Below are positions 1 through 64,000 of a DNA stretch of 64,000 nt, piece by piece. A model generated the notes under the pieces. It saw only the letters and a program-made list of their open reading frames with translations, was not told where the DNA came from and ran no database searches. The stretch is from an uncultured Roseivirga sp. (GTDB lineage: Bacteria > Bacteroidota > Bacteroidia > Cytophagales > Cyclobacteriaceae). The position numbers were made by a program, and so were the translations under genes. The stretch covers positions 124,001-188,000 of the forward strand of contig CANLOY010000006.1 in the NCBI GenBank assembly GCA_947493005.1, in the 5' to 3' direction. Every line of letters begins with the position of its first letter. The stretch's first letter is position 1.

Positions 1-184
1 TGCTAAAGAAAAATCGAACTCTTTTGAAGTCATTAACCCACTAATGTATCAGGAAAGCAACCCCGTAGGCATCAAAGAAGTGTTGCGTCAAAGGGGAGTT
101 TGTGGAGCTCAGGTACGTCTACCACTACTACCTCCATCTGATGAGTTAAGTGCAGAAATCACTTCGGCTCTTAAGGAACTATAG
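1..184 (+). CDS. dapA: 4-hydroxy-tetrahydrodipicolinate synthase, C-terminal fragment
   Basis: This is the last 60 codons of a gene that begins before the window; the reading frame runs from base 2 to a TAG at 182-184. The visible residues include NPVGIKEVLRQRG and VRLPLLPPSDEL, which match the C-terminal helices of DapA, where the NP-x-G-x-K segment and the RLP-LPPS turn are conserved. DapA condenses pyruvate with aspartate semialdehyde in the cytoplasm, the first committed step of the diaminopimelate/lysine pathway. The catalytic lysine and the TIM-barrel core lie outside the window, so the call rests on the C-terminus only. A related member of the DapA/N-acetylneuraminate lyase family is the alternative, but lysine-pathway DapA fits best. 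Confidence 0.8.
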   Translation, partial: AKEKSNSFEVINPLMYQESNPVGIKEVLRQRGVCGAQVRLPLLPPSDELSAEITSALKEL

Positions 185-212
185 CTCAAGACGAGCATAT
201 TGAGACAAAAAA

Positions 213-234
213 AGGCCAATCTTATGATTGGCCT
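213..234 (-). terminator. Intrinsic terminator of the H1-like gene
   Basis: A perfect 9-bp stem (213-221 with 226-234) closes a 4-base loop. Read on the minus strand it is followed by seven T residues (212-206), so it ends transcription of the leftward gene at 256-429. On the plus strand, after dapA, the tract following the stem is only weakly T-rich. Confidence 0.75.
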
Positions 235-255
235 AATTTATTGAATTTTAAATTC

Positions 256-429
256 TTAGCTGTTTTTGATGTTCTGAACATCAACTCTAATGTCTTGAGC
301 TAAATTCTTAAGTTCTTGCATTCCTTTTCTCACTCTAGTTCCAGCAGCTTGGTTGCCTTTGTCATAGAACTTCTCGAAATCTCCTTCTAAAGAATCTACT
401 AAGTTTTTCACTTCGCTAAATTTACTCAT
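256..429 (-). CDS. Histone H1-like (Hc1-type) nucleoid protein, 57 aa
   Basis: The ATG is at 429-427 and the TAA at 258-256. The product of 57 residues begins MSKFSEVKNLVDSLEGDFEK and contains KGNQAAGTRVRKGMQELKNL. It is lysine-rich and predicted to be helical. Small proteins of this kind are conserved across Bacteroidota and are usually named histone H1-like because of similarity to chlamydial Hc1; a DNA-compacting or nucleoid role is presumed, not proven for this lineage. It stands alone between dapA and the leftward serine palmitoyltransferase gene and has its own terminator just downstream. Its net charge is only modestly positive and it lacks the long alanine/lysine tail of Hc1, so DNA binding should be treated as unconfirmed. 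Confidence 0.8.
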   Translation of the reverse strand: MSKFSEVKNLVDSLEGDFEKFYDKGNQAAGTRVRKGMQELKNLAQDIRVDVQNIKNS

Positions 430-527
430 ATTTATCGTGTTTTAAGGTTGTTGATAATAATGTCTAACTCGAAGCAATATAAAGCAAAATGTTCTATTGT
501 CAACAGTGAAGGCACTTTTTTTTGATT

Positions 528-1778
528 TTACTCATCAAAAGCCAGTGCTAATTCACCTTTTTTGTATTCTTCGCTTGTCAACTTCCCTTTTATAGCCTCA
601 AATGCTGCAATAGTTTCTTCGACATCTGCAATAGAGTGCGCTGCAGTAGGAATCAACCTTAAAATGATAGTTCCCTTCGGTACAACCGGATAAATTACAA
701 CAGAACAGAAAATATTGAAGTTCTCCCTTAAATCTTTACTAAGTGCCGCAGCCTCTCCTACCGTACCGTTTAATATTACAGGCGTTACTGGAGACTGTGT
801 GGTCCCAATATTGAAACCTTTCTCCTTTAATCCATTCTGCAAAGCATTTACAATGGTCCACAGTTTATTCTTATGCTCTGGGTTGTCTCTTAGCATCTGA
901 AGTCGCTTCAATCCGCCAATCACAAATGGCATAGGAAGAGACTTGGCAAAAATCTGAGATCTCAGGTTATACTTTAAGAACTTGATAATCTCTTTGTCAC
1001 CAGCTACAAAGGCTCCAATAGCAGCCATTGACTTAGCAAATGTAGAGAAGTAAATATCGATATCGTCTTGACAATCTAGTTCTTCTCCTGCTCCAGCACC
1101 TGTAGCGCCAACAGTACCAAACCCATGAGCGTCATCCACAAATAATCTGAACTCAAACTTTTCTTTAAGCGCAGCAATCTCTTTGAGTTTACCGAGGTTT
1201 CCAGACATTCCGAAAACTCCTTCAGTAATCACAAGAATCCCCCCACCTGTTTCTTCTGTCAGTTTAGTAGCTCTCTCAAGCTGCTTTTCAAGGTTTTCAA
1301 TGTCGTTATGAGGAAAGACAAAACGTTTTCCCATATGCAGTCTAACACCATCAATAATACAAGCATGCGATTCTGCATCATAAACAATCACATCCTTACG
1401 ATCAACAACTGCATCTATAATAGAAAGCACTCCCTGATATCCGTAATTCAACAATAAACCAGCGTCTTTGCTTACAAAATCTGCTAGTTCCTGTTCTAAT
1501 TGCTCATGGTACTTAGTATTTCCTGACATCATTCTGGCTCCCATTGGGTATGCCATACCCCACTCTGCAGCTGCTTCCGCATCTACCTTTCTAACTTCCG
1601 GGTGATTCCCAAGTCCTAAATAGTTATTCAGACTCCATGTCAACACTTCATTTCCCATGAACTTCATTCTAGGTGCAATCTCACCTTCCAGCTTAGGGAA
1701 CATAAAATATCCTTCAGACACATCCGAGTGTTTTCCCAGTGGGCCTTGATTAGTCAGTAGCTTTTCAAATAAATCCAA
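528..1778 (-). CDS. spt: Serine palmitoyltransferase (PLP-dependent alpha-oxoamine synthase)
   Basis: A fold-type I PLP enzyme of 416 residues. With the start used here, the PLP-stacking histidine lies in AESHACI (about 135-141), the cofactor-binding Asp/His segment is VDDAHGFG (214-221), and the Schiff-base lysine is K249 in STFAKS. Family members condense an acyl-CoA with an amino acid; the Bacteroidota type (PMGARMMSG, SLNNYLGL) is generally the serine palmitoyltransferase that begins sphingolipid synthesis. KBL or BioF are alternatives, but no biotin or threonine genes are nearby. The frame stays open upstream to an ATG at 1871. I chose the TTG at 1778 because the protein family begins near LFEKLL and a promoter lies at 1829-1860, inside the longer reading. 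The extra 31 residues resemble no family N-terminus. Confidence 0.85.
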   Translation of the reverse strand: MDLFEKLLTNQGPLGKHSDVSEGYFMFPKLEGEIAPRMKFMGNEVLTWSLNNYLGLGNHPEVRKVDAEAAAEWGMAYPMGARMMSGNTKYHEQLEQELADFVSKDAGLLLNYGYQGVLSIIDAVVDRKDVIVYDAESHACIIDGVRLHMGKRFVFPHNDIENLEKQLERATKLTEETGGGILVITEGVFGMSGNLGKLKEIAALKEKFEFRLFVDDAHGFGTVGATGAGAGEELDCQDDIDIYFSTFAKSMAAIGAFVAGDKEIIKFLKYNLRSQIFAKSLPMPFVIGGLKRLQMLRDNPEHKNKLWTIVNALQNGLKEKGFNIGTTQSPVTPVILNGTVGEAAALSKDLRENFNIFCSVVIYPVVPKGTIILRLIPTAAHSIADVEETIAAFEAIKGKLTSEEYKKGELALAFDE

Positions 1779-1828
1779 CGTCTTCTGTCTTTTTAATTTA
1801 ATTGATCTAGACTCGCTAAAACAAGATG

Positions 1829-1860
1829 CAAAGGTAACACTATAAAGACCATTTATCAAA
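1829..1860 (-). promoter_or_regulatory. Bacteroidota-type promoter for spt
   Basis: On the minus strand there is TTTG (1860-1857), a 20-base spacer, and TACCTTTG (1836-1829), matching the TTTG...TAnnTTTG promoter described for Bacteroidota sigma-A. The transcript would begin near 1822, leaving a leader of about 44 nt before the TTG start at 1778. This argues against translation from the upstream ATG at 1871. Confidence 0.6.
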
Positions 1861-1934
1861 AATAAGAGCACATATAACAGATTGATTGGTTCTCATTTTG
1901 ATTATTATTAATTAGCATTGCGAGCTTAATACTA

Positions 1935-3434
1935 ATGAATATGTCATCTAAGAAGATTCAAAAAATCTTGATTGCCAACCGAGGAGAAATAGCCATTCGT
2001 GTAATGCGAACAGCTAAAGAAATGGGAATCAAGACAGTAGCCATATATAGTGACGCTGATATCCAAGCACCTCACGTAGCTTATGCGGATGAGGCAGTAC
2101 ATGTAGGACCTCCTGCATCATCAGAATCTTATCTGAATACAGCCAGGATTATTGATGCGTGTAAAGAACTAAATGTTGACGCAATTCACCCAGGTTATGG
2201 CTTTTTATCTGAAAATGCCGGATTTGCCAAATTGGTTGAAGAAAACAATATCACCTTTATCGGCCCTTCTACACATGCTATCGAAGTAATGGGCGATAAA
2301 CTTGCTGCGAAAAACGCGGTAGCTGATTATGATATCCCAATGGTTCCGGGAGTTAACCATGCCGTTACGGAAGTCAATGAGGCTAAAGAAATTGCTGGCA
2401 AAATAGGCTACCCGGTTCTGATTAAAGCCAGTGCTGGTGGTGGTGGAAAAGGAATGAGAGTGGTGGAACATGCTGAAGAATTGGCTGACCAGATGCAAAG
2501 GGCAATGAGCGAGGCTCAATCCGCTTTTGGTGACCCTGCCGTTTTTGTCGAAAAGTATATTGGCTCTCCAAGGCATATCGAAATACAAGTACTTGGTGAT
2601 CAACATGGAAACATCCTTTACCTTTTTGAAAGAGAGTGTTCTATCCAAAGAAGACACCAAAAGGTAATTGAAGAAGCTCCATCGGCTATTCTTACACCTG
2701 AGAAAAGAAAAGCAATGGGTGAGGCAGCGGTTGATGTTGCAAGAGCCTGTGGTTATTATGGTGCAGGAACTGTAGAATTTATAATGGATGAAAATCTCGA
2801 CTTTTTCTTTCTGGAAATGAATACAAGACTTCAGGTAGAACACCCTGTGACAGAGGAAATCACCGGAATAGATTTAGTCAAAGAGCAAATTCATATCGCT
2901 GAAGGCAAGGCACTAGACATAAAACAAGAAGAACTAAAAATCAAAGGACATTCTATGGAAATACGGGTTTATGCGGAAAACCCAAGAGAGAATTTTCTAC
3001 CTGATACAGGAACGCTAAGTACTTACCTACCTCCTCAGGGTCCTGGAGTAAGAGTGGATGATGGTTATCAACAGGGCATGGAAATACCGATCTATTACGA
3101 CCCGATGATTTCTAAGCTTATTACTCATGGTGAGAATAGAGAGCAGGCTCGTTTACGAATGCTAAGGGCAATAGAAGAGTATCAGATTTCTGGAGTAAAT
3201 ACTACGCTGGATTTCTGTGACTTTGCACTAAGACACGATGCCTTTATCAGTGGAGATTTCGACACTAAGTTTGTCAACAAATATTTTAGCCCAGAAAAAT
3301 TAAACAACCATGATCCAGAGAAAGAAGAGTTCGCTATGGCCTTAGCAGCTCATGTCTTTAACCAAAGATCTAATGGAAAGCCCGTTAATGACGGACAACA
3401 ATTGAGCAAATGGAAACTCCGGGCTAAGCAGTAA
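1935..3434 (+). CDS. accC: Biotin carboxylase subunit of acetyl/propionyl-CoA carboxylase
   Basis: This ATP-grasp enzyme of 499 residues carboxylates biotin on a carrier protein using ATP and bicarbonate. Domains in order are the N-terminal biotin carboxylase domain (IANRGEIAIRV, about 13-23; HPGYGFLSEN, 85-94), the ATP-grasp domain with glycine loop GGGGKGM (168-174) and EMNTRLQVEHPVTE (294-307), and the C-terminal domain ending near 450. A tail of about 45 residues follows, as in the Bacteroidota acyl-CoA carboxylase type rather than the shorter E. coli AccC. No biotinyl or carboxyltransferase domain is fused and none lies beside it, so its partners are encoded elsewhere. ATG 1941 is a possible alternative start. 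The stop is 2 bases before the next gene, so the two are probably cotranscribed. Confidence 0.9.
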   Translation: MNMSSKKIQKILIANRGEIAIRVMRTAKEMGIKTVAIYSDADIQAPHVAYADEAVHVGPPASSESYLNTARIIDACKELNVDAIHPGYGFLSENAGFAKLVEENNITFIGPSTHAIEVMGDKLAAKNAVADYDIPMVPGVNHAVTEVNEAKEIAGKIGYPVLIKASAGGGGKGMRVVEHAEELADQMQRAMSEAQSAFGDPAVFVEKYIGSPRHIEIQVLGDQHGNILYLFERECSIQRRHQKVIEEAPSAILTPEKRKAMGEAAVDVARACGYYGAGTVEFIMDENLDFFFLEMNTRLQVEHPVTEEITGIDLVKEQIHIAEGKALDIKQEELKIKGHSMEIRVYAENPRENFLPDTGTLSTYLPPQGPGVRVDDGYQQGMEIPIYYDPMISKLITHGENREQARLRMLRAIEEYQISGVNTTLDFCDFALRHDAFISGDFDTKFVNKYFSPEKLNNHDPEKEEFAMALAAHVFNQRSNGKPVNDGQQLSKWKLRAKQ

Positions 3435-3436
3435 TT

Positions 3437-4744
3437 ATGGCCAAAATCCTTCCCTTTAAAGCATGGAGATATAATGAAGAGTTGTCTAAATCAATAGATA
3501 GCCTGACCTCTCCTCTTTTTGATGTTATCTCTCAAAAGCAGAGGGATGCGCTTTATCAAAACCAATATAATAGCATCCATTTGAGTGTACCTCTAAAAGG
3601 AGAGGAACCGAATGACTCAAGAAAAACCATAGATAAGTGGAAAAAGGATGGGATTATAGAGCAAGACAAACTTCCTGGCATCTATGTGTATTACCAATAT
3701 TTCTCTTTACCCGGAAATACAAAAGAGTTTGTCAGAAAAGGCTTTGTGAGCTTTATTCAAGCTACCGATTGGGGGCAGCCTGACTCAGATATTCTTCGAC
3801 ATGAAAACACCATGCCTCATTCTGTGAATGATAGAGTTGAGGTATTGAGAGCTACAGAAATAAATGTAAGCCCTACACATGGGCTCTATTTCGATGAAGA
3901 TTTCAGTCTGGAGCATTACATGGATGAAAGCATAAAAAACCCCATTTATGAAACTGAAGATTATCAGGGAGTAAGGGATGTTCTCTCAGTAATTCATGAC
4001 CATGAGATTATCAAAAAGTTTATTGCAAAACTGGCTGATAAAAAAGTGATTCTTGCTGATGGCCATCATAGGCTCGAAAGCTCTATTGTTTATAGAAAAG
4101 AGCAGCTTACTAAGAATGTTGGTTCTGACAGCAGCGATGCTTACAATTACCATATGATGTACCTGACTAACGGTGCATCTGATGATCTCAGAATTTTGCC
4201 CACACATAGACTTATTAATGGTATTGAAGACTTTGATAAAGAAAGGTTTCTTGAGAAACTCGAAACATATTTCATAATCAAACAACTTGAAAACCCTTAC
4301 GATGTAACTGAAATTATACAAGGTAAAAAATGGGCATTCGGCTTACTTTTTGGGGAACAAGCCTATAAGGTAAGACTCAAACCTGAGGCGTTAGATCAAC
4401 TGAGTTGGGATTTTCCAGATGTAATTAAGGAGCTAGACCTAACTGTAATGCACTATTTTATTATTGAAAAAGGGCTTAACATTGCGGGGAAAGATCAAAG
4501 GAGATCAAAGAACATATCTTTCGAAAGAAACTTTGCCAACTGTCTTTCAAAAACCATAAAGGGAGAAGCACAGTTTGCGATTATCACTCAAGATATTGAT
4601 ATGCAAACTGTCAAAGATGTTTGTTACTCTGGCCATACGCTTCCCCAAAAATCCACGTATTTTTATCCAAAAGTTATTTGTGGCTATCTGTTTGGTTCTA
4701 TAAAAAATGATGAGTTCGAACTACCAATTAATCCTGGCTTCTAA
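3437..4744 (+). CDS. DUF1015 family protein
   Basis: A cytoplasmic protein of 435 residues that spans the DUF1015 family over its whole length. Diagnostic segments are the N-terminal ILPFKAWRYN, the PHSVNDRVEVLRATEINVSP stretch, and ILADGHHRLESS near residue 210, whose paired histidines suggest a metal or catalytic site. The biochemical role is unknown; family members are sometimes annotated as HTH proteins, but no helix-turn-helix is evident here. The gene starts 2 bases after accC and its end overlaps maf by 38 bases, so the three genes form a tight operon. Bacterial relatives often sit near serine metabolism genes. That link is not visible in the immediate neighbours, although spt, which uses serine, is divergent from this operon. 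Confidence 0.8.
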   Translation: MAKILPFKAWRYNEELSKSIDSLTSPLFDVISQKQRDALYQNQYNSIHLSVPLKGEEPNDSRKTIDKWKKDGIIEQDKLPGIYVYYQYFSLPGNTKEFVRKGFVSFIQATDWGQPDSDILRHENTMPHSVNDRVEVLRATEINVSPTHGLYFDEDFSLEHYMDESIKNPIYETEDYQGVRDVLSVIHDHEIIKKFIAKLADKKVILADGHHRLESSIVYRKEQLTKNVGSDSSDAYNYHMMYLTNGASDDLRILPTHRLINGIEDFDKERFLEKLETYFIIKQLENPYDVTEIIQGKKWAFGLLFGEQAYKVRLKPEALDQLSWDFPDVIKELDLTVMHYFIIEKGLNIAGKDQRRSKNISFERNFANCLSKTIKGEAQFAIITQDIDMQTVKDVCYSGHTLPQKSTYFYPKVICGYLFGSIKNDEFELPINPGF

Positions 4745-5276
4745 ATCCCCCCGAAGACAAGAATTATTAAAGCTTCTGGATTTAAACTTTGAAGTTCGCG
4801 TCAAGTCTATAGAAGAATCATTCCCTGAAGCCATGCCTGCGATTGAGGTTGCTGAATATCTTGCCAACCAAAAATCTGATGCTTTTGAGCATTTGGGGGA
4901 TAAAGAATTGCTAATCACCTCGGATACAGTAGTGATTCACAAGGATCATATTCTTGGTAAGGCCAAAGATAGAGCAGAGGCTTTTGAGATGTTAAATCTA
5001 CTCTCAGGAAATACTCATAAAGTAGCCACTGGAGTTTGTTTACGTACCAAAAACAAACGGCATAGTTTTACGGAAGTGACTTCTGTTACCTTTGACCAAC
5101 TTAAAGAAGTTGAAATAGACTATTACCTGGACACATATAAACCCTTTGACAAAGCAGGTGCCTACGGCATTCAGGAATGGATTGGAATGATTGGTATTTC
5201 AAAAATCGAAGGTGATTATTATAATGTCATGGGTTTACCACTGAACAGGCTGTATAAAAGCTTAAAGGACTTTTGA
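4707..5276 (+). CDS. maf: Maf-family nucleoside triphosphate pyrophosphatase
   Basis: A Maf/HAM1-like house-cleaning enzyme of 189 residues that hydrolyses non-canonical or excess NTPs (dTTP/UTP or m7GTP types) to monophosphates in the cytoplasm. The signature loop ILASKSPRRQELL is at residues 9-21 and the metal-binding Asp is in ITSDTVV near 72; the FDKAGAYGIQ segment near 145 is typical of the YhdE (dTTPase/UTPase) subgroup. Length agrees with the family (about 190). The start lies inside the end of the DUF1015 gene (38-base overlap), implying translational coupling; ATG 4710 is an equally possible start. A small stem (5283-5288 with 5301-5306) follows the stop but has no T tract, and the stronger terminator is at 5481. 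Confidence 0.9.
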   Translation: MMSSNYQLILASKSPRRQELLKLLDLNFEVRVKSIEESFPEAMPAIEVAEYLANQKSDAFEHLGDKELLITSDTVVIHKDHILGKAKDRAEAFEMLNLLSGNTHKVATGVCLRTKNKRHSFTEVTSVTFDQLKEVEIDYYLDTYKPFDKAGAYGIQEWIGMIGISKIEGDYYNVMGLPLNRLYKSLKDF

Positions 5277-5480
5277 AGGTCAGGAGCGCCAAATACTTGA
5301 CGCTCCCTCCTCAATCACACTGAATCAACAACTCTATCAACCAGATATTCTCTTTAGATGGTAGTACAAGTTGCCTTCAGCTCAAACAACTATGCGTTAT
5401 GTGGCTAATCACTATACTTGACTTAGCGTAAAATGGATGCTTGAACATTCAATTTTATTTACCCATAAAAACGGAGACAT

Positions 5481-5509
5481 AAAAAAAGGGGCTTACAGCC
5501 CCTTTTTTT
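5481..5509. terminator. Bidirectional intrinsic terminator between maf and the HlyD gene
   Basis: A GC-rich 6-bp stem (5488-5493 with 5497-5502) and a 3-base loop are flanked by seven A residues on the left and seven T residues on the right. It can terminate the rightward accC-DUF1015-maf transcript and the leftward efflux operon. The stretch 5277-5480 before it holds no gene that I can support. Confidence 0.85.
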
Positions 5510-5525
5510 ATGGTTTGAAACCAAA

Positions 5526-6917
5526 TTACTCTTTAGTCTCTGCTGACTTATTATTGTCTTTTCCTTTTGACTTCTCAACAAGGTCGCCATTCTTAATTCG
5601 CTTTGATACGACAAAGAATGGTCCAGAGATTACTTCATCTCCTTCTTTTAGTCCAGAAAGAATTTCTATGTTATCGTAATCACTGATTCCTGTTTTAACC
5701 TCAACCATTTTAGCAGTACCACCATCATTTATAAACACCACTTCCTTGATGTCTTCCTTTTTTTCAGGTTTGTTATTTGTGGTTGTCAACTTAAGATCAT
5801 CGTCATCATCGTCTCCATTATTAGACAACCTTTTATTAAGCTTAGGATTTCTGGTTGTAACTGCTGCCAAAGGAACAGATAATACATCCTGCTTAGTTGT
5901 TGTAATTATTTCAACACTTGCAGTCATACCTGGTCTAAATGGAGAAGGACCTTGAATCTCTGAAAGCAAATCATTGAAGCTTTCATTAAGAATTCTTATC
6001 TCCACCTTAAATTCTGTAACAGCGTCTGCCGAAGTTTTAGGATTGGCCGTATTCGCAATAGCTGTAACAATCCCTCTAAACTTCTTGTCAAGGGAAGTGT
6101 ATGAATCTACATCAATGATTGCAGTATCACCAAGGCTCACTCTTATGATATCATTCTCATTAACATCAACCTGAACTTCCATCTGGTTCAAATCTGCCAA
6201 ACGCATCATTTCTGTACCTGCCATCTGCTGTGTACCAACAACACGCTCTCCTTTTTCTACATTCAATTTAGAAATTGTACCTGAAGCAGGAGCTCTCACT
6301 GTCGTTAATCTAACATTCTCTTCGGCCTCTTCAACCGTTGCCTGGCTTGATTTGATAATAAATTCAGCCGCTTTAACGCTTTCTTCTGCTGCATCCAGAT
6401 CAAACTTAGCTACCTCATAGTTCACTTTAGCAGTTTCATAATCGGCATCAGAAATTACATTCTCTTTCTTTAGTTTTTCCTGACGTTTGAAAGCCAGTTC
6501 AGCTTGTTTCAGTCTAGCCAAACTTCTTGATCTACTCGCTTTTGAAGAAGCAAGGTTAGCCATTTGTTGGTTTAAGTTTGCTCTTGACCTATCTAAAGCA
6601 GACTGAAGGTTATCGGGCCTGATTTTAACAAGTATCATTCCTTCGTTAACATCATCACCTTCTTCAACATTAAGTTCTATAATCTCTCCAGCTACATCAG
6701 GGCTAATTGCAATTTCAGTAACCGGCTGAACAACACCAGAAGCGGTGACCTTTTCTACAATTGTAGCGCGGCCTGCCTGAGCCATTTCAACCTTAATAGT
6801 CTTCTCTCCACCTATAACTCCTGCTTGCTTGGCAACCACTGCAAATACCATGATGATTACTACCAAAATCAATAGTATCCATATGATCTTGTTTGATCTT
6901 TTTTTCTTCTTAGCCAT
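5526..6917 (-). CDS. HlyD/RND-type periplasmic adaptor subunit
   Basis: A membrane fusion protein of 463 residues. A short basic N-terminus (AKKKKRSNK) precedes one membrane segment (about 11-30). Next come a lipoyl-like half (VVQPVTEIAISPDVAGEI), a long coiled-coil hairpin (about 95-205), the second lipoyl half (RAPASGTISKLNVEKGERV), and beta-barrel and membrane-proximal domains. It would bridge an inner-membrane pump and the TolC-type channel encoded 4 bases upstream. An acidic run of six Asp residues near 375 followed by a Lys/Glu-rich stretch interrupts the membrane-proximal region. In related genomes this adaptor is usually followed by MacB-type ATPase and permease genes; here the operon ends at a terminator, so the pump is encoded elsewhere or the adaptor is shared. 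Confidence 0.88.
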   Translation of the reverse strand: MAKKKKRSNKIIWILLILVVIIMVFAVVAKQAGVIGGEKTIKVEMAQAGRATIVEKVTASGVVQPVTEIAISPDVAGEIIELNVEEGDDVNEGMILVKIRPDNLQSALDRSRANLNQQMANLASSKASRSRSLARLKQAELAFKRQEKLKKENVISDADYETAKVNYEVAKFDLDAAEESVKAAEFIIKSSQATVEEAEENVRLTTVRAPASGTISKLNVEKGERVVGTQQMAGTEMMRLADLNQMEVQVDVNENDIIRVSLGDTAIIDVDSYTSLDKKFRGIVTAIANTANPKTSADAVTEFKVEIRILNESFNDLLSEIQGPSPFRPGMTASVEIITTTKQDVLSVPLAAVTTRNPKLNKRLSNNGDDDDDDLKLTTTNNKPEKKEDIKEVVFINDGGTAKMVEVKTGISDYDNIEILSGLKEGDEVISGPFFVVSKRIKNGDLVEKSKGKDNNKSAETKE

Positions 6918-6921
6918 GTTA

Positions 6922-8382
6922 TTAATCTAATGTAATTGGGTTTCCTAAATAAAAATCTAAAATCTTAACTCTAAAAATGTACTCATACTTGGCACGTACC
7001 AAGTCAGTACGGGCAGCAAAAAGGTTATTACTTGCTACCTGATAATCAACAAAGTTTGCATCACCAACATTGTATCGCTGTTCAGCAGCTCGAAATGTTT
7101 CTTCCAATGCAGCAACTCTTTTGAGTGTAGCATCATATGATTTCAAACTCGCTGTGGCATTGTTGTATGCCGTTTCAATGTTTTGTCTGAGCTGATTTTT
7201 TACGTTTTGGGCGTTGATTTCTGAACGTTGCTTTGAAATTTTAGCTCTCTGTAGGTTAGCTGTATTACTATACCTGCTGAATATCGGAACATTCAAGCTA
7301 ACCCTTACAGATTGTCCCAGGTTATCATTAAACTGGTCGATTACTTTATAATTATCGCTGAACATAGGTATGCTCTGCTGACCTGGTGCTGAAAAAACGG
7401 GTTGCCCAGTACCTTGAACAGTACCTATTTGCTGTGCAGGAACATTAACAACCTGACTACCTAAAAACTGTCTGGCCTGATCTGAATAGTTTGTGGATAT
7501 ACTTCCACTAATACTAAGGGAAGGTAAAAAAGCCCCCTTGGCAATTTTCTCTCCCAAGATATTGCTCTTTATATTTAATTCTGCACTCTTTACTTCAGGC
7601 TGATTTTGAACAGCCACCTCATAAATCCGAGAAGGTGCTTCCACTACAGTACTCACCTGATCTACTTCCAAAGCAGGAGCTTCGATTTCAAGCTGCTGAT
7701 CAGCAGGCATTTGCATAGACTGTTTTAGCAAAAGTACAGCTGCGTTCAAATTGTTCTCCGCATTAACAAGCTGCACTTCATTAGAAGCCTTTTGAGATTC
7801 AAGATCAAGCTGGTTAGTCAGAGGAAGAGAGCCCGCCTCCACTAATTTTTTCGTTCTTTCAAGCTGTGCTGTTGAAACCTGCAATTGAAATTTGGCATTT
7901 TCCAGTTGTTCCCTATTCAAAAGAACATTAAGAAAGTTTGTAGCCACATTCAACCCAATATCATTCTTAGCCTTTTCAAGGTCATACTCACTGGCCTCAA
8001 GATTGATTTCATTTTGTTTGATGGTATTCTGTAAAATCCCTCCTTGATACAAAGTCGCATTTGCACTAGCCGAAAGTCCTCCACTAAGAAAGTCCTGACT
8101 AACAAAAGAGTTGGTTACCGGATCTACCGTACGTCCAAAAGATTTCCCAACACTTCCTCCTGCACCTAAACTGGGTAACAGTGCAAACTTTGACTGTTTT
8201 ACGGCAATCTCGTTTTGCAACTGAGTTAGCTGACTCGTTCTGATGTTCAGGTTGTTTTCTCTGGCGTAGTTCACACACTCTTCAAGCGTCCAAACCTTTT
8301 TTTCATTTGAGCTTTGACCTATCGCCCAATTCACCATTAAGAGGAGCATCAGACTGTAAAAAAGCTTTCGTTTTACATTCAT
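6922..8382 (-). CDS. TolC family outer membrane efflux protein
   Basis: A protein of 486 residues with a Sec signal peptide (about 1-22, ending AIGQ). Two OEP repeats follow, each with long helical coiled coil and beta strands: WTLEECVNYARENNLNI opens the first, and the second ends with the NVGDANFVDYQVASNN segment typical of the family. It should trimerise to form an outer-membrane channel with a periplasmic tunnel. The gene lies between sdaAB (9 bases upstream) and the adaptor gene (4 bases downstream) on the same strand, so all three are probably one transcript. A Gly/Gln/Pro-rich insert near 320-345 is probably an external or equatorial loop. The substrate cannot be inferred because no pump gene is adjacent. 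Confidence 0.9.
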   Translation of the reverse strand: MNVKRKLFYSLMLLLMVNWAIGQSSNEKKVWTLEECVNYARENNLNIRTSQLTQLQNEIAVKQSKFALLPSLGAGGSVGKSFGRTVDPVTNSFVSQDFLSGGLSASANATLYQGGILQNTIKQNEINLEASEYDLEKAKNDIGLNVATNFLNVLLNREQLENAKFQLQVSTAQLERTKKLVEAGSLPLTNQLDLESQKASNEVQLVNAENNLNAAVLLLKQSMQMPADQQLEIEAPALEVDQVSTVVEAPSRIYEVAVQNQPEVKSAELNIKSNILGEKIAKGAFLPSLSISGSISTNYSDQARQFLGSQVVNVPAQQIGTVQGTGQPVFSAPGQQSIPMFSDNYKVIDQFNDNLGQSVRVSLNVPIFSRYSNTANLQRAKISKQRSEINAQNVKNQLRQNIETAYNNATASLKSYDATLKRVAALEETFRAAEQRYNVGDANFVDYQVASNNLFAARTDLVRAKYEYIFRVKILDFYLGNPITLD

Positions 8383-8391
8383 GTTCTTTGT

Positions 8392-9069
8392 TTAAAAATC
8401 GATATCCTGAATAAATATGACCTCTCTTATCCAATCCAGGTGTTTTAAATAATCTATTGTAACAGACGGTGGCTTTGAATCCATTTCTATGACATGACAA
8501 GCCCTGTCATTTTTACCCTTTCTATTCACTGACATTGAAGCAATGTTGCACTCATCATTTGCCAGTACTGTAGCAATAAAAGCAATGGCTCCTTTTCTGT
8601 CGTCAGCCAATAAAATCATAGTAGTTAGGTTAGCATTGAACCCTACGCTAAATCCATTTACTTCTGTGATTTTAATAACTCCTCCACCTCTGCTTTCTCC
8701 TATTACTTCTACCTCTCTTTCTCCGTTCTTCACCAATACTTTAACCGTATTCGGATGCATTGTTGATGCATTACCAATTGATCTGAACTTAAATTCAAAG
8801 TTTGCCTTCTCGGCTTCGTCAAATGCCATTTTGATTCTGACATCGTCTGTTTTAAAGTCCAGAAGCCCGGCAATGATTGCCCTATCACTTCCATGACCTT
8901 CATAAGTTCTTGCAAAAGAGTTGTAAAAAGTGATTTCGGCCGTTTCCGGATGTATCCCTAAAATTTTTCTAGCTACACGCCCAATTCTTACAACCCCAGC
9001 AGTATGAGAGCTTGATGGACCAATCATAACAGGGCCAATCATATCAAAAACACTACTTTGTTCTGCCAT
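8392..9069 (-). CDS. sdaAB: L-serine dehydratase, iron-sulfur type, beta subunit
   Basis: A protein of 225 residues corresponding to the beta chain of the two-subunit [4Fe-4S] L-serine ammonia-lyase, which converts serine to pyruvate and ammonia in the cytoplasm. The family signature IGPSSSHTAG is at 16-25, and an ACT-like regulatory domain occupies the last 70 residues or so (ANLTTMILLADDRKGAIAFI onward). The alpha subunit, which carries the iron-sulfur cysteines, is not in the window. The start is the only ATG that keeps the N-terminal VFDMIGPV segment. It is the first gene of a leftward set continuing into the TolC and HlyD genes with 9- and 4-base gaps; there is no obvious functional link, so cotranscription may be incidental. 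Confidence 0.88.
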   Translation of the reverse strand: MAEQSSVFDMIGPVMIGPSSSHTAGVVRIGRVARKILGIHPETAEITFYNSFARTYEGHGSDRAIIAGLLDFKTDDVRIKMAFDEAEKANFEFKFRSIGNASTMHPNTVKVLVKNGEREVEVIGESRGGGVIKITEVNGFSVGFNANLTTMILLADDRKGAIAFIATVLANDECNIASMSVNRKGKNDRACHVIEMDSKPPSVTIDYLKHLDWIREVIFIQDIDF

Positions 9070-9151
9070 TTTGCTTAATTATATCAAATTCAATATTAGA
9101 GAAATAAGTACTAGTTGATTTTCTATTATGTTTGAAAGGTCAATACCTTCC

Positions 9152-9982
9152 ATGAAAGCAATATTTAACTCTCGAACAATTGAACATTCTGATCATCTAC
9201 TAAAAACAGGTAATCGGGCATTTTGTTATGGAGACGGCCTCTTTGAAACAATTGTTACAGGCGAAGATAGAATTAATCTAATCGATTATCACTTGCAAAG
9301 ATTAAAGAAAGGTTGTGAGGTTTTAGGCATCAAATTCCCTAACCTCTTATCCAATAAAAAGCTCGCAGAAATGATAGCTCAATTAAAGGCAGAGAATGGT
9401 ATTTCAGGAGCTACAAGAACAAAGCTGATTCTATGGAGAAATGAAGGTGGGTTGTACACTCCTAACCAATCAAGTGCTTCTTTTTATCTGGAAGTAAAAC
9501 CTCATACTTCGTCTTTCTATCAAGAACACAGAACCATTGGTATTTCAAAGAACCTTCACACTCTACAGTCCCCTATTTCCTTTGCTAAAACTACCAATGC
9601 CTTGACTTATGTGATGGCAGGAAGAGAGAAAAATGAAAGGGGTCTGGATGAAATTATACTAACAGATATACAAGGGAACTTATCTGAAACACATATCTCT
9701 AATTTATTCTGGACGATTGATGAGCAAATATTTACTCCAAAACTAGATACTGGCTGTATAAACGGGGTTATGAGAACTTACCTGATGGAGGCACTTCAAA
9801 TGGAGAATAATCCTGTGAAAGAAGTAATGGCAAAACCTGAAGCACTGTTTCAGGCCAGACATATTTTCACTACCAATGCTTCCGCAATAAAGTACTTCTC
9901 ATGTATTGAAGGGCAAAACAAAGTGTACCAAAACCCTCTGCAACTTCTAATGCCTTTTCTTAAACGGCTACCTCTGCCTTGA
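9152..9982 (+). CDS. Class IV PLP aminotransferase (branched-chain aminotransferase / aminodeoxychorismate lyase fold)
   Basis: About 276 residues from the start chosen here (an in-frame ATG at 9128 would add 8). Fold-type IV motifs are present: YGDGLFETI near 28, the PLP lysine in the FAKTTNAL segment, and the cofactor-binding [10 protein letters not shown] segment followed by [10 protein letters not shown]. The family includes BCAT, D-amino acid transaminase and PabC. This length and the Bacteroidota neighbours are compatible with PabC or BCAT-like activity, and thyA next door (folate-dependent) mildly favours PabC. Substrate specificity cannot be read from the motifs alone. The end overlaps the end of the convergent thyA by 23 bases. 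ATG 9152 was chosen because relatives begin 1-3 residues before the first strand. Confidence 0.75.
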
Positions 9983-10754
9983 TATGCGGATGAGGATCGT
10001 AGCCTACCAATTCGAAATCTTCAAATTTGAAGTCGAACAGATCGGTTACTTCTGGATTTAACTTCATTGTTGGTAATGGTCTGAAACCCCTGGTCAATTG
10101 AAGCTCGGCTTGCTCGAAATGATTCGAATACAAATGTGCATCTCCAAAAGTGTGTACAAAATCACCTGGTTTAAGTCCACAAACCTGTGCTACCATTAGT
10201 ACTAGCAACGAATAGGAAGCAATATTGAAAGGTACTCCAAGAAAAACATCAGCACTACGCTGATAGAGCTGACAGCTCAATCTCCCATCGGCTACATAAA
10301 ACTGAAAAAAAGCATGACATGGAGGCAAAGCCATATTTTCTACATCAGCCACATTCCAGGCACTCACAATCAGCCTTCTGCTATTGGGAGAATTCTTTAT
10401 TTGGTCAACAACCTTTGAAATTTGGTCAATGGTACCTCCATCTCTTGCAGGCCAATTTCTCCATTGATAACCATAAACAGGGCCAAGGTTTCCGTCCTCG
10501 TCAGCCCATTCATCCCATATCCTTACCCCATTATCCTTGAGGTACTTGATGTTTGTATCTCCTTTTAAAAACCATAGCAACTCATGAATAATAGACCTCA
10601 AGTGAAGTTTCTTAGTGGTAATCACAGGAAAGCCTTCCGAAAGATCAAATCTCATCTGATGCCCAAAAACACTTTTTGTGCCAGTACCAGTTCTATCGCC
10701 TTTCTCAACACCATTTTCTAAAATATGCCTCATTAAGTCGTGATACTGCTTCAT
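9960..10754 (-). CDS. thyA: Thymidylate synthase
   Basis: A protein of 264 residues, exactly the length of E. coli ThyA. It methylates dUMP to dTMP using 5,10-methylene-tetrahydrofolate in the cytoplasm. The catalytic cysteine is C146 in [10 protein letters not shown]; Arg21 of GDRTGTGT, the [13 protein letters not shown] dUMP-binding loop and the C-terminal Val are all in place. A dihydrofolate reductase gene, often next to thyA, is not found here; the gene stands alone, convergent with the aminotransferase (23-base tail overlap) and divergent from the RND exporter (29 bases between starts). No part of the protein looks unusual. Confidence 0.97.
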
Positions 10755-10783
10755 AATTGTTTTGATTTTCTAGATTTGAATCA

Positions 10784-13090
10784 ATGAACAAATTAAAGCA
10801 AAATGTGACTAAAGGGAAGGTTTCCTCTGAAGTTTTTCAAGAGACTAACTGGATAGTCAATTTTGCAACTCTGAGTAAGCAAAAGTCACTCATCAGGCTT
10901 ACTCTGCTAGCAATTATCACCATTTTCCTTTGCTTTCAGATTCCAAAGCTGCGCTTTAATTATGACTTCGATAGCTTTTTTCCTCGAGGCGATGAGGATT
11001 TGGCATATTATGAAATGCTTAACGAAAAGTTTGGAGAATATAACAACTTTCTATTTGTAGTATCAAAGCACACAAACCCACTTTCTGAACAGTCATTATC
11101 TCAAATAAGCAGTACCATAAAGCAACTGGAAACCTGGTCTGAGATCAAAAGCATAGATAGTCCCTTAAGTGCTCAAAAAATTCAAATTACCCCCTTTGGT
11201 ATCAACACTATTAATTTGATAACAACCAAGGGCGCATCAGTTTCTACAGTTCAAAAAAATGGATTGGTTGGCAAGTTCTTCGGAAGAGACGGAAAGTCAA
11301 CAATGCTAATTATAAGGCATGAGGCTTTTGACGAAAAAAAGGAGGCTGATCTTTTCTTCCGTAAACTGAGTGATTACTTAGAAAAAGCACTCAATCAAAA
11401 TCACCTGATCTCGGGGAAAATACAAATGCAGCATGACTTTACACTGAAGCTCGAAAACGAGTTATCCAGAATGTTGATTTTGTCCTTACTCTTTGTTGTA
11501 ACACTTCTCACATTACTATTCAGGAGTACGAAAGGTGTAATTATTCCAATGCTCACCTTGTTGATTACTCTAGTCTGGACAATGGGGTTTCTTGCCCTTA
11601 CAGGCAAACCTATAGACATTATGGTTGTCATTATACCTTCTATTTTATTGATAGTAGCCCTATCGGATGTAATCCATTTTGTACATAAGTTTGATGATTT
11701 GCGTGCTACCGGCATGAATAAAACCGAGGCTATAAAAGCCACTATACTATTCATAGGAAAAGCAACTTGCCTAACCTCTATTACAACCTGTATTGGTTTT
11801 TTAAGTTTATTCGCTATTCCTATTCAGCCTATACAAGACTTTGGACTTTATACAGCAATCGGAGTATTGTTTGCCTTTGTTGTTACTTTCCTACTAATAC
11901 CCTCACTATTCTTCTTCTTTTCAAGACCAATTGAAAAGCCAAACCTCAAGTTACCTTTATGGGGCAACTTTATGGGTCAGTGCTTTGTAAAACTGGTTAA
12001 ACGCAGGAAGCCTATTGTTGGTATTATTGGAATTGTTTCTCTAGTTCTAATCAGCGGTGTAACCGACTTAAGGTTGAACACATCCATTATTGTCGGCTTT
12101 CAAAAGAATGAACCTGAGTTAACTCAAGTTAACTATTTCGATCAGAACTTTGATGGTTACAAGCCTTTTGAGATGGGGATAAAGGTTGCTACCAATCATG
12201 ACATTACTGAGCTCAGTGTTTTAAGGGAGATAGAAAAAATAGAGCAGTATTTAAGAAACTCGCATGGAGTCGCTCAGATTGAATCTCCATTAAGTCTTAT
12301 TAGAACCGTTAACTCAGGAATTCACGGAGCCTCAGAAAACCATTACGTTATTCCAGATTCAAAAGACAGTAAACGTGTTAGCCAATTATACTACTCTCCC
12401 AGACTTAGAACTACAAGATCACTCTTTCAAAGTACTGATAAATCTATCGCAAGAATAATTGGAAGATCACAAGATATAGGAAGTGCTGAATCCAGTGTAC
12501 TAAATAAAAAATTAAATAGCTTCCTCACCAATAATATTGATAACACACTTATAGAGGCTAAACTAACAGGCACATCATATTTAATAGATAAAACTGATAA
12601 CTATGTTGTTTGGTCATTAATAAAAGGTCTTGGTATAGCCGCAATCAGCGTATCATTATGCCTGTTTCTGTTTTTCAGACATTGGCAAATTATACTGTTT
12701 TCACTTATTCCTAATCTAACCCCTATAGCCATCCTATTTGGTCTAATGGGGATTTTTCAAATCGACCTGAATATCTCTACGGCCGTAGTATTCACTGTTG
12801 CATTTGGCATTGCAGTGGATGACAGCATTCATTTGATTGCCAGATATTACTTGGAGAAACAACAACACAAAACGCCATTACTGGCACTAAAACGTGCATT
12901 CATAGGAACTGGTAAGAGTATAATAGTAACCAGTTTAGTTATACTCTCTGGTTTCTCACTTTTTATGACATCAGGCTTATCATCTCCATTCTATCTTGGG
13001 TTGTTTATTGTGCTAACCACTGTCATAGCGTTGATACTGGACTTAACAATTCTACCTCTGCTTATTCTAAAAACTTCTAGAAAGAATTAG
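10784..13090 (+). CDS. MMPL/RND superfamily transporter (HAE3-like exporter)
   Basis: A polytopic inner-membrane protein of 768 residues with the duplicated RND layout. There is one helix near 35-55 and a periplasmic domain with a YDFDSFFPRGDED segment. A block of about five helices (about 225-375) follows, including IPSILLIVALSDVIHFVHKF, then a second single helix near 410, a second periplasmic domain, and a second five-helix block with the paired VAFGIAVDDSIHLIARY motif. At under 800 residues it is a half-size exporter of the HAE3/MMPL kind, which moves lipids, hopanoids or sterol-like molecules rather than drugs. No adaptor or accessory gene is adjacent. It ends by overlapping the convergent DUF5723 gene by 4 bases. 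Confidence 0.82.
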   Translation: MNKLKQNVTKGKVSSEVFQETNWIVNFATLSKQKSLIRLTLLAIITIFLCFQIPKLRFNYDFDSFFPRGDEDLAYYEMLNEKFGEYNNFLFVVSKHTNPLSEQSLSQISSTIKQLETWSEIKSIDSPLSAQKIQITPFGINTINLITTKGASVSTVQKNGLVGKFFGRDGKSTMLIIRHEAFDEKKEADLFFRKLSDYLEKALNQNHLISGKIQMQHDFTLKLENELSRMLILSLLFVVTLLTLLFRSTKGVIIPMLTLLITLVWTMGFLALTGKPIDIMVVIIPSILLIVALSDVIHFVHKFDDLRATGMNKTEAIKATILFIGKATCLTSITTCIGFLSLFAIPIQPIQDFGLYTAIGVLFAFVVTFLLIPSLFFFFSRPIEKPNLKLPLWGNFMGQCFVKLVKRRKPIVGIIGIVSLVLISGVTDLRLNTSIIVGFQKNEPELTQVNYFDQNFDGYKPFEMGIKVATNHDITELSVLREIEKIEQYLRNSHGVAQIESPLSLIRTVNSGIHGASENHYVIPDSKDSKRVSQLYYSPRLRTTRSLFQSTDKSIARIIGRSQDIGSAESSVLNKKLNSFLTNNIDNTLIEAKLTGTSYLIDKTDNYVVWSLIKGLGIAAISVSLCLFLFFRHWQIILFSLIPNLTPIAILFGLMGIFQIDLNISTAVVFTVAFGIAVDDSIHLIARYYLEKQQHKTPLLALKRAFIGTGKSIIVTSLVILSGFSLFMTSGLSSPFYLGLFIVLTTVIALILDLTILPLLILKTSRKN

Positions 13091-14454
13091 AGTTCATCCA
13101 AATCAATCACATCAGATTTTTTCCTCCACTTTTTGTAGCCAAACATTAAATTAAGTCCAAAGCGGAAATCAGCCTTAGAAAACCTTTCCGGTCTATTCAT
13201 CACCAAAACATTGTCCATTGCCAAGTACAGCTGTAGAGGGCCAATATTAGTACCAAGGTTAGCACCAATGTTTGTTTCATTATTTGCCCTTCTATAGGTA
13301 CCCAAGATTCCAAAAACAAACTTGTCAAATTTGTGATTGTAAGATAGTGCATAGTTGGCTGGAAGGTTGCTCAGTGCATTTGATTTGAAATAAGTGATTG
13401 AGAATCTATCATCAGGTGTTAGATATGCAGAGGCCGTCAGGTATACCTTCCTCGGCAGGTTGGTCTTAAAAGCCAGAGTGGTTTCATTGGAATTGAACTT
13501 ATTCTCTATGCTATCTTTAAAAACCTCACCTGAATCCTGAATACCATCTAATTCAACTCCAACAAAAGTTACCGTTGTATCAGCGGTATTGTAATTCCTG
13601 GCATTGTCTTTCCACTCAATCGAACCGATATCATTCACTGCAGCTTCAACTTCTAACCATTTTAGAGGTCTAAATTTAGCTCCTATATCAAAAGCAACAG
13701 TTCTGTTCTCATTATTGAGGAGATATCCAACAATATCATCGTAAGCTGGATCATCAGAATTCGTTAGGTAATCTAAGCCGGCCACGTTGGCTGTACCATT
13801 CTGAACGGCAATCTGCCAGCTAAAGTCTGTGGCATCAGTAGATAAAGAGCCACTGGCATTTTCATCTAATGAAGCATGGAAAATGCCTGACACTAGTTTT
13901 GCCCTTGCTCCAATTGTCAACCTATTTTCTAAAAACCTTCTTGCATAACCAATACCTACTTCATGATAAGCTTCCATTCTTATTCTGGTATCAGAAAAAT
14001 CAACAGTCCCTCCTATTTTATTAGAATTACCATTGGCAAGAAAATCTATAAAGTCTCTTCCATAAGTAAAGTTGAAAGTAGCTCTGGCATTGGCAAAGAA
14101 TGAATAGCCTCCATTTTTGGTTTTTATACCTAGATGGAACAGATTAGATGTAAGATCAAGATTCAGAAAATTCTCATCCTGCGCAGCCTCATTCATAATA
14201 TTGAAATCGAGCGTAAAGTCTCTCTGACCATCAGGTCTGTGTAAAATCTCCTCCAGTTTCAGGTCTCCTTGTATAGCAAACCCAACATTAGCACCAGGCA
14301 AACTTATAGTCAGCGAATTATTAGGAACAAACGCTGGTTGAAGTCCCTGAGTTTGTGGGATAATGTCTCGTAATTGATAGAACGACAAATATCCTTGAGC
14401 ATTTACACTGGTGACACCAAAAACGAATAGTATAATTATTACTAGCTTCTTCAT
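13087..14454 (-). CDS. DUF5723 family outer membrane protein
   Basis: A protein of 455 residues with a signal peptide (1-19, ending VNAQ). A beta-rich sequence follows that is typical of DUF5723, whose members are predicted outer-membrane barrels restricted to Bacteroidota. Family features are the N-terminal LSFYQLRDIIPQTQGLQPAF and the repeated amphipathic strands with glycine-aromatic turns. Function is unknown. The gene begins 1 base after the stop of the lipoprotein gene at 14456-16075, indicating tight coupling; the two proteins may work together at the outer membrane, for example in adhesion or export, but this is inference. The C-terminal DLDEL tail is charged and does not carry a secretion-system sorting motif. 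Confidence 0.72.
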   Translation of the reverse strand: MKKLVIIILFVFGVTSVNAQGYLSFYQLRDIIPQTQGLQPAFVPNNSLTISLPGANVGFAIQGDLKLEEILHRPDGQRDFTLDFNIMNEAAQDENFLNLDLTSNLFHLGIKTKNGGYSFFANARATFNFTYGRDFIDFLANGNSNKIGGTVDFSDTRIRMEAYHEVGIGYARRFLENRLTIGARAKLVSGIFHASLDENASGSLSTDATDFSWQIAVQNGTANVAGLDYLTNSDDPAYDDIVGYLLNNENRTVAFDIGAKFRPLKWLEVEAAVNDIGSIEWKDNARNYNTADTTVTFVGVELDGIQDSGEVFKDSIENKFNSNETTLAFKTNLPRKVYLTASAYLTPDDRFSITYFKSNALSNLPANYALSYNHKFDKFVFGILGTYRRANNETNIGANLGTNIGPLQLYLAMDNVLVMNRPERFSKADFRFGLNLMFGYKKWRKKSDVIDLDEL

Positions 14455-14455
14455 C

Positions 14456-16075
14456 TTAATTGCCCCCCGTGTTTACTTCAACATCTGCCTGAACTGCCAA
14501 CCTGAACTTGAGTTCATAATCACTAAAGAACTTAACCCCTGCCCCCTGCTGAGCATCGGTTGTAGTTAGTGTAGCTATGACATTAATACTTGTTGCGGAT
14601 TCGATTGACCTGATATCCGCATCTTCTAAGAGAATATCGAAAGTAGACTCAGCGACTTCAGTAGTCCTACCATTGGCCCCAACCGGAGCGGCTGTAAATA
14701 CTGCTCTTTCATCCAACGTATAAATTACATTACCTTGAGCGTCTCTGAATTGTAATTCAACCAAACCACCTAATGGCAGTTCGTTTTCTGCAATCACTCT
14801 GAATAACAACCTTTTGGCTTCTTCCAGATCGCTTCCGTTACCAAAGTCTACAACCTCTTCAGCTTTGAGCGCATTGATATTTAACTCTAGTGGAATTTCA
14901 ATCTCAATCTGGACATCCAGGATACTTTCATCATTTACAAAATTGTAAACACCTCCAGCAGCTGCTGGATTAGACTCAGCTTCTACTTCCATAATTACTT
15001 TTCGAGGTTTGGAAGAGATTAGGTCGTTGATATTGGAATTGGTTCTATTTAGTTCTATTTCTGTCCTCACTATTTGTCCTTCTTGAGCAACCGTTGGCGC
15101 AACAATAACCTGCTGGTTATTTACCACACTCCCCTGTAAAGGAATAATAGCTCCTGTTTCACTGACTGCAGCTACTTCCTGAAAATTGATTCCCAACGGG
15201 AACCCAAAACTATTGTCAAAAATAAATTTGATTCTTGGGTCGTCAAATCTGATATTTCCTGCATCAAAATTCTCAAAGAAATCAAGGTTAACTACTTGAA
15301 AGTTCACCGCCAGAGCTTGATTTCCTACATTTCCGTAAACGCTCTTAAATGTTGTATTAGCAATCCCCAAACTGAAGGTCAACCTGTCAGTTGCCGTAAT
15401 ACTGGAAGTTGGTGTCACAATAGCATCATACTCCAGCCTTATTAAGAACTTACTAGAAGATGGGTTTCCTGAAGCATCTTCATTGAAAAGGCCAATAAAA
15501 TCAGATAAGTCTTCAGCTTGATTGAAGCCTCCACCACCTGGGGTAAGACTTCCACTGATTACTAAAGGAGTATTATTCTTTTCTAAAGAGATAAAAGTGG
15601 CTGTAAAATTAATTTGAGCATTAAAGTCTGAACTTGCTGTAAAATTGAAGTTACCAGATTTAAAGAAAATGCTATCATACGCTTCCGCACCTCTTTGGCT
15701 TAAGTCAAATTCAAAAAGTTGAGAAGCCGAAATTGTAGCTGTTACTGCAGGGTTACTTAGGTTTACACCTGCTGAAAGGGAGGCTCCAAAATTCTGATCC
15801 AGAACTGCTAAAAAAGCAGATGCGCTCTGAGACTGCAAAGCTTCTTGATAAGTAAGTGTAATTACATTCTCATCATTTGAACCTACATTGGCTCCTGCAT
15901 CGTTCAACTCATCAAAGAGTTCTTCTACCGTGTAGGTAATTTCTCCAATTGGTAAAGCAATAGAAGGATCCCAAATAATGTCTCCAAACTCTGTTTCTTC
16001 AAAATACTTCACATTGCATGAAGGAATTATTGCAATAACGAAACAGACCAGGCAAGCAATTAAAATTTGTTTCAT
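14456..16075 (-). CDS. Conserved lipoprotein of unknown function
   Basis: A protein of 539 residues with a lipoprotein signal peptide (IIPSC, Cys20), so it is probably anchored in the outer membrane. The mature part is Asp/Asn/Ser-rich and beta-strand-rich, without obvious repeats or enzyme motifs; the first segment DIIWDPSIALPIGEITYTVEE recurs in Bacteroidota lipoproteins encoded beside DUF5723 genes. I do not recognise a named domain. Its stop is 1 base before the DUF5723 start, so the pair is likely translated from one message with PspC and EEP genes upstream (39- and 25-base gaps). A structural role as a partner of the barrel is a guess. Confidence 0.6.
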   Translation of the reverse strand: MKQILIACLVCFVIAIIPSCNVKYFEETEFGDIIWDPSIALPIGEITYTVEELFDELNDAGANVGSNDENVITLTYQEALQSQSASAFLAVLDQNFGASLSAGVNLSNPAVTATISASQLFEFDLSQRGAEAYDSIFFKSGNFNFTASSDFNAQINFTATFISLEKNNTPLVISGSLTPGGGGFNQAEDLSDFIGLFNEDASGNPSSSKFLIRLEYDAIVTPTSSITATDRLTFSLGIANTTFKSVYGNVGNQALAVNFQVVNLDFFENFDAGNIRFDDPRIKFIFDNSFGFPLGINFQEVAAVSETGAIIPLQGSVVNNQQVIVAPTVAQEGQIVRTEIELNRTNSNINDLISSKPRKVIMEVEAESNPAAAGGVYNFVNDESILDVQIEIEIPLELNINALKAEEVVDFGNGSDLEEAKRLLFRVIAENELPLGGLVELQFRDAQGNVIYTLDERAVFTAAPVGANGRTTEVAESTFDILLEDADIRSIESATSINVIATLTTTDAQQGAGVKFFSDYELKFRLAVQADVEVNTGGN

Positions 16076-16114
16076 GAAATTTTTGTTTCAGTGGTCAATG
16101 GTTGATCAGGCGAG

Positions 16115-16312
16115 CTAATCACTTGGTAAGGCAACCCAGAATATTGAATACACAATAAAGCCCGGAAGCCCGGCAGTAAAAATGGATATCAAGACATAAA
16201 TAAACCTAACTAAGGTTGCGTCCCAACCCAACCGCTCAGCAAAGCCTCCGCATACGCCAGCAACTACTTTTTCAGTACTCGATCTTCTTAGTTTAGTTTT
16301 GTCCGAAGTCAT
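16115..16312 (-). CDS. PspC domain protein, 65 aa
   Basis: A small single-domain PspC protein. The family core KVVAGVCGGFAERLGWD is at 15-31, followed by one membrane helix (about 36-60). In enterobacteria PspC relays envelope stress in the phage-shock response; stand-alone PspC proteins of this size are common in Bacteroidota, where their role is not established. No PspA, PspF or other phage-shock gene is in the window. The gene lies between an EEP phosphatase gene (25 bases upstream) and the lipoprotein gene (39 bases downstream), all leftward, which suggests an envelope-related operon. Confidence 0.85.
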   Translation of the reverse strand: MTSDKTKLRRSSTEKVVAGVCGGFAERLGWDATLVRFIYVLISIFTAGLPGFIVYSIFWVALPSD

Positions 16313-16337
16313 AAAAATCCTATTCTAAACGTCTAAG

Positions 16338-17345
16338 TTAACGACTTAACTCATAAATACCTATTAGAGGAAAGTGATCGGAATAATAGACATTATTTAT
16401 GGTCTTGAAGGCTTTCAAAGTAAACTCATTGGAATAAAACTGATTATCTATTCTTAGGAAAGGTAGCTTGTTATTAAAGGTAGCTCCAAGCACTTTACCT
16501 TTCTTTTCAAAAGCATTGGAATAGTGCTTTCTCAATTGGAAATAATTGTAGCTAAATGGCACATCATTAAAATCCCCTGTGATTAGAACAGGATACTTAC
16601 ACTTTAAAGAATGTTCTACCAGATCCTTAACCTGCCTCGCTCTGCTTACGCTGGCTTTAATAAATTTATTCTTTACACTTTCATACTCTTTTTTAATCCC
16701 ATCAGTAGTCTGGATGGTTTCTGGATTAATGCTCATTGATTCAAGATGCACATTGTAAACCCTTACCGTATCTGGTCCTATTTGTAAATCAGTGAATAGA
16801 ATATTATTAGTCACCCCTGCATCATAAAGCGCCCCTCCTGTTACAATGGGATATTTTGAGAAAATTGCAAAGCTATTGGAATAGCCTCCCAAAAAGACTT
16901 CATAACTATGTGTGCGCTTAATAGCCTCATAATTAGCAGTTGTTGCTGCAAACTCTTGAAGACAAACAATATCTGCATCATTTTCTTCAATAAAAGAGAT
17001 AATCTTTCGGTTTACATCCTTGGTGTGACTGTAGTTAAACCGCATGATGTTAAAATTAAGTACCTTAATTCCATCACTAGTCATATCTCCTCCACTATTA
17101 AATGAAACACCAACATTGATAAATGGCCAGCCACAAACAATTAGAATAAATGCTACCCAGCCCAGTTTGGATTTAAAAGCAAGACTGATAATGAGAAATA
17201 ACAAATTCAGAAGCAGTACAAAAGGAATACCAAATGAGATAAGGCCTGAGAACCTAAATGTGGTAGGCGAAATTAGTACACTGCTGTATACTAGAAGAGT
17301 CAAGAAAACCCAGATTATAACTGGTAATTTGGCTACAGGTTTCAT
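16338..17345 (-). CDS. Membrane-anchored endonuclease/exonuclease/phosphatase family protein
   Basis: A protein of 335 residues. Three hydrophobic segments (about 7-27, 33-58, 62-80) precede an EEP catalytic domain. Visible active-site parts are LNFNIMRFN (near 97), the metal-binding Glu in IVCLQEFA, the TGDFNDVPFS segment and the C-terminal SDHFPLIG histidine. The fold covers DNases, sphingomyelinases and inositol phosphatases; the membrane anchor suggests an envelope substrate such as a lipid or nucleotide, but specificity is not readable. It is first in the leftward series EEP-PspC-lipoprotein-DUF5723. A terminator at 17411-17434 upstream separates it from the FtsX-like permease. Confidence 0.8.
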   Translation of the reverse strand: MKPVAKLPVIIWVFLTLLVYSSVLISPTTFRFSGLISFGIPFVLLLNLLFLIISLAFKSKLGWVAFILIVCGWPFINVGVSFNSGGDMTSDGIKVLNFNIMRFNYSHTKDVNRKIISFIEENDADIVCLQEFAATTANYEAIKRTHSYEVFLGGYSNSFAIFSKYPIVTGGALYDAGVTNNILFTDLQIGPDTVRVYNVHLESMSINPETIQTTDGIKKEYESVKNKFIKASVSRARQVKDLVEHSLKCKYPVLITGDFNDVPFSYNYFQLRKHYSNAFEKKGKVLGATFNNKLPFLRIDNQFYSNEFTLKAFKTINNVYYSDHFPLIGIYELSR

Positions 17346-17410
17346 TTGATAAGAAAGACCACTATTCTAACCATTTTGATTGAACTTTCTTATACCAATG
17401 AGCATAAAAA

Positions 17411-17434
17411 AAGCAGTTTGATGACAAACTGCTT
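17411..17434 (-). terminator. Intrinsic terminator of the FtsX-like permease gene
   Basis: A perfect 10-bp stem (17411-17420 with 17425-17434) with loop ATGA. Read on the minus strand, the 3' arm leads into a run of T residues (17412-17406), placing the end of the message about 20 bases after the permease stop at 17455. Confidence 0.8.
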
Positions 17435-17454
17435 TTCTGACATATGAATCCTTG

Positions 17455-19872
17455 TTATTCTGTTCTTAGTGACTTCACTGGATTGCTTACTGCTGCTTTC
17501 AAAGATTGATAGCTCATTGTGGCTAAAGCAATAAACAAAGCACCAAACGCTGTCAACGCAAAAATAGTCCAATGCATTGATGTTCTGTATTCAAAACCTT
17601 GCAGCCAATTATCCATGGCATACCAGGCCAAAGGCGCTCCTATTACAAAGGCAATCAGTACAAGTTTACCCATATCTCTGGAAAGCAGGTATACTAACTG
17701 TCCAACATTAGCTCCAAGTACCTTTCTAATACCAACCTCTTTAATTCTATTCTCTGCAGTATAAGAAGCCAAGCCAAATAAACCAAGACACGCAATTACT
17801 ATAGCTAAACCAGCGAATACACCAAATATTTGTCCTAAACGCTGTTCTTCATCATACATTCTTTCAAATCGTGCATCCAAAAATGACGTTTCAAATGGTT
17901 GATTTGGAGCCAATTCTGTCCAGCTTGCTTCAATTTTATCCAGTAAAGAGGCATAATTATCAGTATTTACTTTTAGGTTTAGTAAACTAGTACTGTTCCC
18001 TAATCGCATGGCAAGTGGAGCTATTCTGTTCTTCAATGTTTCAAAGTGGAAGTTCTTTACTACGCCTACTATTTTATAACCTTGAATAGTACCTTCCATA
18101 TCCACAAAGGTTCCAATCGTCTCTCCTAAAGGCTCTTCAAAACCAAACTCTTTAACCGCTGCTTCATTTATTATTATCCCTAATGAATCTGTCGGAAAGT
18201 CGCGAGAAAAGTTTCTTCCACCTTCAAGTTCCATGCCCATTGTTCCCAGATATTCATAATCAACGATCCATTCATTCATCAACACCTGATTGTCCTGAGT
18301 TGGAACAATACCTTTTAGAAACACATTCATATTGTTGTTTGAAGGTGTAGGCAAGTAACCGCTTAAAGATGCAGATTTCACTTCAGGAAGTGCTTCCATT
18401 TCGGTTTTTAATGCTTGTGTATTTCCACGTGCCAGATAAGCATCATTAATGATCAAAACCTGGTCTCTGTCAAACCCAAGATTCTTTCCCTGGATGTAAC
18501 TGAGTTGGTTAAGTATAACTAACGTACCAATAACAAGAAATATAGACGTACAAAATTGTATTACCACCAATACATTTCTTAAGGCCCCACTTTTCATTCC
18601 AGAACTTAATGCTCCTTTTAAAACCTTAACAGGCTGAAAAGCAGACAAGAAGAATGCAGGATAACTACCTGCCAAAAACCCAACTATTAACACTCCACTA
18701 AAAACAGCAGCTAAAAACAATGGGTTAGTAAAAGGAATTGACAGCTCTTTATCAGCTAAATCATTAAAGAAAGGAACGGCCACATATGCAAGCCCAATGG
18801 CTAGCACAAAAGAAATAAAGCTTATCAAGATTGATTCGGCAAGAAACTGGTTAATCAATTGAGATTTCACAGAACCTAATACTTTTCTGATTCCCACTTC
18901 TTTTGCTCTATGGGCAGAGCGCGCTGTAGACAGGTTCATAAAGTTGATACAAGCAATCAATAAGATAAAGAAAGCAATCGCTGAAAATATATAGACGTAC
19001 TTAATATCACTATTGGCATCAAGCTCGCCCTGCAAATCAGAATGTAAGTGAATGTCTCTTACAGGTTGCATGCCAAATGCCAATGAGGTACCATTTTGCT
19101 CAAGATCTTCCCAATCTGTATTTAAGAATTTCTTAACATCAGGCCCCATGTATTTTTTCAACATTGCTGGAAAAAGAGAAGCCATTTTCTCCAAGTCAGC
19201 ACCTTCTGTCAACACCACATAAGTCTGAAAATTCATGCTTAACCAGGTCGTTTGCTTAGCATCATCTAAAGTTTCCATAGACCCTATCACATCAAAATCA
19301 AAGTGGGTATTACTAGGAATATCCTTATAAACGCCTGTTACCTTATAATCCTTCTCAGTACCAAACTCTATGATTTGTCCAACAACTTCACCATTCCCAA
19401 AATACTTTTCAGCTGCAGTTTCGCTCATAATCAGAGATTTTGGTTGCTTTAAAGCAGTCTCTGGATCACCCTGTACTAGCTCAATATCGAATATATCGAG
19501 TACAGAGTGATCGGCCCAAACAAAAGCTTCCTCCTTAAACACATTATCCCCTCTTCTAATGAATGGCGACCCTCTTTCTCTAAACCTCCCATAATTGATT
19601 ACCTCTGGATAATCTTCAAGTAGGGCTTGTCCTACTGGAGCACCAACTACAGCTAAGTCAAATGCAGATCCATTAAGAGCACCTGCCATAGTTAGTCTGT
19701 AAGTGTTATCAGAGTTTTCGTAGTAACTGTCATAACTGAGTTCATCAGTCACGAACAGAACAATCAACAAGCAGCAGGCTATACCTATTGCCAATCCACT
19801 AATATTTAAAAGTGAGTAGAATTTGTTGCGGAACAGGTTTCTGAACGCAACTTTGAAGTAGTTTTTAATCAT
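17455..19872 (-). CDS. MacB/FtsX-type ABC transporter permease
   Basis: A protein of 805 residues with the duplicated MacB/FtsX permease architecture frequent in Bacteroidota. The opening MIKNYFKVAFRNLFRNKFYSLL leads into a membrane helix (about 20-42), then a large periplasmic MacB core domain (about 50-290). A three-helix block follows, with the conserved RAKEVGIRKVLGS loop, then a second periplasmic core and a terminal three-helix block with ENRIKEVGIRKVLGA. Such permeases act as mechanotransmitters rather than classic pumps. The partner ATPase is usually a neighbour but none is present here; the gene is alone between divergent or terminator-bounded units. It might pair with the orphan TolC/HlyD genes at 5.5-8.4 kb, but this is speculation. 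Confidence 0.88.
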   Translation of the reverse strand: MIKNYFKVAFRNLFRNKFYSLLNISGLAIGIACCLLIVLFVTDELSYDSYYENSDNTYRLTMAGALNGSAFDLAVVGAPVGQALLEDYPEVINYGRFRERGSPFIRRGDNVFKEEAFVWADHSVLDIFDIELVQGDPETALKQPKSLIMSETAAEKYFGNGEVVGQIIEFGTEKDYKVTGVYKDIPSNTHFDFDVIGSMETLDDAKQTTWLSMNFQTYVVLTEGADLEKMASLFPAMLKKYMGPDVKKFLNTDWEDLEQNGTSLAFGMQPVRDIHLHSDLQGELDANSDIKYVYIFSAIAFFILLIACINFMNLSTARSAHRAKEVGIRKVLGSVKSQLINQFLAESILISFISFVLAIGLAYVAVPFFNDLADKELSIPFTNPLFLAAVFSGVLIVGFLAGSYPAFFLSAFQPVKVLKGALSSGMKSGALRNVLVVIQFCTSIFLVIGTLVILNQLSYIQGKNLGFDRDQVLIINDAYLARGNTQALKTEMEALPEVKSASLSGYLPTPSNNNMNVFLKGIVPTQDNQVLMNEWIVDYEYLGTMGMELEGGRNFSRDFPTDSLGIIINEAAVKEFGFEEPLGETIGTFVDMEGTIQGYKIVGVVKNFHFETLKNRIAPLAMRLGNSTSLLNLKVNTDNYASLLDKIEASWTELAPNQPFETSFLDARFERMYDEEQRLGQIFGVFAGLAIVIACLGLFGLASYTAENRIKEVGIRKVLGANVGQLVYLLSRDMGKLVLIAFVIGAPLAWYAMDNWLQGFEYRTSMHWTIFALTAFGALFIALATMSYQSLKAAVSNPVKSLRTE

Positions 19873-20054
19873 TGTTTTGAGTTTTGACCTTATTGGTTGC
19901 TAACCTAGCATACAGATATACATTCTATAAGCAGGTATCGGTTAACTGTAGCTGTCACTCGGTAAACGAGCATAAAAAATCAGTTAACTTATCAGTAAGA
20001 TGTGATTTAACCGCACAATGTTGCAGAACCAGAAAAATAAATATTCAACTCATT

Positions 20055-21152
20055 CTACGCATGCTCAAACCACTCATTACTGAAGGTCAGGTAGCCCTTC
20101 ATTAGATTTGCCGTTAGGCACGAATGGATAGGTAGAATACCCACTACATCTCCAATAGCCAAAGTATCGAACACCTCTTCATTCACTTTAAGTATTCCAT
20201 GTTCCTGAGAAATGGATATTAGCTTTGCTTCTGGAATAATAGAAGACCATCCATTTTCTTCGATAACTACCATCTCTCCGAAAAACTTCTGTTCCTTACC
20301 ATCAAAAAGGTGGTCTTTCGAGAAATGGACTGCACCTCCGTGAATGACAATCTCCCCACGCTCTGCATACTTAGCTACCACAGGACATGCAACGGCAACT
20401 GCGATTTCGTCTTCACTACAAACACCCAGGTAATTCATCACTAAGTCGAAGAAAACAAAGTTACCAGGGCCTATCTCGTCTATTCCTTCCATATGCCCAA
20501 CAACTGAACACCCTGGTGTATCTCCCATCCGAATTCTCAGTTCTTCACACATAGGCGATAATACCGTCTTTAGAGTATTCAGTTTATCAATTGCTGAACT
20601 CCAGATTAGCTTGATCTCTTCAAGACTTTCAGCATGATATGTATCTCCTGGATGACAATATAACCCATAAAGACTCACATTATCCTGGGCTGAAATTTCT
20701 TCTACTATACTCTTTACAAGCGCATGATTCGAAGCATCTACCCCTGACCTCTTATAACCAGCATCTACCTCTATTAACAACTCCACTCCACCGTTCAGAT
20801 GCTTTGCCAAATGCCGAACAGTGTCCTTATCAGTTACCAGTAATTTAACTTTCACATTGTTTTCAATAAGCCTGTTAATCGCTTGTGTTTCCAGACGATT
20901 AAATGGAAATGCTATAGTAATATCTTTCCATCCATTCTCAGCAAAATATTCAGCCATTAAAACTGAAGACACGGTAATGGCTCTTACACCTCTTTCTGTA
21001 AAATAAGTACCTACCTCTTTAGACTGATGAGTTTTAAAGTGAGGAACGAGATCAACTCCCAGTCTCTTTGCTCTGCTGAGCATATTATCAATATTCTTCC
21101 TAACTCTTGCTATATCCAATAAAAGTGTAGGTCTGCTTATTTCACTAATCAT
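20055..21152 (-). CDS. D-threonine aldolase / D-serine dehydratase-like PLP enzyme (alanine racemase N-terminal fold)
   Basis: A fold-type III PLP enzyme of 365 residues. The Schiff-base lysine is in PHFKTHQS (near residue 39), the phosphate-binding GMGDTPGCS-like segment is RMGDTPGCSV, and the C-terminal metal site is LPIHSCLTANLM, where the His and Cys correspond to the zinc ligands of D-serine dehydratase and the divalent metal ligands of D-threonine aldolase. Either reaction (D-threonine to glycine plus acetaldehyde, or D-serine to pyruvate plus ammonia) is possible. It is a single gene, with 182 bases to the permease gene downstream and a divergent SPFH operon upstream. Length is usual for the family. 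Confidence 0.82.
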   Translation of the reverse strand: MISEISRPTLLLDIARVRKNIDNMLSRAKRLGVDLVPHFKTHQSKEVGTYFTERGVRAITVSSVLMAEYFAENGWKDITIAFPFNRLETQAINRLIENNVKVKLLVTDKDTVRHLAKHLNGGVELLIEVDAGYKRSGVDASNHALVKSIVEEISAQDNVSLYGLYCHPGDTYHAESLEEIKLIWSSAIDKLNTLKTVLSPMCEELRIRMGDTPGCSVVGHMEGIDEIGPGNFVFFDLVMNYLGVCSEDEIAVAVACPVVAKYAERGEIVIHGGAVHFSKDHLFDGKEQKFFGEMVVIEENGWSSIIPEAKLISISQEHGILKVNEEVFDTLAIGDVVGILPIHSCLTANLMKGYLTFSNEWFEHA

Positions 21153-21227
21153 GCTCGAATTTAGTATTACTCGCTCAAAGACATAACAAAAGATTAAGTA
21201 CTCGAAACCTTTTTTAAAACCATTCCG

Positions 21228-21235
21228 TATATTTG
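21228..21235 (+). promoter_or_regulatory. Promoter -7 box of the SPFH operon
   Basis: TATATTTG matches the Bacteroidota -7 consensus TAnnTTTG. No good TTTG -33 partner is visible at the usual distance. The predicted start of transcription near 21242 gives a leader of about 38 nt before the SPFH start codon. Confidence 0.5.
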
Positions 21236-21246
21236 ATTACTTTTTG

Positions 21247-21268
21247 ATATCACTTTAATATCACTTTA
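21247..21268 (+). repeat. 11-bp perfect tandem direct repeat in the SPFH operon leader
   Basis: ATATCACTTTA occurs twice, head to tail (21247-21257 and 21258-21268), between the predicted -7 box and the start codon. Repeats at 11-bp spacing lie on the same DNA face, which suits dimeric ribbon-helix-helix repressors, and one such protein is encoded in this operon. An operator role is inference; chance duplication is possible. Confidence 0.5.
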
Positions 21269-21279
21269 AATTTACTCCT

Positions 21280-22134
21280 ATGAAGAATCACGAAACTCAA
21301 ATGAACCCTATGTCTGGTTTTGGCATACTAGCCATCACTCTTCTCATTTTCATTGGCGCTATTGTCGGATTGGTCGTTACGCATAATCCGGCTTTTGCAT
21401 TACTGTTTATCGTGTTCTTTCTTATGCTACCAGGTTTCTTCACCATACAGCCAAACAGATCAAGAGTTATGATCTTCTTTGGAGATTACAGGGGAACAGT
21501 AAAAAAGAATGGCTTTTTCTGGGTCAACCCTTTCTTTGTTAAAAAGAAGATTTCTCTTCGAGCTCACAACTTTGATAGTGAACGCGTTAAAGTAAATGAC
21601 AAACTTGGTAACCCTATCCTAATCAGCGTAATCCTTGTTTGGCAGGTTGAAGACACTTACAAAGCGGCTTTTGATGTAAACGACTATGAGCATTTTGTAA
21701 GGGTACAGTCCGATGCCGCAGTTAGGAAACTGGCAAATACATTTGCCTATGACAACTTTGAAGATGATACTGAGATCACGTTAAGATCCGGTATGGAAGA
21801 GGTCAATCATAACCTTGAGGAAGAATTAACAGAAAGGCTGGCCATTGCAGGAATCAAAGTTATTGAAGCAAGAATTGGGTACTTAGCCTATGCCGAAGAA
21901 ATTGCAAGTGCTATGCTTCAAAGGCAACAAGCAACTGCTATTGTGGCTGCCCGTTTCAAAATAGTAGAAGGAGCCGTTGGCATGGTAGAGACAGCTCTTG
22001 AAGAACTAAACACCAAAAGCATAGTAGATTTAGATGAAGAGAAAAAGGCCGCAATGGTAAGTAACCTAATGGTTGTGCTTTGCTCAGATAAGTCGGCCTC
22101 TCCAGTTGTTAATGCAGGAACTTTAAATCATTAA
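21280..22134 (+). CDS. SPFH/band-7 domain membrane protein
   Basis: A protein of 284 residues. Two hydrophobic segments near the N-terminus (about 15-37 and 39-58) are followed by an SPFH/prohibitin-like domain (about 60-235: NRSRVMIFFGDYRGT, RAHNFDSERVKVNDKLGNPI, VRKLANTFAYD) and a helical tail containing SAMLQRQQATAIVAA. Proteins of this fold form large membrane rings that organise lipid microdomains or regulate proteases. This subgroup, with YDNFEDDTEITLR, is commonly followed by a small RHH protein gene in diverse bacteria. It is the first gene of a four-gene rightward operon (gaps of 3, 3 and 5 bases) ending with SdpI. Its cellular task in Bacteroidota is unknown. Confidence 0.88.
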   Translation: MKNHETQMNPMSGFGILAITLLIFIGAIVGLVVTHNPAFALLFIVFFLMLPGFFTIQPNRSRVMIFFGDYRGTVKKNGFFWVNPFFVKKKISLRAHNFDSERVKVNDKLGNPILISVILVWQVEDTYKAAFDVNDYEHFVRVQSDAAVRKLANTFAYDNFEDDTEITLRSGMEEVNHNLEEELTERLAIAGIKVIEARIGYLAYAEEIASAMLQRQQATAIVAARFKIVEGAVGMVETALEELNTKSIVDLDEEKKAAMVSNLMVVLCSDKSASPVVNAGTLNH

Positions 22135-22137
22135 GAA

Positions 22138-22284
22138 ATGCAGTATAAACTAGTAACCAAAGGGGCTTTTGAGAAACCCGAAAAGTTTGAAAAAAGGTTG
22201 AACGAATTAGCCGCGCAAGGTTGGCGCGTTATCACCAGTATGACTCAAGGAGCATATCTAGTCTTAGGTAAAGAAAAGTATTAA
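22138..22284 (+). CDS. DUF4177-like small protein, 48 aa
   Basis: A short reading frame from ATG 22138 to TAA 22282-22284, starting 3 bases after the SPFH stop and ending 3 bases before the next ATG. The 48-residue product contains EKRLNELAAQGWRVITSMTQ, the characteristic core of DUF4177 (a helix with NELxxxGW, then strands). The family is a small alpha/beta fold of unknown function, found widely in Gram-positives and Bacteroidota. The tight spacing within an operon and the conserved core support it as a real gene despite its length. Confidence 0.75.
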   Translation: MQYKLVTKGAFEKPEKFEKRLNELAAQGWRVITSMTQGAYLVLGKEKY

Positions 22285-22287
22285 GCC

Positions 22288-22464
22288 ATGGCCAAGAAAA
22301 AACCATTTGTGCTAAGGTTAGATCCGGAGCTTTTATCGGCAGTTGAAAAGTGGGCTGCCGATGAGTTCCGTAGTACTAATGGGCAAATAGAATGGTTGGT
22401 TAACAAAGCGTTGAAAGATGCAGGAAGGCTTAAGAAAAAAACAAACAACGATACTGAAAACTAA
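22288..22464 (+). CDS. Arc-like ribbon-helix-helix protein, 58 aa
   Basis: A reading frame from ATG 22288 to TAA 22462-22464 encoding 58 residues. The sequence has the ribbon-helix-helix layout: a short N-terminal strand (KKPFVLRLD), helix A (PELLSAVEKWAADEF), then RSTNGQIEWLVNKALKDAGR as helix B, the pattern of Arc-family DNA-binding proteins that dimerise and read DNA through the beta ribbon. It sits between the DUF4177-like gene and sdpI, with 3- and 5-base gaps. Autoregulation of the operon through the 11-bp direct repeats at 21247-21268 is a testable inference. Binding of lipid or protein instead of DNA, as a partner of the SPFH protein, is also conceivable. Confidence 0.8.
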   Translation: MAKKKPFVLRLDPELLSAVEKWAADEFRSTNGQIEWLVNKALKDAGRLKKKTNNDTEN

Positions 22465-22469
22465 TTCAA

Positions 22470-22847
22470 ATGGAAAACTCAGAATTACTTATTACTCACT
22501 TCATGCTAGGCTTTTCGTCATTATTGGTTGCTACTCTGGGCAAACTGGTAAGGCCGGAATCTCCAAATGGAATGATGGGATACCGAACCAAAAGATCTAT
22601 GAAAAGTCAGGCCACCTGGGATTTTGCCAATGATTTTGGAGGTAACATGATGATGTGGACATCCATAGGGACAGTTACGATTCAGATTCTGAGCTACTTT
22701 ATTTTCCAGGGAGAAGTATCACTATATGTAACCCTTGTTGCCTTGTTTCTTGGAATGATTATCTCTATTGGCTCAACAGAATACCAATTAGCTCAGCGTT
22801 TTGATAAAGCAGGGAACCCAAAGGCAAAAACAGGAGATCGGTTTTAA
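22470..22847 (+). CDS. SdpI family membrane protein
   Basis: A protein of 125 residues with three hydrophobic segments (about 8-24, 58-78, 84-103) and the SdpI signature GYRTKRSMKSQATWDFAND between the first and second. In Bacillus subtilis SdpI gives immunity to the SdpC toxin and acts in signalling; the wider SdpI/YhfL family is found in many bacteria without toxin genes, with unknown role. No SdpC-like toxin gene is visible here. It is last in the operon SPFH / DUF4177 / RHH / SdpI and overlaps the end of the convergent GT39 gene by 4 bases. Confidence 0.8.
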   Translation: MENSELLITHFMLGFSSLLVATLGKLVRPESPNGMMGYRTKRSMKSQATWDFANDFGGNMMMWTSIGTVTIQILSYFIFQGEVSLYVTLVALFLGMIISIGSTEYQLAQRFDKAGNPKAKTGDRF

Positions 22848-24544
22848 TCGATCTCCACTTTATATTTTTTACTGTTAATAGGAGGTTCAATTTCGCCCAC
22901 CTGAATAGAAAACCTGATATCAAACTCTCCACTTAACTCTGGGATTTTCAAATCGACCACTAACTCACGTTCCTCCCCCTCAGACATGGTTCCCGTTAAT
23001 ACTTCTAACTGTTGCAAACCAACAGGAGTTAGTCCTTTAAGATAGTGCACATTTAAAACCACCTGACGTTCCCCTGCTGAAGCAAAATCAACCAGACGAT
23101 CATAGTTGTTTGTAAGCTTCAAGTCAAGCTTAACTTTCTCCCCTGCTTTGAAGGTATAGTCTTTTTCAGCATTCTCAATTTCAACTTTTACCTTTCTAAA
23201 ACTTCTGAAATTTTTGATGACCCTATAATGAATCCCCTTTCCTATCTCAGTGAGGTGATCCTGATATCTTGTAGTATCTCTGAATCTATTAATCTGAAAA
23301 ACTGATTTACCCTGTAGTTCTTCTTCCAATGGTAATAGATCATGCTGTGTCTCTCGATAATCAAATGTATTATAACAGTGTACGATATCCATTGTGAGGT
23401 AGGAATATCTCGAAGCACGTTCATAATGATTATTAAACATAATGGGTAAACCACCGCTTAACTCCTTTACCTCTTCGCCCCAGGTATCCCAATGGTGCAA
23501 TACATCCCAATCCTTTGTTAACGATTTAGGAAAGAAATCATACATCAAATAAATACGTGCAGGTACAATCAGCACAACAGTAACTATTGCCAAACGCTTA
23601 ATCCAAAGTCTCCACCTTTCATTCGTGGCAATATATTCATGTCCCAAAAGAATGAGTGGAACGGTTAGAATACTCGTCCAGTGCTTATGGAACTCTACCT
23701 TGAATGTTGAAATCAAAAAGAAAACCAGAACCCCTGCTATAGTATATTTCAGCGCTCTGTTAAAATCAGATTTGAAACGGTTATTGTAGCTAGCAGCAAA
23801 CAACAAGAAACCTATAAAAGGCCCGAAAACGATAGGTTGAATACCTAAATAATAGGCAAGACTCTCCCAGCTAAATCCCATATCTATTCTGTTATAGAGA
23901 TGAAATTTTATGGTCGCAAAATCATTCATATACTGCCAGTAAGTATGCGGAAGCATAAACACCACCGTCAAAAGAACAGTAAGCCAAAACGACTTTCTGG
24001 TAAGCAGCTTAACGTTAGAAACTACGGTAAAGAGTACTATTAAAAAACCATGGTGTTTGCTCATCATTATCATGGCAATAGAGAATGCCATGAGTGCTAC
24101 CGTCTTAAAGTTATCCTCTTTTAGATACTGTTTATAGAAGTAGAAAAACAGTGCCACAAAAAGCAAAAGAGGCACATCTGTTTTTACAAGAAATGCTCCT
24201 GCCTGTACAGGTAAGCAGGCAACAAATATCCAGATAAGCAGTTTATTATCTTTGCTTCCAGCGGTTTTCCAAACCACCAACATTGTCAATATATTGATCA
24301 CCAGCATACCAAGGCGAAGGCCCATGGCATTAGGAAAAAGCCAATACCCGGGAGCTGTTACCACACCCACCATTGGGGGGTGATCTAAATACCCCCAATC
24401 AAGAAACTGAGAAAACAGCCAATAATAGGCTTCCTCTCCACTGACATCTGTAAAGTAGTTCTGGATCATTCCGATAATGAACCAGATACCGAAAAAAACA
24501 TAAATCGGCTTATTGGACGAATTGTCCGAAAGATTAAAGGACAT
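22844..24544 (-). CDS. GT39-type (ArnT/PMT-like) integral membrane glycosyltransferase
   Basis: A protein of 566 residues with about ten to twelve hydrophobic segments in the first 380 residues and a soluble C-terminal part. The first loop carries the GT39/GT83-like signature VSGEEAYYWLFSQFLDWGYLDHPPMVG (about 34-60), in which acidic residues and the DHPP segment serve in catalysis and metal or lipid binding. Such enzymes transfer sugars from polyprenyl-phosphate donors to proteins or lipids on the outer face of the inner membrane. The C-terminal 170 residues look like a beta-rich periplasmic domain. GtrA, encoded divergently 103 bases away, could supply or flip the polyprenyl-linked sugar. 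Acceptor is unknown. Confidence 0.82.
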   Translation of the reverse strand: MSFNLSDNSSNKPIYVFFGIWFIIGMIQNYFTDVSGEEAYYWLFSQFLDWGYLDHPPMVGVVTAPGYWLFPNAMGLRLGMLVINILTMLVVWKTAGSKDNKLLIWIFVACLPVQAGAFLVKTDVPLLLFVALFFYFYKQYLKEDNFKTVALMAFSIAMIMMSKHHGFLIVLFTVVSNVKLLTRKSFWLTVLLTVVFMLPHTYWQYMNDFATIKFHLYNRIDMGFSWESLAYYLGIQPIVFGPFIGFLLFAASYNNRFKSDFNRALKYTIAGVLVFFLISTFKVEFHKHWTSILTVPLILLGHEYIATNERWRLWIKRLAIVTVVLIVPARIYLMYDFFPKSLTKDWDVLHHWDTWGEEVKELSGGLPIMFNNHYERASRYSYLTMDIVHCYNTFDYRETQHDLLPLEEELQGKSVFQINRFRDTTRYQDHLTEIGKGIHYRVIKNFRSFRKVKVEIENAEKDYTFKAGEKVKLDLKLTNNYDRLVDFASAGERQVVLNVHYLKGLTPVGLQQLEVLTGTMSEGEERELVVDLKIPELSGEFDIRFSIQVGEIEPPINSKKYKVEID

Positions 24545-24575
24545 TACTAGTATTAAGGTCTCAAGATATTGGTCA

Positions 24576-24603
24576 CAAAAGTAATGGTTTTCACGAAATC
24601 AAA
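24576..24603 (-). promoter_or_regulatory. Promoter for the GT39 gene
   Basis: On the minus strand, TTTG (24603-24600), a 16-base spacer and TACTTTTG (24583-24576) match the Bacteroidota promoter form, though the spacer is slightly short. It lies 32 bases upstream of the GT39 start. On the plus strand a weaker box with one mismatch (CATATTTG, 24613-24620) may serve GtrA. Confidence 0.45.
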
Positions 24604-24647
24604 TTTCTTCGACATATTTGTGAGTTCTTTTCTGAGAACAGCTACTA

Positions 24648-25031
24648 ATGATTGATATCGGATTTAAATTTTTCAGATTCTGTTTGGTAGGCCTATCAGG
24701 CATGTCCATTGATTATGGAATCACTTTTCTCGGAAAAGAGAAGATTAAAATTAACAAGTATGTTGCCAATGGACTCGGTTTTCTTTGTGCTGCTACTTCC
24801 AATTTCTTCTTCAATAAACTATGGACATTCAACGATCAAAGTCCTGATGAACTAGTCCAGTATTCAAAATACTTGAGTTTTGCTCTTATAGGTCTTGGTA
24901 TAAATACCTTGATCATCTATCTTTTGATTAATAAAAGAAACATGAATTTCTACTGGGCCAAGCTGATCGCTATTGGCATTGTGGTGATCTGGAATTTCAT
25001 AGCTAATTACAACTTCACTTTTCTCCAATAG
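24648..25031 (+). CDS. GtrA family membrane protein
   Basis: A protein of 127 residues with four hydrophobic segments and the GtrA signatures FFRFCLVGLSGMSIDYGI near the start, ATSNFFFNKLWTFND in the middle, and NFIANYNFTF at the end. GtrA proteins are small flippase-like or lipid-linked-sugar-handling membrane proteins connected with teichoic acid, O-antigen or protein glycosylation. It is divergent from the GT39 gene, a reasonable functional partner, and 2 bases upstream of the barrel gene that begins at TTG 25034. No DPM-type glycosyltransferase, its most frequent partner, is adjacent. Confidence 0.85.
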   Translation: MIDIGFKFFRFCLVGLSGMSIDYGITFLGKEKIKINKYVANGLGFLCAATSNFFFNKLWTFNDQSPDELVQYSKYLSFALIGLGINTLIIYLLINKRNMNFYWAKLIAIGIVVIWNFIANYNFTFLQ

Positions 25032-25033
25032 TT

Positions 25034-25588
25034 TTGAAAAAGATTATAACAGTCTTCTTCCTCACACTTCTCTCCTTCTCCATGTTGGGGCAAGAGTCTT
25101 CTGATAAAAAAATGGAGTTTGCGGGAATGGAAATTCAATTATACCCAGCGGGAACTATTATAAATGCTAAAGCCAGTTGGCCATTATCTGATAAAGGGGA
25201 ATTTATTGGAAAACTGGGCTACAACATTGCCAGAAGACAAAACTTCGGAGAGCACGACAAAGAAAACGGAAGTGGTCCAGGTTTCACTTTAGCATATAAG
25301 CACTATTTAAAACCCGATAGATATGGCTGGTTTGCCGAAGTTAGAATGGGTACGTGGTTTCTGGATATTGACTGGCAAGACAACTCCCCTTTAAGAACTG
25401 GCAACAGTGATATTAGCGTTTTTCAACCCACCGCTGGAATTGGATATGACTTTCTGTTAAATGATAACAAGATCAAACTGGGATTCATCGTTGCCTTTGG
25501 CTATGAGGTAAACATTGTCACCAGTGGCGAAGAAGTTGGACAAGGGGGGATTTCTCTCTTCGGTGCTTCACTTTCATTCAGGCTTTAA
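25034..25588 (+). CDS. Small outer-membrane beta-barrel protein, unknown function
   Basis: A protein of 184 residues from a TTG start placed 2 bases after the GtrA stop. That start yields a clean signal peptide (MKKIITVFFLTLLSFSMLGQ); the next ATG, at 25082, would lose it. The mature sequence alternates polar and hydrophobic residues in strands with GYNIARRQ, AYKHYL, WFAEVRMGTWF and GAFSASL-like segments and ends in an aromatic/Leu strand (SLSFRL), as in eight-stranded OmpA/OmpW-sized barrels. No named family is certain. It could simply be cotranscribed with GtrA. Confidence 0.65.
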   Translation: MKKIITVFFLTLLSFSMLGQESSDKKMEFAGMEIQLYPAGTIINAKASWPLSDKGEFIGKLGYNIARRQNFGEHDKENGSGPGFTLAYKHYLKPDRYGWFAEVRMGTWFLDIDWQDNSPLRTGNSDISVFQPTAGIGYDFLLNDNKIKLGFIVAFGYEVNIVTSGEEVGQGGISLFGASLSFRL

Positions 25589-25681
25589 AGTCCTGCAACC
25601 ATCCATCACATTTAGACTCTGCCATTGAACTAATAATTACCCCCTATGTTTATTTAGAGATTAACCTTTAAATCAAATAAG

Positions 25682-26317
25682 ATGGCAATAAGACTTGGGG
25701 ACATAGCTCCCGACTTCACCGCTCAAACTACTGAGGGGACAATTAATTTTCATGAATGGCTTGGCGATAGCTGGGGAATGCTTTTTTCACACCCTGCTGA
25801 TTACACTCCTGTTTGTACAACAGAACTTGGCAGAACTGCTCAATTAAAGAATAAGTTTGCAGAGAAAAATGTTAAAGTTCTTGCTGTATCCGTGGACGAT
25901 CTTGACTCTCACAATGGTTGGATCAATGACATTAATGAGACACAGAATACCTCTGTAAACTTTCCAATTATAGCAGACTCCGACAGAAATGTTGCTAGTC
26001 TCTATGATATGATTCATCCGAATGCAGATAATACACTTACAGTAAGGTCTGTGTTTATTATAGGGCCCGACAAAAAAGTCAAACTGACATTAACATATCC
26101 TGCTTCTACAGGTAGAAATTTCGATGAGCTTTTACGTGTAATAGACTCTTTGCAATTAACTGCCAACTATAGTGTGGCAACGCCTGCCGATTGGAAAGAT
26201 GGTGAAGATGTAGTTGTTGCGCCAGCAATTCCTACAGAAGACATACCTGAAAGATTTCCTAAAGGGCACAAGGTGATAAAACCATATTTGAGAACCACTC
26301 CTCAGCCCAACAAGTAA
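25682..26317 (+). CDS. 1-Cys peroxiredoxin (Prx6 family)
   Basis: A cytoplasmic peroxidase of 211 residues that reduces hydrogen peroxide, organic hydroperoxides and peroxynitrite. The active site is SHPADYTPVCTTE, with Pro38, Thr42 and peroxidatic C45. The long C-terminal extension (about 160-211, with ADWKDGEDVVV and FPKGHKVIKPYLR) defines the Prx6 group, and there is no second catalytic cysteine, so resolution needs an external thiol. The length is normal for the group. It is monocistronic: 94 bases lie upstream and a hairpin lies after the stop. No OxyR or other regulator is adjacent. Confidence 0.93.
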   Translation: MAIRLGDIAPDFTAQTTEGTINFHEWLGDSWGMLFSHPADYTPVCTTELGRTAQLKNKFAEKNVKVLAVSVDDLDSHNGWINDINETQNTSVNFPIIADSDRNVASLYDMIHPNADNTLTVRSVFIIGPDKKVKLTLTYPASTGRNFDELLRVIDSLQLTANYSVATPADWKDGEDVVVAPAIPTEDIPERFPKGHKVIKPYLRTTPQPNK

Positions 26318-26323
26318 TTAAAA

Positions 26324-26393
26324 AGGGTGTCTTAAATACTATTAAAATGTTAGAAATTAATTTCCATTTCCAACATACCTTTTAGGACACCCT
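26324..26393. terminator. Probable hairpin terminator between peroxiredoxin and thioredoxin genes
   Basis: An 8-bp perfect stem (26324-26331 with 26386-26393) flanks a long AT-rich interior that can form its own smaller hairpins. It lies between convergent genes, so it may serve both, but the T tract is weak. Confidence 0.4.
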
Positions 26394-26417
26394 CTTGTAT
26401 CTCCAAGCCAAACCATG

Positions 26418-26945
26418 TTAACGTTTATAGGTCTTTGGATCGAGTGCTGCTGGTGACCAATGTCTGAAAAACTCTAGCACTTTCCTTGTGCTATGCCCTG
26501 ATCCTTCTTCTAAATAGGCACTATTTTGTGTATGAAGACGATTCCCTTCTGCGTCTAAAACAATAAAAACAGGAAACCCAAAGCGTTCAGGATGACCGTA
26601 CTTCTCAAAGATTTCCTCATTCTGGTTCTCCATGCTCCAATTTACCAGTACCGTCACGTAGCTCTCGTTCATGGCCGTTCTCAGCGTGTCATTCGCTTCT
26701 ACCTTATCATGAAATAGGATACACCACCCACACCAGTTTCCTCCGAACTGAATCAATACATGTTTCCCCTCTTTATTGGCTTTTTCCACTGCTACAGCTA
26801 TATCAGCTTTCGCATCAGCTGTTGGGTCATAAAGTTTCTCTTTTTTGGGTTTAACTAGTTTAAGCTTCTTGGCTTTGGTCTCTTGAGCAAATGATGAGAT
26901 TGAGAAACTAATCGAAACTAGTAATATCAGGGTAACGTTTTTCAT
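26418..26945 (-). CDS. Secreted thioredoxin-fold protein with CGWC motif
   Basis: About 175 residues from the start chosen here; the frame stays open to an ATG at 27005, but the ATG at 26945 gives a clear signal peptide (MKNVTLILLVSISFSISSFA), so the extra 20 residues are unlikely. The protein is therefore periplasmic. After a Lys-rich linker (26-38) comes a thioredoxin_7/DUF255-like domain with the dithiol GNWCGWCILFHDK (C72, C75) and the cis-proline region FGFPVFIVLD. It is probably a thiol-disulfide reductase or isomerase for envelope proteins. DUF4197, upstream on the same strand, is 67 bases from the start, so a shared transcript is plausible. Confidence 0.8.
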   Translation of the reverse strand: MKNVTLILLVSISFSISSFAQETKAKKLKLVKPKKEKLYDPTADAKADIAVAVEKANKEGKHVLIQFGGNWCGWCILFHDKVEANDTLRTAMNESYVTVLVNWSMENQNEEIFEKYGHPERFGFPVFIVLDAEGNRLHTQNSAYLEEGSGHSTRKVLEFFRHWSPAALDPKTYKR

Positions 26946-27012
26946 AGTTAGCAATTCAAGGTTTGCACTGAATATACTCAAAAAGCACAAACTCTTGATT
27001 ATCAAACCATCA

Positions 27013-27717
27013 CTACTTAAAAACCTTCTTAAGCAGTTCAGTAGTTCTTGCAGCAGGGTTCTTACGAATATTCAACTCCTCTTTAGCTATCATAACAAAG
27101 AGCCCGTCAATGGCCTTTTGTGTTACATATGCTGTCAGGTCTGTCTCTACCTTCTTTACAAAAGGAATCTTGTTGTACTTCTTCATTATATCGCTCCAGT
27201 ACTTTGTCGCATTTACCTTCTCCAAAGAAGCATTAATAATCGGGTTGAATTTCCTGGTCAGATCAGTTGTAGTTTGATTTTCTAAAAATCTGGTTCCAGC
27301 ATCTGGTTCGCCTTTTACAATGTTAATCGCATCACTAATTGTAAGCCCTTTTATAGCTGTGACAAAAATATCTTTAGCTTCGGAAGCAGCATCTTCGGCA
27401 GCTCTATTCAAGGATTCAACAGCCTTATCTACTTCTTTTCCTAAACCAATTGCCCTTAGCTTTTTCTCCACATTCTTAGCGTCTTCAGGAACTGGAATCT
27501 TTATCTCCGGATTTCCATAGTAGCCATCAAGCTGTGACAAAAGATTAACCCCCTTTCCAGTTCCCTGAATAAAAGCTTCTTTCAAAGCATTGGCTGCTTC
27601 TTCTTTTGAAAACTCTTTACCACCAAGTAAGTTTTTAGCCTTTTTTAATAACTGAGCCTCTGCTGAACAGCTCATTACAAGTAAAAGAGAAAATAGAATT
27701 GAGATATGCCTGATCAT
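27013..27717 (-). CDS. DUF4197 family envelope protein
   Basis: A protein of 234 residues with an N-terminal signal sequence ending near LVMSCSAEAQ; it could be processed as a lipoprotein at Cys17 or by signal peptidase I after AEA. The mature protein is helical and covers DUF4197 throughout, with ALKEAFIQGTGKGVNLLSQ, KIPVPEDAKNVEKKLRAIG and the C-terminal AIDGLFVMIAKEELNIRKNP. The family is found in Proteobacteria and Bacteroidota and has no assigned function. It is followed on the same strand by the secreted thioredoxin-like gene. Confidence 0.85.
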   Translation of the reverse strand: MIRHISILFSLLLVMSCSAEAQLLKKAKNLLGGKEFSKEEAANALKEAFIQGTGKGVNLLSQLDGYYGNPEIKIPVPEDAKNVEKKLRAIGLGKEVDKAVESLNRAAEDAASEAKDIFVTAIKGLTISDAINIVKGEPDAGTRFLENQTTTDLTRKFNPIINASLEKVNATKYWSDIMKKYNKIPFVKKVETDLTAYVTQKAIDGLFVMIAKEELNIRKNPAARTTELLKKVFK

Positions 27718-27819
27718 AATGATGTACTTTTTGGTTACTCTAACGAAGTTTGTGCCAAAAAGCTCATATCAATAGAACTTTTTATCCACTGATCAGCAAA
27801 ACAAGGATCAAAATTTTGA

Positions 27820-28074
27820 TCACTTATCTTCCTCAGTAATCAGGATTACCTTTTGGTTCTCGGTAATAGCATCCACCATTTTGGTATAACTTACACGCTC
27901 TCCATTGTTCTTCGATACATAGAAGTACTCCATTCCTTCCAGTTCTACTGTACATTCTCCTAACTGATAACGAAGTGACTTGACTACAGCACCTTCTACA
28001 ATGGGGTTGTTATTTAAATCCAACAGTTTTGGAAGCGGCTTTTCCTTAGGTTTCTTTTTAAACAGTCCGAACAT
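27820..28074 (-). CDS. Conserved hypothetical protein, 84 aa
   Basis: A protein of 84 residues with a basic start (MFGLFKKKPKEKPLPK) and then a compact beta-rich domain (EGAVVKSLRYQLGECTVELEG, YVSKNNGERVSYTKMVDAIT). It looks like a small soluble domain, and I do not recognise a family. No signal peptide is evident. A 16-bp perfect palindrome (27806-27821) overlaps its stop codon and may act as a terminator stem. The next gene on this strand is DUF4197, 102 bases away, and leuS is divergent upstream. Confidence 0.55.
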   Translation of the reverse strand: MFGLFKKKPKEKPLPKLLDLNNNPIVEGAVVKSLRYQLGECTVELEGMEYFYVSKNNGERVSYTKMVDAITENQKVILITEEDK

Positions 28075-28162
28075 AGAGATGTATTAATTCATCAAAGATA
28101 ATGGCTCTCATTAAAATCGAATGATTATTACCAAAAATCATTTATTAAGGTACTAAAAACAC

Positions 28163-28170
28163 TATTTTTG
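28163..28170 (+). promoter_or_regulatory. Promoter -7 box of leuS
   Basis: TATTTTTG matches TAnnTTTG and is located 33 bases before the leuS start; transcription would start about 28177, giving a leader of about 27 nt. The region about 20 bases further upstream is TTTA, one base from the TTTG -33 element. Confidence 0.5.
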
Positions 28171-28203
28171 CAGACTTTAAACTAGAAAATCGGTTAAGCG
28201 GCA

Positions 28204-30987
28204 ATGGCTGAATATAATCATCGCGAAATAGAGCCTAAATGGCAGGCGTTTTGGAAGAATCAGGAAACTTTCAAAGCAACAACAGACACTTCAAAACCTA
28301 AGTTCTATGCATTAGACATGTTTCCATATCCATCTGGAGCTGGTCTGCACGTTGGTCACCCGCTAGGTTATATTGCCAGTGACATTGTTTCCCGATTTAA
28401 AAGAAATAAAGGCTTCAATGTACTTCACCCCATGGGTTTCGATGCCTTTGGATTACCTGCCGAGCAATATGCTATACAAACAGGACAACACCCTGCAATT
28501 ACTACCAAAGAGAATATTGCACGCTACAAAGAGCAATTGAAAAACATTGGTTTTGCGTTTGATTGGGACAAGGAGGTACAAACTTGTGACCCTTCATACT
28601 ATAAATGGACACAATGGATCTTTATGCAAATATTCAATAGTTGGTTCAACTACGACAAGAATAAAGCGGAGCATATCGATTTATTAATTGAAAAGTTTTC
28701 AGCCAAAGGGAATGGTGAAATAAACGCAGCTTGCGATGAAGACACTCCAAAGTTCTCTGCTGACGAATGGAATAGTTGGGATGAAAAAACTCAGCAAGAA
28801 ACACTATTGAAATACAGACTAACTTATCTCTCTGAGACTGCGGTAAACTGGTGCCCGGAACTGGGTACTGTACTTTCTAACGATGAGGTAAAAGATGGCT
28901 TCTCTGAAAGAGGCGGGTTTCCTGTAATCCGAAAAAACATGAAGCAGTGGAGTATGAGAATCACTGCTTATGCTGAAAGATTACTAGAAGGTTTGGATAG
29001 CATTGATTGGTCTGATCCATTAAAGGAAATGCAGCGTAACTGGATTGGCAAATCAATTGGAGCGGAACTAGCCTTTCCTGTTGAAAATTCAGACGCTAAA
29101 ATCGAAGTATTCACCACTCGAATCGATACGATTTTCGGAGTAACATTTCTTTCCTTAGCTCCCGAAAGTGATTTAACAAAAGCATTAACAACTCCTGAAC
29201 AAAAGGAGGCTGTTGAAGCCTATGTTGAAGAAGCCGCATCTCGTTCGGAAAGAGACAGAATGAGTGATGTGAAAAACATCTCTGGGGTTTTTACCGGAAG
29301 TTATGCCATTAATCCATTCAATGGTGTAAAGATACCTGTTTGGGTAGCAGATTATGTATTGGCTGGTTATGGTACGGGAGCAGTAATGGCCGTTCCTTGT
29401 GGTGATCAGAGAGATTATGACTTTGCCAAGCATTTTGACCTTCCTATAGTTCCGGTAATCAAAGATGCCGACATCAGTGAAAATGCTGATCCTACTAAAG
29501 AAGGTGAGATGATCAATTCAGACTTCTTGAATGGTCTTTCTTGCAAAGCTGCTATTGCCAAAGCTATTGAGTTTGCGGAAGAGAAAGGCATTGGTAAAGG
29601 AAAAGTGAACTACCGTATTCGCGATGCTATTTTTGCTCGTCAAAGGTATTGGGGTGAACCGGTTCCGGTCTACTTCAAAAACGACATTCCTTATCTGGTA
29701 GAAGAAAAAGATTTACCGGTAATTCTTCCAGAAATTGATAAGTATTTACCAACTGAAGATGGTGATCCACCGCTAGGCAGGGCGGAAAACTTCACCTACT
29801 CCCCTTCCGGAGACAGTGAGTCGTATCCATTGGAGCTGAGCACTATGCCGGGCTGGGCAGGCTCTAGCTGGTATTGGTACAGATACATGGATGCACACAA
29901 TAATGATGCTTTCATTGCTAAAGACATTCAGCAGTATTGGGAAAATGTCGACTTGTATATAGGAGGTTCTGAGCATGCTACTGGTCACTTACTCTACTCC
30001 AGATTCTGGAATAAAATCTTATTTGACTTAGGGCATGTAAATCAGGAAGAACCTTTCAAAAAACTGATCAACCAGGGTATGATCCAGGGTAGATCGAACT
30101 TTGTATACCGGATCAAAGGAGAAAACAAGTTTGTATCTAAAGGATTGAGAAAAGATTATGACACTACAGCGATGCATGTAGATGTAAGCCTTTGCCGGAA
30201 TGATGAGCTTGATTTGGAGGGTTTCAAAAACTGGAGACCTGATTTGAAAGATGCTGAATTTATTCTGGAAGACAGCAAGTACATCTGTGGTTGGGAGATT
30301 GAAAAGATGTCAAAATCCAAGTATAATGTGGTTAATCCTGATGACATTATAGAACGTTATGGTGCTGATACTTTAAGGCTTTATGAAATGTTCCTGGGGC
30401 CACTGGAGCAATTCAAACCTTGGAATACCAATGGTATCGATGGAGTAAGAAAGTTCCTAAGTAAACTATGGAGACTTTTCCATGATGAGCAAGGCAACTT
30501 GAATGTATCCGATGCAGAGCCCACCAAGGAAGAACTAAAATCGCTGCACAAAGCCATTAAGAAAGCTCAGGAAGATATTGAGCGATACGCCTTCAATACT
30601 TCTGTGAGTACCTTTATGATTTGCGTAAATGAGTTATCAGCACTTAAGTGCAACAAACGTGATATTCTGGAAAAACTGGTTATTATTGTTTCTCCTTATG
30701 CCCCTCATATTACCGAAGAGTTATGGTCACTATTAGGCAATGATACCAGCATTATCGAAGCTCAATACCCGGATTTTAATGAGGCCTACCTGGCTGAAGA
30801 TGAACTGGAATACCCAGTAATGATTAATGGTAAAATGCGTACTAAAATCAAACTAGCTGCAAGTCTGAGTAAAGATGAAATTGAAAGTGCAGCACTGGCC
30901 AATGAAACCGTTCAGAAATGGCTAGAAGGCAAGTCTCCTAAAAAGGTGATTGTAGTACCTAAGAAAATTGTGAATTTGGTGGTTTAA
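28204..30987 (+). CDS. leuS: Leucyl-tRNA synthetase
   Basis: A class I aminoacyl-tRNA synthetase of 927 residues that charges tRNA-Leu. The HIGH-type motif is [12 protein letters not shown] (41-52) and the KMSKS loop is at 701-705. The editing (CP1) domain lies between them, with the threonine-rich [11 protein letters not shown] segment and [12 protein letters not shown] containing its catalytic Asp. An insert of about 45 residues near 160-200 and a leucine-specific insert before KMSKS (about 640-690) are usual for the Bacteroidota form, so the protein is slightly longer than E. coli LeuRS (860). A single-gene transcript is likely, with a terminator just after the stop. Confidence 0.97.
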
Positions 30988-31010
30988 GAACCTCTGTATT
31001 CCATGAAAAA

Positions 31011-31039
31011 AGAGTTCCAAAACCGGAGCTCTTTTTTTG
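31011..31039 (+). terminator. leuS intrinsic terminator
   Basis: An 8-bp stem containing one G-U wobble (31011-31018 with 31025-31032), followed by seven T residues; it starts 24 bases after the leuS stop. Confidence 0.8.
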
Positions 31040-31050
31040 TTGAAATAGAA

Positions 31051-31072
31051 AAAGAGGCCCGGAGGCCTCTTT
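31051..31072 (-). terminator. Terminator of the metallopeptidase gene
   Basis: A perfect 9-bp stem (31051-31059 with 31064-31072) with a 4-base loop. On the minus strand it leads into a T-rich tract and ends the leftward lipoprotein message at 31108. Confidence 0.75.
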
Positions 31073-31107
31073 CAATCGACACTAAATTGACCATTTGATG
31101 ATCACCA

Positions 31108-32019
31108 CTATAAGTTTGCTTTTCCGCCTTTCTGAGCCATAAACCTTTGTGAACGTACTCCTCTGATATTATTAAGATTAACATCAAAGTTGATATTGGC
31201 TTTGATTTTTTGTTTTAGGGCAACTAACTCCTGAAAGCTGTCGAAGAACCTGATTTTCTGAGAAGCCACTGAGTTGCCAGTTGGCACATCACCCACCACA
31301 TATGTGGCAAAAGATTCTGCTATGTCTTCTCCCGGGTTAGTAGCAGCATATTCAGAAACAAATCTATCTCTATACTTTCTGTAAAAAGCTGCATAACCTT
31401 CAAGGTCATCTTGCCCGATTTGTTGATTCTCCTGGTAAATATCTCCCCAAAACCTGCTAAAGAACTGATTGATATATGAACCCGAGTTACTGCACCCCTC
31501 CCCTGTATGGAAAGTACCGCAGTTATTCCCATTAACATCTACCTGAGTATGGTCTAAGGTCAGCAAATGAGCTACTTCATGGATAGAAGTATACGCACTT
31601 TCCGCTTTCACAAACTGATTGTTGTTATCCCAAACAAAATCCAGATTATGTCCCATTTCCCAAACACTCAGGTTATTCTGATCGAGTGGTGCTACATAGG
31701 CTGCTGTTCCATCCTCTGGGTCAGCAAAAAGCTCCAGTTCTTTCATCACACTTCTGGCTTCGGCAGGGATAATGCTTGTAAAGAAGCTCCAGAATTCCTT
31801 TTGTCTCGACTCATTGAAAAAGCCTTTAGAAGCGGGGCCACTTTGGATGAGTGTTATATTATTACCCGCAACAGAATACTTAGCAACCAATCCTCTTCTT
31901 CTGGTCTGATCACTATTATCAATTGGTGTTTCATCACCACTATCTTCCTTATCACAACTGAATATGGCAACTGATAGAAATAGGCTGAGGAATAGTAAGA
32001 TGTGCTTCGATGTTTTCAT
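31108..32019 (-). CDS. Zinc metallopeptidase-like lipoprotein (HExxHxxxxxH)
   Basis: A protein of 303 residues from the ATG at 32019, which gives a lipoprotein signal (AIFSC, Cys22); the frame remains open to an ATG at 32052, but that adds 11 residues before the signal. The putative zinc site is SIHEVAHLLTLDH (147-157): H147, E148, H151 and H157 have metzincin-like spacing, although the usual Gly at 154 is replaced by Thr. ESFATYVVGD near 260 may supply a further conserved acid. It is probably anchored in the outer membrane as a protease of unknown target, comparable with the putative zinc-binding metallopeptidases (PF15890) of Bacteroidota. A second lipoprotein gene lies 60 bases upstream. 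Confidence 0.72.
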   Translation of the reverse strand: MKTSKHILLFLSLFLSVAIFSCDKEDSGDETPIDNSDQTRRRGLVAKYSVAGNNITLIQSGPASKGFFNESRQKEFWSFFTSIIPAEARSVMKELELFADPEDGTAAYVAPLDQNNLSVWEMGHNLDFVWDNNNQFVKAESAYTSIHEVAHLLTLDHTQVDVNGNNCGTFHTGEGCSNSGSYINQFFSRFWGDIYQENQQIGQDDLEGYAAFYRKYRDRFVSEYAATNPGEDIAESFATYVVGDVPTGNSVASQKIRFFDSFQELVALKQKIKANINFDVNLNNIRGVRSQRFMAQKGGKANL

Positions 32020-32079
32020 AATTGTAATGTTTACAGATGAATCCGTTAACATTACAATTACCCCACCCCCTGAAAAAAA

Positions 32080-32931
32080 TTAATTATCCTCTTCTTCGAG
32101 GACTCCCTCCTCGTTGTTCTTTTTGCGCCTTTTCTTTTTCTCTTTTTTAGGCTTAGGTGGTTTGTTCTTCTTCTTAAACAAGCCCAACCCTCGCTTCTTT
32201 TTAGAAGCAGTATCAACCGATACCGTGTCTGATTGGAGAGCCAGTAATGATGCAGAGTCTATAGGCTCTTCAGCCTTTATCTCTTCCATTTTCAGGAAAT
32301 GCTCCCCAAAGCGTTTATTATACTGCTCCTGTTCGTTGTTGAACCCTCCTCTTAACAAAGGCGCATATTGAACTCTTATGGCAGAAGGATACTGAGCCAT
32401 TTCAGCCATAAGGCTATCATATCTTGTAGTATCACCTCTATTAACCCGAGCTCTAAGTAAACTATCGTATCGGGTTCTGTTAAAGTGTACAAGCTTTGTC
32501 TCCAGCTTGTCAAGTTTATAGAAAGGCTTTTTCTTAGTAATTCGATCAAACAAATATGGATTTTCCAGAACCGGTTTCTCTTTACCTCTGAAAACCCTTG
32601 CCCACAGCTTCTCTTTCACCCTGTTTTCATAAGTAAAACCATACTTTTCCAAGGAGTGAACTCTACCTCTTTGAACTCTGAAACCACTCCCGGAAGTACC
32701 TTTCATAAACTTCTCCATTAAGGTATCTCCATCTTCAGCCTTAAACCGGAATCCATAAGGCCTTTTAGGAACAGTATCTCCTTCAACTACAGTAAATAAT
32801 GAGTATAACTTCTCTTGTTCGGATTCGTCAAGAACAAACGCAGACTGATAGGCAGGGCAAATCATTTGCACAGCGCATGAGGATAGCAGGCATGATGCCA
32901 GCAGCAGGCATATGACGGTTGTTTTGTTCAT
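32080..32931 (-). CDS. Conserved lipoprotein with highly basic C-terminus
   Basis: A protein of 283 residues with lipobox LLSSC (Cys19). The mature start has two more cysteines (CAVQMICPAYQSAFVLDESE), a pattern I associate with conserved Bacteroidota lipoproteins of unknown function. The middle (about 70-200) is rich in Arg/Lys/Tyr, and the last 50 residues have an extraordinary Lys/Arg-Pro tract, including KKKNKPPKPKKEKKKRRKK, before an acidic end. Such tails can bind LPS, DNA or peptidoglycan, but the function is not known. It lies 60 bases upstream of the metallopeptidase lipoprotein on the same strand and may share its transcript. Confidence 0.6.
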   Translation of the reverse strand: MNKTTVICLLLASCLLSSCAVQMICPAYQSAFVLDESEQEKLYSLFTVVEGDTVPKRPYGFRFKAEDGDTLMEKFMKGTSGSGFRVQRGRVHSLEKYGFTYENRVKEKLWARVFRGKEKPVLENPYLFDRITKKKPFYKLDKLETKLVHFNRTRYDSLLRARVNRGDTTRYDSLMAEMAQYPSAIRVQYAPLLRGGFNNEQEQYNKRFGEHFLKMEEIKAEEPIDSASLLALQSDTVSVDTASKKKRGLGLFKKKNKPPKPKKEKKKRRKKNNEEGVLEEEDN

Positions 32932-33088
32932 TCAAATCCCTTAACAGGGGCAACAATTTAATAAGTTTTCAAAAAATGCTCTCCCAGAAGCATTTTCGAA
33001 ATATTTTAAACTAACCACGTTAATCATGGTTATTCACTAATAACTAAGGCCTAAAATGACGATTAATCATTGTAAGTTTATTCTGTAA

Positions 33089-34222
33089 ATGAAGCAGTTC
33101 GATTATATAATTGCCGGAGCAGGTATGGCTGGTTTAACCCTTGCCTACATGTTGATGGGATCGAAAGATAAGAAAAAAACTGTTTTAATCCTCGACAGAG
33201 ACGATAAGAGTAAAAACGATCGTACTTGGTCTTTTTGGGAAAAGAGTGATAACTTATTCGAAAATCTGGTCTATAAATCCTGGGATCAAGCCAGGTTCTC
33301 AGGACCTGGCTTCGACAGCACTTTTGATATTACCCCCTACAAATACAAGATGATCAGAGGAAGTGACTTTTATGCTTTTATGAAAGCCGTTTTCTCAAAA
33401 AGTGATCAAATCACCTGGTTCAAAGAAGAAATCCTGAATATTGAAGACAATGGAATAGTCAAAACCAATTTAAATCAATACCAGGCCAAATATGTATTTG
33501 ATAGTACTTTTGATTACAAATCACTTTTAAGTAAGGACTGCACAACCTTACTGCAACACTTCAAGGGTTATGTTATCGAAACAGAGCAGCCTTGTTTTAA
33601 TCCAGATCAATTTACTTATATGGATTTTAATGTGGACCAGGAAGGAGATTGTCGTTTTGGCTACGTACTACCTTTTACTCCTAAAAAGGCCCTTATTGAA
33701 TACACCCTCTTTAATGACAAGGTGTTAAGTCCAGCTGAATACGATAAAAGGCTCAATGATTATATCAAAACATTGCAGATACCGAGGCACAAAATTCTAG
33801 AGGAAGAATATGGTATTATTCCCATGACTGACTTTCCATTTCAACAAAAACAGAGTGATCAGGTAATCAGAATTGGCACCAACGGAGGTTTCACCAAAGC
33901 ATCTACTGGCTTTACATTTTTAAGAAGTCAAAAGATTTTGAAAAAGGTGGTTGAAAATCTTGACACTAATGATCCCCCTCTTAAAAACCTTCCTTATCAG
34001 AAGTCAAGATTTAAAAAGTATGATGCTACATTATTGAATGTACTTCATTCTGGAAAGTATACCGGTGACCAGTTATTTACACCAATGTTTAAGAAAAACG
34101 GAGCTAAGGCCTTTTTCAAGTTTCTGGATGAAGAAACTAGTTTAGGGGAAGAACTCAAAATCATGTCTTCTACCCCAATATTGAATTTTGCCACGGCTTT
34201 TATCAAATCTATGCTCAAGTAA
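33089..34222 (+). CDS. Lycopene cyclase family FAD-dependent protein
   Basis: A protein of 377 residues with the N-terminal dinucleotide fold FDYIIAGAGMAGLTLAYML (GxGxxG at 10-15) and the lycopene-cyclase segment DRTWSFWEK. The GFVLPFTP-like region FGYVLPFTPKKALIEYT and the C-terminal GTNGGFTKASTGFTF motif are conserved in CrtY-type beta-cyclases, which close the ionone rings of lycopene to make beta-carotene at the membrane. No other carotenoid gene (crtB, crtI, crtE, crtZ) lies within the window; ispG, at 42-44 kb, supplies the pathway only distantly. Length is normal. Cardiolipin synthase begins 13 bases after the stop and is likely cotranscribed. Confidence 0.85.
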   Translation: MKQFDYIIAGAGMAGLTLAYMLMGSKDKKKTVLILDRDDKSKNDRTWSFWEKSDNLFENLVYKSWDQARFSGPGFDSTFDITPYKYKMIRGSDFYAFMKAVFSKSDQITWFKEEILNIEDNGIVKTNLNQYQAKYVFDSTFDYKSLLSKDCTTLLQHFKGYVIETEQPCFNPDQFTYMDFNVDQEGDCRFGYVLPFTPKKALIEYTLFNDKVLSPAEYDKRLNDYIKTLQIPRHKILEEEYGIIPMTDFPFQQKQSDQVIRIGTNGGFTKASTGFTFLRSQKILKKVVENLDTNDPPLKNLPYQKSRFKKYDATLLNVLHSGKYTGDQLFTPMFKKNGAKAFFKFLDEETSLGEELKIMSSTPILNFATAFIKSMLK

Positions 34223-34235
34223 CTTATCTTTAGTT

Positions 34236-35696
34236 ATGCTTGAGTTATGGCAATCAATATCTCCTTTTATCCTACCTGTCTATTACGTTGCCATATTCTT
34301 TGTCGTCATCAATATATTACTGGAAAACAGAAACCCCTTAAAAACACACTCTTATCTGTTACTATTGCTACTCCTCCCATTTGCGGGTATTATCATCTAT
34401 TTGTTCTTTGGTCGAAATCAGAGGAAAAGAAAAGTATTCGCAAAACGGCAATTAATCAACCATGCCTTTGGCGCCCAATATGTGCATGAGTATTTAGACA
34501 AAAACGAAGTCATCAGCTCAAGGCACGAATCTGAAAAGAAGTGGATCCAATACCGAAAGCTAGTTCGATTCCTGTCCAATGACCTATCTCCTTTGAGCCT
34601 GAATAATCAGGTAACCATTCTTAGAAATGGGGAAGAAAAATTTCCCGAAGTGATGGAGGCAATAAGAAAAGCCAAACAACATATTCATATTGAGTATTAT
34701 ATTTTCGATAATGATACTGTTGGAGGTCCACTTTCCGAACTGCTATTAAAAAAAGTAAAGGAAGGTGTTGAAGTTAGAATTCTTTTAGATGGAGTAGGTT
34801 CGTTGAGTGTAAAAAATGCCTTCTTTAAAAAAATGAGAACAGGTGGCATTCTGATTGAAGAATTTATGCCCGTAATGTTCCCTTCTTTTACCAGTAAAAT
34901 CAACTACCGGGACCACAGGAAAATCATAGTGGTTGATGGAAAAATTGGTTTTACTGGAGGTATTAATCTTGATGATCGTTATGTCAATGGTAAAACTGGC
35001 CAAGTATATTGGAGAGACACACACTTGAAACTTGAAGGAGATGCTGTTAAAACACTGCAATTTCTTTTTTTGCTTAACTGGCAATTTGTTACCCAACAGG
35101 AATTTCAATCTACTGCTTCCTATTTCCCCCAAATAGAAAATACTGGTAATCATTGTGTTCAGATCAATGCAAGTGGGCCTGATTTAGAATTGGCTAGCAT
35201 AATGGAATCTTTTTTTATTGCCATAACATCGGCAAAAAAAAGCGTCAAGATTGCTACTCCATACTTTATTCCCAACGAGAGCATTCTGGATGCTATAATT
35301 ACAGCTGCAAAAAGTAACATACAGGTAGAATTACTTATTCCTTACGAGTCAGACTCTTGGATTGTCCAGGCGGCATCACTTTCTTTTGTTGATCGACTAC
35401 TAAAGGGAGGGGTAAAAATATTTCTCTACAAAAAGGGTTTTATGCACTCCAAGGTAATTATCATTGATGATAATTTTGCCTCAGTAGGCACTGCCAATAT
35501 GGACTACAGAAGTTTTGACCTGAACCATGAGGTCAATGCTTATATTTATGATACTGATCTTGTCGAGACACTGCTTGAACAGTTTGCTGACGACAAAAAA
35601 GAATGTATTGAAATTGCAGCAGATGACTGGAAAAACAGAGGGTTCAAACAGAAAATAAAAGAATCGCTTTGCAGGCTTCTTGCTCCTCTTCTTTGA
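34236..35696 (+). CDS. cls: Cardiolipin synthase (phospholipase D superfamily)
   Basis: A protein of 486 residues from ATG 34236; an in-frame TTG at 34188 would overlap the preceding gene and add 16 residues with no family support. Two N-terminal membrane helices (about 8-28 and 36-55, PFAGIIIYLFFGRNQRKRK) are followed by two PLDc domains: HKD motif 1 is NYRDHRKIIVVDG (H227, K229) and motif 2 is FMHSKVIIIDDN (H404, K406), followed by GTANMDYRSFDLNHEV. The enzyme joins two phosphatidylglycerols, or phosphatidylethanolamine and phosphatidylglycerol, to give cardiolipin in the inner membrane. Length agrees with ClsA-type proteins (about 480-490). Confidence 0.93.
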   Translation: MLELWQSISPFILPVYYVAIFFVVINILLENRNPLKTHSYLLLLLLLPFAGIIIYLFFGRNQRKRKVFAKRQLINHAFGAQYVHEYLDKNEVISSRHESEKKWIQYRKLVRFLSNDLSPLSLNNQVTILRNGEEKFPEVMEAIRKAKQHIHIEYYIFDNDTVGGPLSELLLKKVKEGVEVRILLDGVGSLSVKNAFFKKMRTGGILIEEFMPVMFPSFTSKINYRDHRKIIVVDGKIGFTGGINLDDRYVNGKTGQVYWRDTHLKLEGDAVKTLQFLFLLNWQFVTQQEFQSTASYFPQIENTGNHCVQINASGPDLELASIMESFFIAITSAKKSVKIATPYFIPNESILDAIITAAKSNIQVELLIPYESDSWIVQAASLSFVDRLLKGGVKIFLYKKGFMHSKVIIIDDNFASVGTANMDYRSFDLNHEVNAYIYDTDLVETLLEQFADDKKECIEIAADDWKNRGFKQKIKESLCRLLAPLL

Positions 35697-35886
35697 CGCT
35701 ATTTTTTAGCTCCGCTAAAATACTTAAGCCAGCCTGCCATCGTTTACTCTGAGTTGAAAACAATATTCAAAAATAATTGAACAAGCAACCTGATTTTTCT
35801 ATCACTTTATAGATGAGTTCTTCATCGTTTATTAATCGAACATTAACACTTATCAAATTATAAACGTCACTCAATTGGTTTAACTT

Positions 35887-35894
35887 TACATTTG
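35887..35894 (+). promoter_or_regulatory. Possible -7 box before the phosphodiesterase gene
   Basis: TACATTTG fits TAnnTTTG, with no clear -33 partner. Initiation near 35901 would rule out TTG 35899 as start and leave only a very short leader before TTG 35908, so the box may be fortuitous. The rest of 35697-35886 holds no gene that I can support. Confidence 0.35.
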
Positions 35895-35907
35895 AAACTT
35901 GCGTGTA

Positions 35908-37164
35908 TTGAAAAAGTATTTTGAAATTTTCCTACTGGTTATTGTAATAGGGTTTGTTTCCATTGCCAAAACTCAGAATAAAGAAGATGAACCATATGTG
36001 ATTCTGATCTCGTTTGACGGTTTCAGACATGACTATGTGGAAAAATATAATGCCCCTAATTTTAAGCGCTTTATAGAAGAAGGAGTTAGTGCAGAAGCCA
36101 TGCTACCTTCATACCCCAGTAAAACCTTCCCTAATCATTACACCATTGTCACAGGGCTTTATCCAGACAATCATGGGTTGGTTGACAACAGTTTTTATGA
36201 CAAAACTCTTAATGTTGAGTATAAAACCAGAAATCGCGAGCTAGTAGAAAACCCTGTTTTTTACGGAGGGCTACCTCTATGGCAATTAGTGCAGCAGAAC
36301 AATATGAAGTCTGCATCTTTTTTTTGGGTAGGATCTGAAGCTCCCATAGCCAACCGTTACCCTGACTACTACAAGATATATGATGGATCTGTCCATAACG
36401 AGGCCAGAATTGATACTGTTGTTAACTGGTTAACCCTTCCTAAAGTAGATAGGCCCAATTTCGTATCATTATACTTTTCATTTGTCGATAGTCAAGGTCA
36501 TGCTTATGGTCCTAATTCAGAGGAAGTAGAAACGGCTGTGTTGGAGGCGGATAGATTATTGGGATTAATTGTTCAACAAGTAGATCAGATGGATATTCCA
36601 GTGAACATAGTCATTACTTCAGATCATGGTATGAATGAAATCACTCCTGAAAAAGATAGCTATATAGCAATTCCTGACTTATTGAAGAACATAGACGCTG
36701 ATCGGGTACGTTTCATTAGCAATGGAGCACATGGACACTTTTATTCTGAAGATAGCGACTACTTAAAAGAAGTGGCGAAAAGGTTAAAAGAGCGACCAGA
36801 CAGTAAGAATTTTGAAGTGTTTTTTAAATCAGAAATGCCGAAGCACTGGCATTATGGAACACACGAACGCATTGGCGATTTATTTATCAAAATGAACCCC
36901 GGTCACTACCTCACCTCCCCTTCCAGAATAGAGGGTGTCGTTGGATATAAGAGATACAGAGGAGAGCATGGCTTTGACCCTTACGAAACTGAAGATATGG
37001 GAGCTATTTTTTATGCCAAAGGCCCAAATTTCAAATCTGGATTAAAAATTGGCAAATTCAGAAACATTCATGTTTACCCAATGATTGCCAAAGTCCTCGG
37101 GATTACCCAATTGCCAAGAATTGATGGAAAACCAGAGGTTTTAGCTCCAATCCTAAAAGACTAA
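35908..37164 (+). CDS. Ectonucleotide pyrophosphatase/phosphodiesterase (alkaline phosphatase superfamily)
   Basis: About 418 residues. The start is a TTG (35908, or 35899 upstream), giving a hydrophobic signal sequence (KKYFEIFLLVIVIGFVSIA), so it is probably exported. The ENPP-type two-metal site is visible: LISFDGFRHDY (Asp), the nucleophile Thr in SKTFPNHYTIVTG, DSQGHAYGP (Asp and His), VITSDHGMNE (Asp and His) and GAHGHFY (His). Family members hydrolyse nucleotide pyrophosphates or phosphodiesters such as phosphocholine. No signal for secretion through the type IX system is seen. The next gene (an isochorismatase) starts 29 bases after the stop, so the two may be transcribed together. 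Confidence 0.85.
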   Translation: MKKYFEIFLLVIVIGFVSIAKTQNKEDEPYVILISFDGFRHDYVEKYNAPNFKRFIEEGVSAEAMLPSYPSKTFPNHYTIVTGLYPDNHGLVDNSFYDKTLNVEYKTRNRELVENPVFYGGLPLWQLVQQNNMKSASFFWVGSEAPIANRYPDYYKIYDGSVHNEARIDTVVNWLTLPKVDRPNFVSLYFSFVDSQGHAYGPNSEEVETAVLEADRLLGLIVQQVDQMDIPVNIVITSDHGMNEITPEKDSYIAIPDLLKNIDADRVRFISNGAHGHFYSEDSDYLKEVAKRLKERPDSKNFEVFFKSEMPKHWHYGTHERIGDLFIKMNPGHYLTSPSRIEGVVGYKRYRGEHGFDPYETEDMGAIFYAKGPNFKSGLKIGKFRNIHVYPMIAKVLGITQLPRIDGKPEVLAPILKD

Positions 37165-37193
37165 AAACTATTTTTGGGTTCAATTCAAGTCTT

Positions 37194-37760
37194 ATGAACC
37201 TAAAGCACAAAAAACCTGCCCTTATCCTTATAGACCTTCAAAAGGGATGGGCCAATCAAGCGCATTGGGGAGGCAATCGAAACAACCCCGATGCCGAACA
37301 AAAAGCGCATCAGTTGCTCGAGAAATGGAGGGCAGAATCTCTTCCCGTTTTTCATGTAATCCATAGCTCAAAAGATCCCAATTCAGAACTTCATGAGAGT
37401 AAAGAAGGGTATAAAATGCTAGATGAGTTTATTTCTCGGGACAATGAACCATTACTGGTTAAGCAGGTGAATTCTGTATTTATCGGTACCGATTTAAAGG
37501 AAAGACTCGATCAACAACAAATCGACACCTTAGTTATTGTAGGGCTCACCACCAATCATTGCGTATCTACCACTACCAGAATGGCAGGCAACTTTGGATA
37601 TACAGTCTATTTGATATCTGATGCCACGGCCACTTTTGATAGAAAAGGGCTCAATGGAGAAGTGTTTGAAGCAGAGTTAGTTCATCAAACAGCTCTTGCC
37701 AGTCTTCATGAAGAATTTGCTACCGTGCTCAACTGCGATTCCCTGCTGAAGATTCTATGA
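37194..37760 (+). CDS. Isochorismatase-fold cysteine hydrolase
   Basis: A cytoplasmic protein of 188 residues. The catalytic triad of the cysteine-hydrolase family is present: Asp14 (LILIDLQKG), Lys90 (LLVKQVNSVF) and Cys123 (GLTTNHCVSTT). The family covers nicotinamidase, isochorismatase, N-carbamoylsarcosine amidase and biuret or ureidoacrylate amidohydrolases. The motif around the cysteine (TNHCVSTTTRMA) is closest to the general amidohydrolase type; the nicotinamidase zinc-binding residues are not obvious, so substrate cannot be assigned. It sits between the ENPP-like gene and the Rieske oxygenase gene, with a 48-base gap to the latter. Confidence 0.85.
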   Translation: MNLKHKKPALILIDLQKGWANQAHWGGNRNNPDAEQKAHQLLEKWRAESLPVFHVIHSSKDPNSELHESKEGYKMLDEFISRDNEPLLVKQVNSVFIGTDLKERLDQQQIDTLVIVGLTTNHCVSTTTRMAGNFGYTVYLISDATATFDRKGLNGEVFEAELVHQTALASLHEEFATVLNCDSLLKIL

Positions 37761-37808
37761 CTTTAATCATTAAATTGGGAGCTTCATATTGATTATGTTT
37801 GTAGCCTA

Positions 37809-38861
37809 ATGAAAGCGAGCAAGTCGAATAACCTCAGAAACATCTGGTACCTGGCCTGTCACGGAAGTGTCCTGAAAAAGGGCAAAACCATTGAAAAGGA
37901 AATTGATAGTGAAAAGATTCTACTAGGTCGCGATGATCAGGGTAAAGTCTTTGCACTTAGGAACCAATGTCCACACAGAGGTATTCCGCTAACTTACGGT
38001 AGTTTTGATGGCTGCGAGATTCAGTGTTGTTACCATGGCTGGCGTTTCAAAACAGATGGAACTTGTACTAAAATCCCTACCCTTCCTCCAGATTCTAAGC
38101 TTGATGTTTCCAAAGTAAGAGCACCATATTATCCAGTAAGAGAGGTTCACGGGCTTGTAATGATCTACTTGCCAAAGGATATGAGAAAACCTGAGGATAT
38201 GGATGAAACGCTCTTTCCTCACTTTCCATTACCGGAAGACAAAAAGTTTGACTTGGTGACGGCTAAGCCAATGGATTGCAGCCTGGATCACTCCGTTATT
38301 GGTTTGATAGACCCTGCCCATGTTCCTTTTGTTCACCAATCCTGGTTTTTTAGAAAAAGTAATAACCTCAAACTGAAAGAAAAGAACTTTGAGCCATCTC
38401 ATTTGGGCTTCAAAATGACTCGACATGCTCCTTCAAAGAATTCAGCGGCCTATAAAATCCTGAAAAAAGAGCAAAGCACAGAAATCAGTTTTCAGATTCC
38501 GGGAATACGCATTGAGCACATTATCGTAGGAGATAACACCATACTGATTTTAACCACTCTTACTCCCGTCAATGAACATAAAACAGAACTTACTCAGTTT
38601 GTTTACACTGATATAAGTTGGTTTAAGGTATTAAGACCCATTTTCTATCGCTTTGCCAATACTTTTATTCAGCAAGATGTAGACGTTTTCAAAAAACTAA
38701 AAGAAGGCTTGAACAACAACCCTCCGCTAATGCTCATGGGCGACCCCGATATGCAGGCAAAATGGTATAATGCCATAAGGGCGCGTTATGAGAAGTGCCA
38801 GGAAGAGAAAACTCCTTTTGAAAATCCTATCAAGCCGCAAACCCTTTATTGGCAAACATAA
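37809..38861 (+). CDS. Rieske-type aromatic ring-hydroxylating oxygenase, alpha subunit
   Basis: A protein of 350 residues. The Rieske [2Fe-2S] ligands are C54 and H56 in NQCPHRGIP and C73 and H76 in CCYHGWRF. The mononuclear iron site, containing a His-rich segment DHSVIGLIDPAHVPFVHQ, falls at about 160-177. It resembles single-component oxygenases of the VanA/PaO type rather than two-subunit dioxygenases. These enzymes use O2 and an electron donor reductase to oxidise an aromatic or polycyclic substrate. No ferredoxin or reductase gene is nearby, so the donor is unknown. It follows the isochorismatase-fold gene but needs no obvious partnership with it. Confidence 0.83.
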   Translation: MKASKSNNLRNIWYLACHGSVLKKGKTIEKEIDSEKILLGRDDQGKVFALRNQCPHRGIPLTYGSFDGCEIQCCYHGWRFKTDGTCTKIPTLPPDSKLDVSKVRAPYYPVREVHGLVMIYLPKDMRKPEDMDETLFPHFPLPEDKKFDLVTAKPMDCSLDHSVIGLIDPAHVPFVHQSWFFRKSNNLKLKEKNFEPSHLGFKMTRHAPSKNSAAYKILKKEQSTEISFQIPGIRIEHIIVGDNTILILTTLTPVNEHKTELTQFVYTDISWFKVLRPIFYRFANTFIQQDVDVFKKLKEGLNNNPPLMLMGDPDMQAKWYNAIRARYEKCQEEKTPFENPIKPQTLYWQT

Positions 38862-39049
38862 CATCCAATCTTGAGCGGAGAGTTTTGTTACTTAAACGAC
38901 TTATCTACCGAATGCAAGAAAGTACTTTCAGGCAGTTTTAAAACTTGCTAGATTAGTCACTGATTTTTTAAACTTAACCAATCCTGCATCTAAGCTAAGT
39001 CACTCCAATAATTCGAGTTGCTCTTTAAGTGATGCACACTTTTAGCAAA

Positions 39050-41110
39050 ATGAAAAATATTACAAAACACATCCACCTTCTGGGCTTGTTGATTGTCTTA
39101 TTATGGACAACACTCTCTTGTAAAGAGGATTTAGGTAAGGAGTACGAAGACAAGCGCTTGCCTGTAAACATCATCCCTAAGCCTCAAAAGCTCTATTCTG
39201 AAAAAGGAGTCTTTGTACTTAAAAAGAACACCACCGTAAGTATTAGCTCTCAGCAAGATGAGGTCTCTCCTATTGCAGATTTATTTGTTAGTACCATCAA
39301 TGCGTCCACTGGTTACAGCTTATCTATTAAGAATGAAAAGGGAGATATTAACCTGATTATCAATGAAAAACTAGATCACCTGGGAACAGAAGGGTACAAG
39401 CTTGATGTATCACAAAGCAAAATCACTTTAGAGGCCTACAAACCCGCTGGGCTCTTCTACGGAACTCAGACCATTCTTCAAATGCTGCCTAGTGCCATTC
39501 AAAGTGCTTCTGTAGTTAAGGGTACAGAATGGATAATACCTTGTGCTTCTATTGAAGATAGGCCACGATTCTCCTGGAGAGGCTATATGAAAGATGTGAG
39601 CAGGACATTCTACAGTATTGAAGTACTGAAAAAATACATCGATGTAATGGCGCTTTATAAGATGAATGTCTTTCATCTCCATTTGACAGATGATCAGGGG
39701 TGGAGAATAGAAGTCAAGGGCTACCCAAAACTAACAACTCCTCAAACCACAGTATTTGAAAAAAGACATAACCAACCCTCAGAAAGAAGTGGATTTTATA
39801 CCCAGAAGGAATTAAAAGAATTGGTGGCTTATGCACAAAAGAGAAACATCACCATTGTACCTGAAATAGATTTACCAGGGCATAGCTGGCCAGCCTTAAT
39901 TGCATACCCTGAGTATAGTGTTAACCAAAAAACAGATCCACCTTACGTATTTCCCTTTTTGGCTTCATGGGGGTATTGGGGCAATCAGCGCACACCAAAT
40001 ACGCTCGACCCTACAAATGAGGACATGTACAAATTCCTGAATACAATCTTTGATGAGGTCTGCTCCATATTTCCTTCTAAGTTCATTCACTTTGGAGGAG
40101 ATGAAGTAAAATTCAGCGTATGGCAGGAAGCTGATCATGTTCAAAAGTTTATCAAAAAGAATAAGCTCAAGGATAACAAGGGCTTGCAATCCTATTTTGT
40201 TGCCAGAGTATGTGATATCATCAGATCGAAAGGCAGAAGTCCTATTGGCTGGAACGATATACTGGAAGGCGATCATGAGCCTCTGAGAGGTACAGCTACC
40301 ATGTCGTGGTTGGGAAGAAATGCTATCAAAGAATCTGCAGAAAACGGCTTTTATACTGTAGCCACACCAACGGGTTATATGTATTTCGACATTACTCAGG
40401 CCGATAGAAATGATGGCACAATGTCTGATCTGGCATATAGAAACATCAACTCTTTGGAAAGGATCTATAATTATGAACCAACTAACGGACTGGATGCTGA
40501 ACATGAGCAGTTCGTCATGGGTGTGCAAGCCAATATGTGGACCGCCATACCTCAGGAAGTAAAGGATGTTAATGTCCAGAATTTCCCAAGGCTATTGGCC
40601 GTAGCAGAAATAGGCTGGGTTGATAAAGGGGAAAGGGATTTCGAAGAATTCGAAAAGCGATTGGAAACCCAATACCCCAGACTGGATGAGCTCAAAGTGG
40701 ATTACTACAAGAAAGGTGGATACATATCCGGAACCTGGTCTCCTGAAGAATTAACCACTGGCTTCTCTCCTCTTGAATGGGATGTGACTAAAAAGGTATA
40801 TGCCAATGGTCGTATCAATGCAGCATTCTTCTACACAAAAGGAGAACATTTTATGGAGATACAAAAGGTGGAATTGTTAGAAGACGGTAGAGTAATCTCA
40901 ACTGACAAGCATAATGGGCTAGCAGATAAGTTCAGAGGAACTCATAAAACCAAAACTTACTTCTATGGACTTAAAGTAGACGATTACAAAGCCTCTTCAA
41001 AGTATACGATAAGAGCAGTGGTTAAAGGAAAAGATGGAACCGATTCTTATGGAAATCTTACATTTAACCTCAATCCATATAAACCATTTAGTGTGATAGA
41101 ACCAACTTAA
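39050..41110 (+). CDS. Beta-N-acetylhexosaminidase, family GH20
   Basis: About 686 residues. The start at ATG 39050 gives a lipoprotein signal (LWTTLSC); ATG 39029, seven residues upstream, is possible. A GH20b N-domain (about 35-165) precedes the catalytic TIM barrel, whose acid/base pair lies in FIHFGGDEVKFSVW (Asp351-Glu352). NVFHLHLTDDQGWRIEVKGY is also characteristic. The C-terminal 120 residues look like an Ig- or CBM-like module. The enzyme trims terminal GlcNAc or GalNAc from chitin fragments, glycans or peptidoglycan at the cell surface. It stands alone with no TonB or PUL genes adjacent. The stretch 38862-39049 holds no obvious feature. Confidence 0.93.
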   Translation: MKNITKHIHLLGLLIVLLWTTLSCKEDLGKEYEDKRLPVNIIPKPQKLYSEKGVFVLKKNTTVSISSQQDEVSPIADLFVSTINASTGYSLSIKNEKGDINLIINEKLDHLGTEGYKLDVSQSKITLEAYKPAGLFYGTQTILQMLPSAIQSASVVKGTEWIIPCASIEDRPRFSWRGYMKDVSRTFYSIEVLKKYIDVMALYKMNVFHLHLTDDQGWRIEVKGYPKLTTPQTTVFEKRHNQPSERSGFYTQKELKELVAYAQKRNITIVPEIDLPGHSWPALIAYPEYSVNQKTDPPYVFPFLASWGYWGNQRTPNTLDPTNEDMYKFLNTIFDEVCSIFPSKFIHFGGDEVKFSVWQEADHVQKFIKKNKLKDNKGLQSYFVARVCDIIRSKGRSPIGWNDILEGDHEPLRGTATMSWLGRNAIKESAENGFYTVATPTGYMYFDITQADRNDGTMSDLAYRNINSLERIYNYEPTNGLDAEHEQFVMGVQANMWTAIPQEVKDVNVQNFPRLLAVAEIGWVDKGERDFEEFEKRLETQYPRLDELKVDYYKKGGYISGTWSPEELTTGFSPLEWDVTKKVYANGRINAAFFYTKGEHFMEIQKVELLEDGRVISTDKHNGLADKFRGTHKTKTYFYGLKVDDYKASSKYTIRAVVKGKDGTDSYGNLTFNLNPYKPFSVIEPT

Positions 41111-41155
41111 AAATGCGTTTCCGAAAGGCCATGGAGTTATTTCAAAAGACTGATT

Positions 41156-41234
41156 CGTCATTCCTGCGGAGGCAGGAATCTCTATTTTCAAACCTTAAAT
41201 TTATTTTGAGATTCCCGATTTCTCAGGAGTGACG
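41156..41234. repeat. Palindromic dispersed repeat (REP/MITE-like), 79 bp
   Basis: The two ends, 41156-41182 and 41208-41234, are imperfect inverted copies of each other (left CGTCATTCCTGC..., right ...AGGAGTGACG). The left arm also folds on itself as an 8-bp stem with a 4-base loop (41161-41180). Sequences starting with CGTCATTCCTG and GAATCTC flanks recur in many bacterial genomes as intergenic repeats; this is probably a copy of such a family. It lies between GH20 and the next small gene and may also act as a transcript hairpin. Confidence 0.6.
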
Positions 41235-41283
41235 TTATTTTCTAACTTTTGACACAACCTCATGGTCTTTTAAATTTGATACT

Positions 41284-41717
41284 ATGACAAAGGAAGAAGC
41301 CAAAGAAGCATTGATGCACCATAGTTTTACTCATGAAGATTTTGAACACAAAAAATCAGAGAGAGGTTTTTTAGGAGCTCTTCGGCCATTTAAAGGCAAT
41401 TTGAAGGAAGAAAACTATCACGAAGTAATAAATGCCTTTAAAATACTGGCAGAAGATTTAAGAGACATTGAAAAGGTTGACAGAGAAGTAATGTCAGCAA
41501 TTTGGGCCTTTGTCACTTGACCAGAACTTGGGCTATAGAAAAAGACGGTATGTTAAGAAGAAATAAACTTATCACTTCCGATCAAATTGAAAAACTAGAG
41601 AATTGGGTTCACAATATCTCTTATGCTACTATGATGATCTTAGATGGGAACGACAACCCAACCGCTTTCTGCTATCATGATGATTACCTTAAAAGTAACG
41701 CCAAAAAGGATAAATGA
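41284..41717 (+). pseudogene. Conserved small hypothetical gene split by a -1 frameshift
   Basis: Two overlapping frames code for what appears to be one protein of about 144 residues. The first (41284-41520) ends SAIWAFVT, and the second (open from 41502) continues GLCHLTRTWAIEKDGMLRRNKLIT. Adding one G to the GGG run at 41504-41506 joins them as IWGLCHLTRTW, which is how I remember related Bacteroidota proteins reading (IWGICHL...MLRRN). Function is unknown; no signal peptide is present. The cause may be a real deletion, a sequencing error in a homopolymer, or (less likely) programmed frameshifting, since no slippery heptamer is seen. It converges on YjbR with a one-base gap. Confidence 0.65.
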
Positions 41718-41718
41718 A

Positions 41719-42078
41719 TCAATTATTCAATAACCGCAGTTCTTCTCTAAGCTTCTTAGTCAGACTGGCAGCTACAATTTCATAAGAGTGATCTATCAGT
41801 TCTCTGATTAGATTTTCTGGTACAGAGCCATCTACAAACACTGAATTCCAATGCTTTTTACTCATATGCCAACCAGGCTTTATTCCGTCCCAACGCTCTC
41901 TGAGTTCTTCAGACCTTTCCGGATCACACTTGAGGTTAATGAACTCATATTTGTCTAATCCTGTAACAGCAAACATCTTCCCCATCACTTTTAACACCAA
42001 AGTTTCAGGGCCAAACGGAGTTCCTTCCGTTACTCCGGGCTTTGCTAAACAATAATCTCTGAATTCATCAATGTACAT
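41719..42078 (-). CDS. MmcQ/YjbR family protein
   Basis: A protein of 119 residues of the YjbR fold (double-wing). The N-terminal DYCLAKPGVTEGTPFGPETLVLKVMGKMFA and the MSKKHWNSVFVDG strand region are diagnostic. The family is thought to bind DNA through its CyaY-like/YjbR fold, but no regulated gene is known; the name MmcQ comes from mitomycin clusters and does not indicate a role here. It is alone on the minus strand, 72 bases from the DUF6728-type gene, whose start lies just upstream. Confidence 0.85.
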   Translation of the reverse strand: MYIDEFRDYCLAKPGVTEGTPFGPETLVLKVMGKMFAVTGLDKYEFINLKCDPERSEELRERWDGIKPGWHMSKKHWNSVFVDGSVPENLIRELIDHSYEIVAASLTKKLREELRLLNN

Positions 42079-42150
42079 GGTATATGGGGGTGCAAGTTTA
42101 ACGTTTCAAGTCGCATGCGTTGTAGAGCACATGGTCTTAAAACTAGTGTA

Positions 42151-42375
42151 TTACATACGCGAGATAAACCTGGTGATTATCACTGTCAAGGCGATTAAGA
42201 ACATAATGATGGATACCTTATTGATTCCATGCATTACTCTTAAGTTAAAATTCGATGGACGGTCTGGATCTTTTTTTCTGAAGAAGTATCCCAACACAGG
42301 CCCAAAATCAAAAGCCTCTTTGGCCGATAATTTTACTTTCTCTGACTTTTCTGTATGCTTTGTTTCTTCTGTCAT
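42151..42375 (-). CDS. DUF6728-like small membrane protein, 74 aa
   Basis: A protein of 74 residues with a charged N-terminus (about 1-25), a conserved cytoplasmic block FGPVLGYFFRKKDPDRPSNFNLRVMHGINK (about 24-53) and one membrane helix at the end (VSIIMFLIALTVIITRF). It resembles the Bacteroidota family DUF6728, found in Cytophagales; I am moderately sure of that identification. The start lies 4 bases after the ispG stop on the same strand, so it is probably translated from the ispG message. Its role is unknown; the position suggests a membrane-linked accessory protein, but nothing more can be said. Confidence 0.6.
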   Translation of the reverse strand: MTEETKHTEKSEKVKLSAKEAFDFGPVLGYFFRKKDPDRPSNFNLRVMHGINKVSIIMFLIALTVIITRFISRM

Positions 42376-42379
42376 AGTT

Positions 42380-44347
42380 TTATGATTCTATGGCCTGAGG
42401 TTCAATCCATCTACCATCAGCCCTGATTATTTCTATTAACTCGTCTACTGCTTGTTCTGAAGGCACTCCTCTTTTCACTACATCTTGTCCTTTGTAAAGG
42501 GTTATTTTTCCTTTACCAGAACCTACGTAACCAAAATCAGCATCGGCCATTTCACCCGGACCATTAACAATGCACCCCATAATTCCGATTTTGACTCCTT
42601 TCAAATGATCAGTACGTTTTCTAATCATCGCAGTTGTCTCCTGAAGATCGAAAAGGGTTCTTCCGCAACTCGGACATGAAATATATTCTGTCTTGGTCAT
42701 TCTGGTTCTTCCTGCCTGTAGAATACCAAAAGCTGTTTCGTTCTTTACCTTCAGAGTTTCGAGGCTATCGGATGTGGTAGCACCTAACATCACACCATCA
42801 CCAAAACCGTCAACCAAAAGCCCTCCAATATCTGTTGATGAATGAATTAGAAAAGACTCTTCATCATTGAGCACATAATTGCGATTAACAATTACCGGTG
42901 TGCTCAGTTTTCTCTTCACCAACTCAAAGAAAAAACGTCTAAGGGATGGCATAGCATGCGCTGAACTTGTACTTAAAAGGACAACCAGTTTATCTGCTTC
43001 CAAAACAGCCATGACGTCTTCATTCAAATCAGTAGCATCAAGCTTTAAAAAGTTCAGTACGTCATCGTATGATGCTGCAATTTGCAGTTCTTCAAATGTG
43101 TAAACCGGGTGCCTGTTTTTTTTATCTTCCAGAGATTCCCAGGCGTTATAATCAACCAATTCGCGTATACCATTAGGCAACATAAATGATATTGGATGAT
43201 TACCAGAATAGACAAAATCCGCCCCTTGATCATTCATTGTCCATTTATCTGGTTCTGGCAGATAAAAGTGGCCAATACTCTTAAGGTCTTTAACTCCGAT
43301 ATCCTCTATCCTACTAAAATCAGCGATTACCCTTGGTACATTGGTAGCACCAATGTTTACAATTTCTCTGGTCTTTGTTTTATGATAGGCAAAGGGGTCG
43401 ATTGGGTTCTCGTCAATTGATAGTATTTCGTCAATACTGACTCTATTAGTATATCTGTCTACAAGCTTTTGAGCTACCGGAGCTTCAAATTCTGGTTCTT
43501 CTGTGAGCGAAACACGAACAGTATCGCCCAGACCATCTTCCAGAAGTGTGCCAATACCAACAGCCGATTTAATTCTACCATCCTCAGCTTCTCCTGCCTC
43601 TGTAACTCCCAAATGTAAGGGGTATGGTTTCAGGCCTTCCTCATTCAGCTTTTGAACTAAAAGTCTGTAGGCTTCTACCATTACCTGTGCATTGCTTGAT
43701 TTCATACTGATTACGATTTGATCGTAATTCAGGTCTTCACAAATTCTCAGGAATTCCAATGCAGATTCTACCATACCCAAGGCAGTATCTCCATAACGGC
43801 TCATAATACGATCGGAAAGGGAACCATGGTTAGTTCCTATCCGCATGGCTGTTCCATGTTTTTTACACAGCTCTACTAAAGGGGTAAACCGTTCTCTTAT
43901 CCGGGCCAGTTCGGCCTCATAAGTTTCATCGGTATACTCAATGTTTTCGAAGCGTTTCTTATCGGCATAGTTACCAGGGTTTACCCTCACTTTCTCTACA
44001 ATTTGAGCTGCTAGCTCTGCTGCATTAGGAGTAAAATGAATATCGGCTACCAAAGGCACCTGACAACCTCTGGCTCTCAGTTCATTTTTAATTGCTCTTA
44101 GATTTTCCGCTTCTTTCAAACTTGGAGCAGTAATACGAACAAGCTCACAACCCGCCTCTACCATTCTTAAGGTTTGTTCCACCGAGCCTGAAGTATCCAT
44201 TGTATCAATGGTTGTCATGGACTGTACAACTATTGGGTTATCTCCACCAATAGTAACATTTCCAACCTTTACTGGTATGGTTTTTCTACGGCTATACCTG
44301 ACAAGGCTATTACAGTATTTTTTTGCGGAAGTTAAAGTAGAATCCAT
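42380..44347 (-). CDS. ispG: (E)-4-hydroxy-3-methylbut-2-enyl-diphosphate synthase, long form
   Basis: A protein of 655 residues catalysing the penultimate step of the MEP isoprenoid pathway, a [4Fe-4S] reductive dehydration of MEcPP to HMBPP. The N-terminal TIM barrel (PIVVQSMTTIDTMDT near 34-48; AGCELVRITAPSLKEAE; RVNPGNYADKKRF) is followed by an insertion domain of about 270 residues (roughly 270-545), absent from E. coli IspG (372 aa) but normal in Bacteroidota and plants. The C-terminal iron-sulfur domain holds the three cysteines in CPSCGRTLFDLQ and GIMGCIVNGPGEMADADFG. A -7 box upstream suggests its own promoter; the DUF6728-type gene follows 4 bases later. It supplies precursors for quinones and the carotenoid made by lycopene cyclase. 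Confidence 0.95.
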   Translation of the reverse strand: MDSTLTSAKKYCNSLVRYSRRKTIPVKVGNVTIGGDNPIVVQSMTTIDTMDTSGSVEQTLRMVEAGCELVRITAPSLKEAENLRAIKNELRARGCQVPLVADIHFTPNAAELAAQIVEKVRVNPGNYADKKRFENIEYTDETYEAELARIRERFTPLVELCKKHGTAMRIGTNHGSLSDRIMSRYGDTALGMVESALEFLRICEDLNYDQIVISMKSSNAQVMVEAYRLLVQKLNEEGLKPYPLHLGVTEAGEAEDGRIKSAVGIGTLLEDGLGDTVRVSLTEEPEFEAPVAQKLVDRYTNRVSIDEILSIDENPIDPFAYHKTKTREIVNIGATNVPRVIADFSRIEDIGVKDLKSIGHFYLPEPDKWTMNDQGADFVYSGNHPISFMLPNGIRELVDYNAWESLEDKKNRHPVYTFEELQIAASYDDVLNFLKLDATDLNEDVMAVLEADKLVVLLSTSSAHAMPSLRRFFFELVKRKLSTPVIVNRNYVLNDEESFLIHSSTDIGGLLVDGFGDGVMLGATTSDSLETLKVKNETAFGILQAGRTRMTKTEYISCPSCGRTLFDLQETTAMIRKRTDHLKGVKIGIMGCIVNGPGEMADADFGYVGSGKGKITLYKGQDVVKRGVPSEQAVDELIEIIRADGRWIEPQAIES

Positions 44348-44363
44348 TCGCTTCTTATTGCCA

Positions 44364-44371
44364 CAAAGTTA
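44364..44371 (-). promoter_or_regulatory. Promoter -7 box of ispG
   Basis: On the minus strand TAACTTTG (44371-44364) fits TAnnTTTG, 16 bases before the ispG start. A clear TTTG -33 element is not evident and the leader would be only about 10 nt. Confidence 0.45.
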
Positions 44372-44411
44372 ACTTGAAAAGTGGTAAAATGTTCGTTGAA
44401 ATTGTATCTCG

Positions 44412-45119
44412 TTAAATATCTCCTAACTGTGGTCTTAACAGTATTTCTTCAACCACTGTATTTTTAGAAAGCGAGTATGTACCATAAATAGCATCTGCTA
44501 CATCAGAAGATTTCATAAAGCGATCTTCTGGCAAATCAACACCACCCCAGCTTGCAGTATAGGTAGCTCCTGCCAATACTGAAGTCACCCTGACACCAAA
44601 TGGTTTCATTTCTTCACGAAGTGCCTTTGTAAATCCATGTAGTGCAAACTTGGATATAGAATAACTCCCCCCGTTTGCATAAGCCTGAACCCCTGCAATA
44701 GAACCCATTGTAAAAACATGTCCTTCTTTTCTGGTTTTCATATCTCCAATCAATGCTCTGGTCAAATGATAAGCACTGTACAGGTTTGTCTCCATCATTT
44801 TCTCCAAGTTTCCTTCTGTCTCTTCATGAACTGCTCCTGGAATAAACATTCCAGTGTTATTAAACAGTACATCTACAGGCTGGTTGTGATCCTTCACGAA
44901 CCGGGCAAATGCATTTACTTGAGATGGGTCAGACATATCTACTGCCTTTACATAAACACGTCCTGGCGAATCTGTTCTTTCAAGAGTAGCCTTTAAGTCC
45001 AATAAGTCACTTTCGTTTCTCGAGCAGGTGGCCACGTCAAAACCTTCTCTGTGAAAACGTTCTACAGTTGCTCTTCCAATTCCCTTTGTACCACTACTGA
45101 TTACAGCCAGTTTGCGCAT
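44412..45119 (-). CDS. Short-chain dehydrogenase/reductase
   Basis: A classical SDR of 235 residues. The NAD(P)-binding glycine motif is SSGTKGIGRA (near 8-17, with Ser replacing the first Gly-type residue), NNTG replaces the common NNAG (near 91), Ser is in MGSIAG, and the catalytic YSISK is near residue 154. Arg residues after the second strand (CSRNESD) suggest NADP preference. The substrate cannot be told. It is leftward and terminates 64 bases before ispG begins, so cotranscription with ispG is unclear, but the ispG promoter box lies between them. MlaE is divergent upstream. Confidence 0.85.
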   Translation of the reverse strand: MRKLAVISSGTKGIGRATVERFHREGFDVATCSRNESDLLDLKATLERTDSPGRVYVKAVDMSDPSQVNAFARFVKDHNQPVDVLFNNTGMFIPGAVHEETEGNLEKMMETNLYSAYHLTRALIGDMKTRKEGHVFTMGSIAGVQAYANGGSYSISKFALHGFTKALREEMKPFGVRVTSVLAGATYTASWGGVDLPEDRFMKSSDVADAIYGTYSLSKNTVVEEILLRPQLGDI

Positions 45120-45187
45120 ATCGGTTCGTTTATTTTATAAAGTTAGTGCGTTCTTTGGAAAACACTCGTTAATGTCATGAGCTAACG

Positions 45188-45205
45188 GTAAAAATTTGTT
45201 TTTAC
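45188..45205. promoter_or_regulatory. Perfect 7-bp inverted repeat between divergent SDR and MlaE genes
   Basis: GTAAAAA (45188-45194) and TTTTTAC (45199-45205) flank a 4-base TTTG spacer. It lies near the centre of the 162-base divergent region. It might be an operator or a hairpin; such AT-rich palindromes also occur by chance. Confidence 0.3.
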
Positions 45206-45281
45206 GGTTTTCAGAAAGCCTTTAGGGCAAGTTTTATTATTTTACCGAAGTTTGAAATTCCAATTGGAATAGTTACAGCGA

Positions 45282-46013
45282 ATGCGAAGACTGGGAGAAT
45301 ACATTTTATTTCTAGGGAGACTCTTTAAGAACCGTGAGTCTTTCAGAACATATACCAAGTTAATTCTTGATGAGTGTGTTTTAATTGGTCTAAACAGTAT
45401 TGTGCTCGTTTCTATAGTATCGGTCTTTATGGGAGCTGTATCTACATTGCAGACAGCTTATAACCTTGTTAATCCGCTTATTCCAAAGAACGTAATCGGA
45501 CTTGTAGTACGTGACCTTACTATACTTGAATTAGCTCCCACTATCACGGGGATTATTTTCGCAGGAAAAGTAGGCTCCAGTATAGCTGGCAACCTGGGTA
45601 CTATGCGTATTACAGAACAAATTGACGCATTGGAAGTGATGGGCATCAATTCGGCTTCTTACCTGGTTCTTCCTAAAATAATAGCTACACTGTTGATGTA
45701 TCCGTTTCTGGTAATACTAGCGGGTACTTTAGCCATTGGAGGTGGTTATTTAGCTGCTCAATATGGTGGTGTACTGCCCCCTGCCGAGTACTTCCAGGGC
45801 CTTAAGTTAGAGTTCAATGAATTTAGCGTAACCTTCGCATTGATCAAATCTGTGGTATTTGCTTTTTTGGTTTCATCTATATCTGCCTATATGGGCTATT
45901 TTACCAAAGGCGGTGCGCTTGAGGTTGGGCAGTCTAGTACCAGAGCAGTGACTGTAAGCTGTATTGCTATTTTATTAAGTGATTTCGTACTTGCTCAATT
46001 ACTCCTCATATAA
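45282..46013 (+). CDS. MlaE-type ABC transporter permease (lipid asymmetry system)
   Basis: A protein of 243 residues with about five membrane segments covering the MlaE/YrbE permease domain (DUF140). The motif VLELAPTITGIIFAGKVGSSIAGNLGTMRITEQIDALEVMG, spanning about 85-125, is diagnostic. It would sit in the inner membrane and move phospholipid together with its ATPase, whose ATG overlaps the MlaE stop by one base. In Proteobacteria an MCE-domain MlaD and lipoprotein MlaA/MlaC are required; none is encoded here, so they are elsewhere or replaced. Confidence 0.9.
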   Translation: MRRLGEYILFLGRLFKNRESFRTYTKLILDECVLIGLNSIVLVSIVSVFMGAVSTLQTAYNLVNPLIPKNVIGLVVRDLTILELAPTITGIIFAGKVGSSIAGNLGTMRITEQIDALEVMGINSASYLVLPKIIATLLMYPFLVILAGTLAIGGGYLAAQYGGVLPPAEYFQGLKLEFNEFSVTFALIKSVVFAFLVSSISAYMGYFTKGGALEVGQSSTRAVTVSCIAILLSDFVLAQLLLI

Positions 46014-46765
46014 TGATAGAAGTTGTAAACCTTACTAAATCTTTTGGAGACAAGACTGTATTGAACAATATCAGTGGTGTCTTTGAACAGGGTAAGACGA
46101 ATCTGATCATTGGAGCAAGTGGGTCTGGTAAGAGTGTTATGCTCAAGAATATTGTTGGGCTCTTCACCCCCGATTCTGGTCAGGTACTATACAATGGAAG
46201 AAATTTTGTCAATGCCGATAGAGACACAAAGACTGATATCAGAAGAGAAATCGGTATGCTGTTTCAGGGAGGGGCTCTCTTTGACTCTAAAAATGTAGAG
46301 CAAAATGTAAAGTTTCCACTGGATGTACTTACGGATATGCCAGAGGATGAAAAACTAGACAGGGTAAACTTTGTACTGAAGCGGGTAAAACTGGAGAACA
46401 CCAATAAAAGAATGCCATCGGAAATCAGTGGTGGTATGCAGAAACGCGTGGGTATTGCCAGAGCAATCGTGAACAATTCTAAATACCTCTTTTGTGACGA
46501 ACCTAACTCTGGTCTTGACCCCAGGACTTCCATCAAAATAGATCAGCTGCTACAGGAAATTACAGATGAATATCAAATTACCACAGTGATTGTTACTCAC
46601 GACATGAACTCTGTAATGGAAATTGGTGAATACATTCTTTTTATTTCTAATTCCCAAAAACTATGGGAAGGGAACAACGATGATATTATTCATTCGGGTG
46701 TTCAGGAACTGGATGACTTTGTATTTGCTAACAAGATGATGCGTAGGTTCAAAGCCATGGGGTAG
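46013..46765 (+). CDS. MlaF-type ABC transporter ATPase
   Basis: A protein of 250 residues and the ATP-hydrolysing partner of the MlaE-like permease. Walker A is IIGASGSGKSVM (near 35-46), the Q-loop is MLFQGGALFD, the ABC signature is EISGGMQKRVGIARAI, and Walker B is YLFCDEPNSGLD followed by the D-loop, with the switch His in VTHDMNSV. Overlap of one base with the permease gene (TAATG) indicates translational coupling. The stop is followed by a noncoding stretch with decayed repeats and no further Mla genes. Confidence 0.92.
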   Translation: MIEVVNLTKSFGDKTVLNNISGVFEQGKTNLIIGASGSGKSVMLKNIVGLFTPDSGQVLYNGRNFVNADRDTKTDIRREIGMLFQGGALFDSKNVEQNVKFPLDVLTDMPEDEKLDRVNFVLKRVKLENTNKRMPSEISGGMQKRVGIARAIVNNSKYLFCDEPNSGLDPRTSIKIDQLLQEITDEYQITTVIVTHDMNSVMEIGEYILFISNSQKLWEGNNDDIIHSGVQELDDFVFANKMMRRFKAMG

Positions 46766-47135
46766 ATCTCTCGCTTCACTCGAGATGACCTTGAAAGAGA
46801 AAATAAACTGCAGACACGCTATCAGAAAGTCTTTTCGACCAAAAGGGAGAAGTCTACTATCATCTTAGAGTTAAGATACCAAACATTGCAACCAAACCGT
46901 GAATAGGAAGGTACCAGTTGTGAGTAGCCAAACTTCAAAAAGAACGTCATTCTGAGGAAAGCATGACCGCCCATACTTCAGGAGAGTCTTCTCTTCTTAA
47001 GGGGTACTTTAATGTAGAGGCTGGAGATTGCTTCACTGCCTTCGTAAAGACGTGCTAATGGTTTAGCCTTAATAGGACTTTTTTAGCAAGTCATTTCGAC
47101 TGCAAGGAGAAACCTATGCTCCCTTTGTTAAGCTT
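46766..47135. repeat. Intergenic region carrying several decayed copies of dispersed palindromic repeats
   Basis: No gene is supported in these 370 bases. At least five fragments look like ends of REP/MITE-type elements: 46769-46785 (TCTCG/CGAGA stem), about 46828-46853 (TTTTCGACC...GGGAGAAGTCT), 46945-46962 (CGTCATTCTGAGGAAAGC), 47024-47052 (GAGATTGCTTC...AAAGACG) and 47090-47115 (GTCATTTCGACTGCAAGG). They share GTCATT and GAGA ends with the more complete copy at 41156-41234. The region lies between the MlaF stop and the convergent rhodanese gene. Confidence 0.5.
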
Positions 47136-48029
47136 TTAATTACTCTTTTCCACACCATATTCATCTGATAAGGCATGCCATTCGTTGAAAGAGCCATCAT
47201 AAAGTCTTGCTTCAAAACCCAGATATTTAGCCAGCGTGTAAATAGTTGATGCACGAAGTCCAACATGGCAATAGGCCACTACCTGGTTTCCATTCGATAC
47301 ACCTTGTGATTTGTACATTTCGGCAAGCTGTGCTTTGTCTTTGATAAACATGTTTTCGTCTACCACATCAAGCCAGCAGATATTTCCAGCACCGGCTATA
47401 TGTCCTCCACGATTGTAACTCCCCTTTTGTTCTCCGCTATAGAATGTGGCTCTTCTCGCATCGATTATGTTTACCCCTTCTTTCTGAATAGACTTCTTTA
47501 CGTACTTCTTATCTACCTTGATTTTCTTTCTTGGTTTTAACTTCAGGCTTCCCACTGCAACTGACTTAACATCTGAAGTTGCTGTAGTCAAAGGGAGATT
47601 GCGATGTTTCCAACCTTTTAAGCCACCATCTAAAATGCTCACCCTATCGCCAATCCCGAAGTAATCCAGCGTAAAATATAGCCTGAAAGTAGCTGCGTGG
47701 TCATCTCCACCATAGTACAAAATGATTCTGGAGTCATTGTCTACTCCTTTAGCGGTTAAAGTAGAATCTATCTTACTCTTTTCTGGTAGCTCCCAGTAGA
47801 GTCCATCTTTCACTATGGTATACTCAGGAGGGTTGATAGAAACAGCACCTTCAATATGCCCTGCATCATATGACTTTGGATTCGCTACATGAAGTAGTAC
47901 CAGATTATCATCATTTTGGTGAGCTTGTAACCATTGCTGGTCAACAAACATGTTAGTGCCTTTTTGTCCAAAAGCGCTCAGTGTGGCTGATAAAAAAACA
48001 AGTAGAAAAATTGTAGATCTTGTACGCAT
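47136..48029 (-). CDS. Exported two-domain sulfurtransferase (rhodanese)
   Basis: A protein of 297 residues from ATG 48029, giving a signal peptide (MRTRSTIFLLVFLSATLSAFG); the open frame continues to 48083 but the longer N-terminus would bury the signal. Two rhodanese domains follow: the first (about 28-148) has DGGLKGWKHRNLPL but no catalytic Cys, and the second carries VVAYCHVGLRAS with nucleophile C254. It belongs to the thiosulfate/3-mercaptopyruvate sulfurtransferase group but is periplasmic rather than cytoplasmic. The CHVGLRAS loop resembles the thiosulfate type (CxxGxRA) more than the 3-mercaptopyruvate type (CGSGVTA). Confidence 0.85.
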   Translation of the reverse strand: MRTRSTIFLLVFLSATLSAFGQKGTNMFVDQQWLQAHQNDDNLVLLHVANPKSYDAGHIEGAVSINPPEYTIVKDGLYWELPEKSKIDSTLTAKGVDNDSRIILYYGGDDHAATFRLYFTLDYFGIGDRVSILDGGLKGWKHRNLPLTTATSDVKSVAVGSLKLKPRKKIKVDKKYVKKSIQKEGVNIIDARRATFYSGEQKGSYNRGGHIAGAGNICWLDVVDENMFIKDKAQLAEMYKSQGVSNGNQVVAYCHVGLRASTIYTLAKYLGFEARLYDGSFNEWHALSDEYGVEKSN

Positions 48030-48163
48030 AACTATTTGATTTATAGTACTAAGGTACGAGTCAAACAGTGAGCGGATGCGCACTAGGTGGCCTTTAACCT
48101 TTCGTTAACACATCAAAAGCATCTTGTTTAGATTACTTCTTTCTCTTGGAGAGTTTATACTAT

Positions 48164-48850
48164 TTAGTGGTAGTCCTTTTTCAAACCAGATATGCCATTT
48201 GCCTCTAAAATCTTATCAAGGTATTTGCCTCTGCTACTATTTGCTCTTTGGTATGGAGCAAAGAGGTTTGATACTTCATTGAATTCTTTATTCAACCCTT
48301 TGAGAGTCTCTTTTTCGCTATCGGTCAATGCTTTCCCCTCATGCTTCAGATTGAAATCTATCAACTTTTTGACCGCTATTTCTTTTTTTGCAATCTCAAT
48401 ACCTGTTGCGTTGAGTGTACAGATTCCATAGATACCCTGAAGGTAATATTGCCACTCTTGTTCAAAGGCAGCGTCCAATCTATCCATATCCACGCTACCA
48501 TCCATATTCAAGATGTTTTCATACCCAAAATGCTTATCCGCATTGTTTAAGAATGCTTCTGTAAACTCGGTTTTCAAATGTGCTTTGACATCATTAGCAT
48601 TACCTACTTCTGCATTCTTTTTAATCAAAGCCACAATACATTTAGGGAAGTACTTTTTCTCCTCGACAATCACCTCTTCATCTCCGAGTGGAGATGAAAT
48701 TCTTATGGTTGAATCAATTGTATACGAAGCATTTGGAACTAGTTCTTTTTCAATTAACGTTTCCAATTCCCGGTGAGAAACGCCAACCATTCGGCACAAG
48801 TCATTTGATTCAATAAAGTTCTCTTGAATGTATTTGAGGTCTTTGTTCAT
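48164..48850 (-). CDS. DUF6058 family protein
   Basis: A soluble protein of 228 residues. The segment WQYYLQGIYGICTLNATGIEIAKKEIAVKKL (about 133-163) is the core of DUF6058, a family annotated as natural product biosynthesis protein because of some cluster neighbours, but without known activity. The N-terminal 45 residues (SNDLCRMVGVSHRELETLIEKEL) have a helix-turn-helix-like, MerR-resembling pattern. No biosynthetic cluster is evident around it. Its neighbours are a membrane protein (77 bases upstream, same strand) and the rhodanese gene (134 bases downstream). Confidence 0.65.
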   Translation of the reverse strand: MNKDLKYIQENFIESNDLCRMVGVSHRELETLIEKELVPNASYTIDSTIRISSPLGDEEVIVEEKKYFPKCIVALIKKNAEVGNANDVKAHLKTEFTEAFLNNADKHFGYENILNMDGSVDMDRLDAAFEQEWQYYLQGIYGICTLNATGIEIAKKEIAVKKLIDFNLKHEGKALTDSEKETLKGLNKEFNEVSNLFAPYQRANSSRGKYLDKILEANGISGLKKDYH

Positions 48851-48926
48851 ATTGAGATTTATTCGGTTTAACCTAAACCATTGTATTCAGAATTACTAAG
48901 CTCCTTTCCAAATTCTCTAGTGTTAC

Positions 48927-49619
48927 TTAAATGGTTCTTATATAGCTCAAATGTCTGGATAAAAAGGAAAAGCCCAGCAATATCATCATTATACTGAAAA
49001 GCATAAGACCTCCGCTTGGCGATGTTGGTAAAAGCGTCAATGTCGCTATTGGAGCAGAAGGAGTTATTAGAATAAACAACCAGGCTAGCCAAGGGCTAAT
49101 TAGTCTCTTCCTTAGCGCTGAAATACCAAATACTAATGAGCCTAACAAAACTAAATTCATTCCCATCATACCAGTTGCATAAGCAGTATTAGCTACTAGA
49201 TTTGTCCCGGGAGTAGGAACAGTTAATCCATTTTGATGCCATGTGCTGGTATGAACCAAATCTCCAATCAAGACAAGGACAAACCCTATCAAAAAGACCC
49301 AATAGCTCACCTTCTGCGTCTTATTCGCATGACCTTTAATAGTTCGCCAGAGTGAAATCAATCCAAATAACATCAGTAAAAGAGCAGCAGAGTATATCAA
49401 ACCATATATAATCCAAAGATCCACAGGTGTACCAAACGAAAACAACCTGTCAATAGCTGGAAAAATTGTATCAATCCATTTAGGCTTAGGAACAATTGAC
49501 CAGCCAGTCATATACTTTATGATAACCATTATTGGTGCTAGCACTATAGCTGCAACTCCACCAATAATAGCGGTGTATCCAGCTAGTCTTTTTGATTGAT
49601 CTATCTCTTTGGCTTTCAT
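48927..49619 (-). CDS. Seven-helix membrane protein of unknown function
   Basis: A protein of 230 residues with about six or seven hydrophobic segments (17-38, 66-90, 104-122, 140-165, 170-190, 195-222) and no recognised motif. The N-terminal DQSKRLAGYTAIIGGVAAIV and the PTPGTNLVANTAYATGMMGMNL segment suggest an integral membrane protein comparable with DUF4386-type proteins. It is leftward, followed after 76 bases by DUF6058; 91 bases lie upstream to the barrel gene. No regulator is apparent. Function is unknown. Confidence 0.6.
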   Translation of the reverse strand: MKAKEIDQSKRLAGYTAIIGGVAAIVLAPIMVIIKYMTGWSIVPKPKWIDTIFPAIDRLFSFGTPVDLWIIYGLIYSAALLLMLFGLISLWRTIKGHANKTQKVSYWVFLIGFVLVLIGDLVHTSTWHQNGLTVPTPGTNLVANTAYATGMMGMNLVLLGSLVFGISALRKRLISPWLAWLFILITPSAPIATLTLLPTSPSGGLMLFSIMMILLGFSFLSRHLSYIRTI

Positions 49620-49710
49620 ATTCCCGACCTAATATAGCCTCTTTAGTTTTTCGAATATGAACGTAGGAACGGTTTAGTTAGTTGGTTATGTACTTTGTAG
49701 GCAATAGTAT

Positions 49711-52700
49711 CTAAAACAATGCACTTACCTGTACCCTACCCAAGTGTACTGCGGGGCTATCGGCAGATTTACGGCCATCATAGCGGAGTATCAACTGCAG
49801 ACCTTTGCCTAGCTTTTGTTGCCAGTTGAGGTTCCAGGTTAGGTTATCTCCGGGCCTTAGTGCTTCCAGTAGTTCATAGCCTACCGGTGAGTTTTCTATT
49901 CCTGTAAAGTCAATACTCACAAACTTAACCACACTGCTGATTGTTGTTTTAGAAGCCTTTGAAAAACGCATATTCAGTTCCAACTCTTTCAGGGTGGCAT
50001 TCTCACCTGCTCCTTCTTGCAATATGTTTTGTTTATCCTTTAATGATAGCTTTCCTGTAAAGCGAAAAGTATTCAATGGCTGCCATGAAATAGAAGGTTG
50101 AACGGTAGTCTGTTCTATCTGATAATTTCTTTGGTTCAATACATTGGAAGAGTTTCCCCTGTCTCCTCTAATATAGTTTACATCCAGGTTCAGTGTTCTA
50201 TTGATATTCCATCTTGCATGGGTTCTTAAATCTTTGTTTGCTCTTCGTTCAAAACCGTTGAGCAGTAGCTGTTTATTTTCGAGCCTAACTATGCCTACAT
50301 CTGCACCAAACTTGGTATTCGACCTATTGAAGAACAGCGTGGAACGAAAACTCTCATTTAAAGCAAGGGTAAACTCATCGGCTACACTAATTGGCAAAAT
50401 TCTACTGCCCAGGTCATCATCTGTGATTTTAGAGTTTAATGACCATGATGTTGCATTTGAGAAGTGAGAGACAAATTTTCTAAAGCCTGATTCCTTCCTC
50501 CATGTTCTAGGGAACCTCAGGTTGAAACGATAGGAAATAATGGTATTAAAGGCCTCTTCAAAAGTGCTGGTAGGCACAAATATTTTGGCATAATTCTTCT
50601 CATCGGGGTTTATGGCAATGTAAAACTCGTTAAGGTCCTGAACACCATCTCCATTGTCATCTCTCCAGGTATGTGTCCCCTGTCCTGTAGGGACCTGAAT
50701 AAAAACAAATTCCCTTCTAAGCTCCCGGCTATTGGACAGATTATAGCTCAACTCAGATGAAATAATACGATCAAAAAATGAACCCGTCCAATCAATTCGC
50801 CCCATTATGGTTTCATCATTCCTATTTATGCCAGTCTCATTTAAGTTCTCCAAATTTCGGTAGGTAAAGAGTAAATTCAGTTGATTGGTATTGTCTATGT
50901 TGGTTCTGAAAAAAGCATTCCAGGTTTGTGATTGGTTATTATCGACCAGCACACCATTTATGGGTAATCTATCTTCTCTTACTCTATAATCTATACCATA
51001 AGTCGTTTTCAGGGTATCTGAGTTCTTGATATAGAATGAGTGTTCTGAGAAATTCATGGCCGTACTGACTACTGTTTGGTCTGTCTGATTACGCACTTCA
51101 TTTCTATCTTGTTGATACCTATAGCCAGGAATAAACCACTTGCTTCTGTAAGCCAAATCCAATTTCATTCGGTTCCATTCAGACTTAATGGTTACCTGAT
51201 CGTTGTTCATAAAATAGGCATCCAGATTTGCCTGAACTCTTCCCAGTGATTTGGAAAAATTGATGTGGTGCTGATAGCCGTTTACCCCTAAAGCATCTCC
51301 TCTTTTTCTTCTGACAAGTCTATAATCAAAACTATTTGAATTGTCTTTAGACAAGTTCAACCTTGCGTTGAATATATGTTCGGCTGCCGACTGTGTTAAA
51401 TCTGTTGGATTGAAGCTCCAGTCCCTATCAAACTCGATATATCGCAATCGATCAATGAATGAAAAAGACTCACTATTGTATTCAAAAGAAACCTCTGAGT
51501 TAAACTTGTATTCAGGGGCAAAGCCAAGTGGTCTGTCTACAGAACGATGTATCAGCTTAAAAGCTGTTCCTGCATCATCATCGGCATCCATTTCTGAAAA
51601 TAAGTTCAGGTCATTTTTAGAAAAGGCCACCTCTGCTTCCAGTTTATCATATTGATTCAGCTTAGCATGCCCCCCAAGTGTAACCATTGACTTTTGGTTA
51701 GGGGCATTTAAAACGGATATGGGTTCAAAATTCCCCTGAGGCACCCCGTTGACAGGTGGCACCCATTCATAGATTCTACCATTGGCGGTGGTGCTTAGTA
51801 ACACGTAGTTTCCAAGACCTGCTCCTAATTCTGAAAACTGGACATTAAAGAATGCACTATCAGGGTTTGTCGAGTGCTGAAAAATGTTGAAGGTATTATT
51901 ATCAGCATCAGTTCCGGTAGTTTTCCGATATAGAATCAAATCTGCTGTGTAAGCCATGCTATCCACTCGGGTAGTAAATGCCTGATCCAGTTGGTCACCA
52001 GCATTGGCTAGTATCCTTTTCTCTTCGTTGTTCAGGTCAAAAGCCAGTGGCTGATTTTTGTTATCCTTCTCGTTGTAGTAATTAAAGGCAAAACCCAGGT
52101 TTTCATTTTCCTGATAATGGCTGGCTTGAAAAATGGATCTGGTGAAATTCTGATCTGAAAACTCATAATCAACCCTGATCCTTGTAAACTGAGTAATTAG
52201 CACCTTGTTAGTGAAAGTGATTTCACCAAGGTTATAATCTATCACATAATCATTGTCATATCCTCTGATTAGTTGATTACCATCTACGAATACTTTTTCT
52301 GAGCCCGCAAGAAGAATAATAAACCTTTCATTCTGAGGCCCTCTGACCCGGTATGGCCCCAGTACTCCTTCTATTGGGTCGATAGTGATTGAAGCAAAAC
52401 GTCCCTTAGCTACTGACCCAGCCAAAGTGGTTTCAGCCTTAAAACCGCCTGGCAAATCGTACTTTACATTGAACTGTGCGCCCTGAACATTCTTGTAATA
52501 TCTGAGGAAATTAGATGCCTTGTTTTTAAGTACAACATCACCTGCCTTCAGCTTGAAATTGTCGTTATACAATTCAATAAACACATTATCGAAGTCCTGT
52601 AATTGTTGCGTATTGCCTTCAGGTTGAAAAGGAACATTTCTATCTGTAATCACTGCTCTCAGGTTGACGTTATCGGTTAGCTTTCCTTCCATTTGAAGAT

Positions 52701-53166
52701 TGAGGGTAGAGTTTACGAATACATCCTGTCTATTTCCAAAGGAAACTCCTCTGGTGATGCTACCTGTTTTTGTAATGTTCTCCGTAGAAATAAACTCCTC
52801 TCTCTTGGGAAGTGCTAGAGCTTGTTGATACAAAACAGCGTCTTTAAACAGTGCTGTTGAGTCATATATATTTAAGCTCTTTCTGGCCTTGGGAGTGTGC
52901 AAATCGAAAGGCAGCGTTTTGAAGCAAACCAACACTGAATCTATACCTTGATTTGGGATCGTTATGGTATTTGTACCCAACTGAAAGTCATACTTAATTC
53001 CTGTTTCCGGTGACTTAATATTGATAGATTCTGGGTATACGGTAAGTGAGTCCAACACCACGGGCTGATCGAACTGTTTAATCCATCGGCACTTTTCTTC
53101 AGTCTGTGCATTCAATGCTACAGATGTGCTTATGAAGAATAGTAAGATAAGTGAAACACGAAGCAC
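49711..53166 (-). CDS. Very large outer-membrane beta-barrel protein, SprA-like
   Basis: A protein of 1151 residues with a signal peptide (1-20, ending ALNA). The region from about 135 contains GSITRG and QPEGNTQQLQDFD (181-193), and then YNDNFKLKAGDVVLKNK and DNDYVIDYNLGEITFTNK; these phrases are like repeats found in SprA and related giant Bacteroidota surface proteins. The remainder is a series of amphipathic strands ending in VQVSALF, an outer-membrane barrel signal with terminal Phe. At half the length of SprA (about 2400) it is a paralog or relative, not SprA itself. It starts 2 bases after the sensor kinase gene stops, so the two are coupled. Confidence 0.6.
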   Translation of the reverse strand: MLRVSLILLFFISTSVALNAQTEEKCRWIKQFDQPVVLDSLTVYPESINIKSPETGIKYDFQLGTNTITIPNQGIDSVLVCFKTLPFDLHTPKARKSLNIYDSTALFKDAVLYQQALALPKREEFISTENITKTGSITRGVSFGNRQDVFVNSTLNLQMEGKLTDNVNLRAVITDRNVPFQPEGNTQQLQDFDNVFIELYNDNFKLKAGDVVLKNKASNFLRYYKNVQGAQFNVKYDLPGGFKAETTLAGSVAKGRFASITIDPIEGVLGPYRVRGPQNERFIILLAGSEKVFVDGNQLIRGYDNDYVIDYNLGEITFTNKVLITQFTRIRVDYEFSDQNFTRSIFQASHYQENENLGFAFNYYNEKDNKNQPLAFDLNNEEKRILANAGDQLDQAFTTRVDSMAYTADLILYRKTTGTDADNNTFNIFQHSTNPDSAFFNVQFSELGAGLGNYVLLSTTANGRIYEWVPPVNGVPQGNFEPISVLNAPNQKSMVTLGGHAKLNQYDKLEAEVAFSKNDLNLFSEMDADDDAGTAFKLIHRSVDRPLGFAPEYKFNSEVSFEYNSESFSFIDRLRYIEFDRDWSFNPTDLTQSAAEHIFNARLNLSKDNSNSFDYRLVRRKRGDALGVNGYQHHINFSKSLGRVQANLDAYFMNNDQVTIKSEWNRMKLDLAYRSKWFIPGYRYQQDRNEVRNQTDQTVVSTAMNFSEHSFYIKNSDTLKTTYGIDYRVREDRLPINGVLVDNNQSQTWNAFFRTNIDNTNQLNLLFTYRNLENLNETGINRNDETIMGRIDWTGSFFDRIISSELSYNLSNSRELRREFVFIQVPTGQGTHTWRDDNGDGVQDLNEFYIAINPDEKNYAKIFVPTSTFEEAFNTIISYRFNLRFPRTWRKESGFRKFVSHFSNATSWSLNSKITDDDLGSRILPISVADEFTLALNESFRSTLFFNRSNTKFGADVGIVRLENKQLLLNGFERRANKDLRTHARWNINRTLNLDVNYIRGDRGNSSNVLNQRNYQIEQTTVQPSISWQPLNTFRFTGKLSLKDKQNILQEGAGENATLKELELNMRFSKASKTTISSVVKFVSIDFTGIENSPVGYELLEALRPGDNLTWNLNWQQKLGKGLQLILRYDGRKSADSPAVHLGRVQVSALF

Positions 53167-53168
53167 AG

Positions 53169-56100
53169 TTAATCGGTTAGCGGAAACTCCAGATAGAAGG
53201 TTGTACCCCTTTCGAGAGTGGAGTCAAACCATATACTCCCACCGGCATGTTCTACCCCACGTTTGGCTATGGCCAAACCAATACCAGAGCCTTCTTCCTT
53301 AGTACTAAATTTAGGGATAAATATCTTTTCCTTAATGTCGTCAGGAATACCCGATCCATTATCCTGAAAGGTTATTCTAGCCTTATTATGGGTAAGGATT
53401 AATTCGATTGACAACATTCCAGACCTGTCTTCAGGAATGGATTGTTCGGCATTGAGAATCAGGTTATTGAAAATTCGTCCAAGCAATTTAGTGTCGCCTA
53501 AAACCCAAACCGGTTGCTTTGGTATGTTGGTCTTGATCTCCAGTTTGTTCCCTTTAAACAATCTGATTGATTTCCTCAGTTCCTCTACCAGGTCCAAACG
53601 CTCACTTATTGGTATTGGCATTTTTGCAAACGAGGAGAACGATGTAGCAATATCGCTAAGCGTTTCCACCTGACTTAGTAAACTATCTATTGGTTTGTTA
53701 AAATCACCTGCCTGATCAGGTGCCGAATCCAGCACACGTTTCAAGTGCTGAAGCTTCAGCTTCATAGGTGTTAGGGGGTTTTTAATTTCGTGTGCTACCT
53801 GCTGCGCCATTTCACGCCAGGCACTCTCCTTTTCACTTAGTGCTAATGCTTTCTTACTTTTTTCTAGATTGGCCAACATCTTATTGTACTCCCCTACCAT
53901 TAAGCCAATTTCATCATTTGCTTGCCACTCTAACGGTTCGTTGAGTGTAGAAAGTGTGGTAGACTTAATTTTCTGAGTAAGGTATTTAAAAGGATATGTA
54001 AGGATTCTGGACGCCAGAAATGACAATAATATGAATATCACAAAAATGAAGGTGAAAGCATTGAGTATGTTGGAAAGTATATCACGTTGTTCTGCTTTCA
54101 ATTGTTCTTCCGAATCAAAGAAGGGCATACTTAACACTCCTAATAAACGACCATTTTCATTTGATTTAATTCCATAGAAAGTTGCTCTATAGGTCAGTTC
54201 TCCAACCCTTTCCTCGCTCAGTTGTTCCTTGTTTCCGGCTTCTACTATATTGGCCATAGCATTGGGGTTAGCAAATGGGGCCAAACGTTCGTTATCAAAA
54301 ATCAGTCTCTGATTGGTGGCAATCAAACGACCATCTGTATTAAAGAGGTTGATATCGGCTTGTGCATACTGGCTAATCTCTGCAATACGGTTTTCAAGTT
54401 CTTCATTGTTTTCGTTCTGCCCTTCCAGAAAGTTCTGTAGTTGATTAGCCAGGTTTTCAGCTGCACTTTCAGTAATAGATAGGTACTGAGTTTCTATCTT
54501 CTCTTCAACCGTTCTGTTCACCAAACGAAGCACTACAATACTTACGATAATCAGAGGAAGGAAGAATGCAAAATTCAGAAGTATCTGGATCTTAGCAGAG
54601 AGTGTGGTGCTCGTTTTTCTAATGTTATAGAAAACTGCGCTAACACCAAAAATCATGATAATGGCCGCTACCATGAACAAGAAAAAAATGGCAAAGTTGG
54701 TGATAAGATACTTTGGAGGATAAAGCGGACTACTGATTACATATACCTTTTCACTCCCTTCGTTTTTTATACCTAAATGATTAAAACCCGAAGCAATAAT
54801 TCCATCTTCATAAAGCGCTGGTTGACTAAGTAGATCAATATTGAAGTTTCTGTTATAATTGAAATCTCCGCTAGTGGCTGACAGTATCTCATTATCATAA
54901 ATACCGTAGTCAAATTGTTTGGCTTCTCCTTCTTCAAATGGTTCATCCAATAAAAGTCTTGGAAGCACGCTATTGTTCAATTGTTCTTTCCTGTCAAGTG
55001 TTATCAGAATGTAACCTACTGTTGTGTTATATCTTTTAATCTCATTGAACAGGTAGTATTGATTTAGCTGTACCGGGTAGTTCTTTCTGTAAAAGTAAAG
55101 TCCTTCAAATTCAGTCGCATTTTCAGGAATAGCATAGGTTTCCAGCAGATCATCATACCTTGCGAAAGTATTACTGTTAATCGCTCTTCCACCTCCGTTG
55201 AAAAGTAAAATTTCGATTTCGTACTTATCGAAATAATCGCCCAGATACACCCTTTGAATTACCTTCCTGATCTGATCTTTAGATGTAAAAGTGTTGGCAA
55301 TTCCAGTCTGTATAAGAATGTCTTGCTGGATTTTCTCCTTTGCGTCTGAAAGTAAAAACTCCGCTATATCATCATTCTCTGTCTGAAGCCTGATAGCCAA
55401 ACTTCTCTTTTCATCAATATTCCGATTGACAATATGTCTAGTGAGTATAGTGGTACTTATCGAAGCCATTAAAAAGGCTGCTATAAAGAAATACAGGAAG
55501 GTATTATAGTTTACCTTATCCAGTTGATCAGATAGCTTGAAGTTATAGACTATCAACAGATATCCCATTAACAACCCCACCATCATGACATTTGGTATTT
55601 CAAAAAACCATGACACACCCACACTTAATAATAGCAGCGTAGTTAGGATGCCATTCACTAAAAAATTATCCTCTATTAAACGGAGTTCCTTGCTCAGATA
55701 CTGTCCAAGTAAAAACGGAATTATGGCAATAATAAAAAGGGCAAAATAGACCAGTAGTTTGAGTAAACTAAAGCTAATGTCTTCTGCTACATCAAACGAC
55801 CACTGGGAATTAACAAGCAAAGATTCAACCTCAGTGACAAAGTAGATTAGCGAACCAACAAGTAGTAATAGCGGTAAGATAACGGTTTTTATACCTGCAG
55901 TATGCTTCTGACGTTGCCTTTTCGAAAACACATTGTATCCAAAACTCACTGCAACCAACAGTGCTATCTGGTTTAAGATAAAATCTCCCAAAGATGGCTG
56001 CCACCAACTGGCGGCAAAGTTATCGGGCTCAAAAAGGGACCACTCTATGATACTCAGGGGGTATTCATATCGCAGCATCGTGAGTCTTGGTATAATGAGG

Positions 56101-56855
56101 AATACGGCAACGAGAAGAACTGCTAAGTAAGGCATTCCTTGCCTTGTCAGTTTCTGGCTATAGATAAATCCAGACCAGATAAAGGCGGCTATAGATACCA
56201 GGTACAGCAGGAATATAAATGTTGAGAAGCTTGGGTAATCTACCTTCATTCGCTGAGTTCCTTCAAACGAAAACAGGAAGGTACCTTGTGGTGAATAGAT
56301 GTTATTACTATCGTCCTGTTCTATATCGGAGAGCGTAAAAGAAGACCTTCCGAAAATCTCTCCATTCAGACCATATTCAAGAAAAGATTTATTTAATGGT
56401 ATATCTGATGATAGTGGAAGCAATGCAAAAATCTCCACCACGCGGTTTTGCGCACTGTTAATCACCTTTCTTCTTACTATAAACTGACCTCCCTTAAGAT
56501 CCAGGAATCGATATAAGTAGTTGCCATCGAGTGTCCCATATTTAGGAACAAACCGATTGGTACTCCAGTAGATCACCTCACCATTTTCGTAAATAAAATA
56601 TGGTAGTTCTTCATTTTGAATGAATCGGTTAAAAAGTCTGTTCAAGTCAACAATTGCATTGTTGCTAACCTGTTCAACGTGATTATCCAGCTGATTTAGT
56701 GCTGCATTCAGGTTCTCTGTAATCCGTTCTTTAGGATCTACTCTACGCTTCTGATCAGAGAATATAGCTTCATCGATAACCAGTGTAATGACCAGTAATA
56801 CTATACTTACAATTAAGAATTTGTTGGTTCGAAAAAAACCTTGTGTAATACTCAA
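53169..56855 (-). CDS. Giant NtrY-like membrane sensor histidine kinase
   Basis: A protein of 1228 residues. A first membrane helix (about 11-29) precedes an extracytoplasmic domain (30-210). A block of about seven helices (210-475), a second extracytoplasmic region (480-715), two helices near 718-775, a third periplasmic loop (780-930) and a final helix (940-960) follow, then HAMP (WQANDEIGLMVGEYNKML), HisKA with QVAHEIKNPLTPMKL (His1022) and HATPase (NNLILNAEQS, DNGSGIP, GSGIGLAIA). The His box is the NtrY form. No response regulator gene is next to it; instead it is followed after 2 bases by the large barrel gene. The size, with three external domains, is unusual for a kinase. Confidence 0.88.
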   Translation of the reverse strand: MSITQGFFRTNKFLIVSIVLLVITLVIDEAIFSDQKRRVDPKERITENLNAALNQLDNHVEQVSNNAIVDLNRLFNRFIQNEELPYFIYENGEVIYWSTNRFVPKYGTLDGNYLYRFLDLKGGQFIVRRKVINSAQNRVVEIFALLPLSSDIPLNKSFLEYGLNGEIFGRSSFTLSDIEQDDSNNIYSPQGTFLFSFEGTQRMKVDYPSFSTFIFLLYLVSIAAFIWSGFIYSQKLTRQGMPYLAVLLVAVFLIIPRLTMLRYEYPLSIIEWSLFEPDNFAASWWQPSLGDFILNQIALLVAVSFGYNVFSKRQRQKHTAGIKTVILPLLLLVGSLIYFVTEVESLLVNSQWSFDVAEDISFSLLKLLVYFALFIIAIIPFLLGQYLSKELRLIEDNFLVNGILTTLLLLSVGVSWFFEIPNVMMVGLLMGYLLIVYNFKLSDQLDKVNYNTFLYFFIAAFLMASISTTILTRHIVNRNIDEKRSLAIRLQTENDDIAEFLLSDAKEKIQQDILIQTGIANTFTSKDQIRKVIQRVYLGDYFDKYEIEILLFNGGGRAINSNTFARYDDLLETYAIPENATEFEGLYFYRKNYPVQLNQYYLFNEIKRYNTTVGYILITLDRKEQLNNSVLPRLLLDEPFEEGEAKQFDYGIYDNEILSATSGDFNYNRNFNIDLLSQPALYEDGIIASGFNHLGIKNEGSEKVYVISSPLYPPKYLITNFAIFFLFMVAAIIMIFGVSAVFYNIRKTSTTLSAKIQILLNFAFFLPLIIVSIVVLRLVNRTVEEKIETQYLSITESAAENLANQLQNFLEGQNENNEELENRIAEISQYAQADINLFNTDGRLIATNQRLIFDNERLAPFANPNAMANIVEAGNKEQLSEERVGELTYRATFYGIKSNENGRLLGVLSMPFFDSEEQLKAEQRDILSNILNAFTFIFVIFILLSFLASRILTYPFKYLTQKIKSTTLSTLNEPLEWQANDEIGLMVGEYNKMLANLEKSKKALALSEKESAWREMAQQVAHEIKNPLTPMKLKLQHLKRVLDSAPDQAGDFNKPIDSLLSQVETLSDIATSFSSFAKMPIPISERLDLVEELRKSIRLFKGNKLEIKTNIPKQPVWVLGDTKLLGRIFNNLILNAEQSIPEDRSGMLSIELILTHNKARITFQDNGSGIPDDIKEKIFIPKFSTKEEGSGIGLAIAKRGVEHAGGSIWFDSTLERGTTFYLEFPLTD

Positions 56856-56945
56856 CTTCTGAATGCTAATGTTTTAACAGGTTTCACGCAATTACGACTT
56901 CCAAATAAGTCAATCGCACAATACGAGTTTAACTATCGGAAGCTA

Positions 56946-57341
56946 CTAATTATTTTCCTTTCGCTCTAATTCACCTCTGAACTTCAATCCTCCAAAAGCA
57001 TAGAGATAGAAAATTCGTGAATAGCGATACATCAGAGGATACAGCAAAAATACTTCCGAAATTATAGCAATGAGATAAACATTTTCAGAAGTTGGGTTGA
57101 AAGCCCAATAAATAATGAATGCACTTACTAAAAACAACCCTACTGAAAGGGCATAACTAATATACATAGCCCCGTCAAAAAACCTCGGTTCTCTTTCAAA
57201 CCTCACATGGCATTCTGAACACTCTTCATTTACTTTGGTAAAGTTGCCAAGATTATAGGCACTATGCTTAAACAGTTTTCCTTCCCGACATTGAGGGCAT
57301 CTACCCTGCAATACTGCCAGTGCTTTGGGCTTTTCTGACAT
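56946..57341 (-). CDS. DUF983 family protein with zinc-ribbon
   Basis: A protein of 131 residues. Four cysteines form a zinc-ribbon-like pair (GRCPQCREG near 13-21 and ECSECHVRF near 40-48), followed by two membrane segments (about 60-80 and 84-105). DUF983 genes often accompany cytochrome c oxidase genes and the family is thought to help oxidase assembly or act near heme/copper delivery, though no activity is shown. Its start overlaps the end of the upstream 89-aa gene by 41 bases, implying translational coupling. Confidence 0.85.
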   Translation of the reverse strand: MSEKPKALAVLQGRCPQCREGKLFKHSAYNLGNFTKVNEECSECHVRFEREPRFFDGAMYISYALSVGLFLVSAFIIYWAFNPTSENVYLIAIISEVFLLYPLMYRYSRIFYLYAFGGLKFRGELERKENN

Positions 57342-57570
57342 TCTTCTTACTAGTCTTGTACCAGAAGTATGCTATCAAGCATACTAACAAATACGGTGCA
57401 ACAAACAGATATAAGATTCCAAGATTAAGATTCGAGGCCATAGTGGTATCTCCAGCACTAACAGTTGACTCCACGGATCCACGACACATAGCACATTGTG
57501 CAAATGCATTGGCATTAAGAACAGCCAGGGCTATCAGTGAGAAGACTGCTACTCTTAATCTCTTTAACAT
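57301..57570 (-). CDS. Small oxidase-cluster membrane protein with CxxC, 89 aa
   Basis: A protein of 89 residues with a signal peptide (1-24, ANAFAQ), then CAMCRGSVES (CxxC, near 26) and one membrane helix (about 50-68) with a basic tail. Small proteins with this layout recur beside Bacteroidota cox genes. The CxxC exposed to the periplasm could bind copper or heme or exchange disulfides, but I do not know its role. It lies 36 bases downstream of DUF420 and overlaps DUF983 by 41 bases. A TAAATTTG box (57582-57575, minus strand) may give it an alternative promoter. Confidence 0.6.
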   Translation of the reverse strand: MLKRLRVAVFSLIALAVLNANAFAQCAMCRGSVESTVSAGDTTMASNLNLGILYLFVAPYLLVCLIAYFWYKTSKKNVRKAQSTGSIAG

Positions 57571-57606
57571 ACTGCAAATTTAAGACTCAACTGGTTCATA
57601 TCCCAC

Positions 57607-58134
57607 TTAATGTACATAATATGGGCTCATCATTAGATAAACTATTACCCCAGTCACAGAAACATATAACCAAAAAGGGAAAGTATATTTAACAATACGC
57701 TTATGCTGGTCTATCATGCCATTTAGTGCATAGTAGAAAGCCAGTAACACCAAAGGAACAACACCAATTGAGAGCAGAATATGTGTAATTAAAAAGAAGT
57801 AGTAGATATACTTAAGCGTTTCATCCCCTCCAAATGCGGTAGACTCTGCACTGGCATGATATGTTACGTAGCACAACAAGAAAACGGCTCCTAAAACAAA
57901 AGCTGCTGAGTTGAATTTCTTGTGCAACTGAATGTTTTTACGCTTTATAAAAACAAAAGCCAAAATAAGGCAGATAGAAGTCAGCGTATTTATTCCCCCA
58001 ATTACATGTGGCAGTGTATAAACCCAATCTCCAAGGTCTAATTTGGTGGGTAAGCCCAAAAGTATGGCTACTACCAAAGGAATTGCTACAGATAGTAGCT
58101 TGATCCAAAACATTGATTTCTTTTGATCTTCCAT
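57607..58134 (-). CDS. DUF420 family membrane protein (CtaM-like oxidase accessory)
   Basis: A protein of 175 residues with five membrane segments covering DUF420 (YHASAESTAFGGDETLKYIY, FFLITHILLSIGVVPLVLLAFYY, FPFWLYVSVTGVIVYLMM). In Gram-positives, CtaM of this family is needed for a functional heme-copper oxidase. Conserved His residues in membrane segments (HVIGGINTLT, THILLS) may bind heme or copper. It begins 5 bases after the upstream Sco-like gene stop, so both are on one transcript. The role is inferred from its neighbours. Confidence 0.85.
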   Translation of the reverse strand: MEDQKKSMFWIKLLSVAIPLVVAILLGLPTKLDLGDWVYTLPHVIGGINTLTSICLILAFVFIKRKNIQLHKKFNSAAFVLGAVFLLCYVTYHASAESTAFGGDETLKYIYYFFLITHILLSIGVVPLVLLAFYYALNGMIDQHKRIVKYTFPFWLYVSVTGVIVYLMMSPYYVH

Positions 58135-58139
58135 CTTTA

Positions 58140-58721
58140 TTATTCCTCCGTATTCAAGATTTTTATTTCCAATATTAGTCTATCAGTTTCATCCCTTTCC
58201 AGAATATTGTAATAGCCTCTTATTCGATTCTTTGTATCAATAAGCACAACTCTGTTATCTAGGTTGGTCATTGCCATATTACATAGTTTGAGCTTTTTCC
58301 ATTCCTCAGAAGCTAACTCTCTGACCTTCCAAAACTGATCAAGAAACTGAATACGTTTGTTATAGTCAGTTATGTCTTTTGCCTTTATCGTTTCTCCATT
58401 CAGATACGTTGTCAGAGATACGTTATCAAATTCATAAAAAACATCCTGAACTCTCTCCAATGCCTCTAATCTGGTTTTCAGAACAGGGCCATCCAGTCTT
58501 TCAAAATGGACTACTTTAATCCCTTTGTCAGACACTTCTTTAGTATTGACAACATACTGTTCCTTAGCTTTGTTTAAGCATGGTGTAGAAAGTGAATCGC
58601 CCAAACCCTGTTCGTAATACACAGGAATTACAAATTCATTCTTCCCAAAGGTTTTAAGAAACAGGAATATGATTACCGGCAGGGCAATTAGTAAAAACAG
58701 AAAAACTACCTTTTTATTCAT
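58140..58721 (-). CDS. Sco1/SenC-like protein lacking the copper-binding motif
   Basis: A protein of 193 residues with one N-terminal membrane anchor (about 4-22). The order of segments follows Sco proteins: NEFVIPVYYEQGLGD at the mature start, VVHFERLDGPVLKTRL where the family has a strand followed by the CPxxCP loop (about 71-85), ERVQDVFYEFDNV, and VVLIDTKNRIRGYYN...LILEIKIL at the end (158-189), typical of Sco. Both motif cysteines and the distal His are missing; only Cys48 and Cys147 exist. It is probably a degenerate or repurposed Sco that cannot deliver copper in the known way. Its location in the cox cluster before DUF420 is the usual Sco position. Confidence 0.55.
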   Translation of the reverse strand: MNKKVVFLFLLIALPVIIFLFLKTFGKNEFVIPVYYEQGLGDSLSTPCLNKAKEQYVVNTKEVSDKGIKVVHFERLDGPVLKTRLEALERVQDVFYEFDNVSLTTYLNGETIKAKDITDYNKRIQFLDQFWKVRELASEEWKKLKLCNMAMTNLDNRVVLIDTKNRIRGYYNILERDETDRLILEIKILNTEE

Positions 58722-58733
58722 GGCTAAAAACTA

Positions 58734-58765
58734 AAAAATCAGATCAATGTGTTGATCTGATTTTT
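58734..58765 (-). terminator. Strong terminator after cytochrome oxidase subunit IV
   Basis: A perfect 14-bp stem (58734-58747 with 58752-58765) and a 4-base loop. Because the outer five pairs are A-T, a T tract follows on the minus strand. It lies between subunit IV (stop at 58792) and the start of the Sco-like gene (58721), so the downstream accessory genes are separated from the structural operon or receive only read-through. Confidence 0.85.
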
Positions 58766-58791
58766 ATAATATCGTTTGCTATCTACTCAAG

Positions 58792-59169
58792 TTAATGTCC
58801 CTTTTCGACATGTTCAGTTTGAGCAGGCGCTTCAACATCCACTATTCCTTTTGCATCTTTGATTGCACCACCTTCGAGGTTAACTAAAGCTACAATCAAC
58901 CACATGATAAACATCATTGGTAAGACTACTGAATACATTAAGCCTTTTACCTCGTGGCCTAAGTGCATAAACTCAGAGACTATATAAAATGCCTTCCAAA
59001 TAGTTAACCCAATAAATATTGCAGACCTAAGTGTTCCAGCAGGCATATTAAAAGCCAAAACATATTCGAAAGCAGTAATGGCTGCCATATATAAAGCCAC
59101 CTTCCAGATGCCTAAAATTTTCTTTCTATCAGCCGGTTGAACGACTACGTTACTTGTTGCTTGTTCCAT
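58792..59169 (-). CDS. Cytochrome c oxidase subunit IV
   Basis: A protein of 125 residues with three hydrophobic helices (about 24-42, 48-66, 78-100) of the CoxD/CtaF family, containing FIGLTIWKAFYIVSEFMHLGHE and VLPMMFIMWLIVALVNLEG. Small subunit IV stabilises the core complex of the aa3-type oxidase. The N-terminal AEQATSNVVVQPADRKK-like stretch is hydrophilic, and the C-terminus is charged with KGIVDVEAPAQTEHVEKGH. It lies 13 bases after the subunit III gene; a terminator follows. Confidence 0.88.
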   Translation of the reverse strand: MEQATSNVVVQPADRKKILGIWKVALYMAAITAFEYVLAFNMPAGTLRSAIFIGLTIWKAFYIVSEFMHLGHEVKGLMYSVVLPMMFIMWLIVALVNLEGGAIKDAKGIVDVEAPAQTEHVEKGH

Positions 59170-59182
59170 TGTAAAAACTTAA

Positions 59183-59953
59183 TCAGATCAAATAGAAGAA
59201 TGTAAAAACGAATACCCATACAAGGTCTACAAAGTGCCAGTATAAACCGACCTTCTCTACCATTTCATAGTGTCCTCTTCTTTCATAAACACCGTTAGCT
59301 GCATTAAAGAATATCAGAACATTTAAAACTACTCCCGAGAATACATGGAAACCATGGAAACCAGTTATAAAGAAGAATAACGCTGCAAATGCTGGAGGTC
59401 CATATTGGTTAAAACTCAGGTTCGCTCCAAAGATTTTGTAACCTTCAACCCATCTACCATTTACAACAACATCACCAATTGTTGCTACTTCAGTACCATG
59501 GATAAAGTGAGCCCACTCCCAAGCCTGACAGCTCAAGAAAGCCAAACCACCAATAATTGTCCAAAGCATCCACTTTACCACATTTTTCTTGTCCATTCTA
59601 TGTCCAGCTTCTACTGCCAATACCATAGTTACAGAACTCATAATCAGAATGAAAGTCATTAGTCCTACGAAGACTAAAGCCCAGCTGTCGCCATGCAATC
59701 CACCTGGAAAAGCATTATACACCTTCTCTGGAATAGGCCAATACTCGGTTGAAAAAGTAAAAGCATCAGGATCTCCATTATAAGCAGGTGCACTCCATCT
59801 TAAGAAAGCGTAAGTAATGAGCAATCCAGAAAAGGTAAATGCATCTGAGAGCAGAAAAAACCACATCATCAGTTTACCATAACTGGCTTTGAAAGGTTTA
59901 GCTGCCCCTCCCCCCCATAAGCTCTTTTTATTCACTGTAGCAGTAGTTGCCAT
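59183..59953 (-). CDS. Cytochrome c oxidase subunit III (second copy)
   Basis: A protein of 256 residues with about seven membrane helices of heme-copper oxidase subunit III, including FHGFHVFSGVVLN and HFVDLVWVFVFTFFYLI at the C-terminus. A periplasmic loop insert (about 125-175: GTEVATIGDVVVNGRWVEGY) lies between helices. It is larger than the other subunit III (195 residues), encoded 12 bases upstream. Bacteroidota oxidase operons usually have two such genes; which one acts as true subunit III in the aa3 complex is not certain. Confidence 0.9.
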   Translation of the reverse strand: MATTATVNKKSLWGGGAAKPFKASYGKLMMWFFLLSDAFTFSGLLITYAFLRWSAPAYNGDPDAFTFSTEYWPIPEKVYNAFPGGLHGDSWALVFVGLMTFILIMSSVTMVLAVEAGHRMDKKNVVKWMLWTIIGGLAFLSCQAWEWAHFIHGTEVATIGDVVVNGRWVEGYKIFGANLSFNQYGPPAFAALFFFITGFHGFHVFSGVVLNVLIFFNAANGVYERRGHYEMVEKVGLYWHFVDLVWVFVFTFFYLI

Positions 59954-59965
59954 AAAACAGTTTAA

Positions 59966-60553
59966 TTAATGATTCAGTAATAAAAATATGAACAAATATA
60001 TCCAGAGTCCTCCTAAAAAGTGCCAGAATGTTGTACACATATCCATGTTCAACATATTCTTAGAATGCACTTTATATCGGAAAGACGATACTAGCATATA
60101 CAATAAATAAATCACACCACTAATAAGGTGTGCAGCATGTAAGCCTGTAAATACATACATAAAGCTTCCTGCCGGATTTCCGACAAAGAACACGCCTGCA
60201 TCTACAAGTTGTCCCCAAGCCTTAAACTGACCATACAAAAAGGCCAGCCCAAGCACGGTTGCTATTGACAGAGCAAGTTTCACCTGCTCTGGTTTATCTT
60301 TCTTAGCAGCAATATATGCCCACTGCATAAATCCACTGCTCGCTAAAATTATTCCTGAAGTTACCCATAGCATAGAAGGTATATCGTATACCAACCAGTC
60401 GCCATCGGCTTGCCTTACAATGTGTGCACTTGTAAAGGCTGCAAAAATCATTACCACCGTCACGATGAACAACCACATCGCAAATTTCTTTGGATGCATT
60501 GAAAGTGGTTGTTCCACAGGAGCGTCTACAAGTTTATAATCTTCCACCATCAA
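59966..60553 (-). CDS. Cytochrome c oxidase subunit III (first, short copy)
   Basis: A protein of 195 residues with five membrane helices, matching the short form of subunit III: MHPKKFAMWLFIVTVVMIFAAFTSAHIVRQ near the start, GLHAAHLISGVIYL and CTTFWHFLGGLWIYLFIFL near the end. The two N-terminal helices of long subunit III are missing, as in the quinol-oxidase-like or split subunit III types. The start overlaps the ctaB stop by 4 bases, showing translational coupling with heme O synthase. Confidence 0.88.
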   Translation of the reverse strand: MMVEDYKLVDAPVEQPLSMHPKKFAMWLFIVTVVMIFAAFTSAHIVRQADGDWLVYDIPSMLWVTSGIILASSGFMQWAYIAAKKDKPEQVKLALSIATVLGLAFLYGQFKAWGQLVDAGVFFVGNPAGSFMYVFTGLHAAHLISGVIYLLYMLVSSFRYKVHSKNMLNMDMCTTFWHFLGGLWIYLFIFLLLNH

Positions 60554-61452
60554 TTAACCATGTCTAATAAGTACGCAATTTGAACTATCGGTAAGTACAA
60601 AAAAGAACCGAACATAATCTGCAATGCAGACTTACGAGATTGATCTCTCATCAACTTGATGGTTGACGCTAAAAATAGCACACCACACACCGTTGCCACT
60701 ACAGCAGAATTGGTTCCTGTTAGGCCAAAATACATTGGCATCAAACCCATTGGAATCAAAAACAGTGTGTAAGTCATTATTTGAAATGCTGTTTTCAAAT
60801 CCTTTTCGCCTTGAACAGGCAATAGTTTGAAACCAGCTTTTTTATAATCTTCATCTGCTACCCAGGCAATAGCCCAGAAATGAGGGAACTGCCAGATAAA
60901 CTGTATACCAAAAATGATCATTGCTGCATGGCTAATATCACCAGTTGCAGCTGTCCAGCCCAATAGAGGAGGTAAAGCTCCAGGAATTGCTCCGACAAAT
61001 ACAGCAATAGGTCCTACTCTCTTTAAAGGAGTATAAACAAAGCTGTACAAAATCATTGAAAGGGTGGCCAGTCCTACTGTCAGCCAGTTTGTGTAAACCA
61101 TCAGCAGGTATAAACCAACCAGTGCCAGAATAGTAGCAAACCACAAAGATTCTGAGCTGTTCAGTCTGGCTGTAGGTAAAGGGCGCGATTGAGTACGCTT
61201 CATTACCTTATCAAGGTCTTTCTCCCAAACCTGATTGATAGTGCAAGAAGCACCACTAATCAAAAACCCTCCTATAAAAAGCATTGTCAATTGTAACCAA
61301 TCTACATTGCCTCCCATAGCCAGTGCATAACCAAAAGCCGATGAAAAAGACACTACCAATGACAAACGCATTTTGGTCAATTCCATGTAAGCCTTTGCCT
61401 TTTGTGCAAAGAGTGTTGATAGTTTAATATTTGTAGAATCACTTGATATCAT
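60550..61452 (-). CDS. ctaB: Protoheme IX farnesyltransferase (heme O synthase)
   Basis: A UbiA-superfamily membrane protein of 300 residues with about nine helices. It attaches the hydroxyethylfarnesyl tail to heme B, giving heme O. The first Asp-rich motif is CTINQVWEKDLDKVMKRTQSRPLP (near 75-98) and the second loop WAIAWVADEDYKKAGFKLLP (near 200). It requires farnesyl diphosphate, whose precursors come from the MEP pathway (ispG in this window). It starts 3 bases after the ctaA stop and its end overlaps the next gene by 4 bases. Confidence 0.95.
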   Translation of the reverse strand: MISSDSTNIKLSTLFAQKAKAYMELTKMRLSLVVSFSSAFGYALAMGGNVDWLQLTMLFIGGFLISGASCTINQVWEKDLDKVMKRTQSRPLPTARLNSSESLWFATILALVGLYLLMVYTNWLTVGLATLSMILYSFVYTPLKRVGPIAVFVGAIPGALPPLLGWTAATGDISHAAMIIFGIQFIWQFPHFWAIAWVADEDYKKAGFKLLPVQGEKDLKTAFQIMTYTLFLIPMGLMPMYFGLTGTNSAVVATVCGVLFLASTIKLMRDQSRKSALQIMFGSFLYLPIVQIAYLLDMVN

Positions 61453-61455
61453 AGC

Positions 61456-62493
61456 TCAAGCTAAATTCGTTTTTTTATGGTTCATAAGGAGCAGCAAATA
61501 ATACTGAACTCCGATTATTAATGTTCCTAATAGCAAGTGTATCGGTTGAATAAAGGCAGGCACACCAAAGTAAGCCATGATAACCCCACTCAAAATTTCA
61601 ATGACAACAATAATCAGTAACCATTTCACTGAAAACCTTAAGTGATCACTCTTCAATAATAAATAGAAGAGATATCCATGTAATCCTAGTAATAAGAGCG
61701 AGTAAGAGCGATGAATCAGAAATGAAACTCCTAATTCAGAAATCCACTCACTTCTTTCGACAAGCGTAGCCACCATATCAATGGCCTCTCTTACTTGTGT
61801 CCCCAGTATTACCTGAATCAAAGTCAGAATCAAACATACTATTGTAAGCATTTTAACCTTTGCAGGGGTTTGAAAACCTGAGTCTAGCAAATTCCTCTTT
61901 GATCTAAAGAATACATAGATCAAAAGACAAACGATAATAAGCGCTAACAGCATGTGGATTGTAATCAGCCAATCCAGTAAGTTAGTACTTACCACTATGG
62001 AGCCAATCCAGCCTTCGAAGCCGACCAACACAAATGCAATAAATGAAAGAACGGTTATAGGTCTATCTTTTTTCCAGTACCTGATCGATAAAACAAATGT
62101 TCCAAAGATCAGTAGTCCAATAGCCACACCTATAAGGCGGTTCACATATTCTACCCAGGTCTTTGCAGCGTTAAAATCCTCTTCTTCAAGAATACTTGGA
62201 TCATTTTCAACCTGATAAGCCAAGTCATTAAATCCTAACACTGTTAAATACTTAGAGAACTTTTTATTTTTTTCAACCCTTTGTTGAACATAGTCCTCCT
62301 TGTAGTTTTCTGGCAGTTGCTCCACACTCGTTGGTGGAACCCAACTCCCGAAGCACTTTGGCCAGTCTGGGCACCCCATTCCTGAACCTGTGCTTCTTAC
62401 TATACCTCCTACTGCGATCAGCAGGTATACAGCTATAATTGTGACGGCTGAAAACCGCCTGAACAATCTTCCTTTAGTGTCCTTTGGACTCAT
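61456..62493 (-). CDS. ctaA: Heme A synthase (COX15/CtaA)
   Basis: About 345 residues from ATG 62493, the best start by family length; the frame is open to an ATG at 62532 that would add 13 residues. Both overlap the end of ctaD (by 20 or 59 bases). Eight hydrophobic helices and four conserved His positions are seen, with RSTGSGMGCPDWPKCFG after helix 1, VEYVNRLIGVAIGLL, TIHMLLALIIV, LIHRSYSLLLLGLHG and PIHLLLGTLIIG. It converts heme O to heme A for the aa3 oxidase. Cysteines near GMGCPDWPKC may form the regulatory pair of this family. Confidence 0.92.
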   Translation of the reverse strand: MSPKDTKGRLFRRFSAVTIIAVYLLIAVGGIVRSTGSGMGCPDWPKCFGSWVPPTSVEQLPENYKEDYVQQRVEKNKKFSKYLTVLGFNDLAYQVENDPSILEEEDFNAAKTWVEYVNRLIGVAIGLLIFGTFVLSIRYWKKDRPITVLSFIAFVLVGFEGWIGSIVVSTNLLDWLITIHMLLALIIVCLLIYVFFRSKRNLLDSGFQTPAKVKMLTIVCLILTLIQVILGTQVREAIDMVATLVERSEWISELGVSFLIHRSYSLLLLGLHGYLFYLLLKSDHLRFSVKWLLIIVVIEILSGVIMAYFGVPAFIQPIHLLLGTLIIGVQYYLLLLMNHKKTNLA

Positions 62494-64000
62494 CCACCAA
62501 GATTTCTTCTGCTTCTTCCTTCTCCAAAGCAATCAAGTCATTTTCATGTGGAAGATTTGACTCCATTGTTTCTGAGAAAGGTACAGTCTGAGGAATAAAA
62601 TCATCCTCTGCTCCTGGTTTAGAATAGTCATAAGGCCATCTATATACTTGTGGTATTTCACCTGGCCAGTTACCGTGTCCCGGATTAATTGGCGTAGTCC
62701 ACTCAAGTGTATTAGACTTCCATGGGTTAGCAGTTGCTTTTCTTCCTCTGTAAATACTATAGAAGAAGTTAAACAAGAATATAAACTGGCCAATGAAAGT
62801 ACATATTGCTGCCACAGATATAAACTGGTTCAGATCGGTAAAACCACTGAAGGCATCAAAGTTGGTAAATGAGTAATATCTTCTTGGGAAGCCTGCTATT
62901 CCAATGTAGTGCATTGGGAAGAATACAGCATATATACCAATAAATGTTAACCAGAAATGAATATACCCTAGTTTGGCATTCATCATACGCCCGAACATTT
63001 TTGGGAACCAGTGGTATACACCTGCCAATAGTCCAAACGCTGAAGCTGCTCCCATAACTAAGTGGAAGTGAGCAACTACGAAGTATGTATCATGTAATTG
63101 AATATCAATAGCAGAGTTACCAAGGAATATACCTGTAATACCTCCAGAGATAAATACTGACACCAAACCAATTGAGAACAACATGGCAGGTGTAAATACA
63201 ATGTTACCCTTCCATAGAGTTGTCAGGTAGTTAAATACTTTAACTGCTGATGGCACTGCAATAATCAATGTCAGGAACATGAATATTGACCCAAGGAAAG
63301 GGTTCATACCAGACACGAACATATGGTGCGCCCATACAATAAATGAAAGGAATGTGATACCAAGCATTGATACAATCATGGCTTTATAACCAAAGATTGG
63401 TTTACGCGAATTAGTCGCGATAATCTCCGATGTAATACCTAATGCCGGAAGTAATACAATGTATACCTCAGGGTGTCCTAAGAACCAGAACAAATGTTGA
63501 TATAGGATCGGGCTACCTCCTACGTTTGGTAGTGCTTCTCCATTAATGTATATATCTGAAAGGTAGAACGATGTTCCAAAGCTTCTATCAAATACCAATA
63601 GTAAAGCAGCAGCAAACAAAACAGGGAATGAAAGTACTCCAATCACTGCAGTTAAAAAGAACGCCCAGATTGTAAGTGGTAACCTTGAAAAGGTCATCCC
63701 CTTAGTTCTAAGATTGATAACAGTAGTGATATAGTTAATACCTCCAAGTAATGACGAAGCGATAAAGAATACCATTGCTACAAGCCACAGGGTCATACCG
63801 AGACCCGAACCAGGCATTGCTGTCTGAATAGCCGATAACGGAGGGTATACTACCCAACCTCCTGAAGCAGGTCCTGTCTCAATAAATAGTGAAATGAACA
63901 TTAATACCCCAGAGGCAAAGAAGAACCAATAGGACAGCATGTTCATAAAGCCTGAAGCCATGTCTCTGGCTCCAATCTGTAATGGAATCAAAAAGTTAGA
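62474..64000 (-). CDS. ctaD: Cytochrome c oxidase subunit I, partial (N-terminus beyond window)
   Basis: The last 509 codons or so of the catalytic subunit; the frame runs off the window with NFLIPLQIGARDMA at its visible start. Ligands to the heme-copper centre are present: the CuB His with cross-linked Tyr in LGHPEVYIVLLP, the HH pair in VWAHHMFVSG, and the heme a3/a ligands in VVAHFHLVMGAASAFG; HDTYFVVA precedes them. The K-channel lysine and other segments follow in normal order. The tail (about 45 residues after the last helix) is acidic. It is the aa3-type terminal oxidase subunit that reduces O2 and pumps protons. ctaA follows with overlap, so the message continues leftward. Confidence 0.96.
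   Translation of the reverse strand, partial: SNFLIPLQIGARDMASGFMNMLSYWFFFASGVLMFISLFIETGPASGGWVVYPPLSAIQTAMPGSGLGMTLWLVAMVFFIASSLLGGINYITTVINLRTKGMTFSRLPLTIWAFFLTAVIGVLSFPVLFAAALLLVFDRSFGTSFYLSDIYINGEALPNVGGSPILYQHLFWFLGHPEVYIVLLPALGITSEIIATNSRKPIFGYKAMIVSMLGITFLSFIVWAHHMFVSGMNPFLGSIFMFLTLIIAVPSAVKVFNYLTTLWKGNIVFTPAMLFSIGLVSVFISGGITGIFLGNSAIDIQLHDTYFVVAHFHLVMGAASAFGLLAGVYHWFPKMFGRMMNAKLGYIHFWLTFIGIYAVFFPMHYIGIAGFPRRYYSFTNFDAFSGFTDLNQFISVAAICTFIGQFIFLFNFFYSIYRGRKATANPWKSNTLEWTTPINPGHGNWPGEIPQVYRWPYDYSKPGAEDDFIPQTVPFSETMESNLPHENDLIALEKEEAEEILVDESKGH

Follow-up and report, generated by a model that had tools for sequence, protein, structure and literature searches.

A Sco homologue without its copper site in the cytochrome oxidase operon of Roseivirga

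Described Sco systems and the operon studied here

Sco proteins are helpers that put copper into an oxygen-using respiratory enzyme. Their precise role is debated, with copper delivery and reduction of the CuA cysteines as the two proposals (PMC7558416, PMC3971200). The nearest precedent for the protein that we describe is HCC2 of Arabidopsis, a Sco homologue in which the copper-binding cysteines and histidine are missing and which coexists with an intact HCC1; the authors of that study speak against a metal-transfer role (PMC3971200). A ligand-less Sco is, on that account, a kind already known in plants. The pattern that the two cases have in common is a ligand-less Sco accompanied by an intact paralogue in the same genome, and we claim no shared descent. 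HCC2 differs in being mitochondrial, reportedly dispensable to COX and associated with the response to UV-B stress, and it lies outside an oxidase operon; the account of it describes a form common in plants, not repeated losses. In Paracoccus denitrificans, ScoA and ScoB are paralogues with overlapping roles (PMC9145763), and this pair illustrates how one of two copies could be freed, although the source describes both as functional and, in the part that concerns them, describes no ligand loss. CtaM, a DUF420 membrane protein reported to be essential for the oxidase in Bacillus and Staphylococcus (PMC9145763), is similar in being an oxidase assembly protein without an assigned mechanism, encoded by the neighbouring gene at our locus, but it is polytopic and belongs to another Pfam family. 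In the titles and abstract openings of the open-licence papers that our searches listed we found no report of a bacterial oxidase-operon form with repeated origin and a constant remainder, a scope that does not establish its absence from print.

The gene lies in a window of 64,000 nucleotides (the whole stretch of DNA analysed, contig positions 124001-188000) from a 4.88 Mb Roseivirga (Cytophagales) genome. A preliminary description of this DNA had proposed a 193-residue reading frame within an oxidase cluster: the frame is real, starts with ATG and lies on the minus strand, in a cox cluster. The features, all on the minus strand, are as follows.

58140..58721, minus: copper-free Sco-like protein P0001, 193 aa, ATG start (ORF call and translation)
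58792..59169, minus: COX4_pro, cytochrome c oxidase subunit IV, upstream neighbour (Pfam PF03626)
57607..58134, minus: DUF420 membrane protein (CtaM type), downstream neighbour (Pfam PF04238)
56946..57341, minus: DUF983 protein (Pfam PF06170)
59183-59953, minus: COX3-type subunit, first of two (Pfam PF00510)
59966-60553, minus: COX3-type subunit, second of two (Pfam PF00510)
60550-61452, minus: CtaB, heme O synthase type (Pfam PF01040)
61456-62532, minus: CtaA, COX15 (Pfam PF02628)
62474..64000, minus: COX1, running past the window end (labelled by reading the translation)
just beyond COX1, outside the window, minus: COX2 with the CuA motif CTEICGGGHFSM (translation read)

In transcription order the operon reads COX2 (past the window), COX1, CtaA, CtaB, COX3, COX3, COX4, the Sco-like gene, DUF420 and DUF983, which makes the Sco-like gene the eighth in a CuA-type cytochrome oxidase operon. 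Its named relatives (n = 15, 12 of them Roseivirga) are 41-74% identical. Downstream of the cluster, 53169-56855 on the minus strand codes for a 1228-aa membrane protein whose C-terminal part resembles a histidine kinase (HEIKNPLTPMKLKLQ), as labelled from its translation.

Sco ancestry, the former copper site and what remains

We collected 110 Sco proteins occupying this operon slot: 95 from 100 fetched regions (three of which, L060, L090 and L095, had been chosen around the Sco-like gene itself) and 15 from other homologue loci. Thirty-three are intact, with both motif cysteines and the distal histidine (C, C, H), 66 are without either motif cysteine, and 11 are partial, a class defined by at least one cysteine in a motif column without the full set, in which three members with a single cysteine may reflect chance alignment. 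The 33 intact members argue against a concern raised at the outset, namely that homologues in the same position might never have had the motif and might align to another family.

The assignment of the protein to Sco1/SenC, originally proposed from family patterns, is upheld by hhalign profiles, an AlphaFold model and structure searches with Foldseek and VIA; the segments that had been quoted as Sco-like are all present, in the order claimed. A profile of 13 of the 19 genus proteins aligned with four CxxxC Scos (three intact operon Scos and the CxxxC Sco encoded elsewhere in the host genome) at 99.9%, E 2.6e-33, over 188 columns, and 52 of the 66 motif-less proteins aligned with 32 of the 33 intact operon Scos at E 5.4e-51; both alignments include the anchor segment. 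The AlphaFold model, built from 16 sequences (pLDDT 82.5, pTM 0.76), has a predicted thioredoxin-like fold in the Sco arrangement. Foldseek, run as the preliminary description had advised, ranked BsSco 1xzo first (E 2.4e-6, TM 0.54 on the query), while VIA placed SCO1/SenC 4hde (Z 14.9, 143 residues, rmsd 2.5) ahead of 1xzo (Z 14.6). In VIA the best non-Sco match scored 12.7, and human SCO1 stood at about 12 along with other thioredoxin-like folds; with these scores so close behind, the fold alone identifies the protein as thioredoxin-like, and the Sco assignment rests on the sequence profiles. On these profiles, the protein is a true Sco1/SenC homologue. Pfam and NCBIfam searches of P0001 gave zero matches, and neither P0001 nor the 52-row motif-less profile had a significant match among PDB sequences. 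The Pfam SCO1-SenC model detects 2 of the 52 motif-less homologues, and such genes therefore escape annotation. A TlpA/ResA-type thiol-disulfide oxidoreductase was considered and rejected, because the CxxC active site is absent and the sole cysteines are C48 and C147.

Compared with the Sco1/SenC/PrrC/YpmQ family (PF02630), the protein shares the thioredoxin-like fold, the order of Sco strands and helices, the predicted single N-terminal anchor, the cox-operon position and the C-terminal IRG segment, with 1xzo and 4hde as top structures; it differs in having neither CxxxC nor the distal His, in being missed by the Pfam model and in carrying an extra conserved cysteine pair. The relevant parts of the gene, again on the minus strand, are listed below.

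58647..58715, minus: N-terminal membrane anchor, residues 3-25 (AlphaFold helix 3-25)
58578..58580, minus: C48 codon, first of a conserved pair outside the Sco motif (kept in 108/110)
58467..58502, minus: ERLDGPVLKTRL, residues 74-85, in place of the CPxxCP loop and the start of the next helix (alignment; model helix 81-95)
58281..58283, minus: C147 codon, second of the conserved pair (kept in 106/110)
58146..58250, minus: C-terminal beta-beta-helix, residues 158-192, around LIDTKNRIRGYYN and ETDRLILEIKIL, the best conserved part

Both the replacement of CPxxCP and the missing distal histidine, as first described, were verified in a MAFFT alignment and by residue position: GPV-LK (residues 78-82) stands opposite CPSICP of the intact operon homologues, and this protein lacks a His at the distal HS position. 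The only histidine, H72, is in the strand before the former CxxxC motif in the AlphaFold model. Within the genus the replacement is fairly conserved (DGPVLKTRLE in 9/13 rows, GPVLK in 10/13), and both motif cysteines are missing in all 19 genus genomes examined, which are counted among the 66 and some of which are near relatives. The earlier statement that all copper ligands are lost thus stands for the Sco site, with the addition that another cysteine pair, C48/C147, is strongly conserved.

The anchor belongs to a conserved P..IFLFLK.FG.N segment continuing to N28. Across the 52 motif-less proteins, which have a mean column identity of 24%, E185 is invariant and P15, F21, L22, F25, G26, N28, C48, C147, D162, R168, G169, D180 and R181 are nearly so. 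The C-terminal segment, modelled as strands 158-161 and 167-171 followed by helix 176-192, keeps the pattern D...RG...DR..E. Over 130 proteins, C48 and C147 are both present in 111 and both absent in 16, C48 occurs alone in three (one of which, in G059, is probably a misalignment) and C147 never occurs alone (Fisher p 8e-18, which overstates independence owing to the relatedness of the genomes). The simple reading of this co-occurrence, inflated as it is by genome kinship, is that C48 and C147 probably form a disulfide. That the pair replaces CxxxC was rejected, since the two coexist in 33/33 intact members.

Losses and constraint among relatives

The slot is occupied in 95 of the 100 regions. 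Among the five regions without a slot protein, L075, L122 and L126 stop at contig ends (the slot protein of L075 was located on another contig and added to the set), and L045 and L127, from genomes G024 and G169, have none after COX4. The slot gene is dispensable at that place in G024 and G169, the former having a distant homologue on another contig. In seven regions, L046, L070, L073, L079, L096, L103 and L121 (G025, G050, G053, G059, G078, G086 and G163), the slot protein has shrunk to 135-144 aa; these copies keep the anchor and the C-terminal segment, six of the seven have both aligned cysteines, and they represent, perhaps, a minimal thioredoxin-like core.

To count losses, we used a FastTree phylogeny of COX1, COX3a, COX3b and CtaB from 114 of 120 genomes, rooted on the outgroup and read with no regain assumed. 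Losses of the full motif within the family number nine on the resolved tree, seven when branches with support below 80 are collapsed and five below 95; losses of both motif cysteines number 17, nine and six, respectively. FastTree support values are local, and the lower counts are therefore the safe ones. At the collapse below 95, the full-motif loss of Roseivirga is no longer separate from that of its neighbours, whereas its loss of both cysteines is still separate. Loss of the copper motif is, as judged from this tree, recurrent, with five to nine separate full-motif losses required in the family; outside the family there are three to four more. G117 (intact) and G100 (lost) carry an identical genus code.

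Two cysteines and the histidine were read in 16 of 20 outgroup proteins, two of these with altered spacing, and the motif is lost in outgroups G094, G097, G098 and G104. L158 and L162 are order-level Scos with altered motif spacing (CGNPDFC and CTQNIC) in which the distal His is present. Searching the class with the motif-less profile gave matches in 261 of 295 genomes. The 30 best loci partly coincide with the family set and, by their selection, favour motif-less forms; they comprise 17 intact, five altered (two of them with CxxxC but Tyr in place of His) and eight without both cysteines (our own gene included), with COX4 beside 27 of the 30. In L236 and L239, class-level operon Scos, CxxxC is kept and the distal His is replaced by Tyr (IYSDK), a state that is perhaps an early step of loss.

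Within Roseivirga, the Sco-like gene has a dN/dS of 0.088 in the pair G006/G004 (a value resting on few changes, dN 0.006 and dS 0.07) and 0.024 in G014/G006; the corresponding values are 0.069 and 0.054 for COX4 and 0.026 and 0.047 for DUF420, and the remaining four Roseivirga pairs are saturated in dS. In the motif-less pair G046/G175, from outside Roseivirga, dN/dS is 0.226 vs 0.019-0.059 for the neighbours. In five further non-Roseivirga pairs the partial or lost slot proteins are 47-62% identical vs 63-93% for their neighbours, and change is slower where the slot protein is intact (81-88% identity, seven pairs). The G046/G175 value, together with the 47-62% identity of motif-less slot proteins in three other pairs, indicates that constraint is loose in some lineages. 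The Sco-like gene is thus constrained in Roseivirga and under looser constraint in some other lineages.

Copper demand, competing explanations and proposed role

The COX2 pattern C-x3-C-x3-H-x2-M of the CuA site is present in 96 of 96 proteins read, the host's own ligands included, and on this ground we rejected the idea that CuA and the Sco site had disappeared together. A search of the genome for an intact Sco, as suggested earlier, found one outside the operon: the single Sco above the Pfam cut-off, of 215 aa, with CPTICP and His and without a cysteine pair of the C48/C147 type. Read from sequence, it has a lipoprotein-like N-terminus and adjoins a cytochrome c-like ORF. A Sco outside the slot with C-x3-C and His was likewise found in 40 of 40 other genomes, picked among the strong PF02630 matches listed (32 with a slot copy without motif cysteines, seven with a partial one, and G024 with its empty slot). 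At E 1e-6, PF02630 matches 135 of 138 family genomes, and 125 of the 125 with completeness of 90% or more and contamination of 5% or less, with matches in 5 of 14 control genomes.

These data bear on four explanations other than the one we favour. That an unrelated, non-Sco family happens to occupy the slot is hardly credible: P0001 has no Pfam or NCBIfam match and the SCO1-SenC model finds just 2/52 motif-less homologues, as such a family would, but the profile-profile E is 5.4e-51, the top fold matches are Sco, intermediates exist in the series, and the motif-less profile retrieves CxxxC Scos of other families. A functionless, decaying paralogue would fit the lost copper site, the faster evolution relative to neighbours in some lineages and the copies of 135-144 aa; we nevertheless regard it as very unlikely, given a frame that is open, without stops, in 19/19 genus genomes examined, the retention of identical positions after separate losses and a slot filled in 95/100 regions. 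Plain decay is unlikely in Roseivirga in particular because dN/dS is 0.02-0.09 in the two measurable pairs, like that of the neighbours. The preliminary description had left the choice between a decaying paralogue and an assembly factor; purifying selection in these two pairs argues against the former within the genus, and a copper-free assembly factor appears to be the better fit.

The other two explanations retain a redox or copper-related function. C48 and C147 could have taken over from CxxxC, as a redox pair or as a copper site, and their persistence in nearly all proteins without CxxxC would agree with this. The pair, however, is already present in 33/33 intact members, so the site has not been replaced; the motif-less proteins of G022 and G028 have neither cysteine, and the genus alignment holds no invariant His alongside the pair. 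We rate this takeover as distinctly improbable. The copper-free copy might instead pair with the intact Sco and present this paralogue to subunit II, an arrangement that loosely recalls the joint action of human SCO1 and SCO2, except that the copy has no redox site of its own. An intact Sco does occur elsewhere in 39/39 genomes read that have a degenerate slot copy, and Pfam searches of the host genome for the PCuAC and Cox11 families were empty (3/14 and 1/14 control genomes matched), so that the paralogue would have few other known helpers. Against this, the paralogue is not tied to the degenerate form, as 32 of 33 genomes with an intact slot copy have at least two PF02630 matches, and G161 has a degenerate slot copy yet no PF02630 match (assembly 87% complete). 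Such pairing is, in our estimate, unlikely.

We consider it probable that the protein is a Sco descendant whose copper role has passed to the paralogue, and which is kept as a copper-free assembly or structural factor of the oxidase. The computed basis for this is Sco homology and fold, loss of the site, an unchanged slot, an intact CuA, an intact paralogue, purifying selection in two pairs and parallel losses; the partner at the oxidase and the mechanism may be the following. The gene descends from a Sco1/SenC copper chaperone and has lost its metal site, with CuA presumably metallated by the other, intact Sco. The operon copy would persist as a protein with one membrane span and a thioredoxin-like domain that a C48-C147 disulfide probably stabilises; this domain may dock either on subunit II or on the side of COX3 and COX4. 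So placed, the protein could support oxidase assembly or stability independently of copper, as a transient placeholder keeping subunit II copper-ready or as a stable accessory subunit. The anchor, the FG.N segment and the C-terminal RG...DR..E face, which almost all lineages retain, would be the putative docking parts, with the former copper loop left free to change.

Retention beside the oxidase genes after loss of the copper site suggests a second, copper-independent job, and one that, with the copper site removed repeatedly and the rest kept in the oxidase operon, becomes testable on its own. More tentatively, and as a possibility to which we give somewhat less than even weight, the operon Sco of Bacteroidia may have become, many times independently, a membrane-anchored subunit or assembly factor of the oxidase that is free of copper and requires no more than the anchor, one structural disulfide and the C-terminal docking face, pared down to a minimal thioredoxin-like core in some lineages. 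If true, this would mean that Sco ancestrally had a second role at the oxidase, one that does not depend on copper and can be separated from metal delivery.

The CuA loop of COX2 itself varies at one position: the Glu of C-x-E-x-C is present in 80 of the 96 proteins, and Lys or Gln takes its place in 16 (CNKICG, CQQICG, CNQICG), encoded in regions L046, L066, L068, L070, L073, L079, L080, L086, L087, L096, L102, L103, L120, L121, L133 and L134.
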